Positions 1 to 64,000 of a DNA stretch of 64,000 nucleotides are shown one piece after another (the first letter of the stretch is position 1; the number at the start of each line of letters is the position of its first letter). The notes beneath the pieces are model-generated. The model was not told the origin of the DNA. It worked only from the letters and a program-made list of their open reading frames with translations, and searched no databases. The position numbers and the translations under genes are program-made. This stretch comes from Rhodopseudomonas boonkerdii (GTDB taxonomy: Bacteria; Pseudomonadota; Alphaproteobacteria; Rhizobiales; Xanthobacteraceae): assembly GCF_021184025.1 (NCBI RefSeq), contig NZ_CP036537.1:2852001-2916000 (forward strand), written 5' to 3'.

Positions 1-1062
1 GAGGAACCGAAAGGCACCAAGACGCCCGAAGCGCCGAAGTTCGAGTTGTTGCCCGATCCGGATATTCCAGAGGGCACCGAGATGGTCACCATGACCATCC
101 GCGAAGCGCTGCGTGACGCCATGGCGGAAGAAATGCGCCGCGACGGCGACGTGTTCGTGATGGGCGAGGAAGTCGCCGAATATCAGGGCGCCTACAAGGT
201 CACCCAGGGCCTGCTGCAGGAATTCGGTGCCCGCCGCGTCATCGATACACCGATCACCGAGCACGGCTTTGCCGGCGTCGGCGTCGGTGCGGCCATGGCC
301 GGCCTGAAGCCGATCGTCGAATTCATGACCTTCAACTTCGCGATGCAGGCAATCGACCAGATCATCAACTCCGCCGCCAAGACGCTGTATATGTCCGGCG
401 GCCAGATGACCTGCCAGATGGTGTTCCGCGGCCCCAACGGCGCGGCTGCCCGCGTGGCCGCCCAGCACAGCCAGGACTATTCGGCCTGGTACTCGCAGAT
501 CCCCGGCCTCAAGGTGATCGCGCCGTCGAATGCTGCCGATTACAAGGGCCTGCTCAAGGCTGCGATCCGCGATCCCAATCCGGTGATCTTCCTCGAGCAC
601 GAAATGCTCTATGGCCAGACCGGCGAGGTGCCGAAGCTCGACGATTACGTGCTGCCGATCGGCAAGGCGAAGGTCGTGCGCGCCGGCAAGGATGTCACGC
701 TGATCTCGTGGTCGCATGGCATGACCTACACGCTGAAGGCCGCCGAAGAACTCGCCAAGGAAGGCATCGAGGCGGAGGTGATCGACCTGCGCACGCTGCG
801 TCCGCTCGACACTGAGACGATTATTGAGTCGGTGAAGAAGACTTCGCGTGCCGTCTGCATCGAGGAAGGCTGGCAGCAGAACGGCGTCGGCGCTGAAATC
901 GCTGCGCGCATCATGGAAAACGCGTTCGACTACCTCGATGCGCCGGTCGCGCGCGTATCGGGCAAGGACGTGCCGATGCCTTACGCCGCCAACCTCGAAA
1001 AGCTCGCGCTGCCCTCGGTGGCCGAGGTCGTCGCTGCCGCCAAGGCCGTCTGCTATCGCTAA
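1..1062 (+). CDS. pdhB: Pyruvate dehydrogenase E1 component subunit beta (5' end missing)
   Basis: Beta subunit of the thiamine-diphosphate E1 of pyruvate dehydrogenase, which decarboxylates pyruvate and passes the acetyl group to the lipoyl arm of E2. The frame is open from base 1, so the gene starts upstream. A TTG at 46 is not the real start. The first visible residues ([19 protein letters not shown]) form a charged, proline-rich linker, as expected where alphaproteobacterial E1-beta carries an N-terminal lipoyl domain; that domain itself would lie outside the window. After the linker comes the transketolase-like pyrimidine-binding domain ([11 protein letters not shown] onward, with [19 protein letters not shown]) and then the C-terminal transketolase domain. 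About 353 residues are visible. A DUF5076 gene, pdhC and lpdA follow on the same strand, so this is the front of a pdh operon with pdhA expected upstream. The E1-beta call is secure; the upstream extent is inferred. Confidence 0.95.
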
Positions 1063-1079
1063 CGCTTGAGGGAGCCGAC

Positions 1080-1385
1080 ATGGCCGGTCCGAAGGAACAA
1101 TCGCTGCCGCCGGATGTCGAGGGACGCGAGGACGCAACCGAAGTGTTGCGTGCCTTCGTCGTCGATGGCGGCTTGTCGATCGCGTTCATGCGCGCCTTCG
1201 AGGACCCGGAAATGTGGGGCCTGCTGCTGGTCGATATTGCGCGCCACGCTGCGCGCGCCTATGGGCGCGAGAGCGAATTCACCGAGGACGAGGCGCTGCG
1301 CCGCATCGTCGATATGTTCGAAGCCGAGATTGCTCGTCCGACCGACACGGGCGCCACCACGCCGCGGTCGCAACAAGGTCACTGA
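1080..1385 (+). CDS. DUF5076 domain-containing protein
   Basis: Small soluble protein of 101 residues that I match to the DUF5076 family; its biochemical role is unknown. It has no signal peptide or membrane segment and is mostly acidic helix, with a core around residues 18-80 ([19 protein letters not shown], then [17 protein letters not shown]). The start is supported by a GAGGGAG ribosome site 6 bases upstream of the ATG. It lies 17 bases after pdhB and its stop is 2 bases before the pdhC ATG, so it is almost certainly translated from the same message as the E1 and E2 subunits. That position suggests a link to the pyruvate dehydrogenase complex, but nothing in the sequence shows what the link is. 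Confidence 0.85.
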
Positions 1386-1387
1386 CA

Positions 1388-2746
1388 ATGCCGATTAACA
1401 TTCTGATGCCTGCGCTGTCGCCCACGATGGAGAAAGGCAATCTTGCCAAGTGGCTCAAGAAGGAGGGCGACGCGGTCAAGTCCGGCGACGTGATTGCGGA
1501 GATCGAGACCGACAAGGCGACGATGGAGGTCGAAGCCGTCGACGAAGGCACGATCGCAAAGATCCTGGTTCCGGAAGGAACGGCGGACGTGCCGGTGAAC
1601 GATGTCATCGCAATCCTCGCTGCCGATGGCGAGGACGTGAAGGCTGCGGCGAGCGGCGGCGGTGCGTCGAAGCCGGAAGCCAAGACTGAGGCCAAGCCGG
1701 AGCCCAAGGCGGAAGCGAAATCCGAAGCGAAGCCGGAGCCAAGGGCCGAGGCGAAGCAGGAGGCGCCGAAGCCCGCTGCTGCGCCAGCTCAAACTGCTGC
1801 AGCCAGCAACGGTGTGCGCGTATTCTCGTCACCGCTGGCACGTCGCCTCGCCAAGGAGGCCGGCATCGAGCTTGGCCGCATCAACGGCACCGGTCCGCGT
1901 GGTCGTGTGGTCGCGGCGGACGTCGAGAAGGCGAAGACAGGCGGCGCGTTGAAGGCGCCGCCTGCAGGCGCCGCTGCTGCGACTGGCGCAGTCGGTGCGC
2001 CCGCAATGTCGGATCAGGCGATCCTCGGCCTGTACGAGGAAGGCTCTTACGAGAGCGTGCCGCATGACTCCATGCGCCGCACGATCGCGCAGCGTCTCAC
2101 CGCTGCCACCAATTCGATGCCGACTTTCTATCTCACCGTGGATTGCGATCTCGGCAAGCTCACCGCCGCGCGCGAGGAGATCAACGCTGCGGCGGGTAAG
2201 AATGCCGACGGCAAGCCGCTCTACAAGCTCTCGGTGAACGACTTCGTCATCAAGGCGATGGCACTCGCCCTGCAGAAGATTCCGGAAGCCAATGTGTCGT
2301 GGACGGAAGCTGCGATGCTCCGTCACAAGCATTCGGACATCGGCGTCGCCGTGGCGCTGCCGTTTGGCTTGATCACGCCGATCATCCGCCAGGCCGAAAT
2401 CAAGACGATCTCCCAGATCTCCAACGAGATGAAGGATCTCGCCGCGCGCGCCAAGGCGAAGAAGCTGAAGCCGAACGAATATCAGGGCGGCTCGTCCTCC
2501 GTGTCGAACCTCGGCATGTACGGCATCAAGGATTTCACCGCGGTGATCAATCCGCCGCAGTCCTCGATCCTCGCCGTTGGCACGGGCGAGGAGCGGGCGG
2601 TGGTGCGCAACGGCCAGATCGTGGCCGCGACCATGATGAGCGTGACGCTCTCCTGCGACCACCGCGCCATCGACGGCGCGCTCGGCGCCGAGCTGATCAC
2701 GGCTTTCAAGAAGCTGATCGAAAATCCCGTGATGATGGTGGTGTGA
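1388..2746 (+). CDS. pdhC: Pyruvate dehydrogenase E2, dihydrolipoamide acetyltransferase
   Basis: E2 core of pyruvate dehydrogenase, 452 residues; it transfers the acetyl group from lipoamide to CoA. The order is one N-terminal lipoyl domain (residues 1-75, lipoylated lysine K43 in [12 protein letters not shown]), a long Ala/Pro/Lys/Glu linker (about 85-135), a peripheral subunit-binding domain ([16 protein letters not shown]), a second linker, then the catalytic domain ending with the HxxxDG motif ([16 protein letters not shown]). A longer frame is open upstream from 1214, but the family N-terminus [15 protein letters not shown] fixes the start at 1388, just after the stop of the DUF5076 gene. 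The single lipoyl domain fits the alphaproteobacterial type, in which E1-beta may carry another one. Confidence 0.97.
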
Positions 2747-2754
2747 TCTCAGCC

Positions 2755-2837
2755 GTCATTGCGAGGAGTGGAGCGACGAAGCAATCCAGAGGGCTGCAAG
2801 TAAAGAACTGGATTGCTTCGCTTCGCTCGCAATGACG
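2755..2837. repeat. Palindromic intergenic repeat between pdhC and lpdA
   Basis: The left arm (CATTGCGAGGAGTGGAGCGA, then CGAAGCAATCCAG) is mirrored by the right arm (CTGGATTGCTTCG, then CTTCGCTCGCAATGACG) across a short loop, so RNA from either strand would fold into one long hairpin. I recognise it as a dispersed repeat of Bradyrhizobium-like genomes. It separates two genes of one operon and could shape message stability or partial termination; that role is inferred. Confidence 0.85.
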
Positions 2838-2875
2838 ACCGAAGCGATCATCGAAATACAGACAGGCGAACTCCC

Positions 2876-4294
2876 ATGTCCGACAATTCTTTCGACGTCG
2901 TCGTCATCGGCTCCGGTCCCGGCGGCTATGTGACGGCCATTCGTGCCGCGCAGCTCGGCTTCAAGACGGCCATCGTCGAGAAGGCCTATTTCGGCGGCAT
3001 CTGCAACAACTGGGGCTGCATCCCCACCAAGGCGCTGCTGCGCTCGGCGGAGATGTATCACGCCTTCCAGCATGCCAAGGATTACGGCCTGTCGGCCGAC
3101 AACGTCTCCTTCGACATCAAGGCCGTGATCGCACGCTCGCGTGGGGTGGTGAAGCGCCTCAATGGCGGCGTCGAGTTCCTGATGAAGAAGAACAAGGTCA
3201 CCGTGATCTGGGGCGAAGCCACGCTGGACGCGCCCGGCAAATTCTCGGTGAAGAAGTCGCAGGTCGAGGCGCCGAAGGGCGCGCTGGGCGAGGGCAGCTA
3301 CACCGCCAAGCACATCATCGTCGCCACCGGCGCGCGCCCGCGCGTGCTGCCGGGCCTCGAGCCCGACAAGAAGCTGGTCTGGACCTACTTTGAGGCGATG
3401 AACCCGGACAAGATGCCGAAGTCGCTGCTGGTGGTCGGCTCCGGCGCCATCGGCATCGAATTCGCGTCGTTCTATCATTCCTTCGGTGCGGAAGTGACGG
3501 TGGTCGAAGTGCTGCCGCAGATCCTGCCGGTGGAAGACGCCGAGATTGCCGCCTTCGCCCGCAAGCAGTTTGAAAAGCAGGGCATCAAGGTCCTCGCTAA
3601 TACCAAGGTCACGAAACTCGACAAGAAGGCCGACAGCGTCGTCGCCACCATCGATGACGGCAAGAAGCCGGTGACCCAGGAATTCGACCGCGTGATCTCG
3701 GCGGTCGGTGTGGTCGGCAATATCGAGGGTATCGGTCTCGAAAAGCTCGGGGTGAAGACCGAGCGCGGCTGCATCGTCATCGACAAATACGGCAAGACCA
3801 ATGTCCCCGGCATCTATGCCATCGGCGATGTCGCCGGTCCTCCGATGCTGGCCCACAAGGCGGAACATGAAGGCGTGATCTGCGTCGAGGCCATCAAGGG
3901 CCTGCATCCGCATCCGATGGATAAGAGCCTGATTCCAGGCTGCACCTATTGCCACCCGCAGATCGCATCCGTCGGCCTTACCGAAGCCAAGGCCAAGGAA
4001 GCAGGACGGGATATTCGCGTCGGCCGATTCCCGTTCGTGGCAAACGGCAAGGCCATCGCCCAGGGCGAGGACCAGGGCATGGTGAAGGTGATCTTCGACA
4101 AGAAGACCGGCCAGCTGCTCGGCGCCCACATGGTCGGTGCCGAGGTCGTCGAGATGATCCAGGGATTCGTGGTCGCGATGAACCTGGAGACCACGGAAGA
4201 AGAGCTCTTCCACACCATCTTCCCGCATCCGACCATCTCGGAGACGATGAAGGAAGCGGTGCTTGACGCCTATGGGCGCGTGCTGAACACCTGA
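2876..4294 (+). CDS. lpdA: Dihydrolipoyl dehydrogenase (E3)
   Basis: FAD-dependent E3, 472 residues, reoxidising dihydrolipoamide with NAD+. Visible features are the FAD-binding GSGPGGY at residues 12-18, the redox-active disulfide C43/C48 in GGICNNWGCIPT, an NAD-binding GSGAIGIEFASF around residue 185, the second FAD motif (GIYAIGDVAGPPMLAHKAEHEG), and the C-terminal dimerisation domain with the catalytic His of HPTISE. The open frame runs back to 2813, but that stretch lies in the palindromic repeat; MSDNSFDVVVIGSG is the family start. It follows pdhC on the same strand and most likely serves the pyruvate dehydrogenase complex. Confidence 0.96.
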   Translation: MSDNSFDVVVIGSGPGGYVTAIRAAQLGFKTAIVEKAYFGGICNNWGCIPTKALLRSAEMYHAFQHAKDYGLSADNVSFDIKAVIARSRGVVKRLNGGVEFLMKKNKVTVIWGEATLDAPGKFSVKKSQVEAPKGALGEGSYTAKHIIVATGARPRVLPGLEPDKKLVWTYFEAMNPDKMPKSLLVVGSGAIGIEFASFYHSFGAEVTVVEVLPQILPVEDAEIAAFARKQFEKQGIKVLANTKVTKLDKKADSVVATIDDGKKPVTQEFDRVISAVGVVGNIEGIGLEKLGVKTERGCIVIDKYGKTNVPGIYAIGDVAGPPMLAHKAEHEGVICVEAIKGLHPHPMDKSLIPGCTYCHPQIASVGLTEAKAKEAGRDIRVGRFPFVANGKAIAQGEDQGMVKVIFDKKTGQLLGAHMVGAEVVEMIQGFVVAMNLETTEEELFHTIFPHPTISETMKEAVLDAYGRVLNT

Positions 4295-5129
4295 GCCAGC
4301 CGCTGTCATTCCGGGGTCGCTGCAGGCACGGACCGGAATGACGCCACTGATCAGGGTTGCCGCTGTGCAACGCCTGTGTCTCCGGTGCAACAGTTCCCCA
4401 ACATTTAACCCTTTCAGGCGGCGACCCTTGCAACCGCCGCTATTTGGCCACACGCCTTCGTGAGATCATTTCTCATCAGCCAGCAAGGCTGAAGCGCTCC
4501 GGATCGGCGGGATGTCAGAGGGATTGTCCCGGATCCTTGGAGCGGCCTGAGAACCAGGTTTGCGATGGACGTCGGGACGAACATCATGTCGCATGTGCCG
4601 GGTCGCCAATGGGCGACAGGTGAACAGCGGTCGTTCGTCATCGGGCGCAGTGCGATATCCCGCTCTTTCAAAATCTTCAAAAAGACTCCGTTTATCTCCG
4701 GTTTGCACTCAGTCAGCCGTGATGTCGTCAAAGACATACCGGAATTTGTCAGTACCCCGTTGCTGACAACGACAAGACTCGATCAGGACGTCCCGCATGG
4801 CCTCGCCGGCGCGGGGCGGGTGATCCCGGAGAGCTCGACGGCCGTGAAGCCATGTCCCCACCAGAGCGTCTTGCGTTCTGCCGACCAATGGGTCGTCGCC
4901 CAGGACGATGTCGTCGCAGGGAGTGGAAAGCGGATAACGGTGCTGTCGTTCGTGATGGGGATTTCTAACGAAAAGTTGACTGACGGCGGATTTGATGCGC
5001 GCCCGTCCAAACGCGTGGCTTGCGCGACCAACCACGCGTCGGGAACGCATGAGATTTTCACGAAGCGAGCGGCCTTTCCCAGTGCGGGCGCCTCGAGCCT
5101 TTCGAGCGGCGACCTTGAGAACCATAGTG
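4295..5129. other. Long intergenic region, no gene recognised
   Basis: About 835 bases. The first part holds an inverted repeat (GTCATTCCGG at 4305-4314 pairing with CCGGAATGAC at 4333-4342), which could act as an imperfect terminator for the pdh operon and resembles a dispersed repeat seen again near 35500. The rest has open frames on both strands (for example + 4565-5143 and - 4709-5395) whose translations show no family I know, no hydrophobic signal and no coding-like third-position bias. I also see no tRNA-like fold. Confidence 0.5.
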
Positions 5130-5948
5130 ATGCGGATATTTGAGCGTATTGTTTTCGTGACATTGGCTTGGAGCGCGGTCGTTGCAACGGGGCCCGCTCT
5201 GGCATTCGACGGTTCGCCGGTCGGCGGCAGTGACGCCGCGCCGTCCGCGGTTCCAGTGATGCCTGGCATGTCCGCCCCGATAGCCAGAAAGCCGGCTGCG
5301 AAAGCGGACAACTCGCTGACCGCCCTGCAATATGCCGCGGAAGGCGGCCATCCCATCGCCCAATGGAAGCTCGGCCGGATGTATGCCGACGGCAATGGGG
5401 TCGCTCAGGACGATCTGCGCGCGTTCGAATATTTTAGCCGCATCGCCAATGCTCATGCCGAGGATTCGCCATCGGCGCCGCAGGCGGCGATCGTTGCGAA
5501 CGCCTTCGTGGCGCTCGGCCGTTACTATCTCGACGGCATTCCGAATTCGAAGATCAAAGCCGATGCCGAACGCGCGCGCGAGATGTTCTCTTACGCCGCG
5601 TCCTATTTCGGCAATGCCGACGCGCAGTACGATCTGGCCCGGCTCTATCTGAAAGGCATCGGAACGCCGCGCGATGCCAAATATGGCGTGCGCTGGCTCG
5701 GTCTCGCCGCGCAGAAGGGACAGCATCAGGCGCAGGCGCTGCTCGGCCAGATGCTGTTCAACGGCGATATGCTACCGCGCCAAATGGCCCGCGGCTTGAT
5801 GTGGCTGACGCTGGCCCGTGACAATGCCGGTCCTGAAGACACCTGGATCCGCGAAAGCTACGCCAAGGCCATCGCCAAGGCCTCCGAAGACGACCGGGCC
5901 ATGGCCCTGCAGATGCTCGAGCACTGGGTACAGGGCAAGCGGGACTAA
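5130..5948 (+). CDS. Sel1-repeat (TPR-like) exported protein
   Basis: 272-residue protein with an N-terminal signal peptide (MRIFERIVFVTLAWSAVVAT, then GPALAF) followed by Sel1-like repeats. Examples are ALQYAAEGGHPIAQWKLGRM and NADAQYDLARLYLKGIGTP, with further copies at GVRWLGLAAQKGQHQAQALL and GLMWLTLARDNAG. Sel1 repeats form a helical solenoid that binds partner proteins, so this is probably a periplasmic or envelope scaffold; the partner is unknown. The frame is open from 4992, but the signal peptide makes the ATG at 5130 the sensible start. It converges with xth, 17 bases away. Confidence 0.85.
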   Translation: MRIFERIVFVTLAWSAVVATGPALAFDGSPVGGSDAAPSAVPVMPGMSAPIARKPAAKADNSLTALQYAAEGGHPIAQWKLGRMYADGNGVAQDDLRAFEYFSRIANAHAEDSPSAPQAAIVANAFVALGRYYLDGIPNSKIKADAERAREMFSYAASYFGNADAQYDLARLYLKGIGTPRDAKYGVRWLGLAAQKGQHQAQALLGQMLFNGDMLPRQMARGLMWLTLARDNAGPEDTWIRESYAKAIAKASEDDRAMALQMLEHWVQGKRD

Positions 5949-5965
5949 ACCTCGATTGCAGGCGG

Positions 5966-6757
5966 CTAAGCTGCTTCCAGATCGAGATCGACCCAGACCG
6001 GGACGTGGTCGCTCGGCTTCTCCCAGGCGCGCACATATTTGTCGATACCGACATCGATCAGGCGATCGCTGGCCTGCGGCGACAGCAGCAGGTGGTCGAT
6101 ACGAATGCCCCAGTTCTTCTGCCAAGCGCCAGCCTGGTAGTCCCAGAAGGTGTACTGGCCGCTCTCGTCGGTGACCGCGCGCAGTGCATCGGTCATGCCG
6201 AGGCCGAGCAGGGCCTGGAAGCTTTCGCGGGTCTCGGGTTTGAAAAGGGCGTCGTTGATCCAGGCGGCGGGATTGTGGACGTCGCGGGCGGCGGGGATCA
6301 CATTGAAGTCGCCGGCGAGGATCAGCGGCTCCTCGGTCTTGAGGCGGTGCTTGGTGAATTCGCGCAGCCGCTCCATCCAACGCAGTTTGTACGGGTATTT
6401 CTCTGTGTCCACCGGATTGCCGTTCGGCAGATAAAGACAGGCGACACGCACCACCCCGGTTTTCAGCGACACCACGCCCTCGATGAAGCGCGCATGCTCA
6501 TCCAGATCGTCGCCGGCGAGGCGAGGGGTAGCCTCATCGAGCGGATGTTTCGAGAGCAGGGCGACGCCGTTGAAGGTCTTCTGCCCGTGGGTGACGACGT
6601 TGTAGCCGAGGGCTTCAATGGGCTCACGCGGAAACGCGTCGTCCACGCATTTGATCTCTTGCAGGCAGACGATGTCGGGCTGACATTCCTGTAGCCAGGT
6701 CACCAGATGATCCAGCCGCTGGCGGATGGAATTCACATTCCAGGTCGCGATTCTCAT
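5966..6757 (-). CDS. xth: Exodeoxyribonuclease III
   Basis: DNA repair nuclease of the AP endonuclease/exonuclease III family, 263 residues. It cuts 5' of abasic sites and degrades DNA 3' to 5'. Family motifs are in order: ATWNVNSIRQR at the N-terminus, CLQEIKCVD (metal-binding Glu), the LILAGDFNV Asp/Asn pair, FWDYQAG, and RIDHLLLS followed by SDHVPVWVDLDL with the catalytic His. The open frame extends to 6865, but MRIATWNVNS at 6757 is the universal family start. It is divergent from the efflux operon, with a 179-base shared upstream region. Confidence 0.95.
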   Translation of the reverse strand: MRIATWNVNSIRQRLDHLVTWLQECQPDIVCLQEIKCVDDAFPREPIEALGYNVVTHGQKTFNGVALLSKHPLDEATPRLAGDDLDEHARFIEGVVSLKTGVVRVACLYLPNGNPVDTEKYPYKLRWMERLREFTKHRLKTEEPLILAGDFNVIPAARDVHNPAAWINDALFKPETRESFQALLGLGMTDALRAVTDESGQYTFWDYQAGAWQKNWGIRIDHLLLSPQASDRLIDVGIDKYVRAWEKPSDHVPVWVDLDLEAA

Positions 6758-6832
6758 CTGATGGGATTCCAGTAACAACAATGGCAAAATTGCGTCGGGG
6801 TGGCATACCATCACCTGCGGCGTCATGATACG

Positions 6833-6846
6833 CTTTAAGCTTAAAG
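6833..6846. promoter_or_regulatory. Perfect 14-bp palindrome in the xth / efflux-pump divergent region
   Basis: CTTTAAGCTTAAAG is its own reverse complement with no spacer. It sits about 75 bases upstream of xth and 90 bases upstream of the membrane-fusion-protein gene, in unusually AT-rich sequence for this genome. It could be a repressor operator for the efflux pair. No regulator gene is adjacent, so the assignment is a guess from position. Confidence 0.35.
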
Positions 6847-6936
6847 TGCACAGGTGCAGAGACACAGCCAGGGACGGAAGCCGGGGAGCGACACCCGAAC
6901 TTCGGCCAAAAGACTGTTACAGCTGACGAAGGCCAT

Positions 6937-8061
6937 ATGAAGAAACAAACGCTGATCGCTCTTCTCTTCATCGGAGGCGCCGCCGTCGCTGGCTATGTCA
7001 CGCGATCCCAGTGGATGGGTGGCGATAAGGCGCCAACACAGGCGCGAGCACGCGTTGTGGCCGTGGAGCTCGCCAAGGCCGAGCGCAAGCCGGTGCCGGT
7101 CGATGTCGATGCCATCGGCATGGTGACACCGATCTCTTCGGTGGCGTTGAAGTCACGGCTCGAGACCACCATCACCTCGGTGCATTTCGAAGATGGCGCC
7201 AGGGTAAACGAGGGCGATCTCCTCTTTACCCTCGACTCGCGCCAGATCGACGCCCAGATCGAGCAGGCTGAAGGTACGCTGGCGCGCGATCAGGCCCAGC
7301 TCGCCGGAGCCGAGCGTGACGTTCGTCGCTTCGCCGACCTGATCGGGAAGGGCGCGACAACCCAGGTCAGCCTAGATAATGCGAAAACGCAGTCGGACAT
7401 CCTGGCGGGCACCATCAAGGCCGATCAGTCCGCTCTCGACAATCTCAAGGTCCAGAAGAGCTACACGACAATCCGTGCACCGTTCTCCGGCCGGATCAGC
7501 GCTGCCAATGTGAAGATCGGCAATTTTGTGCGCCCGGCCGACACCGCGCCGCTCGCCACCATCAACCAGATGGCGCCGGTCTACGTGACCTTCACCGTGC
7601 CGCAGCGTGTGCTCGCCGATCTGCGGGATGCCATGGCCGCCGGGACCACCAGGGTGATCGCGACCATTCCGAACAGCGAGCGGTCCGAAACCGGCACGGT
7701 TGCCATGATCGAGAATACCGTGGACTCCACCACGGGCATGGTCACGGTTCGCGGCATCATGAACAACGCCAGCGAGATCCTGTGGCCCGGCATCCTGGTG
7801 CAGACCAAGCTGATCATCCGTGTCGAAGAGGGAGTTGTGGTGCCCACGGTTGCAGTGCAGCGCAGTCAGACCGGCAATTTTGTGTTCGTCGTGAGGGATG
7901 GCAAAGCCCAAATCCAGCCGGTGGAAGTGGACCGTACTTTCCAGGGACAATCGGTGATCACGACCGGCCTGTCCGGCGGCGAGGATGTGGTTGTGGATGG
8001 ACAATTGCTGCTGACTCAAGGCACGCAAGTGGAAGCCCGCAACCGCAAGGCCGGGGCTTAG
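6937..8061 (+). CDS. RND efflux system periplasmic adaptor (membrane fusion protein)
   Basis: 374-residue HlyD/AcrA-type adaptor linking an inner-membrane RND pump to an outer-membrane channel. A single N-terminal membrane anchor or signal (KQTLIALLFIGGAAVAGYV) is followed by a barrel-sandwich half motif (VALKSRLETTITSVHFEDG), a helical hairpin rich in Gln/Ala/Asp (residues about 100-160), the returning lipoyl half (YTTIRAPFSGRISAANVKIG), then beta-barrel and membrane-proximal domains. The start has a GAAGG site upstream. The stop is 3 bases before the pump gene, so the two are cotranslated. No TolC-type gene is adjacent, so the outer-membrane partner must be encoded elsewhere. Confidence 0.93.
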   Translation: MKKQTLIALLFIGGAAVAGYVTRSQWMGGDKAPTQARARVVAVELAKAERKPVPVDVDAIGMVTPISSVALKSRLETTITSVHFEDGARVNEGDLLFTLDSRQIDAQIEQAEGTLARDQAQLAGAERDVRRFADLIGKGATTQVSLDNAKTQSDILAGTIKADQSALDNLKVQKSYTTIRAPFSGRISAANVKIGNFVRPADTAPLATINQMAPVYVTFTVPQRVLADLRDAMAAGTTRVIATIPNSERSETGTVAMIENTVDSTTGMVTVRGIMNNASEILWPGILVQTKLIIRVEEGVVVPTVAVQRSQTGNFVFVVRDGKAQIQPVEVDRTFQGQSVITTGLSGGEDVVVDGQLLLTQGTQVEARNRKAGA

Positions 8062-8064
8062 GCC

Positions 8065-11000
8065 ATGACGCTGTCGGAGCTCTGCATCCGCCGGCCGGTG
8101 ATGACGACGCTCATCACCGCAACCATTATCGTTTTCGGTATTTTCGGTTTCCGCCTGCTGCCGGTCTCGGCGCTGCCGAAAGTCGACTTTCCGACCATCG
8201 CGGTGACCGCGACGCTGCCTGGCGCCAGCGCCGATACGATGGCCGCCTCCGTCGCCGGCGTCATCGAACGCCAGCTCTCGACCATTGCTGGCATCTCGTC
8301 GATGTCGTCGTCGTCGTCGCAGGGGACAACCCAGATCACCATTCAGTTCGATCTCAACCGCAGCATCGACGCGGCGGCGCTGGATGTGCAGACGGCGCTG
8401 ACCATCGCGCAGCGGCGATTGCCGATCGAGATGACGATCCCGCCAAGTTTCCGCAAGGTAAATCCTGGCGACTTCCCGATCCTGTTTATTTCACTGAGCT
8501 CGTCCACTCTTCCGCTGTCGTCGGTGAACGAATTCGGCGACATCACCATCGGTCAGGCGCTGTCGCAGATTCCAGGCGTCGCGCAGGTGCTGATCTATGG
8601 CACGCAGAAATTCGCAATCCGCGTTCAGGCCGATCCGGAAGCCGCCGCCGCCCGTGGCCTGTCGCTGGAGGACATCCGCACCGCCGTGGCGCGTGCCAAT
8701 TCCTCGACGCCTGTGGGAACACTGAACGGTCCGAAGCAGGACATCTCCCTGCAGGCTTCGGGGCAAATGACCAAGGCGGCCGATTATAGCCAGATCGTCG
8801 TCGCCTGGCGCAACGGATCTCCGGTCAAGCTCAACGAAGTCGCCAAGATCTACGACGCGGTCGAGAACGACAAGGTCGCGACCTGGCTGAACGGGCAACG
8901 TGCCATCGTGCTCGCGATCCAGAAGCAGCCAGACGCCAACACCGTCGCTGTGGTTGATGCCGTGCGCGAGCGCCTGCCATCGCTGCGTGCGCAGATCCCG
9001 GCCTCGGTCGAAGTCAATACGATGATGGATCGCTCGGTCTCGGTCCGCGAGGCCGTTGCCGACGTCGAAGAGACGCTGATGATTGCCGTAGTGCTGGTCA
9101 TCATCGTGATCTTCCTGTTCCTGCGCTCGGCATCGGCGACCTTCATCCCCGCGCTGGCGGTGCCGATTTCGATCCTCGGCACCTGCGCCGTCATGTATAT
9201 GCTGGATTACTCCATCAACAACATGACGTTGCTGGCGTTGACGCTGTCGGTCGGCTTCGTGGTCGACGACGCCATCGTCATGCTGGAGAACATCGTGCGC
9301 CATATCGAACACGGCATGAAGCCGTTCGAGGCGGCGCTGAAGGGCGCGCGCGAGATCGGCTTCACGATCATCTCGATCACGTTCTCGCTGATCGCTGTGT
9401 TTATCCCGGTGCTGCTGATGGGCGGCATCGTCGGCCGCGTGTTCCGCGAATTCGCCGTCACGATCTCTGTGGCTATCATCGTCTCCGGCTTCGTGTCCCT
9501 GACCTTGACGCCGATGCTGTGCGCCCGTGTCCTCAAGGCGCACGATCCCGATCACAAGGACAATATCGTCCTGCGCCTGTTCGAGCGCATGTTTGCCGCG
9601 TGGCTGCGCGGCTATGAATGGACCCTCGATCGCGTGCTGGCCTACAAGGCGGTCATGCTGATGGTGACCTTCGCCACCCTGGGCGGCACCATCTGGCTTT
9701 ACATGGTCGTGCCGAAGGGATTCTTCCCGCAGGAAGATACGGGTTTTCTGACCGGCATCACGGAAGCCGCCACCGACACGTCGTTCGAAGCCATGAAGCT
9801 GCGCCAGCAGGCACTGGTCGACGTTCTCAAATCCGATCCGGCCGTCGACTATATCAATTCGACTGTCGGTTCCGGCGGCCCCAACGCGACCGCCAATTAC
9901 GGTCGCCTGTTCGTTGCACTGAAACCAAAGAAGGAGCGCGATGCGGCGCCCGTGGTGATGGCGCGGCTGCGCCAGAAGGCGACGGCGGTGCCTGGCCTGC
10001 AGGCCTTCTTCCAGAGTATCCAGAATCTCAATATCGGCGGCCGCCTGTCGAAGAGCCAGTATCAATACGTCCTGCAAAGCAGCGACACCGAGCAGCTGTA
10101 CCGCCTCGCGCCGGACATGCGGGAGGCGATCTCCAGGGTGCCGGGCCTGCTGGACGTGACGACGGATCTCTATATCAAGAACCCGCAGATGACGGTCGAT
10201 ATCGACCGCGAAAAGGCTGCGGTCTACGGCATCACCGTCGATCAAGTGCGCAACCAACTCTACAATGCCTTTGGCGCGCGTCAGATCGGCACGATCTATA
10301 CGCCGACCAACGACTATCAGATCATCCTCGAGGCGCAGCCACAGTTCCGCGTCGATCCGAGCGATCTCTCCAAGCTCTATATGAAGACCGCGGCCAACCA
10401 GACCATTCCGCTGAGCGCGGTGGCGAAACTGGTGCCCACGGTCGGCCCGTTGCAGATCAACCATCAGGGCCAGCAGCCTGCCGTGACGATCTCCTTCAAC
10501 CTGCAGCCCGGCTATTCGCTCGGCTATGCGGTCGATCAGATCACGAAGATCGAAAGCGACAGCAAGCTGCCGGTGACGATCGCGACAGGTTTCTCCGGCA
10601 CCGCGCAGGTGTTCCAGGATAGTTTGCGCGGGCAGGGCGTGCTGATCCTCGCTGCCGTCTTCGCGGCCTTCGTGATCCTCGGCATCCTCTATGAGAGCTT
10701 CATCCATCCGATCACCATCATCTCCGGCCTGCCGTCGGCCGGCATCGGCGCCATCCTGACGCTGATGCTGTTCAAGATGGAGATGTCGGTCATCGCCATG
10801 ATCGGCATCGTCATGCTGGTCGGCATCGTCAAGAAGAACGCCATCATGATGGTTGACTTCGCGCTGGAGCGCCGCCGTGTCGGCCTCTCGGCAGAGCACG
10901 CCATCCGCGAAGCCGCGCTGTTGCGTTTCCGCCCCATCATGATGACCACCTTCGCGGCGATCTTCGGCACGCTGCCGATCGCCATCGGCGCGGGCGCCGG

Positions 11001-11193
11001 TGCCGAACTGCGCCAGCCGCTCGGTGTCGCCGTGGTCGGCGGCCTCTGCCTGTCGCAATTGCTGACGCTGTACATCACCCCGGTGATCTACATCTATCTC
11101 GACCGCATCGATCGCAAGCTGAAGCGGAAGCTGCAGCCGCAGATCGAGGACGACGAGGTTGACGGCCGTCCGCACGCCGTCGCGGCGGAGTGA
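8065..11193 (+). CDS. RND multidrug efflux transporter, AcrB/HAE1 family
   Basis: 1042-residue inner-membrane proton antiporter of the AcrB/MdtB/MexB type, the usual length for the family. It has the 12-helix plan with two large periplasmic loops. TM1 is near the N-terminus (RRPVMTTLITATIIVFGIFG). The transmembrane proton-relay pair DD is in VGFVVDDAIVMLENI, and the TM10-11 segment is VGIVKKNAIMMVDFALE. It starts 3 bases after the adaptor gene. The substrate cannot be read from sequence. A 1238-codon open frame on the opposite strand covers this gene and its neighbour and is rejected as a composition shadow. Confidence 0.94.
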   Translation: MTLSELCIRRPVMTTLITATIIVFGIFGFRLLPVSALPKVDFPTIAVTATLPGASADTMAASVAGVIERQLSTIAGISSMSSSSSQGTTQITIQFDLNRSIDAAALDVQTALTIAQRRLPIEMTIPPSFRKVNPGDFPILFISLSSSTLPLSSVNEFGDITIGQALSQIPGVAQVLIYGTQKFAIRVQADPEAAAARGLSLEDIRTAVARANSSTPVGTLNGPKQDISLQASGQMTKAADYSQIVVAWRNGSPVKLNEVAKIYDAVENDKVATWLNGQRAIVLAIQKQPDANTVAVVDAVRERLPSLRAQIPASVEVNTMMDRSVSVREAVADVEETLMIAVVLVIIVIFLFLRSASATFIPALAVPISILGTCAVMYMLDYSINNMTLLALTLSVGFVVDDAIVMLENIVRHIEHGMKPFEAALKGAREIGFTIISITFSLIAVFIPVLLMGGIVGRVFREFAVTISVAIIVSGFVSLTLTPMLCARVLKAHDPDHKDNIVLRLFERMFAAWLRGYEWTLDRVLAYKAVMLMVTFATLGGTIWLYMVVPKGFFPQEDTGFLTGITEAATDTSFEAMKLRQQALVDVLKSDPAVDYINSTVGSGGPNATANYGRLFVALKPKKERDAAPVVMARLRQKATAVPGLQAFFQSIQNLNIGGRLSKSQYQYVLQSSDTEQLYRLAPDMREAISRVPGLLDVTTDLYIKNPQMTVDIDREKAAVYGITVDQVRNQLYNAFGARQIGTIYTPTNDYQIILEAQPQFRVDPSDLSKLYMKTAANQTIPLSAVAKLVPTVGPLQINHQGQQPAVTISFNLQPGYSLGYAVDQITKIESDSKLPVTIATGFSGTAQVFQDSLRGQGVLILAAVFAAFVILGILYESFIHPITIISGLPSAGIGAILTLMLFKMEMSVIAMIGIVMLVGIVKKNAIMMVDFALERRRVGLSAEHAIREAALLRFRPIMMTTFAAIFGTLPIAIGAGAGAELRQPLGVAVVGGLCLSQLLTLYITPVIYIYLDRIDRKLKRKLQPQIEDDEVDGRPHAVAAE

Positions 11194-11204
11194 TCTCATT
11201 TCGT

Positions 11205-11284
11205 CGGATGGGTTGAGCGCAGCGATACCCATCGCCACTTGCGCAAGTTTCGATGGGTATCGCTTTCGCTCAACCCACCCTACG
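11205..11284. repeat. Palindromic intergenic repeat (GGATGGGTTGAGCG type)
   Basis: Arms GGATGGGTTGAGCGCAGCGA and its near-complement ATCGCTTTCGCTCAACCCAC flank a short core, giving a hairpin just after the pump gene. A related copy is at 40637-40744. It may end the efflux transcript; there is no T-tract. Confidence 0.75.
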
Positions 11285-11319
11285 TACGTCACCCGACCGT
11301 ACCGGACAGGAGCATCACC

Positions 11320-12162
11320 ATGTCGATCAAGGTCCTCTGCGCCGCAGCCGGCTTTGTGCTGCTGCTCGCCGCTCCCGCGCGCGCCAATGAGCCGATCGAG
11401 ATCTTCGACGCCCACATGCACTATAACTGGGAGCCGAAGCCGTATTATCAGCCGGACGAGGTGCTTGAAGTCTTCAAGCGCAATCGTGTCACGGGCATCC
11501 TCGCCACCAGCCGTCCGAACACCGGCACGCATGTGCTGATGGACAAGCAGACGGAGGGCAAGGCGAGCGGTCTGCAGGTGGTGCCGTTCATCCGGCCCTA
11601 TCGCATCCGCGCCGATATCGGCTCGTGGTTCAACGATCCCGTGATCTTCGATCTCGTGCAGGAAGAGTACAGGCGCGGCTATTATCGCGGCGTCGGCGAA
11701 TTCCATCTGACCGGCAAGGCCGCCGATACGGAGATGGTGAAGAAGACCGTCGATTTTGCCGTCGAGAAGAACCTCTATCTGCACGCTCACGCGGATGCCG
11801 AAGCCGTCGAAATCCTGATGCGCCACAATCCGAAGGCGCAGATCATCTGGGCCCATACGGGCTTCAGTCTCGGCCCCGATCGCGTCGCTGCGATGCTCGC
11901 GAAATATCCGAAGCTGTGGGGGGAACTGTCCTATCGCAGCGGCATCGTCGATGGCGGCGGCAAGCTGACGCCGGAATGGCGCCGCCTGTTCGAGACCTAT
12001 CCCGATCGCTTCCTCGTCGGCTCCGACACCTGGGTGCCGGAGCGCTGGGCGAGCTATGACGACATCATGGCCGGCTATCGCGCCTGGCTGGCGCAATTGC
12101 CGCCGGCGATCGCGAAGAAGATCGCCCACGGCAATGCGCGAGCGCTGTTCGCGGAGAAATAG
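11320..12162 (+). CDS. Exported amidohydrolase-family metal-dependent hydrolase
   Basis: 280-residue protein with a cleavable signal peptide (VLCAAAGFVLLLAAPARANE) and a TIM-barrel amidohydrolase-related fold. Metal-ligand candidates are the N-terminal DAHMHYNW, the strand-end His of LHAHADAEAV, the WAHTGFS His, and a late Asp in LVGSDTWVPERW. An AGGAG site precedes the ATG; the open frame upstream to 11239 lies inside the palindromic repeat. Substrate unknown. It is monocistronic, between the efflux operon and convergent dehydrogenase genes. Confidence 0.8.
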   Translation: MSIKVLCAAAGFVLLLAAPARANEPIEIFDAHMHYNWEPKPYYQPDEVLEVFKRNRVTGILATSRPNTGTHVLMDKQTEGKASGLQVVPFIRPYRIRADIGSWFNDPVIFDLVQEEYRRGYYRGVGEFHLTGKAADTEMVKKTVDFAVEKNLYLHAHADAEAVEILMRHNPKAQIIWAHTGFSLGPDRVAAMLAKYPKLWGELSYRSGIVDGGGKLTPEWRRLFETYPDRFLVGSDTWVPERWASYDDIMAGYRAWLAQLPPAIAKKIAHGNARALFAEK

Positions 12163-12163
12163 A

Positions 12164-12209
12164 GCATGATCCCGAAAAGTGGACACCGGTTTTCGGGATA
12201 AGATCATGC
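12164..12209. repeat. Palindromic repeat (GCATGATCCCGAAAA type)
   Basis: GCATGATCCCGAAAA and TTTTCGGGATAAGATCATGC form an inverted repeat around a 10-base loop, right after the amidohydrolase stop. I recognise it as a dispersed element of Bradyrhizobium-like genomes. It lies between two convergent genes and may terminate both. Confidence 0.8.
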
Positions 12210-12234
12210 TTCACGAGAGAAAAAGTCTTCGCAG

Positions 12235-13005
12235 TTATCCTTGCACCGAGAAGCCGCCATCCACGGGAATGGCGGCGCCGGTCACGAAGTCCGACGCGCG
12301 CGATGCGAGGAAGACGGCGATGCCGGCAAAGTCGCCCGGCGCCCCCCATCGCCCCGACGGCGAGCGCGCCAGCACCTTGTCATGCAGGCCATCGACCTCG
12401 CGCCGCGCATTCTGCGTGAGTTCGGTATCGATCCAGCCCGGCAGAACAGCATTGCACTGGATGTTGTCCGGCGCCCAGGCGATGGCGCAGGAGCGGGTGA
12501 ATTGCACGATGCCGCCTTTGCTGGCGCCATAGGCCGGCGAGAAGCTGGCGCCGAAGATCGACATCATCGATCCGATATTGATGATCTTGCCACCGCCGGC
12601 TTCCTTCATGGAGGGATACACCGCCTGCGAAATCACGAACGCACTGGTGAGATTGGTCTTGATGACGCTGTCCCATTCCTCCAGCGCCAGTCTGTCCGGC
12701 GTCTTGCGGACATTCATGCCGGCATTGTTGATCAGGATGTCGATGCGGCCGAACGCCTTCAGCGTGTCGGTGACCAGCGCCTTGACGGTAGCGGCATCGT
12801 TGACATCGAGCGTCAGTGCGATCGCCCGTGCGCCGCTGGCTGCGAGTTCGGCAACGGCCGCATCCGACTTTGCCTGATTGCGTCCGGCAATGACGATCGA
12901 TGCGCCGGCCGAGGCGAGGCCGCGCGCCATGCCGAGCCCGATGCCGCCATTGCCACCGGTGACGATGGCCACGCGGCCGGTGAGATCGAACAGTCCTTTG
13001 GTCAT
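12235..13005 (-). CDS. SDR-family NAD(P)-dependent oxidoreductase (downstream copy)
   Basis: 256-residue classical short-chain dehydrogenase. Cofactor motif TGGNGGIGLG at residues 15-24, NNAG near residue 90, catalytic Ser/Tyr/Lys including YGASKGG, and a C-terminal PVDGGFSVQG. The start MTKGLFDLTG at 13005 is preferred over the longer frame from 13050 because it matches the upstream paralogue. It begins 19 bases after the stop of that paralogue, on the same strand, so the two form an operon. It has the same length and the same ends as the neighbour, a sign of tandem duplication. Substrate unknown. Confidence 0.9.
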   Translation of the reverse strand: MTKGLFDLTGRVAIVTGGNGGIGLGMARGLASAGASIVIAGRNQAKSDAAVAELAASGARAIALTLDVNDAATVKALVTDTLKAFGRIDILINNAGMNVRKTPDRLALEEWDSVIKTNLTSAFVISQAVYPSMKEAGGGKIINIGSMMSIFGASFSPAYGASKGGIVQFTRSCAIAWAPDNIQCNAVLPGWIDTELTQNARREVDGLHDKVLARSPSGRWGAPGDFAGIAVFLASRASDFVTGAAIPVDGGFSVQG

Positions 13006-13024
13006 GGTGTCGTCCTTCGCGAAA

Positions 13025-13795
13025 TCAGCCTTGAATGGAGAAGCCGCCATCGACGGTCAGCGCCGCGCCGTTGACGAAATCGGATGCCGCGCTGGCGAGA
13101 AACACGGCGGCGCCGACGAGGTCGTCCGGCCGGCCCCAGCGTGCGGCGGGCACACGCGACACGATGCGGTCGTGCAGTTCAGGCACGCGCTCCTTGGCGC
13201 GGCTCGTCAGATCGGTGTCGATCCAGCCGGGCAGGATCGCATTGCTCTGGATGTTGTCCGCGGCCCACGCGGTTGCGAGCGAGCGGGTGAATTGCAGGAT
13301 GCCGCCTTTGCTGGCGGCGTAGTTCGCAGCGCCGCCCGCGCCGAGCTGTGCCAGCACCGAGGCGATATTGATGATCTTGCCGCGTCCGCCTTGCTTCATC
13401 GCGGGATAGACGGCCTGCGCGCAGATGAAGGGCGCGGTCATGTTGACGTCGATCACCGTCTGCCAGTCGGCGAGCGTCATCTCCGCGAGCGGCGCAGCGA
13501 TGCTGATGCCGGCATTGTTGATCAGGATATCGATCCGGCCGAAGCGTTCGCGCGTCGCTGCAACCATGTCGGCGACCGAAGCGGTGTCGGTGACGTCGGT
13601 GACGGCAGCGAGAACCCGGTGGCCGTCACGTTCCAGCGATGCCTTCGCCTGCGCCGAGTTCTCGGCATTGCGGTCGGCGATGGTGACCGCCGCACCGGCC
13701 TCAGCCAGCCCGCGCGCCATCGCGAGCCCGATGCCGGCATTGCCGCCTGTGACGATAGCCACCTGGCCTTTAAGATCGAAAAGCTGATTGGTCAC
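13025..13795 (-). CDS. SDR-family NAD(P)-dependent oxidoreductase (upstream copy)
   Basis: 256-residue classical short-chain dehydrogenase, a paralogue of the next gene. Cofactor motif TGGNAGIGLA, NNAG, YAASKGG, and C-terminal TVDGGFSIQG. Two GTG starts are possible: 13795 (MTNQLFDLKG) and 13804 (three residues longer). I prefer 13795 because it aligns with MTKGLFDLTG of the paralogue and gives an identical length. It is the first gene of a two-gene operon. The divergence between copies suggests different substrates, not a fresh duplication. Confidence 0.9.
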   Translation of the reverse strand: MTNQLFDLKGQVAIVTGGNAGIGLAMARGLAEAGAAVTIADRNAENSAQAKASLERDGHRVLAAVTDVTDTASVADMVAATRERFGRIDILINNAGISIAAPLAEMTLADWQTVIDVNMTAPFICAQAVYPAMKQGGRGKIINIASVLAQLGAGGAANYAASKGGILQFTRSLATAWAADNIQSNAILPGWIDTDLTSRAKERVPELHDRIVSRVPAARWGRPDDLVGAAVFLASAASDFVNGAALTVDGGFSIQG

Positions 13796-13887
13796 GCGAT
13801 CCACCCCGTTCCTTGCCGGCGCATTCTGCGGCGCGCCTGAAGGGGATCATCGCAAGTGTGGGGGCGGGAGGAAAGGGGGCGTTGCGA

Positions 13888-14079
13888 TCAAGGTCGCGAC
13901 AGCGCATAGCCGGTTAATCCGAGACCAACAGCAGCAAGTGCAGCGCCGTAATAGGCCCAAGACATCTGGTTGATCATGAAACTCGACTGTGGCCACGGCA
14001 CGAGGCCCGTGCCGTGGCCGATCCAGAGCAGGCCGACCAGTATCGAAAGTATACCGAGAGTGAGTAGGGGCGCGCGCAT
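13888..14079 (-). CDS. Small membrane protein, two predicted helices
   Basis: 63-residue hydrophobic protein with helices at about residues 3-22 (PLLTLGILSILVGLLWIG) and 39-58 (WAYYGAALAAVGLGLTGYAL), joined by a Gly/Pro-rich loop. The frame extends up to 14130, but the ATG at 14079 removes a charged N-terminus and avoids overlap with parE. It lies 47 bases downstream of parE on the same strand. I recall similar short proteins from Bradyrhizobium-like genomes, but no function is known. Confidence 0.6.
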   Translation of the reverse strand: MRAPLLTLGILSILVGLLWIGHGTGLVPWPQSSFMINQMSWAYYGAALAAVGLGLTGYALSRP

Positions 14080-14126
14080 AAGTGGGATACGCGCGTCCCC
14101 ATCGCTTGGTTTCGCGAGGCGATGGC

Positions 14127-16154
14127 TCAAACGTCCAGCAGGTCTTCGCTTGCAAACTCCGCCTTGTCGGAGATGAACGCGAAGCGTGCCTCAGCCTTGG
14201 TGCCCATCAGGCGCTCGACGGAGTCCGCGGTGCCTTCGCGGTCGTCGGGCAGGAGCTGCACGCGCAGCAGCGTGCGGCGCGCCGGGTCCATCGTGGTTTC
14301 CTTCAGCTGCGCCGGCATCATTTCGCCGAGGCCTTTGAAGCGGCCGATATCGACCTTGGCATTGGCGTTGAACTCGCTTCGGAGCAGCGCATCGCGATGC
14401 GCCTCGTCACGTGCATAGACCGTCTTGCTGCCATGGGTGAGGCGATAGAGCGGGGGCACTGCGAGATAGAGGTGGCCCTCGTCGATCAGCTTCGGCATCT
14501 GCCGGTAGAAGAAGGTGATCAGCAGTGATGCGATATGCGCGCCGTCGACGTCGGCGTCGGTCATGATGATGATGCGAGAGTAACGGAGGTCTTCCTCGCG
14601 ATAATGCGCGCCGGTGCCGCAGCCGATGGCCTGCATGAGATCGGCGAGCTGCTGATTGGCGGTCAGCTTGTCCTTGGTCGCCGAGGCGACGTTCAGGATT
14701 TTTCCGCGCAGCGGCAGGATGGCCTGCGTCTTGCGGTCGCGGGCCTGCTTGGCGCTGCCACCGGCCGAGTCGCCCTCGACGATGAACAGTTCCGAGCCCT
14801 CGGTCGCGGTGTTGGTGCAATCGGCCAGCTTGCCGGGCAGGCGCAGCTTCTTCACCGCGGTCTTGCGCGAGGTTTCCTTTTCGGCACGGCGGCGCAGGCG
14901 TTCATCGGCGCGCTCCATGACGAATTCGAGCAGCTTGTTGGCCTGCACCGGATTGCCGGACAGCCAGTGGTCGAACGGGTCCTTGATGGCCTGTTCGACG
15001 ATCTTCTGCGCTTCGGCGGTGGCGAGGCGGTCCTTCGTCTGGCCCTGGAATTCGGGCTCACGCACGAACACCGACAACATGACCGCAGCGCCGACCATCA
15101 CGTCTTCCGAAGTGATGTTGCCTGCGCGCTTGCCCTGGCCGACGCGTTCGGCGTGATCCTTGAGGCCGCGCAGCATGGCGCTGCGCATGCCGGCTTCATG
15201 CGTGCCGCCATCGGGCGTCGGCACGGTGTTGGTGTAGGAGGCCATGAAGCCGTCGGCGTCCGCCGTCCAGGCCACCGCCCATTCGCAGGCGCCATGCGAA
15301 CCGTTGCGGCCGCTCTTACCGGAGAAAATCTCCGGATGTACCAGCGTGTCCGCATGGATCGCCGCGGCGAGATAATCTTTCAGGCCGCCGGGGAAGTGGA
15401 AGGTTGCCTCGGCCGGGCAGTCCTCGATGCCCTTCAGCAGTTCGGGATCGCATTTCCAGCGGATCTCGACGCCGCCGAACAGATAGGCTTTCGAGCGCGC
15501 CATCTTGAAGAGGCGTTGCGGCTTGAAATGTGCCTTGGCGCCGAAGATGTCGGTATCCGGCTTGAAGCGGACGCGGGTGCCGCGGCGGTTATGGACCTTG
15601 CCGAGCTCCTGCAGCTTGCCCTGCGGGATGCCGCGGACAAAGGTCATCTTGTAGAGCTGCTGGTTGCGCGCGACCTCGACCTCGAGCAGCGAGGAGAGGG
15701 CGTTCACCACCGAGACACCGACGCCGTGCAGGCCGCCCGAGGTCTCGTAGACCTTGGAGTCGAACTTGCCGCCAGCATGGAGTGTGCACATGATGACTTC
15801 GAGCGCCGACTTCTTCGGCTGCTTCGGATGTGGATCGACCGGGATGCCGCGGCCGTTGTCCGACACGGTGAGGAAGCCGTCGGCCGCAAGTTCGACCTCG
15901 ATGAAGGTCGCGTGGCCCGCCAGCGCCTCGTCCATCGAGTTGTCGATCACTTCCGCGAATAAGTGGTGAAGTGCCTTTTCGTCCGTTCCCCCGATATACA
16001 TCCCCGGCCGCCGTCGCACCGGCTCGAGACCTTCGAGGACCTCGATGTCGGCGGCAGTGTAGCCTGCCTCCGCATTGGCCGCCTTGGGAGCGGATTTCGC
16101 AGAGGCTGCTCCAAATAGGTCTGTTTTGTCTTTCGGTTTCAGTGCCTTGGCCAT
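14127..16154 (-). CDS. parE: DNA topoisomerase IV subunit B
   Basis: 675-residue ATPase subunit of topoisomerase IV, which decatenates daughter chromosomes. It has a GHKL ATPase domain (LEPVRRRPGMYIGG, EVIDNSMDEALAG with the catalytic Glu and Mg-binding Asn, DNGRGIPVD, GLHGVGVSVVNALS), a transducer domain, and a TOPRIM domain (IVEGDSAGGSAKQARDRK, metal ligands in MTDADVDGAHI). An Ala/Lys-rich N-terminal extension of about 35 residues precedes the conserved core. It lacks the large GyrB insert, which favours ParE over GyrB. Confidence 0.95.
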   Translation of the reverse strand: MAKALKPKDKTDLFGAASAKSAPKAANAEAGYTAADIEVLEGLEPVRRRPGMYIGGTDEKALHHLFAEVIDNSMDEALAGHATFIEVELAADGFLTVSDNGRGIPVDPHPKQPKKSALEVIMCTLHAGGKFDSKVYETSGGLHGVGVSVVNALSSLLEVEVARNQQLYKMTFVRGIPQGKLQELGKVHNRRGTRVRFKPDTDIFGAKAHFKPQRLFKMARSKAYLFGGVEIRWKCDPELLKGIEDCPAEATFHFPGGLKDYLAAAIHADTLVHPEIFSGKSGRNGSHGACEWAVAWTADADGFMASYTNTVPTPDGGTHEAGMRSAMLRGLKDHAERVGQGKRAGNITSEDVMVGAAVMLSVFVREPEFQGQTKDRLATAEAQKIVEQAIKDPFDHWLSGNPVQANKLLEFVMERADERLRRRAEKETSRKTAVKKLRLPGKLADCTNTATEGSELFIVEGDSAGGSAKQARDRKTQAILPLRGKILNVASATKDKLTANQQLADLMQAIGCGTGAHYREEDLRYSRIIIMTDADVDGAHIASLLITFFYRQMPKLIDEGHLYLAVPPLYRLTHGSKTVYARDEAHRDALLRSEFNANAKVDIGRFKGLGEMMPAQLKETTMDPARRTLLRVQLLPDDREGTADSVERLMGTKAEARFAFISDKAEFASEDLLDV

Positions 16155-16519
16155 ATATCTTGAAGTCTTGTATGAGGTGTCGCCGTGGCATGTCGCGGCG
16201 AATCGTTGTTGAGACTATGCCACGACTAGGCTGTCCATGGGCTAACGGACGGCAACGCCGGACTCAAGCCACGGGAGTGGCGCGCCCGGTGCGTAGCACG
16301 ATCTTCACGACCAGCACCATGGCTGCGGATATGATCAGTAAGCCGGTGACGGGAACCGCGAGATAGGCGTGGTCGGTCAAAAGTGTAATGCCAACCCGGC
16401 CGGGAACCTCAGGCCCGCTGGCGGCATGTCGCCTTTAGCTTCGTTTACAATCCTGGATGGTTTGGTGTGATTTTAAATTCTTTTGGGTGTATAATGCGAG
16501 AGCTCGCCGTTCGATAGCG
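16155..16519. other. Intergenic region between chrA and parE
   Basis: 365 bases downstream of chrA and upstream of parE. It contains a weak candidate for a very small membrane-protein frame (16264-16380, minus strand, listed separately). The chrA-proximal end, 16440-16510, is AT-rich. No clear promoter or terminator could be assigned. Confidence 0.4.
16264..16380 (-). CDS. Possible 38-residue membrane peptide
   Basis: Minus-strand frame with a TTG start at 16380 and TGA at 16264-16266. The peptide has one strongly hydrophobic helix (YLAVPVTGLLIISAAMVLVV) then a basic tail, the usual layout of a small single-span protein. There is no ATG in the frame and no good ribosome site, so it may be chance. 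Confidence 0.25.
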   Translation of the reverse strand: MTDHAYLAVPVTGLLIISAAMVLVVKIVLRTGRATPVA

Positions 16520-17947
16520 CTAGATGAGTCCGGCCAATTTCAGAAGTATACCGGCGACACATGATGCACCGAGTACGGGTAGCATCCCCAGCTTGAAGCG
16601 CAGGATGGCGATGGCGGCTCCAGCCGATAGCAGGACCGCCGCGGGATCGACGCTGGCCCATACAGGCGCGTCAAAATTGAAACCATAGCGCTCGATCGCA
16701 AGGCTTTGCCGGAACAACGTATGCAGGGCGAACCAGATCGATAGGTTGAGGATGACTCCGACAACGGCCGCCGTGATCGCCGCCAGCGCGCCGGCTAGCA
16801 TGCGGTTGCCGCGCAGGGCCTCAATGTAGGGCGCGCCGACGAAGATCCAGAGGAAGCAAGGCGTGAAAGTTACCCAAGTCGCGAGCAATCCGCCGAGTGT
16901 TCCGGCCAGCATGGGCGACAAGCCGCCGGCATCGCGGAATGCGGCCATGAAGGCCACGAATTGCACCACCATGATCAGCGGCCCCGGCGTCGTCTCGGCC
17001 ATGCCGAGGCCGTCGAGCATCTCGCGTGCTGTGACCCAGTGATATTGATCGGCTGCCTGCTGAGCTACATAGGCCAGCACCGCATAAGCGCCGCCGAAAG
17101 TCACCATGGCCAGCTTGCTGAAGAAGACAGCGATCTGGCTGAATACGCTCCCCCAGCCAAGGCTGATGACTATGACCGCGACCGGCACTAGCCAGAGCGC
17201 CAGCCACAGCGCAAGGACGCGCAAGGTGCGTCCGAGGTCTAGCCCCGCATGATCGGGGATACCGTCGCCCAGCATGCTGTCGATGACCGCCTCGGACTTG
17301 CCGCCGTGCGCAACAGTGGCGAACTCCGTCCGCTCCAGTCGTGCGCCGATCAGGCCGATGATGGCTGCCGTGAGGATGATGGCCGGGAAGGGTACGGCAA
17401 AGAAGAAGATTGCAACGAAAGCGATGCCGGCGATCGCATACATGACGGGATTGCCGAGCGCGCGCCGGCCGATCCGGATCACCGCTTCGATGACGATGGC
17501 AAGGACCGCAGATTTCAAACCGAAGAACAGCGCTGCGACAAAGCCGACATTGCCATAGGCCGCATAGACGTAGCTCAGCGTCATGATGGCGATAACGCCC
17601 GGCAGGATGAACAGCGTGCCGGCGACGATGCCGCCGACGGTCCGATGCAACAGCCACCCCATATAAGTCGCCATCTGTTGCGCCTCGGGGCCAGGCAGCA
17701 GCATGCAATAGTTCAGCGCGTGGAGAAATCGCGCCTCGGAGATCCAGTTCTTTTCCTCCACAACGATGCGATGCATTACCGCGATCTGGCCTGCGGGACC
17801 GCCGAATGAAAGCAGGGAGATGCGGAGCCAGACGCGCAGGGCTTCAGAAAATGAGATGCCATGCAAGCGGATGGGATCTAAGCGGATGGGATCTATGGCT
17901 GGATCGCCCGACACGACGTCGGGTAGCTTCTGTTCAGTGGCAGACAT
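16520..17947 (-). CDS. chrA: Chromate transporter, long-chain CHR family
   Basis: 475-residue inner-membrane protein with two homologous CHR halves. The first half has RISLLSFGGPAGQIAVMHR and LPGPEAQQMATYMG. The second has the matching LAMVTFGGAYAVLAYVAQ and TTPGPLIMVVQFVAFMA. About 10 hydrophobic helices are visible. Known members export chromate coupled to the membrane potential; the actual substrate here is inferred. The frame runs up to 18019, but MSATEQKLPD at 17947 follows a plausible AAGGGCG site. Near the N-terminus the peptide repeats DPIRL twice because of a 15-bp tandem duplication. No chrB regulator is adjacent. Confidence 0.88.
   Translation of the reverse strand: MSATEQKLPDVVSGDPAIDPIRLDPIRLHGISFSEALRVWLRISLLSFGGPAGQIAVMHRIVVEEKNWISEARFLHALNYCMLLPGPEAQQMATYMGWLLHRTVGGIVAGTLFILPGVIAIMTLSYVYAAYGNVGFVAALFFGLKSAVLAIVIEAVIRIGRRALGNPVMYAIAGIAFVAIFFFAVPFPAIILTAAIIGLIGARLERTEFATVAHGGKSEAVIDSMLGDGIPDHAGLDLGRTLRVLALWLALWLVPVAVIVISLGWGSVFSQIAVFFSKLAMVTFGGAYAVLAYVAQQAADQYHWVTAREMLDGLGMAETTPGPLIMVVQFVAFMAAFRDAGGLSPMLAGTLGGLLATWVTFTPCFLWIFVGAPYIEALRGNRMLAGALAAITAAVVGVILNLSIWFALHTLFRQSLAIERYGFNFDAPVWASVDPAAVLLSAGAAIAILRFKLGMLPVLGASCVAGILLKLAGLI
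17865..17894. repeat. 15-bp tandem duplication inside chrA
   Basis: The unit AAGCGGATGGGATCT occurs twice back to back. It keeps the frame and duplicates DPIRL in the cytoplasmic N-terminal tail of ChrA. Confidence 0.9.
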
Positions 17948-18287
17948 GTGGCGCCCTTGATGCTCAACAGGACGCGATTCTTGGGCATGTTGCCTGACGG
18001 GGAGATCGCTGGTCCCCATGCTTGAAATAAATCGGCGGATCGTGCGTCTGTCAATTCGTCAGCGCGTGCCGTCCAGCGCAATCGCCGGTTGCCGCCCGAG
18101 TTTTGCTCCGTGGCGGACCCATGATCTTTTCGCAACTGCGTTGATCTGCAAGCGGGGAGACCGGGTCCGGAACCGTTTTGTTCACGGTTCGCTGGGCGAC
18201 TATGACTATTTCCTCCGCAAACCGTGATGATGATGTCGCAGGGCGGCTGCTGGCATTTGATCGGCGGCTCTGGCAAGACGTGACGCC
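17948..18287. other. Divergent region between chrA and dedA
   Basis: 340 bases with no gene recognised. The only structured element seen is at 18169-18193: a GAACCGT/ACGGTTC hairpin overlapping a GGAAC-N16-CGCT pattern, listed separately. No metal-responsive operator could be identified for chrA. Confidence 0.4.
18169..18193 (+). promoter_or_regulatory. Possible EcfG-type (general stress) promoter for dedA
   Basis: GGAAC at 18169-18173, a 16-base spacer, then CGCT at 18190-18193. The alphaproteobacterial EcfG consensus is GGAAC-N16/17-CGTT, so one base of the -10 differs. It lies about 95 bases upstream of the dedA ATG in the right orientation. The same bases form a small hairpin, so the match could be coincidental. 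Confidence 0.3.
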
Positions 18288-18818
18288 ATGGCAGACGCTT
18301 TCCACGGCCTCACCGAATTTGTGAGGGAGCATCAGGCTTGGGCTGCGCCCATCGTCCTGCTTCTTGCTTTCTGCGAGTCGCTCGCATTCATCTCTTTGCT
18401 GGTCCCGGCATGGGGAGCGCTGATCGCGATTGCCGCACTGGTTGGCGCGAGCGATCTCAGCGTTTGGCCGGTGCTGATCGCGGGCGCTATCGGCGCCGCT
18501 CTGGGCGACTGGCTGTCCTACTGGTTTGGCTATAAATACAAGGACCGCGTGGCCCAGATGTGGCCGCTGTCGAAATACCCGAACCTGCTGCCGCGTGGAG
18601 AAGCCTTCGTTGTCCGCTGGGGCGTTCCCAGCATTTTCATCGGCCGTTTCTTCGGGCCGTTGCGTGCCTCGGTCCCACTCGTTGCCGGCATTTTCGAGAT
18701 GCCGTATTGGCGCTTCCAGTTCGCCAATTTCTTGTCAGCATTTGTCTGGGCAGGCGTTCTGATCATGTGTGGAGATGCGCTTTCGATCGCGGCCGAATGG
18801 GCGCTGAAATACAAATAG
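18288..18818 (+). CDS. DedA family membrane protein
   Basis: 176-residue inner-membrane protein of the DedA/VTT (SNARE-associated) family. These proteins are implicated in lipid transport across the membrane and in membrane-potential and envelope homeostasis. Visible family features are the early acidic helix (LLLAFCESLAFISLLVPAWG), the GAALGDWLSYWFGYKYKD motif, and the IGRFFGPLRASVPLVAGIFE segment with the conserved RF-GP-R. The length is slightly short, but both family motifs are intact. Confidence 0.88.
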   Translation: MADAFHGLTEFVREHQAWAAPIVLLLAFCESLAFISLLVPAWGALIAIAALVGASDLSVWPVLIAGAIGAALGDWLSYWFGYKYKDRVAQMWPLSKYPNLLPRGEAFVVRWGVPSIFIGRFFGPLRASVPLVAGIFEMPYWRFQFANFLSAFVWAGVLIMCGDALSIAAEWALKYK

Positions 18819-18959
18819 GCGGTCTGGAATAATCTGGTCGGCGGGGTGTTGATCCCGCGCACGGGATTTGTCGCCTCGTGCGGCTGTCAAACTGCTGATA
18901 GAGATCGCTGGGACATTTGCCCGGCATCACGCTGGTCAGCTTCACTGGAGGGATAGACC

Positions 18960-19946
18960 ATGGACTTGTCTCGTCGTCAGGCTCTCACCGGCGCCGCCGC
19001 GCTTGCCGCGTCTCCGCTCGTTGCTGCAATGCCCGCCAAAGCCGCGGCGCCGCTTGCCGAGAAACAGGCGCCAAGTTTCTATCGCTATAAGGTCGGCGAT
19101 GCGCAGGTGAACGTCATCTCCGATGGCGCAAACACGTTCCCGCTGGCCGATACCTTCGTCCTCAATGCGAAGAAGGATGAGGTCAATGCGCAATTGGAGA
19201 AGTCCTTCCTGCCGAAGGACAGGATGACCATTCATTTCGCACCGCTGGTGATCAATACGGGCGGCAAACTGGTGGTGATCGACACTGGCAATGGTCCCGG
19301 TGCGTTCGCAGCCACCAAAGGCAACGTCGGTCAGTTCGCCAGCAACATGGCGGCCGCCGGGATCGATGCCAAGAACGTCGACGTGGTGGTGATCTCTCAT
19401 TTCCACGGCGATCACGTGAATGGTCTGCTCGCCGCTGATGGCACGCCGGCTTTCCCGAATGCCGAAGTGCTGGTGCCTGCGGCCGAGTGGAAATACTGGA
19501 ATGACGACGGCGAGATGGCGAAAGCTTCGAGCGATCGCATGAAGGGCCTGTTCACCAGCAACCGCAAACTCTTCAATGATGGGCTGAAGAAAAAGGTCAC
19601 GCCGTATGAGTGGGGTAAGGACGTTGCACCGGGCTTGCTGGCGGTAGAGGCCGCCGGTCACACGCCGGGCCATACGTCCTTTATCCTCTCCTCCGGCAGC
19701 GACAAGGTGTTCATCCAGTCGGACGTCACCAATCACCCGTCGTTGTTCGTGACCAATCCCGGTTGGCACCTGATGTTCGACCAGGACCCGGCCCAGGCCG
19801 AGACCACCCGCCGCAAGGTCTATGACATGCTGGTGGCCGAGAAGATGCGCGTGCAGGGCTTCCACTATCCGTTCCCTGCGAATGGTTTTGTCGAGAAGGA
19901 CGGCAATGGTTATCGGCTCGTGCCGGCGCCGTGGAGCCCGGTGTAA
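18960..19946 (+). CDS. Exported MBL-fold metallo-hydrolase
   Basis: 328-residue metallo-beta-lactamase-fold hydrolase with a twin-arginine signal (SRRQALTGAAALAASPLVAA), so it is probably folded and loaded with metal before export. The dinuclear metal motif HxHxDH is SHFHGDHVNG near residue 145. Further ligands are the His of AAGHTPGHTSF, the Asp of VFIQSDVTNH, and a late His in GFHYPFP. A GGAGGG site 7 bases upstream supports the start. The substrate is unknown; relatives include quorum-quenching lactonases and other esterases. It is monocistronic. Confidence 0.88.
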   Translation: MDLSRRQALTGAAALAASPLVAAMPAKAAAPLAEKQAPSFYRYKVGDAQVNVISDGANTFPLADTFVLNAKKDEVNAQLEKSFLPKDRMTIHFAPLVINTGGKLVVIDTGNGPGAFAATKGNVGQFASNMAAAGIDAKNVDVVVISHFHGDHVNGLLAADGTPAFPNAEVLVPAAEWKYWNDDGEMAKASSDRMKGLFTSNRKLFNDGLKKKVTPYEWGKDVAPGLLAVEAAGHTPGHTSFILSSGSDKVFIQSDVTNHPSLFVTNPGWHLMFDQDPAQAETTRRKVYDMLVAEKMRVQGFHYPFPANGFVEKDGNGYRLVPAPWSPV

Positions 19947-20252
19947 GCTTGGCTGCAGGGCGGGATTAGTCGAAGGCGTAATCCGCCGTTTCTGTGCCTC
20001 GGCTGGCGGGTTACGCTTCGCTAACCTGCCCAACGGCCGATACAGCAACCTTGACGGATCATCGCAGCGGCTCTATGACGCGCCCATGATCCGTTTCGTG
20101 ACCAGCGCACTCGCCCGCCGTCGCCGCATTCTCGCGGCAGCTGGCGCTCGTCTCTAAGGATCGCCTCACTGCCGCCGGATACGGTCCGCGGCAGTTTCTC
20201 CCTACAGCAGCGCGATCGATCTCCGGCTGCCTTCATCCCGAAGGAGCCTGAC
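19947..20252. other. Intergenic region with a palindromic repeat and a hairpin
   Basis: 306 bases. Positions 19957-20032 hold a mirrored pair (GCGGGATTAGTCGAAGGCGT and GGCGGGTTACGCTTCGCTAA), another dispersed palindrome. Positions 20086-20157 are an unsupported 23-codon frame. A hairpin followed by T-rich sequence is at 20169-20200, listed separately. Confidence 0.6.
20169..20200 (+). terminator. Hairpin with T-rich tail, possible terminator
   Basis: CTGCCGC at 20169-20175 pairs with GCGGCAG at 20188-20194 and is followed by TTTCTC. It lies between the MBL-fold gene and the PaiB-like gene, so it may end the former or attenuate the latter. Confidence 0.4.
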
Positions 20253-20939
20253 ATGTATACCCCGCCGATATTCCAGACCGACCGCAGCAACGCACTGGCG
20301 TTTGCGGACGCGCGTGGCTTCGGCACCATCTGCGCCTTTGATGGCCGCAAGCCGATCGGCTCGGCTGTCCCGTTCTGTCTCGCCTACGGCAATGACGGCA
20401 CGCCGCATCTTGCCTTCCATCTCGCCCGGCAGAATCCGCTCTTGAAACTAGCCGATGGCGCGACGCCGTGGGCCATGGCTATCACGGGCGCCGATGCCTA
20501 CGTCTCGGCAGATTGGTATGTCTCTCCCGACCAGGTACCGACCTGGCTCTATCAAGCGGTGCATCTCACCGGTCCCGCGCGTCTTTTGTCCGGCCGTGAG
20601 CTGGGCTCGCATCTTGACGCGCTGAGCGCCAGATTCGAAAGCTGGCTTGCGCCGAAGAAGCCATGGACCTCGGACAAGATGGCGCCGGGCCGGCTGGATG
20701 CGATGAAGAAGGCGATCGTCGGCGTGGTGATGGCGGTGGACGAGGTAGAGGGCAGTTTCAAGCTCAACCAGCATAAGTCCGATGCCGATCATCTGGCTGT
20801 CATGAGTGCGCTGGCGATGCGGCCGGAGCCGGCAGCGATGGAAATTGCGAACGAGATGCGCAAATTACGGCCGCATTTGTTTGCGGAAGAGACGTCACAT
20901 TTGGCTGCTATGGCCGAGGCGGAAGGATTTATGGGATGA
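20253..20939 (+). CDS. PaiB-like FMN-binding protein
   Basis: 228-residue member of the PaiB / FMN-binding split-barrel family, often annotated as FMN-binding negative transcriptional regulator. Family features are the N-terminal MYTPPIFQTD, the histidine-containing HLAFHLARQNPL, the YVSADWYVSPDQVPTWLY block, and a C-terminal LNQHKSDADH. Despite the annotation history, most such proteins are flavoenzyme-like and no DNA-binding domain is visible. It overlaps argC by 4 bases (ATGA), so the two are translationally coupled, although no biochemical link is known. Confidence 0.85.
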   Translation: MYTPPIFQTDRSNALAFADARGFGTICAFDGRKPIGSAVPFCLAYGNDGTPHLAFHLARQNPLLKLADGATPWAMAITGADAYVSADWYVSPDQVPTWLYQAVHLTGPARLLSGRELGSHLDALSARFESWLAPKKPWTSDKMAPGRLDAMKKAIVGVVMAVDEVEGSFKLNQHKSDADHLAVMSALAMRPEPAAMEIANEMRKLRPHLFAEETSHLAAMAEAEGFMG

Positions 20940-21994
20940 GCAACAAGAAGAGAATCGGCATTCTGGGCGCCTCCGGTTACACCGGCGCCGAACTCGTGCG
21001 GCTCCTGCTGCGCCATCCGAAGGTCGAACTGACAATCCTCACCGCCGACCGGCGGGCAGGGGCGCAGATGGGCGACGTATTTCCGCAATTCGCGCCTTAC
21101 GACCTGCCGACGCTGGTCTCCATCGACAGTGTCGATTGGGCGACCGCGGGACTCGATCTGGTCTTCTGCGCGCTCCCGCATGCGACCACGCAGAAGGTGT
21201 TGCAGGATCTGCTCGCCAAGGCGCCGGAGACCAAGGTCGTCGATCTCTCCGCCGACTTCCGTCTCAGCGATCCCGCAGCCTATGCCAAGTGGTATGGGCA
21301 CGAGCATCATGCGCTCGAGCTGCAGAAGGAGGCCGTCTACGGTCTGGTCGAGGTCTATCGGCGCGACATCAAGAAGGCGCGTCTCGTCGCCAATCCCGGC
21401 TGCTACACGTCCTGCGCCCAGCTTCCGCTCGTGCCGCTGATCAAGGCCAAGGCCATCGAGACCGACGAGATCATCATCGACGCGAAATCTGGTATGACCG
21501 GTGCCGGCCGCTCGGCCAAGGAAGAAATGCTGTTCTCCGAAGTGTCGGACGGCTTCAACGCGTACGGCGTCGGCAAGCACCGGCACATGGCCGAGCTCGA
21601 CGAGCAATTCTCCAAGGCGGCCGGTAAGGAAGTCATTGTTACTTTCACGCCGCATCTGCTGCCGCAGAACCGCGGCATTCTCTCGACGATCTATGTCCGC
21701 GGCCGGCGCGGCAAGACCGCCGAGGAGCTGCACGAGATTCTCGTCAAGCAATATGAGAAGGAGCCGTTCGTCTACGTGCTGCCGTTCGGCAAGACGCCGC
21801 ATACCCGGCATGTGCGCGGCTCCAACATGACCTTCATCGGCGTTGCCGCCGATCGTATCCCGGGCCGCGCGATCATTGTCTCGACGCTCGACAACCTCAC
21901 CAAGGGGGCGTCCGGGCAGGCGGTGCAGAACATGAATCTGGTACTCGGCTTTGCCGAGACGCTGGGCATCGATCAGCCGGCGATGTTCCCGTAA
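20936..21994 (+). CDS. argC: N-acetyl-gamma-glutamyl-phosphate reductase
   Basis: 352-residue NADPH-dependent reductase of arginine biosynthesis, converting N-acetylglutamyl phosphate to the semialdehyde. It has a Rossmann GILGASGYTGAELVRLLLRH at the N-terminus and the active-site cysteine in ANPGCYTSCAQ. The catalytic-region His block GKHRHMAELDEQF and the C-terminal GASGQAVQNMNL are also present. The start overlaps the previous stop. A strong terminator lies 180 bases downstream. Confidence 0.96.
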   Translation: MSNKKRIGILGASGYTGAELVRLLLRHPKVELTILTADRRAGAQMGDVFPQFAPYDLPTLVSIDSVDWATAGLDLVFCALPHATTQKVLQDLLAKAPETKVVDLSADFRLSDPAAYAKWYGHEHHALELQKEAVYGLVEVYRRDIKKARLVANPGCYTSCAQLPLVPLIKAKAIETDEIIIDAKSGMTGAGRSAKEEMLFSEVSDGFNAYGVGKHRHMAELDEQFSKAAGKEVIVTFTPHLLPQNRGILSTIYVRGRRGKTAEELHEILVKQYEKEPFVYVLPFGKTPHTRHVRGSNMTFIGVAADRIPGRAIIVSTLDNLTKGASGQAVQNMNLVLGFAETLGIDQPAMFP

Positions 21995-22010
21995 GGGACC
22001 CAACGCAAAC

Positions 22011-22152
22011 TCCGTCCCTCATGGTGAGGAGGCCTAGCGGCGCAATCGCGCCGCTGGCAGTGCCGTCTCGAACCATGAGCCGGCTTGGCGCGAGTTCGCG
22101 GTCATCCTTCGAGACGCAGCCGAAGACGGCCGCTGCTCAGGATCAGGGACCG
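22011..22152. repeat. Dispersed palindromic repeat, CTCATGGTGAGGAG family (copy 1)
   Basis: Contains CTCATGGTGAGGAGGC, the GTCTCGAACCATGAG core and CATCCTTCGAGACGC, ending CTCAGGATCAGGGAC. Four related copies lie at 36281, 43280, 43470 and 48170. I recognise it as an intergenic repeat abundant in Bradyrhizobium-like genomes. Confidence 0.85.
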
Positions 22153-22173
22153 AGTGAACGTGACAAGAAAACA

Positions 22174-22203
22174 AAACGGCCCGGATTTTCATCCGGGCCG
22201 TTT
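22174..22203. terminator. Strong bidirectional terminator between argC and glnII
   Basis: AAACGGCCCGGAT, a TTTC loop, then ATCCGGGCCGTTT: a 13-bp perfect stem with an A-tract on one side and a T-tract on the other. It lies between convergent argC and glnII and can end both transcripts. Confidence 0.93.
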
Positions 22204-22226
22204 CTCATTTCAATTCAGCCTGTAGC

Positions 22227-23261
22227 TTACGCAACCGCCTTCTTCTCGGTCGGGACTTCCGAGATCGTCTTCAGGATCTGTGAAGCGATCTGGTAGGGGC
22301 AGCCTTGGGAGTTCGGGCGGCGATCTTCGAGATAGCCCTTGTAGTCGTTCTTGATGAACGAATGCGGGACGCGGATCGAAGCGCCGCGATCCGCAACACC
22401 ATAGGAGAACTTGTTCCACGGCGCGGTCTCATGCTTGCCGGTCAGGCGCATGTGATTGTCCGGACCATAAACGTTGATGTGGTCCATCATGTTCTTGTCG
22501 AACTGGGCCATCAGGGCTTCGAAATAAGCCTTGCCGCCGACCGTGCGCATATACTCGGTCGAGAAGTTGGCGTGCATGCCCGAGCCGTTCCAGTCGGTAT
22601 CGCCGAGCGGCTTGCAGTGGAATTCGATGTCGATGCCGTACTTTTCCGTCAGGCGGAGCAGCAGGTAGCGCGCGATCCACATTTCGTCAGCGGCGCGCTT
22701 GGAGCCCTTGCCGAAGATCTGGAATTCCCACTGGCCCTTGGCCACTTCGGCGTTGATACCTTCGTGGTTGATGCCGGCGGCGAGGCAGAGGTCGAGATGT
22801 TCCTCGACGATTTCGCGGGCGACCGAGCCGACATTCTTGAAGCCGACGCCGGTGTAGTAGGGGCCCTGCGGAGCGGGATAGCCGTCAGTCGGGAAGCCGA
22901 GCGGGCGGCCGTTCTCGTAGAAGAAGTATTCCTGCTCGAAACCGAACCAGGCGCCGGGATCATCGAGAATGGTGGCGCGGTGGTTAGACGGATGCGGGGT
23001 AACACCATCGGGCATCATGACTTCGCACATCACCAGCGCGCCATTGACGCGGGCGGCATCCGGGAACACGGCGACCGGCTTCAGCACGCAATCCGACGAG
23101 CGGCCTTCGGCCTGCTCGGTGGACGAGCCATCGAAGCCCCACAGCGGCAGCTGTTCGAGGGTCGGGAAGCTGTCGAAGTCCTTCAGCTGGGTCTTGCCAC
23201 GCAGGTTCTGCGTCGGCTTGTAACCGTCGAGCCAGATATACTCGAGCTTATACTTGGTCAT
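22227..23261 (-). CDS. glnII: Glutamine synthetase type II
   Basis: 344-residue eukaryotic-type glutamine synthetase (GSII), making glutamine from glutamate, ammonia and ATP. Rhizobia carry it beside GSI. Typical features are KLEYIWLDGYKP at the N-terminus, LPLWGFDGSST, the FGFEQEYFF metal-binding segment, WEFQIF, and the active-site NFSTEYMR and GADNHMRLTGKHETA-like block (here YGPDNHMRLTGKHETAP). There is no adenylylation-type GSI C-terminus. A sigma-54 promoter lies about 100 bases upstream, which fits the known nitrogen (Ntr) control of rhizobial glnII. The gene is divergent from the DUF2735 gene. Confidence 0.96.
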   Translation of the reverse strand: MTKYKLEYIWLDGYKPTQNLRGKTQLKDFDSFPTLEQLPLWGFDGSSTEQAEGRSSDCVLKPVAVFPDAARVNGALVMCEVMMPDGVTPHPSNHRATILDDPGAWFGFEQEYFFYENGRPLGFPTDGYPAPQGPYYTGVGFKNVGSVAREIVEEHLDLCLAAGINHEGINAEVAKGQWEFQIFGKGSKRAADEMWIARYLLLRLTEKYGIDIEFHCKPLGDTDWNGSGMHANFSTEYMRTVGGKAYFEALMAQFDKNMMDHINVYGPDNHMRLTGKHETAPWNKFSYGVADRGASIRVPHSFIKNDYKGYLEDRRPNSQGCPYQIASQILKTISEVPTEKKAVA

Positions 23262-23781
23262 TCAGGTCTCTCACGAGTTGGCGAAAGGAGTGAACCCCGG
23301 CAGGAGTAAACTCTGGACGATGCCGAGATCGGAAATTCCGTTCCCAGCGGCGCATCTTCATAAGCACGTAGTATGCCAACTTGCCGCGGCGCAACGTTTT
23401 TATGACGAGAAAGTCGACGGCGTCCCCAGGAGGCAAGCCGAGTGACATCGAGCATCATCGAGGCCCGGAAGAATCATCGGGAAGCTATTCAAATTCCGTA
23501 GGTTTTGGACCGGATACCCAAATACCGTCTGCTTAATTCCGTTGCAGGGGTCCTTTTGTAGGAATTTTTCTGCCCTTCAGACGCTCATTCGTCGTCGGGC
23601 AGGTCAGTCTGCCGCAGCCGAAAGCTGCGCCGCTAAAGCGCATGCCGCGCGGATGCGCATATTGTCGGCAATTGCCTGCTTTTTATGAGGCATCCGGCAC
23701 AAAGTGCGAGCGAGCCTGTTACATTTCAAAGACCTGACGGCCGAACAGACAAAACAACGCGTCAGGCAGGAGATCCAGGAG
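23262..23781. other. Divergent regulatory region between glnII and the DUF2735 gene
   Basis: 520 bases holding the glnII sigma-54 promoter (23363-23378) and AT-rich patches near 23480-23580. I looked for NtrC sites of the GCAC-N7-GTGC kind and found none; GCAC-AAA-GTGC at 23697-23707 has too short a spacer. No gene is recognised here. Confidence 0.5.
23363..23378 (-). promoter_or_regulatory. Sigma-54 promoter of glnII
   Basis: On the minus strand the sequence is TGGCATACTACGTGCT. It matches TGGCAY-N5/6-TTGCW: the -24 GG and -12 GC are ten bases apart, as RpoN requires. Transcription would start near 23352, about 90 bases before the glnII ATG. Rhizobial glnII is known to depend on RpoN and NtrC. 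Confidence 0.82.
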
Positions 23782-23982
23782 ATGAGAACAACCAATCATT
23801 CCGATCAAAATCGGACGACTGCAACCATCTATCAGTTCCCGGCTGGCGGCCGCGCGGCGCTCGCCCGACGTTCCGGCGAGTTCAAGTCCGCGGATGTGAG
23901 CAGCTATCCTGCGGTGGATTTCGGCTCGGGCTGGTACCACGACGATGCCATCGAAGAAGACAAGCGGAAGGTGGAGCATTGA
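23782..23982 (+). CDS. DUF2735 domain-containing protein
   Basis: 66-residue soluble protein that I match to DUF2735, a small rhizobial family often next to glnII. The core is the TIYQFPAGGRAALA block at residues 14-27, followed by a variable stretch and the terminal GSGWYHDDAIEEDKRK motif. The frame is open from 23704; the ATG at 23782 has AGGAG sequences just upstream and gives the family length. The function is unknown; the location suggests a part in glutamine synthetase control or nitrogen signalling. Confidence 0.85.
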   Translation: MRTTNHSDQNRTTATIYQFPAGGRAALARRSGEFKSADVSSYPAVDFGSGWYHDDAIEEDKRKVEH

Positions 23983-24012
23983 GTGCGCCAGGCAAGATTA
24001 GGGACGGCGGCC

Positions 24013-24048
24013 AAGGGTCGAGACAGAAATGTTTCGGCCCTTTTTGTT
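24013..24048. terminator. Terminator after the DUF2735 gene
   Basis: AAGGGTCGA at 24013-24021 pairs with TCGGCCCTT at 24034-24042 (one U-G wobble), followed by TTTGTT on the plus strand. It lies between convergent DUF2735 and glsA. Confidence 0.75.
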
Positions 24049-24054
24049 GACGTC

Positions 24055-24996
24055 TCACGTCCCGAAGATCGACCAGCCGAGCCGCCGCGTCAGCTCTTCC
24101 AGCGCAATGCGGCCGAGATGCGAATTGCCGTGGTGATCGAGGCCCGGCGCCCATACTGCGATCGAGGCCTTGCCTGGCGCGACCGCAATGATGCCGCCGC
24201 CGACACCGCTCTTGCCGGGCAAACCAACGCGATAGGCGAATTCACCGGAGCCGTCGTAATGCCCACAGGTCAGCATCAGCGCATTGATGCGGCGTGCGCG
24301 TTCGCTCGAAACCACCGAAAGGCCGGTGCTCGGATTGCGCCCGGAATAAGCGAGAAACCGCGTCGCCATCGCCAGTTGCCGACACGACATCGCTATCGCG
24401 CAGTGATGGAAATAGACGCCCAGCGTGAAATCGACCGGATTGGTGATCACGCCGAACGACTTCATGTAATTCGCCAGCGCGGTGTTGCGAAAACCCGTGC
24501 GCTTCTCGGAGGTCGCCACTGTCTCGTCGATGACGATGCTGCTGTCGCCCGAGAGGAACTGCATGAAGCGCAGGATTTCACCGATCGCTTCGCGTGGCTG
24601 ATGGCCCGAGAGGATCACGTCGGTAACCGCGATCGCTCCTGCATTGATGAAGGGGTTGCGCGGTACGCCGCGTTCGCGCTCGAGCTGAACGATGGAGTTG
24701 AACGGATTGCCCGATGGCTCGCGTCCGACATGTTTCCACAGCCGGTCGCCGACCATGCCGAGAGCCAGCGTCAGGGTGAAGACCTTCGAAATGCTCTGGA
24801 TCGAGAACCGCACATCGGCATCGCCGCCGGCTGCAATATTTCCGTCCGCATCCACCACCACCAGGGCGAACTGATTGGGGTCGACATTGGCGAGTTCGGG
24901 AATATAGCTCGCGACCTCGCCGCGGTCGGGCCGCTGCGCCATCTCCTCGGCGATTTCTGTGACGATGGTTTGAAGATCGGGCGCAGCGTGACTCAT
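24055..24996 (-). CDS. glsA: Glutaminase
   Basis: 313-residue serine-dependent glutaminase hydrolysing glutamine to glutamate and ammonia. Family motifs are [19 protein letters not shown], the catalytic SxxK within [31 protein letters not shown], the catalytic Tyr region [10 protein letters not shown], and [15 protein letters not shown] near the C-terminus. The start at 24996 ([12 protein letters not shown]) matches the family; the open frame upstream overlaps the MAPEG gene. It follows that gene by 25 bases and is probably co-transcribed. It sits in the same 3-kb block as glnII, so glutamine making and breaking are encoded side by side. Confidence 0.94.
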
Positions 24997-25021
24997 GCGG
25001 GTAGGACTGGCGTATCCCGCC

Positions 25022-25423
25022 TCAGACCGGAATACGCAGGATTGCGAGGGCGAGGACCGCCTGGGCAGCGAAGCCGATGAGGAAGGCGATGGTACGGAGC
25101 ACCGGCAGGCCCAGCGTGTAGACCACCAGATGCGCAATGCGCGACCAGAAATAGACGATGCAAGCCATCACCGTGGCCGGAGTTGAGACGTCAGCGAGAT
25201 TGAGGATGATGACCAGCGGCGCGAAGATAATAAGATTCTCGACCGCATTGTCATGGGCGAACATCAGCCGGTTGGCCCATTCGGCCTGCGGCTTGTCGTT
25301 GCGCGAGGGATTGGCCATGGCGCCGCCGACGCCACGCACCATGACGCGGTTGATGCTGTAGGGTAACCAGAGCAGACCGGTCAAAATCACGGTCAGCGTC
25401 AGCCAGAATAATTCGCGCGTCAT
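25022..25423 (-). CDS. MAPEG family membrane protein
   Basis: 133-residue protein with four hydrophobic helices and the MAPEG pattern: an N-terminal helix ([20 protein letters not shown]), the RAHDN-like motif as [18 protein letters not shown], then [19 protein letters not shown] and a final helix. Eukaryotic MAPEG proteins act in eicosanoid and glutathione metabolism; the role of the bacterial ones is unclear. An AAGGAT site precedes the ATG. It is first in an operon with glsA. Confidence 0.88.
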
Positions 25424-25668
25424 CGGCGTTATCCTTTCAGTGTTGCGTTTCCCAACGGCGACTACATGAAAGTCTGTCCTTCAGACTCATCCGTTGCGAC
25501 GCGCGTCTGCAACAGCTTTATGCCTGCTTGAAGGGGCAATTGTCGATAGGTCGTCGCGCTTTTGCTCCGATGCCGTATGGCCAGCCGGGTGAACGCTCGC
25601 GGATGCCGACGCCTCAGATGGCTTGATATTGCCACGGGCGCGGTCCGCAGATGATAGGACTGCGGCAC

Positions 25669-28465
25669 TCACCAGGTAACGCGGATGCCGGCATTGCCCT
25701 GAATGGTTTTCCGGTCATTGCTGTCGAGGTTGGTGGTGTAACTTGCGCCCGCGAAGACACCGACCGTGCTCGAGACCTTTGCGACGATGCCGCCACCGAA
25801 TTCAAGCGCGGTGGCCATGCGCCGGGTATCGAGAATATCGGTCCCGGCGAATGTGACGGTGTCACGACCACCGAAATCCTGCCAGAGATTTGCCTTGAGA
25901 TAGGGCTGAAGCAATGCCGCCGCGTTCTGGTAATTGCCTTGCAGCCGCAGGCCGATCCGTCCGCTCAAGGCATCGGCGCCGCCAAAGGACACGCTGGACA
26001 CCTGATCCTGCGTCGCTGCGAGCGACAGGTGCTGATAGATCAGTTGCGCTTGTGGCTCGATGCTGAGGTTGGGTGTCAGCCTGAACGGATAGCCGCTTTC
26101 GAGCGAGGCCAAAAAGCCGGTGCCATCGGTTGCCGCCGAGAGGCGGCCGATGGAGCTGGGAGAACCCGTGTACCAGCTGTGCATCACGACGCCATCGATA
26201 TACCAGTCGCCTGGGCCGATATGGGTCCAGTAGCCGCCGAGGCTGGTGGCATCCAGCGACAGCGTGCCAACTGCGACGTTCTGAAAGCCACCGCTGAAGC
26301 CATGGACATCGCCATAAGCGCGCCCGTAAGCGGCAAACAGGCCGACGCGATCACGGTGGCCGTTGTCGCTCTCCCAGCCGAACAGGTCGAGGCCAGATTG
26401 CAGGCCATTGACCATGCCGCGGAACGACGGATTGGTCATGCCGGACCATTGCTGGCTGGTGTGTTCACCGAAGACGCGTCCCCATGCGGCGGAAACAGTG
26501 CCGTTACCACCCGTTAGAAGACTTTGATCGCCCTGGCGATCGTGGAAATTACCAAGCGTGGTAATACCAAGCTGCCGTGCGACAGCGGGGACAGCCGAGT
26601 ATAGCGCGGCCTCCGGACGATAGAGCGGGATGGGGGCCGCTCCTGCAACAGGCGCGGGCGGCAGAATGGGCGTATTCGGCGCGGGGATGGGGGCCGGTGT
26701 CGGATCGGATGGCGTCCCAGTCGGCGTGACGGGGACCGGTGGCACGCTTGAGCGCAAATACCAGTTGTTGCTCGTGCCCGCCGAGACGCCGCCATGGAAG
26801 AGATAATATTGAGCCCGCCATCACCGAGCCGCCGCGGAGCGAGAACGCGTTGGCTGCCGTGGTCGCGCCGTTGGTGGCCTGAACCACAAGGATGCCGTCG
26901 CTGACTGTCAGGCCGCCCGAACCGCCGGCATTGGTCACGCCAATGCTCGTCGATCCCGATGCTGCGCCACCGGAAATCACCAGTCTGTCGGATGGTGAGT
27001 TGTCTGCGCCAAGAACCGATCGGACGTTTAGTTGTCCGCCGTTGCCGACGTAGTTGCCGACGATGGTGAGACTGTTCGCAGCGGGAGATGAGCCATTGGT
27101 AAGATCGATCAGGCCGGCATTGGTGACCGTGATGGCGGGGCCGCCGGGATAGGGCGTAATCGACGGATTGGCGCCATTGCCGGCGAGCAGGCTGGTGCCG
27201 GCTGCGATATTGACGTTGCCGGTCAGGGAGCTTTGCAGTTGTAGCGCACCGCTGCTGATGAAGGTGTCATGGAAATCGCCGCTGCCGCTCCAGGTCCAGG
27301 CAGAGCCTTCCATGTAGAGTGTCTGGAAATTCGTGAAGGGGTTGCTGGCCGTGCCGGTGCCTTGCAGGTGGACCGTATTGGCGCCGCCGCCGCCGTTGGC
27401 AAGTCCGATAATTTGGGAGCCAGTCTGCAGGGTCAGGGTGACGTTGCCGTTGCCGCCGAGCAAAGCGGTGCCACCGCCGCCACTGATCAGGCCGGCATTG
27501 GTAATCGAGCTGGGGCCGTTCAAGGTCCGGATTGCAGTTCCCTGATCGCTGATGATCTGGCCACCCGACAGATTCTGGATGGTCGCCGCGAAACCTGGCG
27601 CAGTATTGGAATCGACAGCGAACGATCCCGCACCCGTGGCGTGGATCGTTCCGCTGTTCGTCAACCGGTCATTGGTTCCTTGCATATAGGCGGCGGTGCT
27701 GTTGCTACCGTTCGTCGAGAGCGTGCCGGTATTGATGATGACGCCGTTCTGTCCGAGAATCGAAGCGGCGCGCGCACTGCTTCCATTTGTCGTGACGGTG
27801 CCGGTGTTGATCAATGTGTTGTTGGGTTGTCCGCCGCCACTTTGCCCCCAGCTGGCGGTCATTCCATAAGCGTTTGGCCCGGTTGTCGTGATCGTGCCGT
27901 TATTGGTCAGGGTGTTGCCGCTGCCGTCGGCGGCAATGCCGTCGTTGTAGGCGCCAGTCGTGCTGATGACGCCCGATACGCCGTTGGTGATGAGATTGTT
28001 GTTGCCGGAGCCAAGCAGGCCGGCGCCTCGATTGAGGCCGCCGCCTCCACCCCCTGACAGGGCAATACTGCCGTCGTTGTTGATCGTGCTGCCATCGACG
28101 ACGCGCACACCGGTGACGCTGGTCGCGCGCGTAATCGTCAGCGCACTTCCATTCTGAATATTGACGGTGACATTCGAGCTGCCGGGCACGGCTGTGACGG
28201 CGGCAGTCGTCGGATTGGGCGCAGAGCTGTCGCAAGTAACGGTTTGTCCCGATGTGGGGGCGCTGTTGTTGCACGCGGCGAGCGCTGGGGCGGGAGAAAA
28301 TAGCAGCGATCCGGTTGCCAAGGCGCTGGTGGAGAGCAGCACGACAGCGTGCGAAAACTGACAGGCGTTCTTGCTGGAACTGCGCGGCATACGACTAGCG
28401 GCTAGGCGCTGACGTACTGACCACACTGTGCTGTCGAGAGAGCAAGCCGCGACGCGTGCGAACAT
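25669..28465 (-). pseudogene. Autotransporter (type Va), passenger and barrel in different frames
   Basis: Read together this is a type V autotransporter of about 930 residues. The passenger frame starts at 28465 (MFARVAACSL) or 28390 (MPRSSSKNAC) with a signal ending SPAPALAA. It continues through Asn/Gly/Thr-rich beta-helix repeats such as NNGTITTTGPNAYG and TNSGTIHATGAGSF. The barrel is in another frame ending at 25669: linker PPVPVTPTGTPSDPTPAP, then a 270-residue outer-membrane barrel with terminal aromatic GIRVTW. The normal junction AQYYLFHGGVSAGTSNNWYL is only readable after a frame change at about 26811-26820 (minus strand GCG-G-GCTCAA: one extra or two missing bases). As written, the passenger frame runs on to a stop at 26549 without a barrel, so no surface protein is made. 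A sequencing error or very rare frameshifting remains possible. The CCGCAG/CTGCGG hairpin just after the stop may be a weak terminator. Confidence 0.8.
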
Positions 28466-28734
28466 ACTCGAATTCCATCTTATTCGAATCGAATGTTCTG
28501 GCGGCCTCTGAGAAACAAGCTGACGGAGCTGTCTTTCCGTCAATCTGCACTGCATCAAAGTCGTGCGCAGATCATGGAACCCATTTGCGAATACGGATTC
28601 GCAAATCGTTGTTCTGCAAGTCTTTGCAAGGCTCTGCGCGCAGCCGATCTGTGTTGTGATAATAAGGTGACGTTGCAACTATAAAAACAACAGCTGCTAA
28701 CAACAGCCGGCAACGATGCAGTCGTTGAGCTCGC
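28466..28734. other. Region between phaC and the autotransporter
   Basis: 269 bases, AT-richer than its surroundings, with no gene recognised. It holds a 10-bp dyad at 28583-28606 and short direct repeats of TGCAAG around 28615-28630. It must contain the autotransporter promoter. Confidence 0.5.
28583..28606. promoter_or_regulatory. Operator-like dyad upstream of the autotransporter
   Basis: ATTTGCGAAT, ACGG, ATTCGCAAAT: a perfect 10-bp inverted repeat with a 4-base centre, the geometry of a dimeric helix-turn-helix operator. It lies about 120 bases upstream of the autotransporter start. There is no T-tract, so it does not look like a terminator. The regulator is unknown. Confidence 0.45.
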
Positions 28735-30588
28735 TCAGGCGCGAACGCGTACGTAACTACCGGGCGCGTCCTCCAGTGCCGGAAACGTCTCGGTCCCGAC
28801 AGCGCGTGCCGGTACTTGCTCGGCGTCGATACCGTCGATCCATTCGCGCCAGTTCGGCCACCAGGAGCCTGCATGCTCCGTTGCGGTCTTCATCCAGTCC
28901 GCAACATTCGCCGCGTGATTGCTGTCGTTGGTCCAGTATTGATATTTCCCGGACGAAGGCGGGTTGACGACGCCAGCAATGTGACCGGAGCCGGACAGCA
29001 CGTATTTCACGGGGCCACCGAAGAATTGCGAGCCGTACAGCACCGACTCCGCCGGTGCGATATGGTCCTCGCGCGTGGCGAGATTGTAGACGGGTACCTT
29101 GACCTTGGAGAGATCGAGGCGGGTATTGTCGAGCACCATATTGCCGGTCGAGAGCTTGTTCTCGAGATAGCAGTTGCGGAGATAGAACGAATGATTGGCG
29201 GCCGGCATCCGCGTCGCGTCGGAATTCCAGTGCAGCAAGTCGAACGCTCGGGGCATGTTACCCTTGAGATAGTTGTTCACGACATAGGACCAGATTAGGT
29301 CGTTCGAGCGCAGCATGTTGAAGGCCATCGCCATCTTGCTGCCTTCAAGAACGCCAGCTGCCTGCATGTCCTTTTCCAGCGCTGAAATCTGGTCCTCATC
29401 GACGAACACCATGAGATCGCCGGCATGGGTGAAATCCACCTGTGCCGCCATGAAGGTCGCCGAGGCCGCACGCACGCGGCGGCGTTCGGCAAGCCAGGCC
29501 AGCGTCGAGGCGAGCAGAGTGCCGCCGACGCAATAGCCGATGGTGTGGACCGTAAGCTCGCCGGTGACCTTCTCGATGACGTCCATGGCCGCAAGCGGGC
29601 CCTGCTTCATGTAGTCTTCGAAGGTCTTGGTCCCCAGTGTCTTGTCTGGATTGACCCAGGAGATCACGAATACCGTCAGCCCCTGATCGACGCACCATTT
29701 GATGAATGATTTTTCGGGCTTGAGGTCGAGAATGTAGAATTTGTTGATCCAGGGCGGCACAATCAGGAGCGGCGTCCGCAGCACGCTCGAGGTCGTCGGC
29801 GTGTATTGGATCAGCTGCATGATCTCGTTCTGGTAGATCACCTTGCCCGGCGTCGTCGCCATATTGACGCCGACTTCGAGATCCTTGGGATCGGACTGGC
29901 GGATGCGCAGCGCGCCGCGGCCGGCTTCCATGTCCTCGGCGAGCATGGACATGCCGCGCATCAGGTTGCTGCCATTGGAGGCGACGGTTTCGCGCAGCAC
30001 TTCCGGATTGGTCAGCACGAAGTTCGACGGCGAAATCGCGTTGGTAATCTGGGTGACGTAGAACTCGGCCTTCTTTCGCGTATGCGCGTCCAGTCCCTCG
30101 GCGTTCCGGACGAGGTCGAATGCCCATTGCGTGCCGAGCAGATAGGCCTGCAACACGAAGTCGAAGAACTGGTTCGACTTCCATTCGGGATCGCTGAAGC
30201 GCTTGTCCTTGAGCGGCGCCTGCGATGATGGCTCCGCGCTCTCGCCGGTCATCCGGCGCATCGCCGAGCCCCAAAGATCGAGGTAAGCCTTTCCGAGTTT
30301 CATCTGCAGCTCGGTGGAGCGCTTTTCGTCGGACAGCCAGTAATTGGCCACCGTGCTGAATGTCTTGATGATCTCGGTCAGCTCGTTCGGCGGCTTGTCC
30401 TGAATCTCGCCGGTCTGGCGCGGCTGCAGATAGGCGGCCAGTGCCTTGCCGCTGCTTTCCATGGCCTTGGCCATGTTGAGCGCGAAGGCTTCGGGATTGA
30501 ACGGTTTCGCCGCCCCGTCGTCGGTTTTGCCGTTGGCTTGACTGCTGGCGGGGCCGGGGGAGGTTTTGGTATCGGCGACGTCGGTCAT
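28735..30588 (-). CDS. phaC: Class I poly(3-hydroxyalkanoate) synthase
   Basis: 617-residue PHA polymerase, polymerising (R)-3-hydroxyacyl-CoA into storage granules. After a low-complexity N-terminus (residues 1-30) come the PhaC N-terminal domain and the alpha/beta-hydrolase core. The lipase-like box is GYCVGG with nucleophile C353. The catalytic Asp lies in LATREDHIAP and the His in SGSGHIAG. The length fits class I (single-subunit) enzymes. No phaR, phaA or phaB is adjacent. Nucleophile and triad are all present, so it should be active. Confidence 0.95.
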   Translation of the reverse strand: MTDVADTKTSPGPASSQANGKTDDGAAKPFNPEAFALNMAKAMESSGKALAAYLQPRQTGEIQDKPPNELTEIIKTFSTVANYWLSDEKRSTELQMKLGKAYLDLWGSAMRRMTGESAEPSSQAPLKDKRFSDPEWKSNQFFDFVLQAYLLGTQWAFDLVRNAEGLDAHTRKKAEFYVTQITNAISPSNFVLTNPEVLRETVASNGSNLMRGMSMLAEDMEAGRGALRIRQSDPKDLEVGVNMATTPGKVIYQNEIMQLIQYTPTTSSVLRTPLLIVPPWINKFYILDLKPEKSFIKWCVDQGLTVFVISWVNPDKTLGTKTFEDYMKQGPLAAMDVIEKVTGELTVHTIGYCVGGTLLASTLAWLAERRRVRAASATFMAAQVDFTHAGDLMVFVDEDQISALEKDMQAAGVLEGSKMAMAFNMLRSNDLIWSYVVNNYLKGNMPRAFDLLHWNSDATRMPAANHSFYLRNCYLENKLSTGNMVLDNTRLDLSKVKVPVYNLATREDHIAPAESVLYGSQFFGGPVKYVLSGSGHIAGVVNPPSSGKYQYWTNDSNHAANVADWMKTATEHAGSWWPNWREWIDGIDAEQVPARAVGTETFPALEDAPGSYVRVRA

Positions 30589-30814
30589 GGCACGGCTGCG
30601 GTTTCATTCCAATGCGGTGACGCTACGTCACCACGCCGGAGCATGATGACACAGTTCGCGGATCGCCGCAGGATTCGATGTGCTGCAGCGCGTCATGCGT
30701 CTTGCTTCCGTCATATTGAGAGCCCAAGCCCTTGCCCGGAAGTTGTGCCATTCTGACGGCGTTAAAGATTTGTCATCTAGAATGGTGCTGTGCGGTAGTA
30801 GGCCGCCGAAAGGG

Positions 30815-31156
30815 ATGGCAGGTTGTAGCGTGACTGGTTCCGGCGCAGGTAACGAGACGAGGGCAGGCGGTCGGGCGAGTGTCCTGGCGGCTTTGCTGGC
30901 GCTCGGCCTCGTTCTTGGGGGCTGTGCCTCGACTGTGGCTGATCTTCCGGTCGTGGGAGCGCCGTCGAACCTGCCGGCGCGGTCGGCTCAGCCTGGTGAA
31001 TATCTGCCGGTGCACGACATCCCGACCGCCCGCAGCAAGGATTCCACGCTGGCCCCGGCCGACCAGGCCAAGCTTGAGGCCGACCTGATCAAGGCCCGCG
31101 ACCGGCAGGCCGTGGCCGCTCCGGCCGACGCCGCGGCAAAAACCTCGGCCCGCTGA
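30815..31156 (+). CDS. Small lipoprotein
   Basis: About 113 residues. A basic N-terminus is followed by a hydrophobic segment and lipobox (VLAALLALGLVLGGCAS), so the Cys should be lipidated and the rest exported. The mature part is short, Pro/Ala-rich and polar (PVHDIPTARSKDS, then a charged helix DQAKLEADLIKARDR), with no known domain. The start is uncertain: ATG 30815 has AAAGGG directly against it, GTG 30830 has AGG at better spacing, and ATG 30782 is also in frame. It is divergent from phaC. Confidence 0.65.
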   Translation: MAGCSVTGSGAGNETRAGGRASVLAALLALGLVLGGCASTVADLPVVGAPSNLPARSAQPGEYLPVHDIPTARSKDSTLAPADQAKLEADLIKARDRQAVAAPADAAAKTSAR

Positions 31157-31255
31157 GCGATTCCACCCGGTCGTGACTGGTGTCACCCGGCCCCCATGCT
31201 AGAAAGAGACGATTCAACCGCACCTTGAAGGCGGTTCCTCCGGAGCCCGAGACCC

Positions 31256-32476
31256 ATGGAAGATTTTTACCGAATTCGCCGTCTGCCGCCCTATGTGTTC
31301 GAACAGATCAACCGGGCCAAGGCCGCCGCGCGCAATTCGGGCGCCGACATTATCGACATGGGCATGGGCAATCCGGATCTGCCAACCCCGCCGCATGTCC
31401 TCGAGAAGCTTAAGGAAACCCTCGGCAAGCCGCGTACCGACGGCTATTCGTCGTCGAAGGGCATTCCGGGTCTCCGCAAGGCCCAGGCGGCTTATTACGC
31501 CCGCCGCTTCGGCGTGAAGCTGAACCCGGATACCCAGATCGTCGCCACGCTGGGGTCGAAGGAGGGCTTTGCCAACGTCGCCCAGGCGATCACCGCGCCG
31601 GGCGATGTCGTGCTGGTGCCCAATCCGAGCTATCCGATCCATGCGTTCGGCTTCCTGATGGCCGGCGGCGTGATCCGCTCGGTGCCGTCGGACCCGACGC
31701 CGGATTTCTTCTCTGCGGTGGAGCGTGCCATCCAGCACTCGATCCCCAAGCCGATCGCGCTGGTGGTCTGCTATCCGTCGAACCCGACTGCCAAAGTTGC
31801 GAGCCTCGATTTCTACAAGGACCTCGTCGCCTTTGCGAAGAAGCACGAGATCTACATCCTGTCCGATCTCGCTTACGCCGAGGTCTATTTCGACGACAAG
31901 AATCCGCCGCCGTCGGTGCTGCAGGTGCCCGGCGCGATGGATGTCACCGTCGAGTTCACCTCGATGTCCAAGACCTTCTCCATGGCCGGCTGGCGTATGG
32001 GCTTCGCGGTCGGTAACGAGCGCATCGTCGCCGCTTTGACGCGGGTGAAATCCTATCTCGACTACGGTGCTTTCACGCCGGTGCAGGTGGCTGCCACCGC
32101 CGCGCTGAACGGGCCTGACGATTGTATCCGCGAAATGCGCGACACCTATCGCAAGCGCCGCGACACGCTGGTGGAAAGCTTCGGCCGCGCCGGCTGGAAT
32201 ATCCCGTCGCCGGAAGCCTCGATGTTCGCCTGGACGCCGCTGCCCGAGAAGTTCCGCGAGCTCGGCTCCATGCAATTCGCCACGCTTCTCGTTGAAAAAT
32301 CCGGCGTGGTGGTGTCCCCCGGTGTCGGATTCGGCGAACATGGCGAGGGCTATGTCCGCATCGCCATCGTCGAGAACGAACAACGCATTCGCCAGGCTGC
32401 CCGCGGCGTGCGCCGCTTCCTTGAAAGCGGGCTGGAAACGTTGCACAACGTGGTTCCGCTCGCCAACCGGCGATAA
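31256..32476 (+). CDS. PLP aminotransferase class I/II (AlaC / LL-diaminopimelate aminotransferase-like)
   Basis: 406-residue fold-type I aminotransferase. It has an N-terminal lid (DFYRIRRLPPYVFEQINRAK), substrate and PLP motifs MGMGNPDLPTPPHV, LGSKEGFANVAQAI and VVCYPSNPTA, and the PLP-binding lysine in TSMSKTFSMAGWRMGF. The C-terminal Arg region is EGYVRIAIVENEQR. Automatic annotation often calls this group LL-diaminopimelate aminotransferase; AlaC-type alanine transaminase activity is equally compatible. It lies 71 bases upstream of hom, and its amino-acid context fits pyruvate/alanine or aspartate-family metabolism. Confidence 0.9.
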   Translation: MEDFYRIRRLPPYVFEQINRAKAAARNSGADIIDMGMGNPDLPTPPHVLEKLKETLGKPRTDGYSSSKGIPGLRKAQAAYYARRFGVKLNPDTQIVATLGSKEGFANVAQAITAPGDVVLVPNPSYPIHAFGFLMAGGVIRSVPSDPTPDFFSAVERAIQHSIPKPIALVVCYPSNPTAKVASLDFYKDLVAFAKKHEIYILSDLAYAEVYFDDKNPPPSVLQVPGAMDVTVEFTSMSKTFSMAGWRMGFAVGNERIVAALTRVKSYLDYGAFTPVQVAATAALNGPDDCIREMRDTYRKRRDTLVESFGRAGWNIPSPEASMFAWTPLPEKFRELGSMQFATLLVEKSGVVVSPGVGFGEHGEGYVRIAIVENEQRIRQAARGVRRFLESGLETLHNVVPLANRR

Positions 32477-32547
32477 GGCCGGCGCGGAAGTCCCAAGCTT
32501 CCGCGCAATCCCCGGCTCACCAAGAAAATCCGACAGGTTACAATTCT

Positions 32548-33870
32548 ATGGTCGCACCCCTCAAAGTGGGTATCGCGGGTCTCGGCACCGTTGGCGCCGA
32601 AGTCGTCCGTCTCATCGAACAGCAGCAGTCCATCCTCGCCGCGCGCTGCGGCCGCGGCATCAAGGTCGTGGCGGTCACCGCGCGTAACAAGGCCAAGAAG
32701 CGTGGTATCGACCTGCGCGGCATCGACTGGATGAAGGACCCGCTCGCGGTTGCGACCCATCCTGAGGTCGACTGCTTCGTCGAACTGATGGGAGGGGCGG
32801 GCGATCCCGCACTCGGCTCGATCTCCGCCGCACTTGCCGCCGGCAAGTCCGTCGTCACCGCGAACAAGGCGCTGGTCGCCAAGCACGGCCTCAAGCTTGC
32901 GACGTCGGCCGAGAAGCATGGCGGCGCGCTGAACTACGAAGCCGCCGTCGCCGGTGCCATCCCGGTCATCAAGACCATTCGCGAGGGCCTGTCGGGCACC
33001 TCCATCAACCGCGTCTATGGCATCCTCAACGGCACCTGCAACTATATCCTGACCCGGATGGAGCAGGAGGGGCTGTCTTTCGAGGAATGCCTGAAGGACG
33101 CGCAGCGCCTCGGCTATGCCGAAGCCGAACCGTCCTTCGACGTGGACGGATATGACACCGCGCAAAAACTCGCGATCCTTGCCAGCCTCGCTTTCGGCAC
33201 CAAGGTCGCCGAGAGTGCTGTTTCTGTGGAAGGCATTTCCACCATTGCCGCTGAAGATCTCCGCGCGGCGGCCGAACTCGGTTATCGTATCAAGCTGCTT
33301 GGCGTGGCCATGCGCACCAAGACGGGTATCGAGCAGCGCGTGCATCCGACCATGGTGCCGCTGACCTCGTCCATCGCGCAGGTGATGGGCGTGACCAATG
33401 CCGTGACCATCGATGGTGCCGGTATCGCGCCGATCACGCTGGTCGGACCGGGGGCGGGCGGTGCCGCCACGGCGTCTGCCGTACTGGCCGATATCGCCGA
33501 TGTCGCGCGCAACGTCCGTGCGCTGCCGTTCGCGCAGCCGGTTGCGAAGCTGAAGACCACCACCAAGGCGCCGATGGAGCGTCACGAAGGCGGCTATTAC
33601 ATCCGCCTGATGGCGCGCGATCTCGCCGGCACCGCTGCGCGCATCGCCACGCGTCTCGCCGAGCAGAAGATCTCGCTCGAGTCGATCGTGCAAAAGCATC
33701 CGAACGGCAAGCTCGAGCCGATCGATGGCACAAGAAAATCGTCACCCGTGCCGGTTATCCTGATCACCTATGCCACGGCTGAGGATGCCATGCGCCGCGC
33801 GCTGCAGGCCGTGCAGAAGGACAAGGTGATCTCGGGCAAGCCGCAGGTCATCCGCATCGAAAAGAACTGA
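32548..33870 (+). CDS. hom: Homoserine dehydrogenase
   Basis: 440-residue monofunctional homoserine dehydrogenase, reducing aspartate semialdehyde to homoserine for threonine and methionine. The N-terminal NAD(P) motif is GIAGLGTVGAEVVRLI. The homoserine-binding domain has the catalytic-Lys region (GILNGTCNYILTRMEQEG) and YAEAEPSFDVDGYDTAQKLA. A C-terminal ACT domain (GGYYIRLMARDLAGTAARIA) indicates feedback control by threonine. It lies between the aminotransferase and glpX on the same strand. Confidence 0.96.
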   Translation: MVAPLKVGIAGLGTVGAEVVRLIEQQQSILAARCGRGIKVVAVTARNKAKKRGIDLRGIDWMKDPLAVATHPEVDCFVELMGGAGDPALGSISAALAAGKSVVTANKALVAKHGLKLATSAEKHGGALNYEAAVAGAIPVIKTIREGLSGTSINRVYGILNGTCNYILTRMEQEGLSFEECLKDAQRLGYAEAEPSFDVDGYDTAQKLAILASLAFGTKVAESAVSVEGISTIAAEDLRAAAELGYRIKLLGVAMRTKTGIEQRVHPTMVPLTSSIAQVMGVTNAVTIDGAGIAPITLVGPGAGGAATASAVLADIADVARNVRALPFAQPVAKLKTTTKAPMERHEGGYYIRLMARDLAGTAARIATRLAEQKISLESIVQKHPNGKLEPIDGTRKSSPVPVILITYATAEDAMRRALQAVQKDKVISGKPQVIRIEKN

Positions 33871-33928
33871 TCGCCCGCGAAAGAGTTATAGGGTCTCATC
33901 CAGGACCCGCTGCCAAAGGAGCCAATCG

Positions 33929-34927
33929 ATGTCCACCCATATTTCCGTCCCGCCGCAGCAACTCCTCGAGCGAATTCTGACACTGGAAATCGTGCGCGTC
34001 ACCGAACGTGCGGCCGTGTCGGCGGCTCGCCTGCGCGGTCACGGCAAGGAAAAGGCGGCCGATCAGGCCGCCGTGGACGCGATGCGCCGTGAGCTCAACA
34101 AGCTGCCCATCGAAGGCACCATCGTGATTGGCGAAGGCGAGCGCGACGAAGCTCCGATGCTTTATATCGGTGAGAAGGTCGGTATCAATGCCGGCCCTAA
34201 GGTGGACATCGCCGTCGATCCACTCGAAGGCACCACGCTGTGCGCCAAGGATATGCCGGGCTCGATCGCAACCCTCGCGATGGCCGATGGTGGCACGCTG
34301 CTGCACGCCCCTGACGTCTATATGGAAAAGATCGCCATCGGTCCCGGCTACGACAAGAACGTCATCAATATCGATGCCCCGCCGGAAGAGAACATCAAGC
34401 GTCTCGCCAAAGCCAAGGGCGTGCCGGTCTCCGAGATCACCGCATTGGTGCTCGAGCGCCCGCGCCATGAAGCGCTGATCAACGCGATCCGTGCCACCGG
34501 CGCTTCGCTGCGGTTGATTCCGGATGGCGATGTCGCTGGCGTTATCCACACCACGGATCCGGACAAGTCGGGCATCGACATTTATATGGGCACGGGCGGT
34601 GCGCCGGAAGGTGTGTTGGCGGCCGTGGCGCTGCGCTGCATGGGCGGCCAGATGCAGACCCGCCTGATCCTCGACACCGAGGAAAAGCGCGAACGCGCTG
34701 CGAAGATGGGCGTGACCGACCCGAAGCTGATCTATGGCATCGAGGACATGGCCAAGGGCGACTGCCTGTTTGCGGCCACCGGCGTGACCGACGGCGCGCT
34801 GCTGTCGGGCGTCAAGTTCCGTGGCGACGTGATCGAGACCGAGACCATCGTGATGCGCTCGGTGACTGGTACCGTCCGTGTCATCAAGGGCGAGCATCGC
34901 CAGCTCGAAAAATTCCACCTCGACTGA
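33929..34927 (+). CDS. glpX: Fructose-1,6-bisphosphatase class II
   Basis: 332-residue GlpX-type fructose-1,6-bisphosphatase for gluconeogenesis and, in autotrophs, the Calvin cycle (where it may also hydrolyse sedoheptulose bisphosphate). Metal-site motifs are IEGTIVIGEGERDEAPML, DIAVDPLEGTTLCA and GTGGAPEGVLAAVALR. A good AAAGGAG site precedes the ATG. The hom-glpX order upstream of recJ is common in this group. Confidence 0.95.
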   Translation: MSTHISVPPQQLLERILTLEIVRVTERAAVSAARLRGHGKEKAADQAAVDAMRRELNKLPIEGTIVIGEGERDEAPMLYIGEKVGINAGPKVDIAVDPLEGTTLCAKDMPGSIATLAMADGGTLLHAPDVYMEKIAIGPGYDKNVINIDAPPEENIKRLAKAKGVPVSEITALVLERPRHEALINAIRATGASLRLIPDGDVAGVIHTTDPDKSGIDIYMGTGGAPEGVLAAVALRCMGGQMQTRLILDTEEKRERAAKMGVTDPKLIYGIEDMAKGDCLFAATGVTDGALLSGVKFRGDVIETETIVMRSVTGTVRVIKGEHRQLEKFHLD

Positions 34928-34937
34928 GCACGCGCAA

Positions 34938-35393
34938 ATGCCGAAAGTCGAGAATATCGAGATCCGTCCGGTTGGTCCCGATGAACGGGCCGCCTGGGAG
35001 CCGTTGTGGCAGGGCTATCTGACCTTCTACAAGGCCACGCTGCCGCAAGTCGCAACCGACACGGCCTGGAAGCGCTTTCACGATGCGAACGAGCAGATGT
35101 TCCTGCTTGGCGCTTACGTGGACGGCAAGCTCACGGGCATCGTCCAGTTCCTGTATCACCGCTCGTCCTGGACACCGGGGGATTACTGCTATCTGCAGGA
35201 CCTGTTCGTCGACAGCAGCGCCCGCGGGCTCGGCCTCGGTCGCGCGTTGATCGAGGCGGTCTATGCGAAGGCGAAAGCGGATGGCTGCAGCCGCGTCCAC
35301 TGGCTGACGCAAAACGAGAATGCGCAGGCGCGCATTCTCTACGATCAGGTCGCGGATAATTCCGGCTTCATGCAGTATCGCAAAGTGTTTTAG
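34938..35393 (+). CDS. GNAT-family N-acetyltransferase
   Basis: 151-residue GNAT acyltransferase. The acetyl-CoA pyrophosphate-binding loop is visible as DLFVDSSARGLGLGRALIEA (R/QxxGxG/A form), preceded by the beta-strand LQDLFV and followed by GCSRVHWLTQNENAQARILY. The ATG at 34938 is preferred over the longer frame from 34878, which overlaps glpX. Only 10 bases separate it from glpX, so they are probably co-transcribed. Acceptor substrate unknown. Confidence 0.9.
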   Translation: MPKVENIEIRPVGPDERAAWEPLWQGYLTFYKATLPQVATDTAWKRFHDANEQMFLLGAYVDGKLTGIVQFLYHRSSWTPGDYCYLQDLFVDSSARGLGLGRALIEAVYAKAKADGCSRVHWLTQNENAQARILYDQVADNSGFMQYRKVF

Positions 35394-35398
35394 CTCGT

Positions 35399-35511
35399 CG
35401 CCCCGGAGCGCGCCGCCAGGCGCGAACGCGGGACCTCGATCTGGTTGAAACACCGTCAGGCCAAACACTGCGGGATTCCGGGTTCGCATCTGCGGTGCGC
35501 CCCGGAATGAC
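35399..35511. repeat. Dispersed repeat (CCCCGGAATGAC type)
   Basis: Arms CGCCCCGGAGCGCGCCG and CGGTGCGCCCCGGAATGACC flank a core containing GCGGGATTCCGGGTTCGC. It resembles the element at 4305-4342 after lpdA. It lies between the GNAT gene and the dehalogenase gene. Confidence 0.6.
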
Positions 35512-35547
35512 CACCAAGAACAAAAAACAAAACATGGGAGCGAAATC

Positions 35548-36267
35548 ATGAGCGATATCACCACTGTCAAGGCGCTGATCTTCGATGTGTTCGGTACCGT
35601 CGTCGACTGGCGCACCAGCCTCATCAACGATTTCACCACATGGAGCGCGGCCCGCGGCGTCAAGGCCGACTGGCCGGCGCTGGTCGATGCCTGGCGGCAG
35701 GCTTACGTGCCCTCCATGGACACCGTGCGTCATCATCCCGAACGCGGCTTCCTCAAGCTCGACAAGCTGCATCGGCTGTCGCTTGAAACGCTGGTCGAAA
35801 AGTTTGGCATCAAGGGCCTGACGGATGATGATCTGCAGCATCTCACCCTTGGCTGGCACCGCCTGCATCCTTGGAAGGACTCAGTCGCGGGCCTCACGCG
35901 CCTGAAAACGAAATATATCATCAGCCCGCTGTCGAACGGCAATGTCGTGCTGCTCACCAACATGGCGAAATTCGGCGGCCTGCCATGGGACCTGATCATG
36001 AGCGCCGAACTGTTCAAGCACTACAAGCCGGACCCCGAAAGCTATCTCGGCGCCTGCGAGCTGCTCAGCCTGAAGCCGCATGAAGTGATGATGGTCGCGG
36101 CCCATAACAACGATCTCGATGCTGCCCAAAAATGCGGCCTCAAGACCGGCTTCGTTCCCCGCATTACCGAATACGGCCCGCTGCAGAACCGCGACTTCAC
36201 GGCGGATGGCGACTGGGACGTGGTGGCGGATGATTTTGAGGATCTGGCGAAGCGGCTGGGGTGCTGA
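35548..36267 (+). CDS. Haloacid dehalogenase type II
   Basis: 239-residue HAD-superfamily hydrolase of the L-2-haloacid dehalogenase type. Nucleophile Asp13 is in LIFDVFGTVVDW, the Ser/Thr motif is IISPLSNGNV, the Lys is in FKHYKPDPESYLGA, and the late acidic motif is MVAAHNNDLDAAQ. The DVFGTVVDWR motif is the usual one for type II haloacid dehalogenases. Substrate is not proven; related enzymes also act on phosphates. It lies between two dispersed repeats, so it is probably its own unit. Confidence 0.88.
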   Translation: MSDITTVKALIFDVFGTVVDWRTSLINDFTTWSAARGVKADWPALVDAWRQAYVPSMDTVRHHPERGFLKLDKLHRLSLETLVEKFGIKGLTDDDLQHLTLGWHRLHPWKDSVAGLTRLKTKYIISPLSNGNVVLLTNMAKFGGLPWDLIMSAELFKHYKPDPESYLGACELLSLKPHEVMMVAAHNNDLDAAQKCGLKTGFVPRITEYGPLQNRDFTADGDWDVVADDFEDLAKRLGC

Positions 36268-36280
36268 GCAACCCGCACTC

Positions 36281-36381
36281 CGCCCTCATCCTGAGGAGCC
36301 GCGCAGCGGCGTCTCGAAGGATGGCCGCGGAGCTCCACATCTCATGGTTCGAGACGGCGCTCCGCGCCTCCTCACCATGAT
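36281..36381. repeat. Dispersed palindromic repeat, CTCATGGTGAGGAG family (copy 2)
   Basis: CCTCATCCTGAGGAGCCGCG, then GCGTCTCGAAGGATGGCC, CATGGTTCGAGACGGCGC and CTCCTCACCATGATGG. It is the same family as copy 1 but in the opposite orientation. Confidence 0.85.
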
Positions 36382-36443
36382 GGATGGTGCGGGCTTCAAC
36401 ACCCGCCATTTCCCTTGCGCGCCTATCATGCTTATCTGCGCGC

Positions 36444-38282
36444 ATGGCCGCGACCACCGACATCCCCGACCTGATCCATCCTGCCTTTCTCGGCGTGACC
36501 CGATCCGCCACCGGCCGGATTTGGCGCGACCGCGTCGATCAGCGCGGCGCCGCGCGGGCGCTGGCGATGGTGCAGCGGTTCAGGCTGCCGGAGATGCTGG
36601 CGCGTGTCATCGCGGGGCGAAACATCGACCTCGATGCCGTCGAGGATTTCCTCGATCCCACCATCCGCAAGCTGATGCCGGATCCGTTCACCATTACTCA
36701 GATGGAAGCCGCCGCCAAGCGTATCGCTGACGCCGCCGAGCGCGGCGAGCAGGTCGCGATCTTCGGCGACTATGACGTGGACGGCGCGACGTCCTCCGCG
36801 CTGCTCGCCTGGCATCTGCGCCATTGCGGCCTCGATCCTGACATCCACATTCCCGACCGCATCTTCGAAGGCTACGGTCCCAATGTCGATGCGATCCGCG
36901 CGCTGGCCGGGAAGGGCAATACGCTGCTCGTCACCGTCGATTGCGGCACCACGAGTTTCGAGCCGCTGGCGGAAGCCAAGAAGCTCGGCATGTCCGTGGT
37001 GGTCATCGATCACCATCAGGCCAATGAGGAACTGCCCGACGTCGATGCCGTCGTGAATCCCAATCGCCTCGACGATATTTCCGGCCTCGGCCATCTCGCG
37101 GCCGTCGGGCTCGTGCTGATCACGCTGGTGGCCGTCAATCGCGAACTGCGCCAGCGCGGTTTCTGGACCCCGCAAAAGCCCGAGCCGAACCTGCTCGACA
37201 TGCTGCATCACGTGGCGCTCGGCACCGTCGCCGACGTGGCGCCGCTGATCGGCCTCAACCGCGCCTTCGTCGCCAAAGGCCTCATTGCGCTGCGTCGCCG
37301 GGATCATATCGGTCACACCGCGCTGATGGATGTGGCGCGGCTCAACGGGCCGCCGGAAGCGTGGCACCTCGGCTTCATGTTGGGACCGCGCATCAATGCC
37401 GGCGGCCGCATCGGCCGCGCCGATCTCGGGGTGCGGCTTTTGCTTGAAGGCGATGTGTCGGAAGCCGCAAGGATCGCCGCCGAACTCGACCGTCTCAACA
37501 CCGAACGCCGTATCATCGAACAGGCCGCCGAAGCGCAGGCGGAAGCAGAGGCGCTCGCCGCTCTCGGTCTCGAGGACAAAGGCTCCGTCATCGTCACCGC
37601 CCGCGAGGGGTGGCATCCCGGCGTCGTCGGTCTTGTCGCCTCGCGGCTGAAGGAGAAGTTTGCGCGGCCGTCCTTTGCAATTGCGCTGGAGCCCGGTGGT
37701 CTCGGCACCGGCTCGGGCCGCTCGATTTCCGGCGTCGATCTCGGCAAGGCGGTGCGGCAGGCGGTGGCCGATGGCCTGCTCATCAAGGGAGGCGGTCACG
37801 CGATGGCGGCGGGTGTGACCTTGCGCAAGGAAAAGCTCGGTGAATTCCGCGCCTATATCGAGGAAAAGCTGGCCGCCGATGTCGCAAAGTCTCGCAACGA
37901 GAAGGAGCTGTTCATCGATGGCGCCGTCACGGCGCGTGGTGTCACCGTCGAACTCGTCAACACGCTCAACCGTGCCGGGCCCTTCGGCCAGGCCAATCCC
38001 GAACCGGTGATTGCGCTGCCGTCGCATCAGCTCGCTTATGTCGATGAGGTCGGGCAGGCGCATCTGCGGCTGCGTCTGAAGTCGTCGGATGGCGCCATGG
38101 TGAATGGCATCGCCTTCCGCAGTGTCGGACAGAAGCTCGGCAACGCGCTGCAGGAATATCGCGGCCAGGAGGTGCATGTAGCCGGTTCGCTCACCGTCGA
38201 TCGCTGGCAGGGGCAGGAGCGGGTGCAGATGCGTGTCATCGACGTGGCGCTGCCGTCGAGTGAGCCGAGGATGATCAGGTAA
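36444..38282 (+). CDS. recJ: Single-stranded-DNA-specific exonuclease RecJ
   Basis: 612-residue 5'-3' exonuclease of RecF-pathway and mismatch repair. DHH phosphoesterase motifs are in order: AIFGDYDVDGATSSALLAW, VTVDCGTTSFEP, VVIDHHQANEELP (the DHH motif), and GHLAAVGLVL. A DHHA1 domain follows, with GLGTGSGRSISGVDLGKAV and IKGGGHAMAAGVTL, and then an OB fold. The start at 36444 (MAATTDIPDL) matches the family; the upstream frame crosses a dispersed repeat. Confidence 0.95.
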   Translation: MAATTDIPDLIHPAFLGVTRSATGRIWRDRVDQRGAARALAMVQRFRLPEMLARVIAGRNIDLDAVEDFLDPTIRKLMPDPFTITQMEAAAKRIADAAERGEQVAIFGDYDVDGATSSALLAWHLRHCGLDPDIHIPDRIFEGYGPNVDAIRALAGKGNTLLVTVDCGTTSFEPLAEAKKLGMSVVVIDHHQANEELPDVDAVVNPNRLDDISGLGHLAAVGLVLITLVAVNRELRQRGFWTPQKPEPNLLDMLHHVALGTVADVAPLIGLNRAFVAKGLIALRRRDHIGHTALMDVARLNGPPEAWHLGFMLGPRINAGGRIGRADLGVRLLLEGDVSEAARIAAELDRLNTERRIIEQAAEAQAEAEALAALGLEDKGSVIVTAREGWHPGVVGLVASRLKEKFARPSFAIALEPGGLGTGSGRSISGVDLGKAVRQAVADGLLIKGGGHAMAAGVTLRKEKLGEFRAYIEEKLAADVAKSRNEKELFIDGAVTARGVTVELVNTLNRAGPFGQANPEPVIALPSHQLAYVDEVGQAHLRLRLKSSDGAMVNGIAFRSVGQKLGNALQEYRGQEVHVAGSLTVDRWQGQERVQMRVIDVALPSSEPRMIR

Positions 38283-38293
38283 GCGCATCCCGC

Positions 38294-38399
38294 TTGTCGT
38301 CACCCGGCTTGACCGGGTGACCCGGTAAACGGCGTCGGGCGTGCTCGATCATCGACCGCAGTGTCTACTGGATCGCCCGGTCGAGCCGGGCGATGACAG
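38294..38399. repeat. Dispersed palindromic repeat (CGCCCGGTCGAGCCGGGCGATGACA type)
   Basis: TTGTCGTCACCCGGCTTGAC with its following GGGTGAC is mirrored by GATCGCCCGGTCGAGCCGGG and GCGATGACA. It contains two nested hairpins and lies between convergent recJ and the GntR gene. Confidence 0.75.
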
Positions 38400-38410
38400 T
38401 GAGAACCGCG

Positions 38411-39145
38411 CTAGCTCCGTCGCAACCTTGTCGAATACCGATACCGATCGGCCGGGTGAATACTGAGCGAGACTTCCGCCAGTTCGTTCGAGGCGAACAG
38501 ATACTGCCGGCGGATCGACAACGCATGTGCGCCGGCTTTTGCCTTCAGCGGCTCGGCCATCGCCTGCGAGACGCCGACTGCCGAGATATCCTGCCGGATC
38601 TCCACGAAGCGCCGTCCTGAAATCTTCTCCACCAGCGTGCCGAAGATCTCGTGATGCCCCGCCATCTTCGCGCGCACCTCATCGGCAAAGGCGCCATCGA
38701 TATATACATCGGTCCAGCAGATCGGCGTCCGCGTCGCATCGCCCGGGATCATGCGCAGGCTCGAAATGCACAGCCAGCGCCGGCCCGGCCGGCAGCCGAG
38801 CTGCCCCGCCAGCTCGCTATCCGCGACCACATCCGCCACGCGCTGCACGTGCCGCTCGGTCTCGGTGCCGAACTGCTGCACGGCTTCGATCGTGTTCAGC
38901 GCCTGCGTGAAGCCGTCGCCACCGTGCGTCGGCGCCGCAGCCTCCACGCGGGTGCCGGCATTGCGCTTGCGGCTCACCAGTCCCGATGCCTGCAGCTCCT
39001 GCATCGCCGCGCGCACCGTTGAACGGCTGACCGCAAACTGCTCCGCCAGCTCGAACTCCGTCGGCAGGACCGACCCCACCGGATGACGGCCATCGGCAAT
39101 CGCCTCGGTCAGCGCCCGGGCCACGAACGCGTATCGCTTTTCCAT
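38411..39145 (-). CDS. GntR-family regulator, HutC subfamily
   Basis: 244-residue transcription factor. Winged HTH at residues 5-70 (LPTEFELAEQFAVSRSTVRA, then AMQELQASGLVSRKRNAGT) and a C-terminal UTRA ligand-binding domain (TDVYIDGAFADEVRAKM, then GRRFVEIRQDISAVGVSQAM). ATG 39145 (MEKRYAF) is preferred because the HTH usually begins right there; ATG 39184 would add 13 residues. It is divergent from a lyase-transport-fumarase set, with a palindromic operator between them, so it probably represses that set and itself until an effector binds. Confidence 0.9.
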   Translation of the reverse strand: MEKRYAFVARALTEAIADGRHPVGSVLPTEFELAEQFAVSRSTVRAAMQELQASGLVSRKRNAGTRVEAAAPTHGGDGFTQALNTIEAVQQFGTETERHVQRVADVVADSELAGQLGCRPGRRWLCISSLRMIPGDATRTPICWTDVYIDGAFADEVRAKMAGHHEIFGTLVEKISGRRFVEIRQDISAVGVSQAMAEPLKAKAGAHALSIRRQYLFASNELAEVSLSIHPADRYRYSTRLRRS

Positions 39146-39222
39146 CGTTGCCACGCGAGCCCCTGAGTCTCTGTTCCCATCCATGGAAGCCCGATCCGCC
39201 ACCGCCCCGTCAAGGAAGCAGG

Positions 39223-39269
39223 TTGACATAGGATTTATGTTCGTACAATTTAATATGTACGAACATAAA
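39223..39269 (+). promoter_or_regulatory. Promoter with overlapping GntR-type palindromic operator
   Basis: TTTATGTTCGTAC at 39234-39246 and GTACGAACATAAA at 39257-39269 form a perfect 13-bp inverted repeat with a 10-base AT-only spacer. A TTGACA -35 lies at 39223-39228 and a TACAAT -10 candidate at 39244-39249, a short spacer of 15 bases. The operator therefore overlaps the -10 and reaches the GGGAGGG ribosome site of the lyase gene. The half-sites share the GT...AC ends of HutC-type operators. Repression by the adjacent GntR protein is inferred. Confidence 0.75.
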
Positions 39270-39280
39270 GGGAGGGCTCG

Positions 39281-40627
39281 ATGGGGAGCACGGTTTTCGA
39301 CTCGGTGCTGTTTCGCGATATGTTTGGCACCGCGGAGATGCGTGAGGTCTTCACCGACGAGGCTCTGGTCGGCCGCTATATCGAGGCCGAGGTGGCACTC
39401 GCGCGCGCCCAGGCCCGGATGGGTGTGGTCCCCAAGGACGCTGCCGCAGCCATCGAGGCCGCCGCAAAATCCATCCAGATCGATTTCGACAAGCTCCGCC
39501 ATGAGACCGAGATCGTCGGCTATCCCATCCTGCCGCTCGTCCACCAGCTCTCCGCCGCCGCGGGCGAGGCCGGCCGCTACGTCCATTGGGGCGCGACGAC
39601 CCAGGACATCATGGACACCGCCAATGTTCTGCAGGTCCGTGCCGCGCTGAAGATCGTTGCCCGCGATCTCCGCGCTGTCAGCGACATCCTGAAAGCCATG
39701 GCGAAGAAGCATCGCGACACGCCGATGGCCGGGCGAACCCATCTGCAGCAGGCGCTGCCGGTGACCTTCGGCTATAAGGCTGCCGTCTGGCTGTCGTCGA
39801 TCGATCGTCATATCCAGCGCGTCGATCAGGCATTGCCGCGCATCCTGCTTGGCGAATTCTCCGGTGCTGCCGGTACGCTCGCTTCGGTAGGCGAGGGCGG
39901 CCTCGAAATGCAGAAGCTGTTCTGCGAAGAACTCGGCCTGCATCAGCCGTCGATCACCTGGCATGTCGCCCGCGACGGTATTGCAGAGGCCGTGACACTG
40001 CTCGGCTTGATCACCGGCACCCTCGGCAAGATTGCCACCGACGTGATGCTGTTGTCCTCGTCCGAATTCGGCGAGGTATCCGAGCCCTTCGTGCCCGGTC
40101 GCGGTGCCTCATCCACGATGCCGCAAAAGCGTAACGCGATCTCGAGCGAGCTGATGCTTGCCGCCGCAAAGGCGGTGCGCCAGCACGTCGCCACCATGCT
40201 CGACGGCATGATCCATGATCTCGAACGTGCCACTGGACCGTGGCATGTCGAATGGGCCTCGCTGCCGGAAAGTTTCCTGCTCACCGCCTCGTCGCTGGCC
40301 AACGCGAAGTTCATGCTCGGCGGTCTCGTCGTGCACGAGCAGCGCATGCTGGACAATCTCGGTCTCACTCACGGTCTCATCGTCGCCGAGGCGGTCATGA
40401 TGGCCGCTGCACCAAAGCTCGGCCGCCAGCATGCGCATGACGTCGTCTATGACGCCTGCCGCAAGGCCATCGAAGGTGGCGGCCAACTCGCCGACATTCT
40501 TGCAGAGGTGCCCGAGATCGTCGAAGCGCTCGGCGGCAAGGACAACATCCGCAAGCATTGCGATCCCGCCAACTATCTCGGCCTGTGCGGGCCGATGGTC
40601 GATCGCGTGCTGAGCCTGAGCAAGTAA
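39281..40627 (+). CDS. Fumarase/aspartase-superfamily lyase (adenylosuccinate lyase / PcaB-like)
   Basis: 448-residue enzyme of the superfamily that eliminates from succinyl compounds, usually releasing fumarate. It has HWGATTQDIMDTANVLQ, AGRTHLQQALPVTFGYK (catalytic His region), and the signature GASSTMPQKRNAISSELM with the mobile-loop Ser. The closest types by motif are adenylosuccinate lyase and 3-carboxymuconate cycloisomerase, but it is in neither a purine nor a protocatechuate cluster. Its partners (GntR regulator, TctC binding protein, fumarase) suggest a catabolic lyase acting on an imported succinyl adduct. A GGGAGGG site precedes the ATG. Confidence 0.85.
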   Translation: MGSTVFDSVLFRDMFGTAEMREVFTDEALVGRYIEAEVALARAQARMGVVPKDAAAAIEAAAKSIQIDFDKLRHETEIVGYPILPLVHQLSAAAGEAGRYVHWGATTQDIMDTANVLQVRAALKIVARDLRAVSDILKAMAKKHRDTPMAGRTHLQQALPVTFGYKAAVWLSSIDRHIQRVDQALPRILLGEFSGAAGTLASVGEGGLEMQKLFCEELGLHQPSITWHVARDGIAEAVTLLGLITGTLGKIATDVMLLSSSEFGEVSEPFVPGRGASSTMPQKRNAISSELMLAAAKAVRQHVATMLDGMIHDLERATGPWHVEWASLPESFLLTASSLANAKFMLGGLVVHEQRMLDNLGLTHGLIVAEAVMMAAAPKLGRQHAHDVVYDACRKAIEGGGQLADILAEVPEIVEALGGKDNIRKHCDPANYLGLCGPMVDRVLSLSK

Positions 40628-40636
40628 GGGGACTTT

Positions 40637-40744
40637 GTAGGATGGGTAGAGCGAAGGCTCGACGCGCCGGAGTGAAACCCATCGGCCGAGCTCGCCGCAA
40701 CGACAGACAGCATGGGTTTCGCTGGGCTCTAGCCATCCTACGAG
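40637..40744. repeat. Palindromic intergenic repeat (GTAGGATGGGTAGAGCG type)
   Basis: GTAGGATGGGTAGAGCG with GTGAAACCCATCGG is mirrored by CATGGGTTTCGCTGG with CTAGCCATCCTACG. It is related to 11205-11284 and lies between the lyase and TctC genes. Confidence 0.8.
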
Positions 40745-40772
40745 CCGGGACAATAGCAACAGGGAGGATTCA

Positions 40773-41750
40773 ATGAAGACGATACTGGCGACTGCATTTG
40801 CACTAGGCACCGCGTTCAGCGTGGCATCTGCCGTTGCGCAGGAATTTCCGACCCGCACCATCACCATGAACATGCCGTATTCGGCCGGCGGCCCCGGCGA
40901 CACCATTGCGCGCCTTCTCGCGCAGGCCATGAGCGGCCCCCTGAAGCAGCAGGTCATCGTCGAGAATACCACGGGCGCCGGCGGCTCCATCGGCAGTGCC
41001 AAGGTCGCGGGTTCTCCGCCCGATGGCTATAATCTGCTGCTGATCCATATCAGCCACGCCACCAATCCCGCGCTGTATCCGAAACTCAAATACGATCCGA
41101 TCAAGGACTATGAGCCGATCGGTCTCGCGGTCGATCTGCCGTCGGTCTTCGTCGCGCGAAAGGATCTGCCGGCGAAGAATCTGGAAGAGCTGATCGCCTG
41201 GATGAAGACCACGAAGGAGAAGGTGAACTACGCCCATGCCGGCATCGGCTCGGCCTCGCACCTCTGCGGCCTTCTGCTCAACGCCGCCACCGGTACGCAG
41301 CCGACCCAGATCGCCTATCGCGGCGCGGGTCCTGCGATGAACGACATGATGAGCGGGCAGGTCGATGTGATGTGTGACCAGATCGTCAATGTCGTCGGCA
41401 ATGTCGATGGCGGCACCATCAAGGGTTATGCGGTCACCAGCACCGAGCGCGCACCGGCGCTTCCGAACCTGCCGACCACCACCGAGGCCGGCTTGAAGGA
41501 TTTCACCTACACCGTCTGGTACGGCCTGTTCGCGCCCAAGGGCACGCCGAAGCCGGTGCTCGACAAGCTCAATGCCGCCTTGAATGTGGCGCTGAAGGAC
41601 GAAACCGTGAAGACGCGTCTCGCGGCGCTGGGGGCGCAGCCCGTTGCGCCGGAGTGCGCCACGCCGGATGCCCTCGCAAAACATCTCAAGGCCGAGATCG
41701 ACAAGTGGACGCCGATCATCAAGAACGCCGGCGTTGTCGGTGCGCAGTGA
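40773..41750 (+). CDS. Tripartite tricarboxylate transporter substrate-binding protein (Bug/TctC family)
   Basis: 325-residue periplasmic binding protein of the Bug/TctC type. The signal peptide is MKTILATAFALGTAFSVASA, ending AVAQ. It has the family YSAGGPGDTIARLLAQAMSG block and VENTTGAGGSIGSAKVAGSP. Bug proteins bind carboxylates such as citrate, glutarate or aspartate. No TctA/TctB membrane genes are adjacent, so the permease is elsewhere or the protein acts as a sensor. AGGGAGGA precedes the ATG. The stop is 7 bases before the fumarase GTG start. Confidence 0.92.
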   Translation: MKTILATAFALGTAFSVASAVAQEFPTRTITMNMPYSAGGPGDTIARLLAQAMSGPLKQQVIVENTTGAGGSIGSAKVAGSPPDGYNLLLIHISHATNPALYPKLKYDPIKDYEPIGLAVDLPSVFVARKDLPAKNLEELIAWMKTTKEKVNYAHAGIGSASHLCGLLLNAATGTQPTQIAYRGAGPAMNDMMSGQVDVMCDQIVNVVGNVDGGTIKGYAVTSTERAPALPNLPTTTEAGLKDFTYTVWYGLFAPKGTPKPVLDKLNAALNVALKDETVKTRLAALGAQPVAPECATPDALAKHLKAEIDKWTPIIKNAGVVGAQ

Positions 41751-41757
41751 GCATGAC

Positions 41758-43149
41758 GTGACCGACACGCGCATCGAGCAGGATTCCTTTGGCGGCATCA
41801 ACGTGCCGAAGGATCGTTATTGGGGCGCGCAGACCCAGCGCGCCCTCGAGGTGTTTCAAGTCAGCGACGAGCGCTTTCCGGTCGCGCTCATCCGCGCCTT
41901 CGCCTTGCAGAAGATCGCAGCGGTGCAGGCCAATCGGCAGCTCGGTGCGATCGCATCGGAGATCGCCGCGCCTATCGAGGCCGCCGCACGCGAATTGCAG
42001 CAGGGTCGTTTCGACGATCATTTCCCGTTGCCGATCTGGCAGACCGGCTCCGGCACCCAGACCAACATGAACGCCAATGAGGTGATCGCGAACCGCGCCA
42101 ACGAGCTGCTGGGCCGGCCGCTCGGTACTAAGTCGCCGGTGCATCCCAACGATCACGTCAACTGCTCGCAATCCTCCAACGACAGTTTCCCGACCGTGAT
42201 GCACATCGCGACGGCGCTGCAATTGCGCAGCGCCTTGCTGCCGGCTTTGCAGATGCTGCGGGATGAACTTCGCGCCAAGGCGGACACTTTCGCCGATGTC
42301 GTGAAGATTGGCCGCACGCATCTGATGGACGCGGTGCCGATGACCATGGGGCAGGCCTTCGACGCCTTCGCGCGCCAGACCGGCCACGCCATCGACCGTA
42401 TCGAGGCCGTTCTTCCGCGCCTGCTGATGCTGCCGCAAGGCGGCACGGCGGTCGGTTCGGGGCTCAATGCGCCCGATGGCTTCGACGTCGCATTCTGCGA
42501 CCACCTGAATGCATTGACTGGTGAAATCTTCGTCCCGAACCCCAGCAAGTTCGAAGGCATGGGCGCTCATGACGCGCTGGTGGAGGTCTCGGCCGCGTTG
42601 AACGGCCTTGCCGTCACGCTGCTGAAGATCGCCAACGATGTTCGCCTCCTCGGCTCCGGTCCGCGCTGCGGGCTCGGTGAGCTCGTCATCCCGCATGACG
42701 GGCTGACAAGTTCGATCATGCCGGGCAAGCGCAACCCGACCATCGCCGAGATGCTGGCGCAGGTGTGCTTTCAGGTCATGGGCAACAACGCTGTCGTCAC
42801 AGCCGCGGGTGCCTCCGGGAATTTCGAACTGAACGTCGCCAAGCCGGTGATCATCTACAACGTCTTGCAATCGATCCGCGTCCTGTCTGATGGGATCGGC
42901 GTGTTTGCATCGCGGCTGGTCCGTGATCTCGATGTCGACCGCCGCCAGCTTGCAGTCAATGTCGCGAATGCGCCGCTGCTCGCCACGGCACTCAATCCGG
43001 TGATCGGCTACGACAAGGTGGCGATGATCACCGCGAAGGCGCTGGACGAAGCGATCACGCCGCGCGAAGCCGCGATTGCGCTGGGGCTGCTCTCAGGCGA
43101 GGAATACGATCGTTATGTCGATCCCAAGCGGATGGCGGGACTCTTATAG
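41758..43149 (+). CDS. fumC: Class II fumarate hydratase
   Basis: 463-residue fumarase (fumarate to malate). It has IWQTGSGTQTNMNANEVIAN, PNDHVNCSQSSNDSFPTVMH, KIGRTHLMDAVPMTMGQAFD and LPQGGTAVGSGLNAP. The mobile-loop signature reads SSIMPGKRNPTIAEM, with Arg where classical FumC and aspartase have Val (PGKVNP); the catalytic Ser and Lys are kept. The start is a GTG (MTDTRIEQDSFGG); the longer frame overlaps the TctC gene. Probably co-transcribed with TctC. It may be a dedicated fumarase for this pathway, not the housekeeping one. Confidence 0.88.
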   Translation: MTDTRIEQDSFGGINVPKDRYWGAQTQRALEVFQVSDERFPVALIRAFALQKIAAVQANRQLGAIASEIAAPIEAAARELQQGRFDDHFPLPIWQTGSGTQTNMNANEVIANRANELLGRPLGTKSPVHPNDHVNCSQSSNDSFPTVMHIATALQLRSALLPALQMLRDELRAKADTFADVVKIGRTHLMDAVPMTMGQAFDAFARQTGHAIDRIEAVLPRLLMLPQGGTAVGSGLNAPDGFDVAFCDHLNALTGEIFVPNPSKFEGMGAHDALVEVSAALNGLAVTLLKIANDVRLLGSGPRCGLGELVIPHDGLTSSIMPGKRNPTIAEMLAQVCFQVMGNNAVVTAAGASGNFELNVAKPVIIYNVLQSIRVLSDGIGVFASRLVRDLDVDRRQLAVNVANAPLLATALNPVIGYDKVAMITAKALDEAITPREAAIALGLLSGEEYDRYVDPKRMAGLL

Positions 43150-43256
43150 CGTATAGCGATACGCAGTCCCTCATCCTGAGAGTCTGACTGGAAATGCGGT
43201 CCGTAGTTTGGCGCTGCTGGTCGCCGACGCGGAACGCAACACACTCTGTCCCTCCC

Positions 43257-43280
43257 GCCTGAACGCAGTTGCGTTCAGGC
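43257..43280. terminator. Hairpin downstream of fumC
   Basis: GCCTGAACGCA, GT, TGCGTTCAGGC: a perfect 11-bp stem. There is no T-tract on either side, so termination is uncertain. It is not part of the neighbouring repeat family. Confidence 0.4.
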
Positions 43281-43388
43281 TGAGGTGAGGAGGCGCGCAG
43301 CGCCGTCTCGAACCATGAGCTCGCCTGGCTCAGAGTGTGCGGCCATCCTTCGAGACGCCGCTGCGCGGCTCCTCAGGATGAGGGACGG
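43280..43388. repeat. Dispersed palindromic repeat, CTCATGGTGAGGAG family (copy 3)
   Basis: TGAGGTGAGGAGGCGCGCAG, GCCGTCTCGAACCATGAGC, CATCCTTCGAGACGCCGC and CTCCTCAGGATGAGGGA. The best-preserved copy of the family in this window. Confidence 0.88.
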
Positions 43389-43469
43389 AGAATCGAGATC
43401 CTGACCTGAACGGACATTGTTCCAAGCAAAAGCAGTCGAAAACCACCTCGACCGCTTTACGAGTCAGGC

Positions 43470-43579
43470 TCTGAGGAGCCGCGCAACGCGCGGCGTCTCG
43501 AAGGATGGCCACAGGCTCAGAGCCAAGTCACGCATGGTTCGAGACGCACGCCCGCGGCGCGCTCCTCACCATGAGGGCG
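43470..43579. repeat. Dispersed palindromic repeat, CTCATGGTGAGGAG family (copy 4)
   Basis: CTGAGGAGCCGCGCAACGCG, GCGTCTCGAAGGATGGCC, CATGGTTCGAGACGCACG and CTCCTCACCATGAGGG, inverted relative to copy 3, so copies 3 and 4 together form a larger inverted repeat. Confidence 0.85.
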
Positions 43580-43588
43580 GAGTTGGAC

Positions 43589-44818
43589 TCACCCGCCTTG
43601 CCGCAACCGCGCCAGTACTTTCAGTCCGCCATAACCATCGGCCGGCAGCAGGCCCATCTTGGTCTGATAATCACGTACTGCCTGCATCGTGTCATTGCCG
43701 ACCCGCCCATCGGTGCCGCCGGTGTCGAAGCCGGCGCGCGTCAGCCGCGTCTGCAGCTCCTGCACTTCCGCCAGCGTCAGGATGCGCTCGGAGCCGGGGA
43801 AGGGCTGGATGAACGGCGGGGCGCCCAGGATGCGATCACCGAGATGGCAGATCGCCAGCGCGTAGTTCATCGACGGATTGTAGCTGCGTACGGCGTAGAA
43901 GCCTTGCCCAAGCAGGAAGCTCGGTCCGCCCGTCACCGGCGTCCAAAGCTTCGCCGTTGCATTCGGTTGCGGGAATGCCCGTCCATCGGCGCGCGTCACG
44001 CCGGCTGCGGCCCATAATGCATATGAGCGCTTCGCATCGGACGCTGCTGCGCCATTGGCGCGCACCTCGTAACCCCAATGCTCGCCGCGAGGATACTTGC
44101 CGCGATTGACGAGGAAGCGCGCGCTGGAGCCGAGGGCATCGTCCGGCTTGCCGAAGGGCGAGACGCGGCCGTCCTTGTCATAGTCGATGCCGACATTGAG
44201 CCAGACTTCCGGCATCCATTGCGTGTGCCCCATGGCGCCGGCCCAGGAGCCGCGCATCTCGTCCGGCGTGCCCCAGCCGTTCTGCACGATGCGCAGCGCA
44301 TTGATGAGTTCGGTCTCCCAATAGCTGCGGCGGCGGGGCTCGTTCCAGGCAAGCGCGGCGAGTGAGGGGAAGACCGGGCGCATGTGGTTCTGCTGCACCA
44401 GGGGATCGCCATAAGCGGACTCGACGCCCCACAGCGCCAGCAGAGTGCCGCGCTCGACGCCGAAATCGCGCTCGATGCGATCGAATAATCCGGCGTTCTT
44501 GCGTAGCGCCTCCTTGCCCGCGGTGATGCGCCAGTCGGAGGCGCGGCGATTCACATATTGCCAGACCTGCTCGTGAAACTCCGGCTGCTTCCTCATTTTC
44601 TGGAACACGGACATGTCCGGCTCCAGTCGGCCCATCACGCGATCATAGGTCGTGGCCGAGATGCCTTTGGCAGTTGCCTTTGTGCGGAAGCTGTCACGCC
44701 AGGCGTCGAAGCCGGCGGGGGCGGCAAGGGAAACTCTCGGCGTGGCCAGACAGACGCCTGCGGCGAGGCCGGAGCGGAGCAGGTGGCGTCGGTCGATCAG
44801 GGAATCGCGCGCGGTCAT
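43589..44818 (-). CDS. Lytic murein transglycosylase, MltB family
   Basis: 409-residue exported peptidoglycan lytic transglycosylase. The N-terminal signal has a twin-arginine-like motif (DRRHLLRSGLAAGVCLA). The SLT-2 catalytic domain at residues 37-330 has the catalytic Glu in LLALWGVESAYGDP, plus AGAMGHTQWMPEVW and MNYALAICHLGDRI. A C-terminal peptidoglycan-binding domain is at 345-405 (EVQELQTRLTRAGFDTGG, then VGNDTMQAVRDYQTKMG). Unlike MltB itself it is not a lipoprotein. Confidence 0.93.
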   Translation of the reverse strand: MTARDSLIDRRHLLRSGLAAGVCLATPRVSLAAPAGFDAWRDSFRTKATAKGISATTYDRVMGRLEPDMSVFQKMRKQPEFHEQVWQYVNRRASDWRITAGKEALRKNAGLFDRIERDFGVERGTLLALWGVESAYGDPLVQQNHMRPVFPSLAALAWNEPRRRSYWETELINALRIVQNGWGTPDEMRGSWAGAMGHTQWMPEVWLNVGIDYDKDGRVSPFGKPDDALGSSARFLVNRGKYPRGEHWGYEVRANGAAASDAKRSYALWAAAGVTRADGRAFPQPNATAKLWTPVTGGPSFLLGQGFYAVRSYNPSMNYALAICHLGDRILGAPPFIQPFPGSERILTLAEVQELQTRLTRAGFDTGGTDGRVGNDTMQAVRDYQTKMGLLPADGYGGLKVLARLRQGG

Positions 44819-44902
44819 GCCTCAGTGTAGCCGCAAGAAATCGGCCATGTCAGGGACAATGCGCCGCGGTTTCCCGTTGGCGCAAGGTATTGGAATTACG
44901 AA

Positions 44903-44945
44903 CGAAAAGACCGCCGTAGGCCACTTTCGGGCTTGCGGCGGTCTT
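44903..44945 (-). terminator. Rho-independent terminator of efp
   Basis: On the minus strand AAGACCGCCG and CGGCGGTCTT form a 10-bp stem around a 19-base loop, followed by TTTCGTT. It lies 50 bases after the efp stop. Confidence 0.88.
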
Positions 44946-44995
44946 GCGTTATTCCAGTGCCGTTCCTGCGTCATCCTTGCGACGCATTGCGGCTA

Positions 44996-45562
44996 TCAGT
45001 CCTTGGCGCGCTCGACGTAAGAACCGTCTTCGGTCAGCACCACGATGCGGGTGCCGGTGCCGACATGCGGGGGGACCGCCGAACGGATGCCATTCGACAG
45101 GATCGCAGGCTTGTAGGACGACGAGGCGGTCTGACCCTTGGTCACCGGTTCGGTCTCGACGACCTCGAGCGTGACGCGCTGCGGCAGCACGATGGCGACC
45201 GGTACCATGTCGTGCAGCGACAACTTCACGACCATGTTTTCCTGGAGGTAAGGTGCTGAATTGCCGATGACATCCGGCGGAACCTGGACCTGATCATAGG
45301 TCTCCTGGTTCATGAAATGAAAGCCGTCGCCGTCCTGATAGAGATAGGTGAAGTTGTGGTCCTCGATGGTCGCCTTTTCCACCTGGTCGGTGGTCTTGTA
45401 GCGCTCCGAGATCTTCACACCGTCGCTGATTCGGCGCATTTCGATCTGGCTGACCGGGGTGCCCTTGCCGGGATGGATGTTCTCGGCGGACAGAACCACA
45501 TAGAGCTTGCCATCTTGCTCGATGACGTTGCCCTTGCGAATAGAACTGGCGATGACTCTCAC
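44996..45562 (-). CDS. efp: Translation elongation factor P
   Basis: 188-residue EF-P, which relieves ribosome stalling at polyproline. KOW-like N-domain starting [13 protein letters not shown], then two OB domains; the C-terminal motif is [20 protein letters not shown]. The loop NIHPGKGTP carries Lys33 (equivalent to E. coli Lys34), the residue beta-lysylated by EpmA/EpmB, and both those genes lie just across a divergent promoter region. The start is a GTG at 45562, 13 bases after AGGA; the frame is open further up, but this start gives the exact family length. Confidence 0.97.
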
Positions 45563-45697
45563 AGTGAATTTTCCTGAATTTGTCGGCCGAGGCCGGACTG
45601 GGCACGATTGCCGCGCGGCCTGCGAAGCGATTTCGGGGGGCAACATACTGATTTACGGTCGGAATGCCAGCACCTTGCAACCGAAAAAGGGGCTGTT

Positions 45698-46744
45698 TTG
45701 ACCTCCGGAACCGACCCGATTTCCCCCTGGTGGAGCCCAAACCGCCATGCCGACCGGCGCGGTTTCCTGCTGGCGCGCGGCCAGATCACGCGCGCTGTGC
45801 GGGCCTGGTTCGAGGCGGAGGGCTTCACCGAGGTGGAAACCGGCGCGCTGGTGGTCTCGCCGGGCAACGAGACCCATCTGCATGCGCCGCGGGCGGATCT
45901 GGCCGGGCATGACGGCGCGAAGCGCGCACGATATCTGCGCACTTCACCTGAATTCGCCTGCAAAAAGCTGCTCGCGGCGGGCGAAACGCGCATTTTCGAA
46001 CTGGCGCGGGTATTTCGGGATCGCGAGCGCGGCGATCGACATCTGCCGGAATTCACCATGCTCGAATGGTACCGCGCCAACGAGGCTTATGAGGCGGTGA
46101 TCCGCGACACTGTCGCGATCATCCGATTGGCGGCGGAGACGGCGGGGACGCGCGAATTCAGCTTCCGCGGCGGCAACGCCGACGCAAGTTTGCCGCCGGA
46201 ATTCCTCACGGTGTTCGATGCCTTTGAGCGCTTTGCAGGCGTGAATCTTGCGGCAACGGTGTGGCAGAGCAAAGGTGACCGCGATGCGCTCGCCGATGCG
46301 GCACGGAGCTGTGTCCGGATCGCTGAAGACGACACCTGGTCGGACATTTTCAGCAAGATCCTCGTCGAACATGTCGAGCCGCATCTCGGTGAGGGTCGGA
46401 TGACCGTGCTCTATGAGTATCCGGCACCTGAAGCGGCGCTGGCGCGGACCAAGGCTTCCGATCCGCGTGTCGCCGAACGCTTCGAGGTCTATGCCTGCGG
46501 CGTCGAGCTCGCGAACGGGTTCGGCGAACTCACCGATGCGGATGAACAGCGTCGTCGTTTCACCGAGGCGATGGATGAGAAGGCGCGGCGCTATGGCGAG
46601 CGCTATCCGATCGACGAGGAGTTTCTTGCCGCCGTCGCTGCGATGCCGCTGGCATCGGGCGTTGCGCTTGGTTTCGATCGCCTGGTGATGCTGGCCGCCG
46701 GCGCGACGAAGATCGATCAGGTCGTGTGGACGCCGCCGGCATGA
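45698..46744 (+). CDS. epmA: EF-P lysine aminoacylase (GenX/PoxA/YjeA)
   Basis: 348-residue paralogue of the lysyl-tRNA synthetase catalytic core that attaches beta-lysine to EF-P instead of tRNA. It has no anticodon-binding domain. Class II motifs are visible: VETGALVVSPGNETHLHA, YLRTSPEFACKKLL (motif 2 region), FELARVFRDRERGDRHLPEF, and the C-terminal ASGVALGFDRLVML (motif 3). The start is a TTG at 45698 with AAGGGG upstream. It is divergent from efp, and epmB begins at a 4-base ATGA overlap with its stop. Confidence 0.94.
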   Translation: MTSGTDPISPWWSPNRHADRRGFLLARGQITRAVRAWFEAEGFTEVETGALVVSPGNETHLHAPRADLAGHDGAKRARYLRTSPEFACKKLLAAGETRIFELARVFRDRERGDRHLPEFTMLEWYRANEAYEAVIRDTVAIIRLAAETAGTREFSFRGGNADASLPPEFLTVFDAFERFAGVNLAATVWQSKGDRDALADAARSCVRIAEDDTWSDIFSKILVEHVEPHLGEGRMTVLYEYPAPEAALARTKASDPRVAERFEVYACGVELANGFGELTDADEQRRRFTEAMDEKARRYGERYPIDEEFLAAVAAMPLASGVALGFDRLVMLAAGATKIDQVVWTPPA

Positions 46745-47841
46745 ACAGGCCCTTAAAAATTCCGGTCACGCTGCGGCAGGCGAGCGAGCTTGTCGCCGAA
46801 GGCCTCGCGCCGGAACGGGCGCTGGCCGAGCTCGAACAAGTCGCCGCTCGCTATGCGGTGGCGGTGACGCCGGCTGTGGCGGAACTGATCGACACGAACG
46901 ATCCCGACGATCCGATCGCGCGACAATACATCCCGGATGCGCGCGAACTCGATGCGCGGTCCAACGAGCGCGATGATCCGATCGGCGATCACGCCCATGC
47001 GCCGGTCGATGGCATCGTGCATCGCTATCCCGACCGCGTGCTGTTGAAGCTCGTTCACGTCTGCGCGGTCTATTGCCGGTTCTGCTTCCGCCGCGAGATG
47101 GTGGGCCCGGGCAAGGAGACCGCGCTGTCGCGCGAGGCCTATGACAAGGCGCTGGGCTACATCCGCTCCCATGACGAGATCTGGGAAGTGATCCTCACTG
47201 GCGGTGATCCCTTGATGCTGTCGCCGCGGCGGCTCAAGGACGTCGTGGCCGATCTCGCGGCCATCGATCATGTCAAAATCATTCGCCTGCATACGCGTGT
47301 GCCGGTCGCCGATCCCGCGCGCGTCAACGACGAGATGGTTGCTGCGTTGCGTGCGAAAGGGGCATCGACCTGGGTCGCGCTGCACGCCAATCACCCGCGC
47401 GAGTTCACGCAGGCCGCGCGCGAGGCCTGCGCGCGCATGATCGATGGCGGAATCCCGATGGTCAGCCAGTCCGTGCTGCTGCGCGGCGTCAATGACGATG
47501 CGGCGACGCTGACGGCGCTGATGCGCGGTTTCGTCGAGAACCGCATCAAGCCCTATTACCTGCACCACGGCGATCTCGCCCCCGGCACCGCGCATCTGCG
47601 CACCACCATCGCCGAAGGACAGGCGCTGATGCAGGCGCTCCGCGGTCATGTTTCAGGACTTTGCCAGCCCGACTATGTGCTCGATATTCCCGGCGGCTAC
47701 GGCAAGGCGCCGATCGGACCGGGGTACTTGTCACAAGACGATGCGCCAAATCGGCAGGAGACCGATGCTACGTCACCGGAATCAAGCTATCGTGTGGTGG
47801 ACTATTGCGGTGACGTGCATATCTATCCGCCGAAGTCGTGA
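46741..47841 (+). CDS. epmB: EF-P beta-lysylation protein, lysine 2,3-aminomutase-like radical SAM enzyme
   Basis: 366-residue radical SAM enzyme converting (S)-alpha-lysine to (R)-beta-lysine for EF-P modification. The iron-sulfur motif CxxxCxxC is HVCAVYCRFCFRREM near residue 105. PLP-binding and substrate features of the KamA family follow: EVILTGGDPLMLSPRRL, IRLHTRVPVADPARV, and IPGGYGKAPIGPGY. It is shorter than clostridial KamA and lacks its C-terminal extension, as EpmB does. It overlaps epmA by 4 bases, so the two are coupled. Confidence 0.94.
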   Translation: MNRPLKIPVTLRQASELVAEGLAPERALAELEQVAARYAVAVTPAVAELIDTNDPDDPIARQYIPDARELDARSNERDDPIGDHAHAPVDGIVHRYPDRVLLKLVHVCAVYCRFCFRREMVGPGKETALSREAYDKALGYIRSHDEIWEVILTGGDPLMLSPRRLKDVVADLAAIDHVKIIRLHTRVPVADPARVNDEMVAALRAKGASTWVALHANHPREFTQAAREACARMIDGGIPMVSQSVLLRGVNDDAATLTALMRGFVENRIKPYYLHHGDLAPGTAHLRTTIAEGQALMQALRGHVSGLCQPDYVLDIPGGYGKAPIGPGYLSQDDAPNRQETDATSPESSYRVVDYCGDVHIYPPKS

Positions 47842-47878
47842 GAAGTGGCTTCCGCGAGATCGGTGTCGGAGACATCAA

Positions 47879-48157
47879 ATGAAAACACTGTTCGTGATGT
47901 TGGCGAGCCTGTTCGTATTCGGACATTCACTGGCGCTGGCGCAGGACTCGCAGCGCAATCTGCCGCCGAAACATCTGCGGTCGCAGCCGACGACAGAGTC
48001 GGGTTCGGCTGGCAGCGTGCCACCGGCGCCGGTCGGTCATCGCCAGCCGCGCCCGTCCGATCTGCCGCCGGAGGCCGGCAAGGACGATCCCAGCCGGATC
48101 GATCCGCAAGACCGCGAGCTCGACCGCATGATCAAGAATATCTGCAAGGGGTGCTGA
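47879..48157 (+). CDS. Small exported protein of unknown function
   Basis: 92 residues with a clear signal peptide (MKTLFVMLASLFVFGHSLAL, then AQ). The mature part is Pro/Ser/Gln-rich and disordered (QPTTESGSAGSVPPAPVGH), then a charged C-terminal segment RIDPQDRELDRMIKNICKGC with two cysteines. No domain recognised. It lies 37 bases after epmB on the same strand, so it may share its message, but its envelope location does not suggest a role in EF-P modification. Confidence 0.7.
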   Translation: MKTLFVMLASLFVFGHSLALAQDSQRNLPPKHLRSQPTTESGSAGSVPPAPVGHRQPRPSDLPPEAGKDDPSRIDPQDRELDRMIKNICKGC

Positions 48158-48169
48158 ACCCCGGGCTCA

Positions 48170-48290
48170 CCCCTCATCCGGAGGAGTCCGCGAAGCGGGC
48201 GTCTCGAAGGATGCTGCCAAGCTCGGAGCCAAGCCAATTCATGGTTTGAGACGCGCGTAATAAGGGCGTGTGCCCTACCGTGAGGGGTAG
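48170..48290. repeat. Dispersed palindromic repeat, CTCATGGTGAGGAG family (copy 5)
   Basis: CCCCTCATCCGGAGGAGTCC, GCGTCTCGAAGGATGCTGCC, CATGGTTTGAGACGCGCG and CTACCGTGAGGGGT. The right end has diverged. It lies between two convergent genes. Confidence 0.8.
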
Positions 48291-48299
48291 GGTTTTTAA

Positions 48300-48875
48300 C
48301 TACGCTTTCTTCCGCGCCGCCAGCGCCATTGCGATCAGCGACGATCCGCCGATCAAGAGATTGATCCCCACCAGAATTCCGATTGCCCAGGCTGCCGAAC
48401 CCGGCAGACCCGAGATGATGAAGAAGGCGATCAGGATATCCAACAGGCCGGAAATGGCGAGCCAGCTCCAGCGCTCGGACAGTTCCTTGCGGTGTTGGAG
48501 CGCATACATAATGGTCGCGACACCTTCGGCGAGGAAGTAGATTCCGACCACCGCCGTGAGCGTCAGCGTGCCTTCGGCCGGTCGTGTCAGCAGAATGATG
48601 CCGGCGGCGATACCGAGCACCGCAGAGATCAATGACCAGACGAAGCCGGGGGCCTGACGTGCCCAGAAGGTCACGAGTAAAGTGGCAATGCCGGCGATCA
48701 AAAACATCCAGCCGAGCATCACCGTCACGGCGATGCTGGCGACCGGCGGCACGATCATCGCCGCAAGGCCGAGGATGACCAGCACGATGCCTTCGATCAG
48801 GAAGGCTTTCCAGTGACTGCGGACCGTCTCACTCATCTTCGATTGCAGGTCGTCGAAATCGGGGGGCAAGGTCAT
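48300..48875 (-). CDS. HdeD family membrane protein (DUF308)
   Basis: 191-residue inner-membrane protein with about six helices in three pairs, the HdeD/DUF308 pattern: EGIVLVILGLAAMIVPPVAS, LGWMFLIAGIATLLVTFWAR, GIAAGIILLTRPAEGTLTL, and LLDILIAFFIISGLPGSAAW. In E. coli HdeD contributes to acid resistance at high cell density; here the role is inferred from family only. An amphipathic N-terminus of about 22 residues precedes the first helix. Confidence 0.88.
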   Translation of the reverse strand: MTLPPDFDDLQSKMSETVRSHWKAFLIEGIVLVILGLAAMIVPPVASIAVTVMLGWMFLIAGIATLLVTFWARQAPGFVWSLISAVLGIAAGIILLTRPAEGTLTLTAVVGIYFLAEGVATIMYALQHRKELSERWSWLAISGLLDILIAFFIISGLPGSAAWAIGILVGINLLIGGSSLIAMALAARKKA

Positions 48876-48989
48876 CGGTAAATTCCTGGCCGCGCCGGAG
48901 GGCGCATCGCCGTGACTATAGCTGCAACGACGCGGCGAAGCGAACGGTCCACGATTTCGGCCGGTCGTCGTCGACGATTTTATCGAATT

Positions 48990-50015
48990 CTACCGCTGAA
49001 CGGGTATCGCCGGGGCGGCCGTGCGCATGCGGTTGCGGCCGAGGAAATAAGCGGCCCCGGTCAGCATCAGCAGCGCCGCACCGATGACGATGGACGTGAA
49101 GCCGATCGGCACCAGCACCATGGTCACGGTCCGCTCGGGATTGCTGTACCAGTGCCGCAGCGACGTGATCACGAAGGCGGTGCCGGCAAAGCCCGCGGCG
49201 CCGCCGGCGAAGGTCAGCGCCCACATGCTGCGCAGATGCGCCAGCCGCTCGCGCGAGACATCCGTATGCGGCGCATGATGGGCGCCGATGCGGCGTACCA
49301 GCCGGATAGCCAGCGCGATGGTGCCAAAGCCGAACAGCATGCCGGCGCCCTCCAGCGCGCGGCGGGCGGGGCCGACGATGTCCGGATATTGCTGCAGGGT
49401 CAGCAATGGCAGGTCGTAACAGGCGTGCAGCGTCACCGGTGCCAGCACGATCAGCAGCGGTGTACGGATGAAAGCGAGGCGGTCGCGGCGATGGGCGCCC
49501 AATGCACGGCCGGAACGGGCAATGGCGATATAAGCGCCGGCAATGACGCCGAGGGCGCCGTGGAACGGCACCGTGAGCACGCTGCGCAGCACCGCCAGCG
49601 TGCGCCACATCTCCGGATAGCTCAGAAGATAAACGAGGTTTTCGTAGGCGGCGAAGCCGAGGCCGGCGGCGGCACCGTAGACCACGGTGTCCATGGGATC
49701 TGCGGTCCGCGCGCGCTGGGTCGAGACTGCGACGATCACCAGGATCTTCACGATCTCCTCGGGCGCAGCGATGCCGAATACCGCATGCAGCACCATCGTC
49801 CAGGTCGGATCGTCGGTGAGGCCGGGAATCGCCGCGAACAGCGCCCGTGAGAAACCGAGCAGCGAAATGCTGGCGGCGCCAAGCAGGAATGCCGCCCAGA
49901 CCATCCCAGGCGGTCCCGGCCGCTCGTCGGCGGCGATGACCAGCCACAGCACCAGCAGGGCAGGCGCAATGGCGGCGATGCCGATCACGGTGGGGAGCGA
50001 TTCGAGGGCGTCCAT
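48990..50015 (-). CDS. PrsW-like intramembrane metalloprotease
   Basis: 341-residue multi-span protein with the PrsW (CAAX-protease-like) motifs. The EE motif is FGIAAPEEIVKILVIV, the second acidic motif is GLGFAAYENLVYLLS, the His motif is VPFHGALGVIAGAY, and the fourth is TLHACYDLPLL. In Bacillus, PrsW performs site-1 cleavage of an anti-sigma factor; no anti-sigma gene is adjacent, so the target is unknown. About nine hydrophobic helices and a basic C-terminus. Confidence 0.86.
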   Translation of the reverse strand: MDALESLPTVIGIAAIAPALLVLWLVIAADERPGPPGMVWAAFLLGAASISLLGFSRALFAAIPGLTDDPTWTMVLHAVFGIAAPEEIVKILVIVAVSTQRARTADPMDTVVYGAAAGLGFAAYENLVYLLSYPEMWRTLAVLRSVLTVPFHGALGVIAGAYIAIARSGRALGAHRRDRLAFIRTPLLIVLAPVTLHACYDLPLLTLQQYPDIVGPARRALEGAGMLFGFGTIALAIRLVRRIGAHHAPHTDVSRERLAHLRSMWALTFAGGAAGFAGTAFVITSLRHWYSNPERTVTMVLVPIGFTSIVIGAALLMLTGAAYFLGRNRMRTAAPAIPVQR

Positions 50016-50138
50016 GCAGGACTAAGTATAGGGCGCCCGTGCGGCGCGAAAGGGTTGTGCGGTCGCAGCTGCATTTTGGGAACCAAATGCCGCCCGGCCG
50101 ATTGGATTTGCAAACCATCGCCACGACGGGGACTGACC

Positions 50139-50387
50139 ATGTCCGATGATGTACCGACCCCGCCCTTCATCTATGAAGGCGTCGATCTCGTACCCGAGGA
50201 AAAATCGACCCTGTCCGAAGTGGTCGATACCGTGAAGGATGCTGCTCATCGTGTCAGTGACACGATCGAGGCCGGCAAGAAACCGGGGATGCCGCTCAGC
50301 ATCCTCGCCAATGTGGCGCGCGAGGCCCCACTGGGATCGCTGCTGGTGGCCTTCCTGCTCGGCGTCGCCGTGGCGCGACGGCGCTAG
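50139..50387 (+). CDS. Small protein with a C-terminal membrane helix, unknown function
   Basis: 82 residues: a polar N-terminus (MSDDVPTPPFIYEGVDLVPE), a helical section resembling ElaB/YqjD-type spacing (STLSEVVDTVKDAAHRVSDT), and a C-terminal hydrophobic segment (APLGSLLVAFLLGVAVARRR) ending in arginines. This is the layout of tail-anchored membrane proteins such as the ribosome-associated YqjD family, but the match is by layout only. GGGGA precedes the ATG. It is divergent from the PrsW-like gene. Confidence 0.7.
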   Translation: MSDDVPTPPFIYEGVDLVPEEKSTLSEVVDTVKDAAHRVSDTIEAGKKPGMPLSILANVAREAPLGSLLVAFLLGVAVARRR

Positions 50388-50610
50388 GCGGGATCTTCGG
50401 TTGCTCGGTCGAACTGATTGTCGTTCCCGCGGGCATTCCGCGGCGGTGATAACGTCGGGATACGGGGTAACTGTGCCGGCGGCCGCAAGTTGATCCCCAC
50501 GCATTGCACACGCCTTGATTTATCTAGCAGATGTCGTGAACCGCTCGCCGAGCGACAGGTCGTACCAGGGCGCGATAGGACGGTGGAGACCGCTATTCGT
50601 GTTGCGCCCG

Positions 50611-51195
50611 TTAGCGGCTGCGCTTGCGCTGGACGGCTGCGGCTTTGGAGCGGTTGCGGTTGTTGGTGGTGGCGCGGGACCGTGACCGCCGCGGCGTCTC
50701 GCGTGCCGCGGGTTTGTCATCGCCGGCGGTGGTGCTGGCGAAAGACTGGCGCAGATTGTCGAGGGTGGAGGTCAAGGTGCCGACCTGTTCGGTCAGTTTC
50801 CGCGTTTCGGTCTGCTGCGCGGTGAGGAGGCGCTGCATGGTCAGCAACTGATCCTGCACAACCTGAAGCTGGTCGACGGACTGTTGCTGTGTGGCCTCGA
50901 TACCCTTGGTCTTCTCGATCAGCTGTTCTGAGGCCTGGGCGACGCGGGCCTGTTGTAGCCGCGATGCCGTGAGGCGCTCTGGCTCCGGGGTGCTGCCGCT
51001 ATAGGCACGCCAGACAAAGATGCCGCCGATGCCGAGAATGACCAGCGCCAGCGCGACCGCGGTGATCAGGATCGGCTGCTGGCCAATCTCGTGCAGGGGC
51101 GAACGGTTGCTACGCGGGCGGGCACGCACCGGCTCATCTCCGTCCATCGGCGGCAGAGGATGGCTGTGCGAATGGCTCGTCGTCATCTCGACCAT
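50611..51195 (-). CDS. Single-span membrane protein with a periplasmic coiled coil, unknown function
   Basis: 194 residues. A His/Ser/Pro-rich cytoplasmic N-terminus (TTSHSHSHPLPPMDGDEP) precedes one membrane helix (ILITAVALALVILGIGGIFV). Next comes a long coiled coil rich in Gln/Leu (residues about 80-160, e.g. QQSVDQLQVVQDQLLTMQRL), and a basic low-complexity tail. The frame is open to 51519, but the GGAGG site upstream of 51195 and the sequence character favour this start; ATG 51186 is also possible. No family recognised; basic tails of this kind often bind nucleic acid or cell wall. Confidence 0.6.
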   Translation of the reverse strand: MVEMTTSHSHSHPLPPMDGDEPVRARPRSNRSPLHEIGQQPILITAVALALVILGIGGIFVWRAYSGSTPEPERLTASRLQQARVAQASEQLIEKTKGIEATQQQSVDQLQVVQDQLLTMQRLLTAQQTETRKLTEQVGTLTSTLDNLRQSFASTTAGDDKPAARETPRRSRSRATTNNRNRSKAAAVQRKRSR

Positions 51196-51778
51196 CAAAC
51201 TCAAAGTCCTCCGGCCGGCGATCGTTCCACCCGGATGAGGGAATTCCCAGGACGTGCATGAGACCGCAGGCTCGCGGTAAAGTTCAGCCAAATTAAGACG
51301 GGTTTCGGCGACGTGTCGGTCTCCGTGCGGGGATACTGGCACACCGCCACGCCGCGCATGAGATGCGCGGACAATGGTCCGTACAGAGCGTAGCGCTTCT
51401 TCGATAGGATCTACCGATGTGACCGCATCGGACGGACGGGTCTCCGTAACCGCGGCCCGTCCATCGATGCCGGCTTGGTTGAGCAGTCGCTTCGCGTTGC
51501 CCGCGAACAGTTGCAGCAACGCGAATCTCTTCGGCCATAGCCGGATCGTGCTCCCATCTTCGGTACGAAGTTTACCTCGGCCGAGATCGTAGCCAGCGAG
51601 GCTGGGTACGATGACGCCTTGATGTCACACATGTTTTACGCGCTCTGACGGCAAATATCAGAAAATTTTCAGAATGTCATGACTGAACCATCGAGACTTC
51701 AATTGCAGCGCTCTGCCATTGTGCTCTGCCATCCGTCGCACAGGCGGGTTGCAGTTCTGCGGCACTGTTGGACGCGTC
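51196..51778. other. Long intergenic region upstream of the two-partner secretion genes
   Basis: 583 bases with no gene I can support. Open frames on both strands are Arg/Ser-rich composition shadows. The last 130 bases are AT-richer (TTTTACGCG near 51634, then AAATATCAGAAAATTTTCAG at 51654-51673, which holds a GAAAATTTTC palindrome) and probably contain the tpsB promoter. Confidence 0.5.
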
Positions 51779-53614
51779 ATGCTTTTGAAGTGGAAATCTC
51801 CTGCTTGCGTGGTGGCCTTGTCCTGGGCATCGACGGCTTGGGTATTGATCGGCATCGCCCTCGTGGCATCGCCGCAGTCAGCCGTCGCCCAGACCGCCTC
51901 GCAGATCACGCCGCGTTCATTCGAGCCGTCACTGCAGGGGCGGGGCGGGGGCCTTGTGATTCCGCAAGGCGCCGGGCCAGAGGCGCCGATTGGTGCGGAC
52001 AGGCTGTCGGTTCGGATCAAGGCGGTGCGCATTGACGGTGGCTTGCCGGCGCTGGCCGAGAAGGAGCGTGAGATCCGCGCGTCGCTGGTCGGACGCAAGG
52101 TCAGCGCGGCAGAGCTGTTCAATGCCGCGAAGCAACTGGAACTGGCCTATGTTGCCGCCGGCTATGGCCTGGTGCGGGTGGTGCTGCCGGCGCAGCGCCT
52201 CCTCGATGGCGCCACGTTGCGGCTACAGGTGATCGACGGCTTCGTCGAACGGCTTGATACGTCGCGGTTGCCACCAGCCATTCGCGAGCGCATCACCACG
52301 CTGCTGACGCCATTGGTCGGTCACCGCGGTATCCTGCTTCGCGACATCGAACGCAAGCTGCTGTTGGCCGGCGACCTGCCGGGCACCGTGCTGCGCTCGA
52401 CGCTGGCGCCCGGCAGCGCACCGGGAGGGGGCGTGCTGGTGATCGAGGCGCGCTTCAAGCCGGTCACCGGCTTCGTTTCTCTCGACAATACGTTGTCGCA
52501 GTCGCTTGGGCGGTACAGCGTCAATGCCGGCCTCGACATCAATTCGCCGACCGGCCATGGCGAACTGATCTATCTGCGCACCGGCGGGCTGCCCTGGGCG
52601 CGCGGCGACGCCGCCTTCACCGAGGCCCAGCCGCGCAACCGGTTGCTGGCGGCGGGCGTGACGCTACCGCTGGGCGATAACGGGCTGACGCTGAATCTGG
52701 AAGCCACCGACGCCCGCGCCACGCCGATCGCGGCGGCGGGCAGTCTCGGCATCACCTCTGATTTCAAACGCTATTCGACGCGACTGCGCTATCCGGTGCT
52801 GCGCGGACGCGAGCTGACGCTCAATCTCGAGGCAGGCTTCGACGCGCAGGACGATCAGGTCACCGTGATTACCCCGCTGGTGCAGGGCCTGTCACTCGAC
52901 CGGCTGCGCATCGTGCGCGCCGGCGGCGACCTGAGCTGGTTCGCGCCCAATAACGCGCTGGTGACGGCGCGGTTGGCCGGCTCGTTTGGTATCGATGGCC
53001 TCGGCGCGCGCAATGCGCCGCCGGTCGGCTCCCTCGACGTGCCTCTGTCGCGCGACGGCACCAGGCCCGACTTCCAGAAGCTGGAGGCGCAGTTCGGCTA
53101 TAACCAGCCGCTGATTGATCATCTGACGCTGGATCTGCGCGCGCGGGCGCAGACCTCGTTCGGACAGCCGCTGGCCCGCTCGGAGCAGATCGGCCTGGCC
53201 AGCAGTACCGCGCTGTCCACTTTCGATGCCGGCCTGATCCAGGGCGACGCCGGTTATGTCATCCGCGGCGAAACCCAATTTCCGTTCGCCACCTCGTTGA
53301 CGCTACCCTTCGCTGTGCCGAGCCTGCCGCCACAACAGGGCTCCGGCCTGCCGGCCGGCGACACCACGCCCGGCGCCATGGTGCTGACACCCTATGCGTT
53401 CGGCGCTTTCGGTCAGGTCACTTTGGAAAAGCCGTCGGCGCTGGAAATCCCCACGATACGCGGCTCGTCCTATGGCGTCGGCCTGCGCCTCGGGGCCGCG
53501 CCGCAATCCAGCTTCAGCGCCATCAATATTGGCATCGAATACGGCCGCTATGAGCGCTCCACCGGCCTCGGCAGCGGCGATCGCCTGACCTTTAGCACCG
53601 CCTTCCAGTTCTGA
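51779..53614 (+). CDS. Two-partner secretion transporter TpsB (ShlB/FhaC/HecB family)
   Basis: 611-residue outer-membrane pore that secretes the TpsA protein encoded next. Signal peptide with an extended basic start (ACVVALSWASTAWVLIGIAL, then SAVAQT). A Pro-rich plug region is followed by a POTRA domain (RIKAVRIDGGLPALAEKERE, then AAKQLELAYVAAGYGLVRVV) and a 16-stranded barrel ending in aromatic FSTAFQF. The conserved loop-6 motif is present as DAGYVIRGETQFPF (VRGY/E-type). The stop is 10 bases before the TpsA start, so one operon. It appears intact. Confidence 0.93.
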   Translation: MLLKWKSPACVVALSWASTAWVLIGIALVASPQSAVAQTASQITPRSFEPSLQGRGGGLVIPQGAGPEAPIGADRLSVRIKAVRIDGGLPALAEKEREIRASLVGRKVSAAELFNAAKQLELAYVAAGYGLVRVVLPAQRLLDGATLRLQVIDGFVERLDTSRLPPAIRERITTLLTPLVGHRGILLRDIERKLLLAGDLPGTVLRSTLAPGSAPGGGVLVIEARFKPVTGFVSLDNTLSQSLGRYSVNAGLDINSPTGHGELIYLRTGGLPWARGDAAFTEAQPRNRLLAAGVTLPLGDNGLTLNLEATDARATPIAAAGSLGITSDFKRYSTRLRYPVLRGRELTLNLEAGFDAQDDQVTVITPLVQGLSLDRLRIVRAGGDLSWFAPNNALVTARLAGSFGIDGLGARNAPPVGSLDVPLSRDGTRPDFQKLEAQFGYNQPLIDHLTLDLRARAQTSFGQPLARSEQIGLASSTALSTFDAGLIQGDAGYVIRGETQFPFATSLTLPFAVPSLPPQQGSGLPAGDTTPGAMVLTPYAFGAFGQVTLEKPSALEIPTIRGSSYGVGLRLGAAPQSSFSAINIGIEYGRYERSTGLGSGDRLTFSTAFQF

Positions 53615-53624
53615 GGACCGATCA

Positions 53625-56231
53625 ATGACGGCTTCCCGTACCCGTAACAATGGCCCGCGACTGGCTCATTTTGCGGCAGCGCTGCTGACCTCCACGATGC
53701 TGTCGGGCGTGCCGCTGGCCTTCGCGCAGACGCTGCCGACCGGCGGCAGCGTTGCGGCGGGCAGTGCCACGATAACCACGCCGAGCAATGGCGCGCTGAC
53801 GGTGACGCAGTCGTCGTCCTCCGCGGTGGTGAACTGGCAGAGCTTTTCGGTGGCGCAGGGTAATGCCGTCAACTTCGTGCAGCCGTCGAGCACATCGGCG
53901 ATCCTGAACCGCGTGACGGGATCGGCGACCTCCACCATCGCCGGCCAGATCAACGCCAACGGACAGGTCTATCTGGTCAACCCCAACGGTATCGCCATCA
54001 CTTCCACTGGCACGGTGAACGCTGCGGGCTTCGTCGCCTCGACGCTCGGAATCTCCGACAGCGACTTCATGAGCGGCAAGCGGACGTTCACCGGCAACGG
54101 CGCCTCAGCGAGTGTGAGCAATGCCGGCAGCATCACCATCGGGCGCGGTGGCTATGCCGCGCTGCTCGGCGGCAGCGTCGATAATGCCGGCACTATCACC
54201 GTGCCGCTCGGCAAGGTTGGTCTCGGCTCTGGTGAGCAGGCGACACTCGATTTGTCCGGCGACGGTTTTATGCAGGTCGCGATGCCGACCAATGCGACCG
54301 GCAGCAGCGCGCTTGTCAGTAACAGCGGCAGGATTTCCGCCAATGGCGGCAGTGTGCAGCTCTCAGCCGCCGCCGCGCGCGACATGGCGCGGCAGGCGAT
54401 CAATATGTCCGGCACCATCGAGGCCAGGAGCGTCGGCGGGCGCAACGGCGCAATTATCCTCGGCGGTTCGGACGGCGCAGTCGCCGTCTCCGGCAAGCTC
54501 AATGTCTCCTCGCGCAAAGCGAAGGGTGGTAGCATCGCCGTCACCGGCCGCGACATCAAGCTGGCCGGGGCGACGCTTGAGGCATCCGGCAAGATCGGCG
54601 GCGGCACGGTCAGGATCGGCGGCAACCGGCAGGGGCAGGGCACGCTGCAGCGCGCGGAGACCACGACGGTCGATGCTGCGACGACGATCAAAGCGGATGC
54701 GACCTCCATGGGCAATGGGGGCGACGTGGTGGTGTGGTCGGACGGCACGACCGCTGTCTATGGCACGATCTCGGCGCGCGGCGGCAAAAACGGCGGCGAC
54801 GGCGGACAGATCGAAACCTCGGGCCATACCCTCGACTTCGCCGGCATCCGCGTGGATGCGTCGGCCTTCAAGGGCGCGGCGGGAACATGGCTGCTCGATC
54901 CGATCGACCTGATCGTCGATGCGACCGCCGCCGCGACCATCAACAGCGCGCTGGGTGGTGGCACCGGCGTCACCTTACAGACCTTCGCCAGTAGCGCGCC
55001 GAGCGGTTCCGGCTCCACCGCAGCCGGCAACGGCGACATCATCATCAATTCCAGCCTCGGCTGGTCCACCAGCGCGGTGCTAACGCTGAACGCCCACAAT
55101 GCCATCTCCATCAACGCTGCGATCAATGTCCGCGGCGCGGGTGGCGTTTCGCTGGTCTACAACACAGCGTCACCGACCAACCTGACGTTCAACAACGGCG
55201 CATCGATCGATTACGGCGCGACCGACAACGGCGGTGCGCTCAGCGTCAACGGCAACGCTTACACGCTGCTGTACTCGATGACTGATATCGCCGGCATGAG
55301 CACCAGCGGCCACTCGGCGCTTGCGACCGACCTGATATCGATGACCAGCTACACGGCGGCGGTGGTCGGAGGAACATTTGATGGAACCTTCGAAGGCCTC
55401 GGCCACACGATCTCGAACCTCACGATCAACAGCACGGCAAGCGGCGAGTTAGTTGGCCTGTTTCGCTATGCGACCGGCACCATCCGCGATATCGGCCTGG
55501 TAGGCGGATCGATTTCCGCCGGTACCTCGTCATATGTCGGTGCGCTCGTGGGGGGGCTCGGGGCGGGCAGCTCGCCCTCATACGTCGTGAATTCCTACGC
55601 GACTGCCAACGTTACGGGCGGCGATCAATCCAACGTCGGTGGATTAATCGGCGAAACCTATGCTTACCAAGACGCCCCCACGGTGGTGGCGAATTCCTAC
55701 AGCACCGGAAACGTCACGACCGGGGTCTCGGGATACGCCGGTGGTCTCGTCGGCCAGCAGGTTGCGTACTTCAATAGCGCCAGTGCAACGATCAGCGGAT
55801 CTCACGCGACCGGCACCGTTACGGGCGGCAGCAACGCTGTGCTGGGCGGCCTTGTCGGCAGCAACAGTAGCAATCCCACCGGGATTGCGACGATCACCGG
55901 CTCTTACGCGACCGGCGCGGTTATCGGAACGACCGCAAGTTCGGTCGGAGGGCTGGTCGGCAGCAACACCACCAACGCCGGCATCAGCTCGATCTCAGGG
56001 TCTTTCGCGACCGGCGCGGTCAACGGCGGCGCGGTCGCAAACGGCGGTCTGGTCGGCTCCAACACCGGCGGAGGTGCAGCGGGCATCGGGTCGATTACTG
56101 ATTCCTACGCGACCGGCGCGGTGACGGGGGGGGGGAGCAGGTTACAACGGCGGACTGGTGGGATGGAATCTCGGCAACGGCAGCGGCGCCGTCGCGTCCA
56201 TCACCACCTCCTATGCGACGGGCAGTGTTAG
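53625..56231 (+). CDS. TpsA-type filamentous hemagglutinin-like exoprotein, N-terminal part as currently in frame
   Basis: 868 codons as written. A signal peptide (LAHFAAALLTSTMLSGVPLA, then FAQ) precedes the TPS secretion domain (residues about 36-280) with the canonical NGQVYLVNPNGI motif (NPNG box), recognised by the partner TpsB. Then come beta-helix repeats and the first GLUG-type repeat module (SYATANVTGGDQSNVGGLIG, SYATGAVIGTTASSVGGLVG). At 56126-56135 a run of ten Gs shifts the frame; the last ~35 residues (SRLQRRTGGMESRQRQ...) are junk and stop at 56231. With nine Gs the frame continues TGGGAGYNGGLVGWN into the next entry. The visible product could be secreted but would lack two thirds of the protein. 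Confidence 0.88.
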   Translation: MTASRTRNNGPRLAHFAAALLTSTMLSGVPLAFAQTLPTGGSVAAGSATITTPSNGALTVTQSSSSAVVNWQSFSVAQGNAVNFVQPSSTSAILNRVTGSATSTIAGQINANGQVYLVNPNGIAITSTGTVNAAGFVASTLGISDSDFMSGKRTFTGNGASASVSNAGSITIGRGGYAALLGGSVDNAGTITVPLGKVGLGSGEQATLDLSGDGFMQVAMPTNATGSSALVSNSGRISANGGSVQLSAAAARDMARQAINMSGTIEARSVGGRNGAIILGGSDGAVAVSGKLNVSSRKAKGGSIAVTGRDIKLAGATLEASGKIGGGTVRIGGNRQGQGTLQRAETTTVDAATTIKADATSMGNGGDVVVWSDGTTAVYGTISARGGKNGGDGGQIETSGHTLDFAGIRVDASAFKGAAGTWLLDPIDLIVDATAAATINSALGGGTGVTLQTFASSAPSGSGSTAAGNGDIIINSSLGWSTSAVLTLNAHNAISINAAINVRGAGGVSLVYNTASPTNLTFNNGASIDYGATDNGGALSVNGNAYTLLYSMTDIAGMSTSGHSALATDLISMTSYTAAVVGGTFDGTFEGLGHTISNLTINSTASGELVGLFRYATGTIRDIGLVGGSISAGTSSYVGALVGGLGAGSSPSYVVNSYATANVTGGDQSNVGGLIGETYAYQDAPTVVANSYSTGNVTTGVSGYAGGLVGQQVAYFNSASATISGSHATGTVTGGSNAVLGGLVGSNSSNPTGIATITGSYATGAVIGTTASSVGGLVGSNTTNAGISSISGSFATGAVNGGAVANGGLVGSNTGGGAAGIGSITDSYATGAVTGGGSRLQRRTGGMESRQRQRRRRVHHHLLCDGQC
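53700..54880 (+). other. TPS secretion domain and adjoining beta-helix coding region
   Basis: The part of TpsA that the TpsB partner recognises and threads outward, containing the NPNG box (coded near 53970-53985). It is followed by GGxxxxSG-type repeats (VRIGGNRQGQGTLQRAETTT, GGKNGGDGGQIETSGHTLDF). It lies wholly upstream of the G tract, so it is made in either phase. Confidence 0.7.
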
Positions 56232-59200
56232 CACCACAGGCTATGGCGGCACGGGTGGGCTGGTCGGCCGAAATCAAAACCTCAGCGGCGGCACCACGTC
56301 GATTATCAGTAGCTACTGGGATGTATCGACGAGCGGCATTCCTGCCTTGGGGATCGGCAACGACACAAACGGCCAGAGCGGCAATGTCATCGGCGTGACC
56401 ACCGCGCAGTTCCAGAGCGGCTCGTTGCCGACGGGCTTTTCATCCTCGGTCTGGGGCACCGGTGCGGGACTCTATCCTTATCTGACCAGCATCTTCGCAC
56501 ACGGTGTGCAGGCGGTGTCGGGCACCGTCTACAGCGATCTGGGCACGACCCCGCTTGCTTCGGGTACGAACGGAGCAGTGGGCGTGACCGTGATCGGCGC
56601 AAACGCAACACTCGGCACCGTGACGGCGGGTGCCAATGGCTATTATTATGCGTTCGGCGCGGCCGGCACCATCGCCAACGGCGCTGGCCTGGTCGCTTAT
56701 ACGACGCAGAACGGCTCGACCGGCGCGACAAATGCGGCGCGGATCGCAACCTCGACATATTCGTCCGGCACGCCGTCGCAGACTGGCGTCGACATCTACG
56801 AGCCTGTCACGCTTCTCACGGCGAGCACGAGTGCGACGACGCTCTCGGCGTCGGGCTACAATCCGAATTCGACACCGGCCGTGCCCACAGGTTCGACGCT
56901 GCCGTCCTTCCTCAATGGTGCGATCCCAACACTGGCTGCAACGAACAGCGGCGGCTTTACAATCGATCAGACGCTGGACCTCACCAGCAGCTTCGGCGTG
57001 CAGACGACAGCCGGCGCGCCATTGACGGTCGCCAACGCGATGACGGTGGAGAGTGGCGCCAGTCTCGGCCTCATGACCTCCGGCCAGCTTTTCATCAGTG
57101 CGCCGGTCACGGTGAAGGGCGCCGGCGCGGTCACGCTCACCTATAACAGCGCCTTCGCCGGCAATCTTTCCTTCGGCCTGACCGGTGCCGGATTCACCGG
57201 CCGGCTCAGCTATGTGAGCAGCGACGGCACCCCCGCGACCTCAAACCAGGGCGGTGCGCTCACCATCAATGGCACGGGCTACACGCTGCTCTATTCGATG
57301 GCGGACGTGACCAACATCAACACGCTGGATCTCTTCGGAAAATATGCGCTTGCCAACAGTCTCGATGCATCGGGCACGACCTATACCGGCGCCCTGATTG
57401 GCACCGGCGTCGACGGCAATTCCATCTTCCGCGGCAGATTCGACGGCCTTGGCCATACCATCAGCAACCTGACCATCGCCACGAGCGGGGACTACGCAGG
57501 ACTGTTCGGATTTGCCTACGGAACCATTCAGAACGTCGGATTGGTCGGAGGATCGGTCACTGGCACTCAACACGTCGGTAGCCTCATCGGCTCGCTCAGC
57601 TACGGCACGATCACCAACGTTTATGCGACGGGATCGGTCCGCGGGACCACCTACGTTGGCGGTCTTATCGGCTTGGCCGACACGATCAACTCGATCACCA
57701 GCGCCTACGCTACCGGAACTGTCACGGGAACCGACAGTTACGCCGGCGGCCTCATCGGATTTCTCTATAACTACAGCTCACTCGCGAACTCCTATGCTAC
57801 GGGCGCGGTCGCCGGAAACCAGTACGTCGGCGGTCTTGTCGGAGCGAACCTCAACCTGAGTCCGATATCCAACGTCTATGCAACGGGCGCGGTCATCGGG
57901 GGCAGCTACGTGGGCGGCCTGTCGGGATGGATCGGGAGCAGCGACACTACCAATGCTTATGCAATGGGCGCGGTCATCGGAGGCGCCTACGTCGGCGGAC
58001 TCGCGGGAGGAAACGGCAATGGGCGGACGATCAGCAACTCGTATTGGGACATTCAGACGACCGGGCAGGCGATGGCCTTCGGTTTCGACGGCAACGGCCA
58101 GTCGGGCAATATCACCGGTCTGACGACGGCGCAGTTCCAGACGCCGAACGCAGCCGCCTATCTCGGGCCGGCCTTCGCCGGCGGTGCCGGTCTGTACCCC
58201 TATCTCCAGAGCTTTTTTCCGAACGGCGTGCAGGCGATCTCCGGCATGGCGTATAACAATGCGGGCACGACGCCGGCGGCTTCGGGCGCGAATGGTGCCG
58301 TCACAGTGACAGCCTTCGCCAATGGCACCGGCTTCGGATCGGCCACGACCGGCGCGAACGGCTATTACTATATTATGGGCGCGGCGGGCTCGATTGCATC
58401 GGGCAATTCACTGCTCACCTATACCAGCGCCAACGCCGCAACCGGAACGACCAATTCGGCGAGGCTCGGCACGGCGACGAGCGCAGCCAATCAATCCGGC
58501 CTCGATCTCTACGGCAATGCGGTGACCGTGGTGACAACGTCGACAACGCTCAGCGCCGCGCCGACATTCAGCGCCGCACAGGCCAGCGCCATCGCAGCGA
58601 TAGGCAGCGACGCAACGGCGACGGCGGTGATTAACGCCATCACAGGCCAAGGTTTTATCGCGAGCGGTGCGAGCTTCACCATCGACCAGACGGTCGATAC
58701 GGCGGGCCCATTCTACGTGCAGACGACCGCCGCCAGTGCTCCGATTACGGTGGCGAATTCCATCACCATCGAGACCGGCGGTAGCCTCAGCCTCAACGCC
58801 GCCGGCGCGCTTAACCTCCATGCGCCGATCACGGTGAAGGGCGCAGGCGGCGTCGCGCTCGGGTACAACAGCTCATCGGCCACCAATTTTTCGTTCGGAC
58901 TGACGGGCTCGGGCTTCATCAGCCAGCTCACTTTTCTGGATGCCAGCGGAAATGGGCTAACCTCCGCGCCCGGCAATCAGAGCCTGTCGATCAATGGCAC
59001 TGCCTACGCGCTCCTCTACACGATGGCGGATGTGGCGAATGTCACGTCTGCGGGGCTTGCCGGTAATTATGCGCTCGCCAACAGCCTCGATGCCGCGGGC
59101 ACGACCTATAGTGATGCGCTGATCGGCCCGAACAGCGGCAATATCTTTAGCGGCGTGTTCCAGGGTCTTGGCCATACGATCAGCAATCTCACGATTGCGA

Positions 59201-60240
59201 AGAACGGTGACAATGTGGGGCTCATCGGTTACAGCAGCGGCCTCATCCAGAACATCGGGCTGGTCAACGCTTCGGTGTCTGAAACGAATTCCTTCGGGCG
59301 CTACGTCGGCGGCCTTGTCGGGTACCAGTCCGGCAATACAATCACCAATACATACGTCACCGGCGCCGTGAGAGGTGGTAGTAACACCGGCGGCCTCGTC
59401 GGGTATCTGAACGGCGGTTCGATCGTTCAGGCTTATTCCTCTGCGATGGTCAGCGGAACCACGGCTGTTGGCGGCCTTGCAGGGTATGTCGGCGGCACTG
59501 TCAGCACGGCCTATGCGACGGGTGCGGTCACCGCCACCGGCGACAACGCAGGTGGACTGATCGGCGTGACCGACTCGTCTACTTATGCAGCCAGCGTCAC
59601 CGACGCATACGCCACGGGTGCCGTTCTTGCCGGCAATCGCGTCGGCGGGCTCATCGGGTTCTCGTTCGGAAGCCTCAACAATGTCTACGCGACTGGCGCA
59701 GTCAGCGGTGGCGGTGCCGGCGGCCTCGTCGGCTATGCATATGGTGGCTCCATCGGCAACGCCTATTGGGACATCGACACGACCGGTACGTCTACGGTCA
59801 TCGCAAACGATCCGAACGGGCTTTCGAGCAATATCACCGTCCGGACGACAGCGCAGTTCCAGACGTTGGCCGCGACTAGCGCTCTCGGCGCGGCCTTTGG
59901 CGGCGGCGCGGGCCTCTACCCCTACCTCAGAAGCTTCTTCCCCAATGGCGTGCAGGCGATCTCCGGTGTGGCCTATACCGATGGCGGCGCGACGGTGCTC
60001 GGCTCGGGCGTAAGTGGCGCGGGGCTGGTCAATGTCCGCGTCGGCAGCGGCGCTGTGCAGACGGTGACGACCGGGGTCAACGGTTACTATTATGCCATCG
60101 TGCCATACGGCTCGATCGACACGACGAACGGCAGCAATGTGCTCGCCTTTACGCAGGCCAACGCCAATACCGGCGCGGCTGATGGCTCCGCGTTCCGAAC
60201 AGCCGCGATGGGAACGCTCGCCAATTTCGACGTGTCCGGC
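55081..60240 (+). repeat. Three tandem ~1.72-kb coding modules in tpsA
   Basis: Shared landmarks recur at regular spacing: LYPYL near 56470, 58191 and 59920; LLY(S/T)M near 55270, 57288 and 59012; HTISNLTI near 55404, 57456 and 59173; FTIDQT near 56955 and 58675. Modules 2 and 3 are about 1.72 kb each; module 1 is about 0.3 kb longer because of extra GLUG repeats. The copies are diverged, not identical. Confidence 0.85.
56126..56135 (+). repeat. G10 homopolymer causing the TpsA frameshift
   Basis: Ten consecutive Gs inside a GLUG repeat codon string (ACG-GGG-GGG-GGG-AGC). Removing one G reads T-G-G-G-A-G-Y-N-G-G-L-V-G, exactly the repeat consensus. Poly-G tracts of this length are known slipped-strand hotspots in phase-variable genes of other bacteria and are also prone to sequencing error. 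Confidence 0.9.
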
Positions 60241-61887
60241 GGTTGGCGGCGTGACACGACCGCTCTCAGCACACTGTCGATACTGGATGCGGCTTATGCG
60301 ACATCGACTACTGGGACGAGCGCCTCGAGCCTCACGCTCGCCAATCGCTCGATCTTCGCAGTTACTGATTTCTCCTTCGACACCGCGCTCTCGCTCACCG
60401 GCACGCTCAATCTGTCGAGCACGGGTACCGTCACGCAATCGGCGGCCATTTCCGCCGGCACGTTGATGTTGCAGGGGGGCGGTAACACGTTCACGCTGAC
60501 AAATGCCGGCAACCAGTTCAGCCAGTTTGTGGCCGCCGGCGGGACAATCAACCTATATAACGCCGGCAATCTGACGATTGCGGCGAGCGCCACCGATGCC
60601 TGCAATTGTACGCTCGCCGGCGTCTCTGGCGACGGGATCCAGATTGCGACGGCGGGCGATTTGACGATTGCCGCCGGCGCCTCAATCTCGGGCACGTCGC
60701 CGGTGCTCGCGGCCAGCGGAGCCTTCCTCAACTACGCCGGATCAAACGCGGTCACGGCGACCTCCGGCCGCTGGTTGATCTATTCGGCAGACTCCGCCGG
60801 CAATACGTTCGGCGGTCTCGATAGCAATAATACAGCCATCTGGAACACGGCCGCAGGCGGCAACGTCACGGCAGCAGGCAACCGCTACGTCTTCGCATCC
60901 GGGCGCACGCTGACGGTCACCACGTTGAATGACAGCAAGACCTATGGCGAGGATATCACCGGTCGTGTCGCGACTGATTATGTGATCACCGGGTTCGCTC
61001 CTGGCGTTGCCGGCGCCTATCTGGCCGATACCGCATCGACCGCCTATAGCGGCACAGCCAGCGTCACGTCACCCGGCGCGGCCGGGACGGCCAGCGTGGC
61101 CGGCTCGACCTATGCGATCACGGCGGCCTTGGGATCGCTCGCCTCGAATGTTGGCTATGGCTTCGCCTTCGCCAATTCGGGCACTCTGACGGTCAACCGG
61201 CGCGGCATCACCGTCACCGCCGATCCCAAGTCGCGCATCTATGGCGAAGCCAATCCGGCGCTGACTTATGTCGTCGGCGGTCTGGGCCTCGTCAATGGCG
61301 ACACGCTTTCGGGGGCGCTCACTACGCTGGCGACGGGAACGTCCAATGTCGGCAGCTACGGCATCACGCAAGGCTCGCTCGCGGCCTCGTCGAACTATGC
61401 GCTGACCTATGTCGGTGCAGATCTCGACGTCGCGGTGCGGGACCTGAGGGTGACTGCCGATTCCAAGTCGCGCATCTATGGTGACGCCAATCCGGCGCTG
61501 ACCTACGCCATCGGCGGGCTCGGCCTGATCAACGGTGATTTGCTGTCGGGCGCGCTGGCAACCGACGCTGATCGCAACAGTATTGCGGGACGTTACGCCA
61601 TCAACCGTGGCAACCTGTCGGCGTCTGCGAACTATGCCGTGACCTTCGTGCCGGGCACGCTCACCATCAATGCGGTGATCAATCCACCAAGCACGGACCT
61701 GGCCAGCACGGCGGCGAGTAGCATGCCAGCCGGCGCGACCATCACCGCCGCAATGCTGCCGGTGGTTGTGTCGCCGCCGTCCGCGAGTGGTTCCGCCAAT
61801 GGCTCCGGCAGCATAGTGATATCAGCCGATCCGCGCTTCGACGGCGTCGTGATCTGCAGTGGCCTCAACTGTGTCGTTGCTCAGTAA
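56158..61887 (+). CDS. TpsA exoprotein, C-terminal part (out of frame with its start)
   Basis: 1909 codons that continue the TpsA protein if one G is lost from the G10 tract. The ATG at 56158 (MGWNLGNGSG) is an internal Met with no ribosome site or signal peptide, so this frame should not be made alone. Contents are GLUG repeats, then two further modules of about 573 residues. Each module opens FTIDQT(L/V)D and passes through INGT(G/A)Y(T/A)LLY(S/T)MADV and GLGHTISNLTI. It then carries GLUG repeats and the block TTAQFQ...GLYPYL..FFPNGVQAISG. After the modules come one YDG-like segment (SKTYGEDITGRVATDYVITG) and two MBG-like repeats (SRIYGEANPALTYVVGGLGL and SRIYGDANPALTYAIGGLGL). The C-terminus has a Cys pair (VICSGLNCVVAQ). 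The full repaired protein is about 2753 residues. Confidence 0.85.
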   Translation: MGWNLGNGSGAVASITTSYATGSVSTTGYGGTGGLVGRNQNLSGGTTSIISSYWDVSTSGIPALGIGNDTNGQSGNVIGVTTAQFQSGSLPTGFSSSVWGTGAGLYPYLTSIFAHGVQAVSGTVYSDLGTTPLASGTNGAVGVTVIGANATLGTVTAGANGYYYAFGAAGTIANGAGLVAYTTQNGSTGATNAARIATSTYSSGTPSQTGVDIYEPVTLLTASTSATTLSASGYNPNSTPAVPTGSTLPSFLNGAIPTLAATNSGGFTIDQTLDLTSSFGVQTTAGAPLTVANAMTVESGASLGLMTSGQLFISAPVTVKGAGAVTLTYNSAFAGNLSFGLTGAGFTGRLSYVSSDGTPATSNQGGALTINGTGYTLLYSMADVTNINTLDLFGKYALANSLDASGTTYTGALIGTGVDGNSIFRGRFDGLGHTISNLTIATSGDYAGLFGFAYGTIQNVGLVGGSVTGTQHVGSLIGSLSYGTITNVYATGSVRGTTYVGGLIGLADTINSITSAYATGTVTGTDSYAGGLIGFLYNYSSLANSYATGAVAGNQYVGGLVGANLNLSPISNVYATGAVIGGSYVGGLSGWIGSSDTTNAYAMGAVIGGAYVGGLAGGNGNGRTISNSYWDIQTTGQAMAFGFDGNGQSGNITGLTTAQFQTPNAAAYLGPAFAGGAGLYPYLQSFFPNGVQAISGMAYNNAGTTPAASGANGAVTVTAFANGTGFGSATTGANGYYYIMGAAGSIASGNSLLTYTSANAATGTTNSARLGTATSAANQSGLDLYGNAVTVVTTSTTLSAAPTFSAAQASAIAAIGSDATATAVINAITGQGFIASGASFTIDQTVDTAGPFYVQTTAASAPITVANSITIETGGSLSLNAAGALNLHAPITVKGAGGVALGYNSSSATNFSFGLTGSGFISQLTFLDASGNGLTSAPGNQSLSINGTAYALLYTMADVANVTSAGLAGNYALANSLDAAGTTYSDALIGPNSGNIFSGVFQGLGHTISNLTIAKNGDNVGLIGYSSGLIQNIGLVNASVSETNSFGRYVGGLVGYQSGNTITNTYVTGAVRGGSNTGGLVGYLNGGSIVQAYSSAMVSGTTAVGGLAGYVGGTVSTAYATGAVTATGDNAGGLIGVTDSSTYAASVTDAYATGAVLAGNRVGGLIGFSFGSLNNVYATGAVSGGGAGGLVGYAYGGSIGNAYWDIDTTGTSTVIANDPNGLSSNITVRTTAQFQTLAATSALGAAFGGGAGLYPYLRSFFPNGVQAISGVAYTDGGATVLGSGVSGAGLVNVRVGSGAVQTVTTGVNGYYYAIVPYGSIDTTNGSNVLAFTQANANTGAADGSAFRTAAMGTLANFDVSGGWRRDTTALSTLSILDAAYATSTTGTSASSLTLANRSIFAVTDFSFDTALSLTGTLNLSSTGTVTQSAAISAGTLMLQGGGNTFTLTNAGNQFSQFVAAGGTINLYNAGNLTIAASATDACNCTLAGVSGDGIQIATAGDLTIAAGASISGTSPVLAASGAFLNYAGSNAVTATSGRWLIYSADSAGNTFGGLDSNNTAIWNTAAGGNVTAAGNRYVFASGRTLTVTTLNDSKTYGEDITGRVATDYVITGFAPGVAGAYLADTASTAYSGTASVTSPGAAGTASVAGSTYAITAALGSLASNVGYGFAFANSGTLTVNRRGITVTADPKSRIYGEANPALTYVVGGLGLVNGDTLSGALTTLATGTSNVGSYGITQGSLAASSNYALTYVGADLDVAVRDLRVTADSKSRIYGDANPALTYAIGGLGLINGDLLSGALATDADRNSIAGRYAINRGNLSASANYAVTFVPGTLTINAVINPPSTDLASTAASSMPAGATITAAMLPVVVSPPSASGSANGSGSIVISADPRFDGVVICSGLNCVVAQ

Positions 61888-61955
61888 AGCCACGGCCATG
61901 ATGCGAAGCCTCTCCACGACAAGGGAATGATCAATGAGAGGCGTCTAGACGTCTC

Positions 61956-62343
61956 ATGCTCCTGTCGCCGTGCTCGGCGCAACGATGTTGCTGCTTGCGC
62001 TCGGCGCGTGCACCGGAGCCGCGGGGGGGGGCAGGGTGCCGTTAGGCCGGCCAGCGCGGGCACCGGCGCCTGCTGCGAGCAGAGCCGACCGCCGCCACCG
62101 CCCGTTTCGGGGATTGGGTGCTGCGCTGTCAGAGCCTCGGCGAAGGCGAGGCGGGGGCGCACCCTTGCGAGGTGGTGCAGGTGCAAGGTTAAAAGACGCA
62201 GATCGCCATCGGCCGCGCCGCAGCGGGCGAACCGCTGCGCGTCACCCTGGCGCTGCTGCCGTATCTGTCGTTCCCGCAGGTGGTCGGTGACTGCAACGGC
62301 TCGGTGCTCGATCTGCCGTGGCGGCGTTGCCTGCCTGGAACCA
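61956..62343 (+). pseudogene. Decayed ialB-family gene (invasion-associated locus B)
   Basis: Remnant of an IalB-type periplasmic protein. In one frame the family blocks can be read as FGDWVLRCQSLGEGE, CEVVQVQG, a TAA stop at 62190-62192, then KTQIAIGRAAAGEPLRVTL and LDLPWRRCLPG. The stop is one C-to-T change from CAA (Gln), the residue expected in QVQGQKT. The hydrophobic N-terminus (VLGATMLLLALGACTGAA) is in a different frame, separated by a nine-G run (62023-62031) and another in-frame TAG, so at least one frameshift is needed. The usual C-terminal GGCF block is missing: homology ends just before the convergent regulator stop. It lies 70 bases after tpsA. An apparently intact relative begins at 63751. 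Confidence 0.75.
62023..62031 (+). repeat. G9 homopolymer in the decayed ialB
   Basis: Nine consecutive Gs just after the signal-like segment. This is the second poly-G tract in 6 kb, the other being G10 in tpsA. Changing its length by one does not by itself restore an open frame, because a TAG follows. Confidence 0.85.
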
Positions 62344-63495
62344 TCACCTATTCACGAAACCGGCCAAAAGCGCGACAAGTTCTGTTTGTCGGTTAACTCC
62401 AGTTTTCTGAAAGATCTTTTGCAGATGAGTTTTCACTGTAGCTTGGGACAGGCCCAGAACATCAGCCATATCCTTTATGCTACCGCCCTTTAGTAGAGCA
62501 TCGACGACTTTCGTTTCGCTTGAAGTCAACTGATAAAGCCTGGAGAGCGTCTCGATGGGGGCGGGTGCTTCTCGCACTCTCTTCCTGACGAACACTGCTG
62601 CGGTCGCGGATTGCAGGCCACTGGCTGATTGCCGGCTTCCGGAAGTCAGCGGCAGCACATGAGCATACCAACGCTCCAGGGCTGGCGCGGACAGCGGAAC
62701 AGCAACGCCGCGGACGCCGACGGACGAGTAGTCGAGTTCCGGCACAGCAAGCAACTCGTGGAGCATTCGGTTCGCGTCCGGCAGCACCGCCACAAGCGAT
62801 TGATTGTCTTTCCGCAAGAGTGTCGCGTCCTGCAACAGCAGTTCGGCCGGTGCATTCTGAAACAGGATCTGACCATTTCGATCGACTAGAAATACGCTGG
62901 CTTCGATATGGTCGAGTGTCTGAGTCAGGACACTGCGAACCGCATCCTGTTGATCGAACAGTCGTCCGATGGCAACGGCGCGCTGCAGATGGGGAACGAG
63001 TAGCTGAAGTCGCCGCCGGCACTGGTCGTCCACAAGGCCGTCGGTCACATTCATGCGGATGCTGATCATCGAGGAGCGCATAATGCCCTTCTCGAGATTG
63101 ACCGAGACGGCGTCGATGATGCCCTGCGGCTGAATCCACTCCTTGTAAAAGCGGGTTTCTTCGAGCTCTTGCTGCGGGAGAATGTCGCGACTGGTGTGAA
63201 CTAGCCCTTCTTCAACAAAAGTGGCCGCCGGAAACATCGGATTCATCGAAACATACTTGTCGAAATACAAGTGTGTGAAGTACGGGTCTTCGTTGAAGAC
63301 GTGCAGCGCTTGAGAACTGACGCTGGCCGAGTCATGCCAAAAGATAGCGGCCGATGATCCGCCGACAAAGGCGCAAATACTCGCAAGCGCCTTTTGCCAG
63401 ACGCCAGGGGCGATTGCGGCATCATAGATATCGGCGATCGCATTAGAGAGTTCGATCGCCTCCGATACTTCCGTTGCATGGTTGCGAACGGTCAT
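62344..63495 (-). CDS. LuxR-family transcriptional regulator
   Basis: 383-residue regulator. The N-terminal two thirds has no named domain that I can fix but contains a PAS-like stretch (FLVDRNGQILFQNAPAELLL). The C-terminal HTH of the LuxR/FixJ type is LTSSETKVVDALLKGGSIKD followed by VLGLSQATVKTHLQKIFQKT, with the usual Glu and the VKTHLQKI recognition helix. No receiver domain and no autoinducer-binding signature is evident. ATG 63495 (MTVRNHATEV) is chosen over a TTG at 63531. It is divergent from the intact ialB-family gene and convergent with the decayed one, so it may control that gene. Confidence 0.88.
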   Translation of the reverse strand: MTVRNHATEVSEAIELSNAIADIYDAAIAPGVWQKALASICAFVGGSSAAIFWHDSASVSSQALHVFNEDPYFTHLYFDKYVSMNPMFPAATFVEEGLVHTSRDILPQQELEETRFYKEWIQPQGIIDAVSVNLEKGIMRSSMISIRMNVTDGLVDDQCRRRLQLLVPHLQRAVAIGRLFDQQDAVRSVLTQTLDHIEASVFLVDRNGQILFQNAPAELLLQDATLLRKDNQSLVAVLPDANRMLHELLAVPELDYSSVGVRGVAVPLSAPALERWYAHVLPLTSGSRQSASGLQSATAAVFVRKRVREAPAPIETLSRLYQLTSSETKVVDALLKGGSIKDMADVLGLSQATVKTHLQKIFQKTGVNRQTELVALLAGFVNR

Positions 63496-63750
63496 GCTGG
63501 AAAGGCTTTTCCGCAGGAGAAAATCTGACAACCGAAAAGTGACGAGAGACTAGAAAAGCCTATCATCGACACGCGAATTGACCAAACTCGGTTAGTGCAT
63601 CACTACGATGTATCGAACGAGGAGGCCCAAGCGACATTCTGCATAGCGCTTCGGTCAAGCCGTGTGCGCGTTTGTGTACTATGATGAGGCGAACGAACTT
63701 CGATAGGTTACTGCATCCGCGTTCATTTCAAACAACGGTGATGTTTCTCC

Positions 63751-64000
63751 ATGATGAAATTGACAAGCAAGCTCGCGATTGTTTGTGTTCATTCGATCGT
63801 CACTGTTGCTCTCGCGGCCCAGGCGATTGCGCAGCAACCGGCAGCCAAACCGACGCCTCAGCGGCCAGCGCAATCCGCACAGACGGCTACACCCGCACCA
63901 GCCGGAAATCCGCCGCCTGCGGCTCAGCTACCAGCGGCGCAAAGCGCATCGCCTCAAGCCGTTATCGGAAATGGACCTCAGCGTACGACTGCGACTTATG
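63751..64000 (+). CDS. Invasion-associated locus B (IalB) family protein, 3' end beyond window
   Basis: The first 83 codons of an exported protein. Signal peptide LAIVCVHSIVTVALAAQAIA, then a long Pro/Ala/Gln-rich linker (PAAKPTPQRPAQSAQTATPA), then QRTTATY, the point where IalB proteins begin their conserved TYGDWVLRC core. IalB was named in Bartonella for a role in erythrocyte invasion and is widespread in alphaproteobacteria. The start could be either of two adjacent ATGs (63751 or 63754). No frame break is visible up to the window end. The family call rests on the layout and the short TTATY motif. Confidence 0.65.
   Translation, partial: MMKLTSKLAIVCVHSIVTVALAAQAIAQQPAAKPTPQRPAQSAQTATPAPAGNPPPAAQLPAAQSASPQAVIGNGPQRTTATY

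Follow-up and report, generated by a model that had tools for sequence, protein, structure and literature searches.

A run of ten Gs at the frame break of a TpsA-type gene, a candidate slippage switch in an alphaproteobacterium

Contingency genes of Neisseria, Helicobacter and Campylobacter carry poly-G tracts whose length decides whether a full-length or a truncated surface product is made, and the genomes of these bacteria contain many such loci. The nearest precedent that we found for the locus described here is the fhaB gene of Bordetella pertussis. According to the available text of PMC7446907, its wild-type allele has 10 Gs and the G9 and G11 alleles introduce stops, mixtures of tract lengths were present in all 49 of the 49 isolates studied, and FHA was seen on western blots only in populations with mostly wild-type fhaB alleles. 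The fhaB run has 10 bases in B. pertussis versus 3 and 2 in two other compared genomes, and some long runs are invariant among strains, as given in the available part of PMC1891110. Gogol et al. (2007) observed that Taq polymerase by itself generates length variants of a G10 tract. By this precedent, a lineage-specific switching G-run in a TpsA gene is of a known kind. No example of a poly-G contingency gene from an alphaproteobacterium was found in searches of an open-access library, as judged by titles and abstract openings.

In the window, that is the whole stretch of 64,000 nucleotides that was analysed, the tpsB gene is followed after 10 bases by tpsA, which spans 53625-61887 as a whole and is broken into two frames (Table 1). 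In P0241, the best TpsB relative, the start lies 20 codons further in, and there are 6 differences in 611 aa; P0241 bears no source label, which is the tool's sign for a window-encoded protein, yet it differs from the window at these 6 residues. The TPS secretion domain of tpsA (PF05860) was located by Pfam at residues 34-293 of the 868-aa product (E 8.2e-36). By its predicted domains the pair is of the TpsA/FHA type, with an N-terminal TPS domain and an adjoining TpsB carrying POTRA and ShlB domains, and export of the tpsA product through the cognate TpsB is predicted. The position of the domain bears out the statement of the sequence-only reading that the truncated product would still keep its secretion domain. 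The restriction of FHA to populations in which wild-type alleles dominate speaks against a stable exported fragment.

Table 1. Location of the tpsB-tpsA pair, of its G-runs and of other TpsA-like frames. Coordinates are those of the window unless G000 is indicated.
Feature	Coordinates	Strand	Description	Evidence
tpsB	51719..53614	+	631 aa from TTG, outer-membrane transporter, intact	POTRA_2 and ShlB Pfam matches
tpsA upstream frame	53625..56231	+	truncated 868-aa product	TPS domain and GLUG motif
tpsA downstream frame	56125..61887	+	1920 open codons	GLUG and MBG_2 domains (Pfam)
G7 run	55550..55556	+	upstream part of tpsA, in frame	
G10 run	56126..56135	+	frame-break site, inside a GLUG-like repeat	repeat judged by eye
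TpsA-like frames	G000 577000-595000, 2950000-2989000, 3142000-3156000, 3773000-3787000, 4269000-4284000			

The upstream frame of tpsA reads from the ATG at 53625 to a stop at 56229-56231, and its last 31 codons, located 3' of the G10 run, are off-frame. The downstream frame, which is +1 relative to the upstream one, has its own TGA at 56122-56124 and is open from 56125 through 61884, up to the stop at 61885-61887. As this TGA lies directly 5' of the run, the frame change can be narrowed to 56125-56231. Reading in the third frame lasts for 86 codons past the run. The downstream frame as an independent gene was also considered and was rejected: it has no start codon before the GTG at 56158, which gives an ORF of 1909 aa, no signal sequence was seen by eye, and in the intact counterpart P0003 it forms one piece with the upstream part.

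P0003 was found with the downstream piece alone as query, in a search in which 7998 candidates were scored and the best 120 of 1207 matches were listed, and it showed 99% identity over the full piece. It is an intact version of 2753 aa and stands for a cluster of 7 member sequences from 5 contigs with the source labelled lgn. Its residues 1-832 align with the upstream piece with 6 differences and its residues 845-2753 with the downstream piece with 9 differences, or 0.5% at the amino-acid level. Since P0003 is continuous at the run and both alignments are gapless, the break was placed at the G10 run, and no other lesion was found in tpsA with respect to P0003. Both the frame geometry and this continuity confirm the claim, made initially from the letters alone, that the tpsA frame breaks at the G10 tract; the stop-free stretch of about 1900 codons that had been announced for the downstream frame also held, as 1920 open codons were counted. 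The spread of the differences suggests that P0003 comes from a sister lineage rather than from the same isolate.

One truncated assembly, that of the window, and one full-length protein cluster, P0003, are on record, the latter as a protein only; an assembly error would look alike. A near-identical truncated form was absent among the best 120 of 2096 matches to the 868-aa product, the best of which were 67-69% identical. A full-length form known elsewhere together with a truncated form not found is predicted alike by switching, by a fresh null and by an assembly miscount. The phase variation proposed in the sequence-only reading stood in part: it is favoured by the frame geometry and by the near-identical intact P0003, but an assembly error or a fresh null would predict an intact allele just as well.

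The isolate's run could in fact be in-frame and tpsA intact, with the homopolymer having been miscounted in assembly or base calling. Such an error would agree with three points: miscounts are most to be expected in long homopolymers, no product but the full-length one was found elsewhere among the matches listed, and the downstream frame is without relaxation. Against it, the G-runs of 6-7 within tpsA keep the frame, and the genome has seven other TpsA-like frames, six of 3322-4444 aa and one of 1486 aa, none with an internal stop; two of these frames are situated within 80 kb of the tpsA locus. However, no G-run of at least 8 was found in these seven frames, so that their soundness says little on a run of ten; two of the seven were fetched over their whole length, and no run longer than 7 is present in the portions fetched for the seven frames. 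We consider a miscount to be rather unlikely.

The run was then compared with the other G-runs of the genome (a single contig of 5.63 Mb, both strands), which has 66 of exactly 7 bases, 3 of 8, 3 of 9, 1 of 10, 3 of 11, 1 of 12 and 1 of 17. A first-order Markov estimate obtained from the window gave about 144 runs of at least 8 Gs versus 12 seen and about 35 of at least 9 versus 9 seen. Runs of exactly 8 Gs were far fewer than expected (3 versus about 108), and those of at least 10 were near expectation (6 versus about 9). This pattern of lengths would fit slippage growth once a run exceeds a threshold. Within the window itself, runs of 8 Gs as such are unsurprising, with 5 overlapping matches versus 2.27 expected and the value of 5 reached in 12 of 100 shuffles. 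When the tpsA pieces were codon-resampled with the run left out, a G-run of at least 9 appeared in 3.2% and one of at least 10 in 0.8% of 2000 simulations, which sets the run apart from the codon use of the gene itself. The sister repeats of tpsA (9 found by motif) have G-runs of at most 5, and two of them, with the same Val-Thr-Gly-Gly residues, encode these with ACG GGC GGC.

Coding signal around the runs was evaluated with a codon score whose table was trained on the long ORFs of the window, including tpsA itself, at thresholds of 0.15 for the runs of this genome and 0.1 for those of other genomes of the genus. Only the tpsA run, among the 12 genome G-runs of at least 8, had coding signal on both sides, and it did so with a frame change. 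Eight of the nine runs of at least 9 Gs lacked the signal on at least one side, and two of the 30 G7 runs scored (from 66) were coding on both sides, in both cases in the same frame. In the rest of the genus, 28 loci were collected with at most 2 matches per genome; 6 were dropped as the run was not near the middle, and the remaining 22 rows, 4 of which repeated the same run, left 18 distinct runs of at least 9 from 14 other genomes, all non-coding on at least one side. Since G-runs of these lengths are almost never coding on both sides, they seem not to be tolerated in genes, although one such coding run per genome is within chance. With the codon score, 9 frame changes on the same strand showed up in the window, that of tpsA among them, and the other 8 were taken as gene borders.

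The surroundings of the remaining long runs were also inspected. Ten genes next to the seven long runs outside the window were scanned, and 8 of them have Pfam matches, for the most part to metabolic or regulatory families: histidinol dehydrogenase, M20 peptidase, CoA-transferase, acyl-CoA dehydrogenase, a LysR regulator and DUF2948, in addition to one HlyD-type and one methyltransferase-glycosyltransferase gene. As the runs are mostly non-coding and the neighbours with a Pfam match mostly ordinary, there is no suite of contingency or surface genes. The longest G-run of the genome, of 17 Gs (L148 3003-3019, G000 5539502-5539518), has no coding signal and is flanked by the HlyD-type gene and the acyl-CoA dehydrogenase gene. 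A run of 11 Gs (L145 3030-3040, G000 2004629-2004639) lies about 25 bases 5' of a possible GTG start of a gene without Pfam match, divergent from the methyltransferase-glycosyltransferase gene. This run is inside the longest possible ORF of a gene, scores as non-coding and probably precedes the true start. We regard it as a candidate length switch of the promoter type, close to glycan genes.

Relatives of the downstream piece were found in several alphaproteobacteria. Its best local identity was 61% to P0004 (Rhizobium sp. LEGMi135b), 61% to P0005 (Rhizobium hainanense) and 47% to P0007 (Azospirillum brasilense), in matches covering 71-81% of the piece. These alphaproteobacterial MBG/GLUG-type TpsA proteins have TPS, GLUG and MBG_2 domains in common with tpsA. 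In the relatives aligned with P0003, the repeat containing the run corresponds to a gap in 8 of 9 and to other residues in the ninth (P0008), in an alignment that is uncertain at the repeat. A search of viral_contigs gave no match.

Within the genus, the downstream piece was matched in 4 of 17 other species with at most 58% identity and each time over part of the query, and the pattern of motif plus run was found in none of the 17 other genomes. In the family, the pattern of GLUG motif plus at least 7 Gs, which detects only runs directly 3' of that motif, was present in 2 of 391 genomes, namely in tpsA and in one unrelated gene. The latter (G057, L113) was rejected as a recurrent GLUG run, since the gene is unrelated and its G8 keeps the frame. 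Among the fetched TpsA relatives (L038-L071), and leaving aside the window's own loci, the only runs of at least 7 were a C7 in G016, present in two loci that overlap, and a G9 in L070 that lies beyond the match, apparently between genes. As no second such gene was found with this pattern in the 391 family genomes, this is not an ancient contingency locus, and the run seems to have arisen recently in this lineage.

A recent loss of function, in which tpsA was inactivated at the run and is a young pseudogene without switching, has to be weighed against the state of the downstream frame. In a direct count, a stop arises from 2.3% of the single-base changes in this frame. If all changes are equally frequent, the probability of finding no stop has dropped to one half after 30 neutral substitutions (0.5%) and to 5% after 128 (2.2%); with transitions weighted fourfold, these values are reached at 40 and 174 substitutions. 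As a dead frame could drift about 2% without acquiring a stop, the clean frame says only that the shift is recent. Consequently, the earlier argument from the clean frame to translation is a weak one, and the 1909-codon frame is compatible with neutral drift after a loss. Amino-acid changes with respect to P0003 were 9 in 1909 after the run and 6 in 832 before it (Fisher p 0.41), a comparison with little power. By these estimates the downstream frame is young as out-of-frame sequence.

A young null would also agree with the seven other TpsA-like frames, which might cover for tpsA, with the stretch that follows tpsA (about 61890-62360), which by eye resembles degraded coding sequence and contains another long G-run, and with the parallel of the B. 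pertussis gene BP0059, for which the available part of PMC1891110 gives truncation at a homopolymer in every strain assayed except one. However, the further disabling changes and relaxed constraint expected of a pseudogene were not seen: there is no second lesion in the 1920 downstream codons, stop-free throughout, or in tpsB. In addition, reversion at a run of this length would presumably be frequent. Altogether, we regard inactivation without switching as improbable.

The stretch after tpsA deserves a separate description. It occupies 61890-62360, between tpsA and a LuxR-type gene (62344-63531, minus strand), and appears by eye to be the remnant of a coding sequence in decay, in which a G9 (62023-62031) and a stop in frame are present; its residues recall an IalB-type protein. 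Regarding this identity, two short pieces of it had no Pfam match, and a genome-wide IalB search gave four other places, the remnant not being among them. A weak similarity over 30 aa (E 0.012) was obtained between the remnant and one IalB gene. Just past the end of the window (G000 2916006) is the start of an IalB gene.

The two products could also be made with no change in the DNA, in a fixed ratio, by RNA polymerase slippage or by +1 ribosomal frameshifting on the G-run. The +1 position of the downstream frame is a shift that slippage on the run can give, and transcriptional frameshifting rescues the interrupted tssM, a secretion gene of Citrobacter rodentium, as described in the available text of PMC4256274. 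However, the bacterial genome survey of PMC1088944 concerns A and T runs in the part available, and P0003 is full-length without need of any frameshift. Such an RNA-level origin seems very improbable.

A coding homopolymer of such length is usually highly mutable, and for this reason slippage switching is the most likely reading, ahead of an assembly miscount and of a young null. We thus propose, as somewhat more probable than improbable, that the run is a slippage-prone, lineage-specific coding G-run which would let tpsA alternate between full-length and truncated forms. Replication slippage would alter the run length one base at a time and so switch tpsA from a secreted adhesin of full length to a truncated product of about 868 aa, which keeps the TPS secretion domain, and back; the window assembly would then have the truncated-state length and the sister lineage of P0003 the full-length state. 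We infer that the assembled length is real, that cells would switch, that the short form may be exported and that switching would be useful and not just a by-product of the run. Regarding the features of a contingency gene, tpsA has a long simple repeat (G10) in its coding sequence, and its frame is open or truncated by the repeat length with no other lesion, as indicated by the colinearity with P0003; a repeat at the same site in related species, which would be supporting and is not required, was not found.

A wider reading, of which we are more doubtful than convinced, is possible. An alphaproteobacterium, as judged by the named protein relatives, would switch a 2753-aa adhesin between the full-length form and an exported N-terminal fragment by means of a young single-gene poly-G locus, whose origin within a GLUG repeat would be independent of the Bordetella fhaB run; the 11-G run near glycan genes might be a second, promoter-type locus.

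Should tract lengths turn out to vary in culture, tpsA would represent an alphaproteobacterial poly-G contingency gene convergent with fhaB, and the acquisition of length-switch runs by TpsA genes of separate lineages would be suggested. Should the reads give an in-frame length, the locus would illustrate how a single-contig assembly can mimic a pseudogene at a homopolymer.

Compared with Neisseria, Helicobacter and Campylobacter, with their many loci, here a single run of at least 8 Gs is coding on both sides in 5.63 Mb. The comparison with fhaB shows differences as well as likenesses. Ten Gs are the in-frame wild type in fhaB, whereas in tpsA they are out of frame; the mixtures were measured in 49 isolates for the former and the latter is known from one assembly. 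The fhaB run is located at nucleotides 1078-1088 of 10773, whereas that of tpsA is found among GLUG repeats, at about base 2502 of 8263. Nevertheless, both are very long genes of the TpsA type with a coding poly-G run of about ten bases in which another length leads to early stops, and the fhaB run is lineage-specific, as that of tpsA appears to be.
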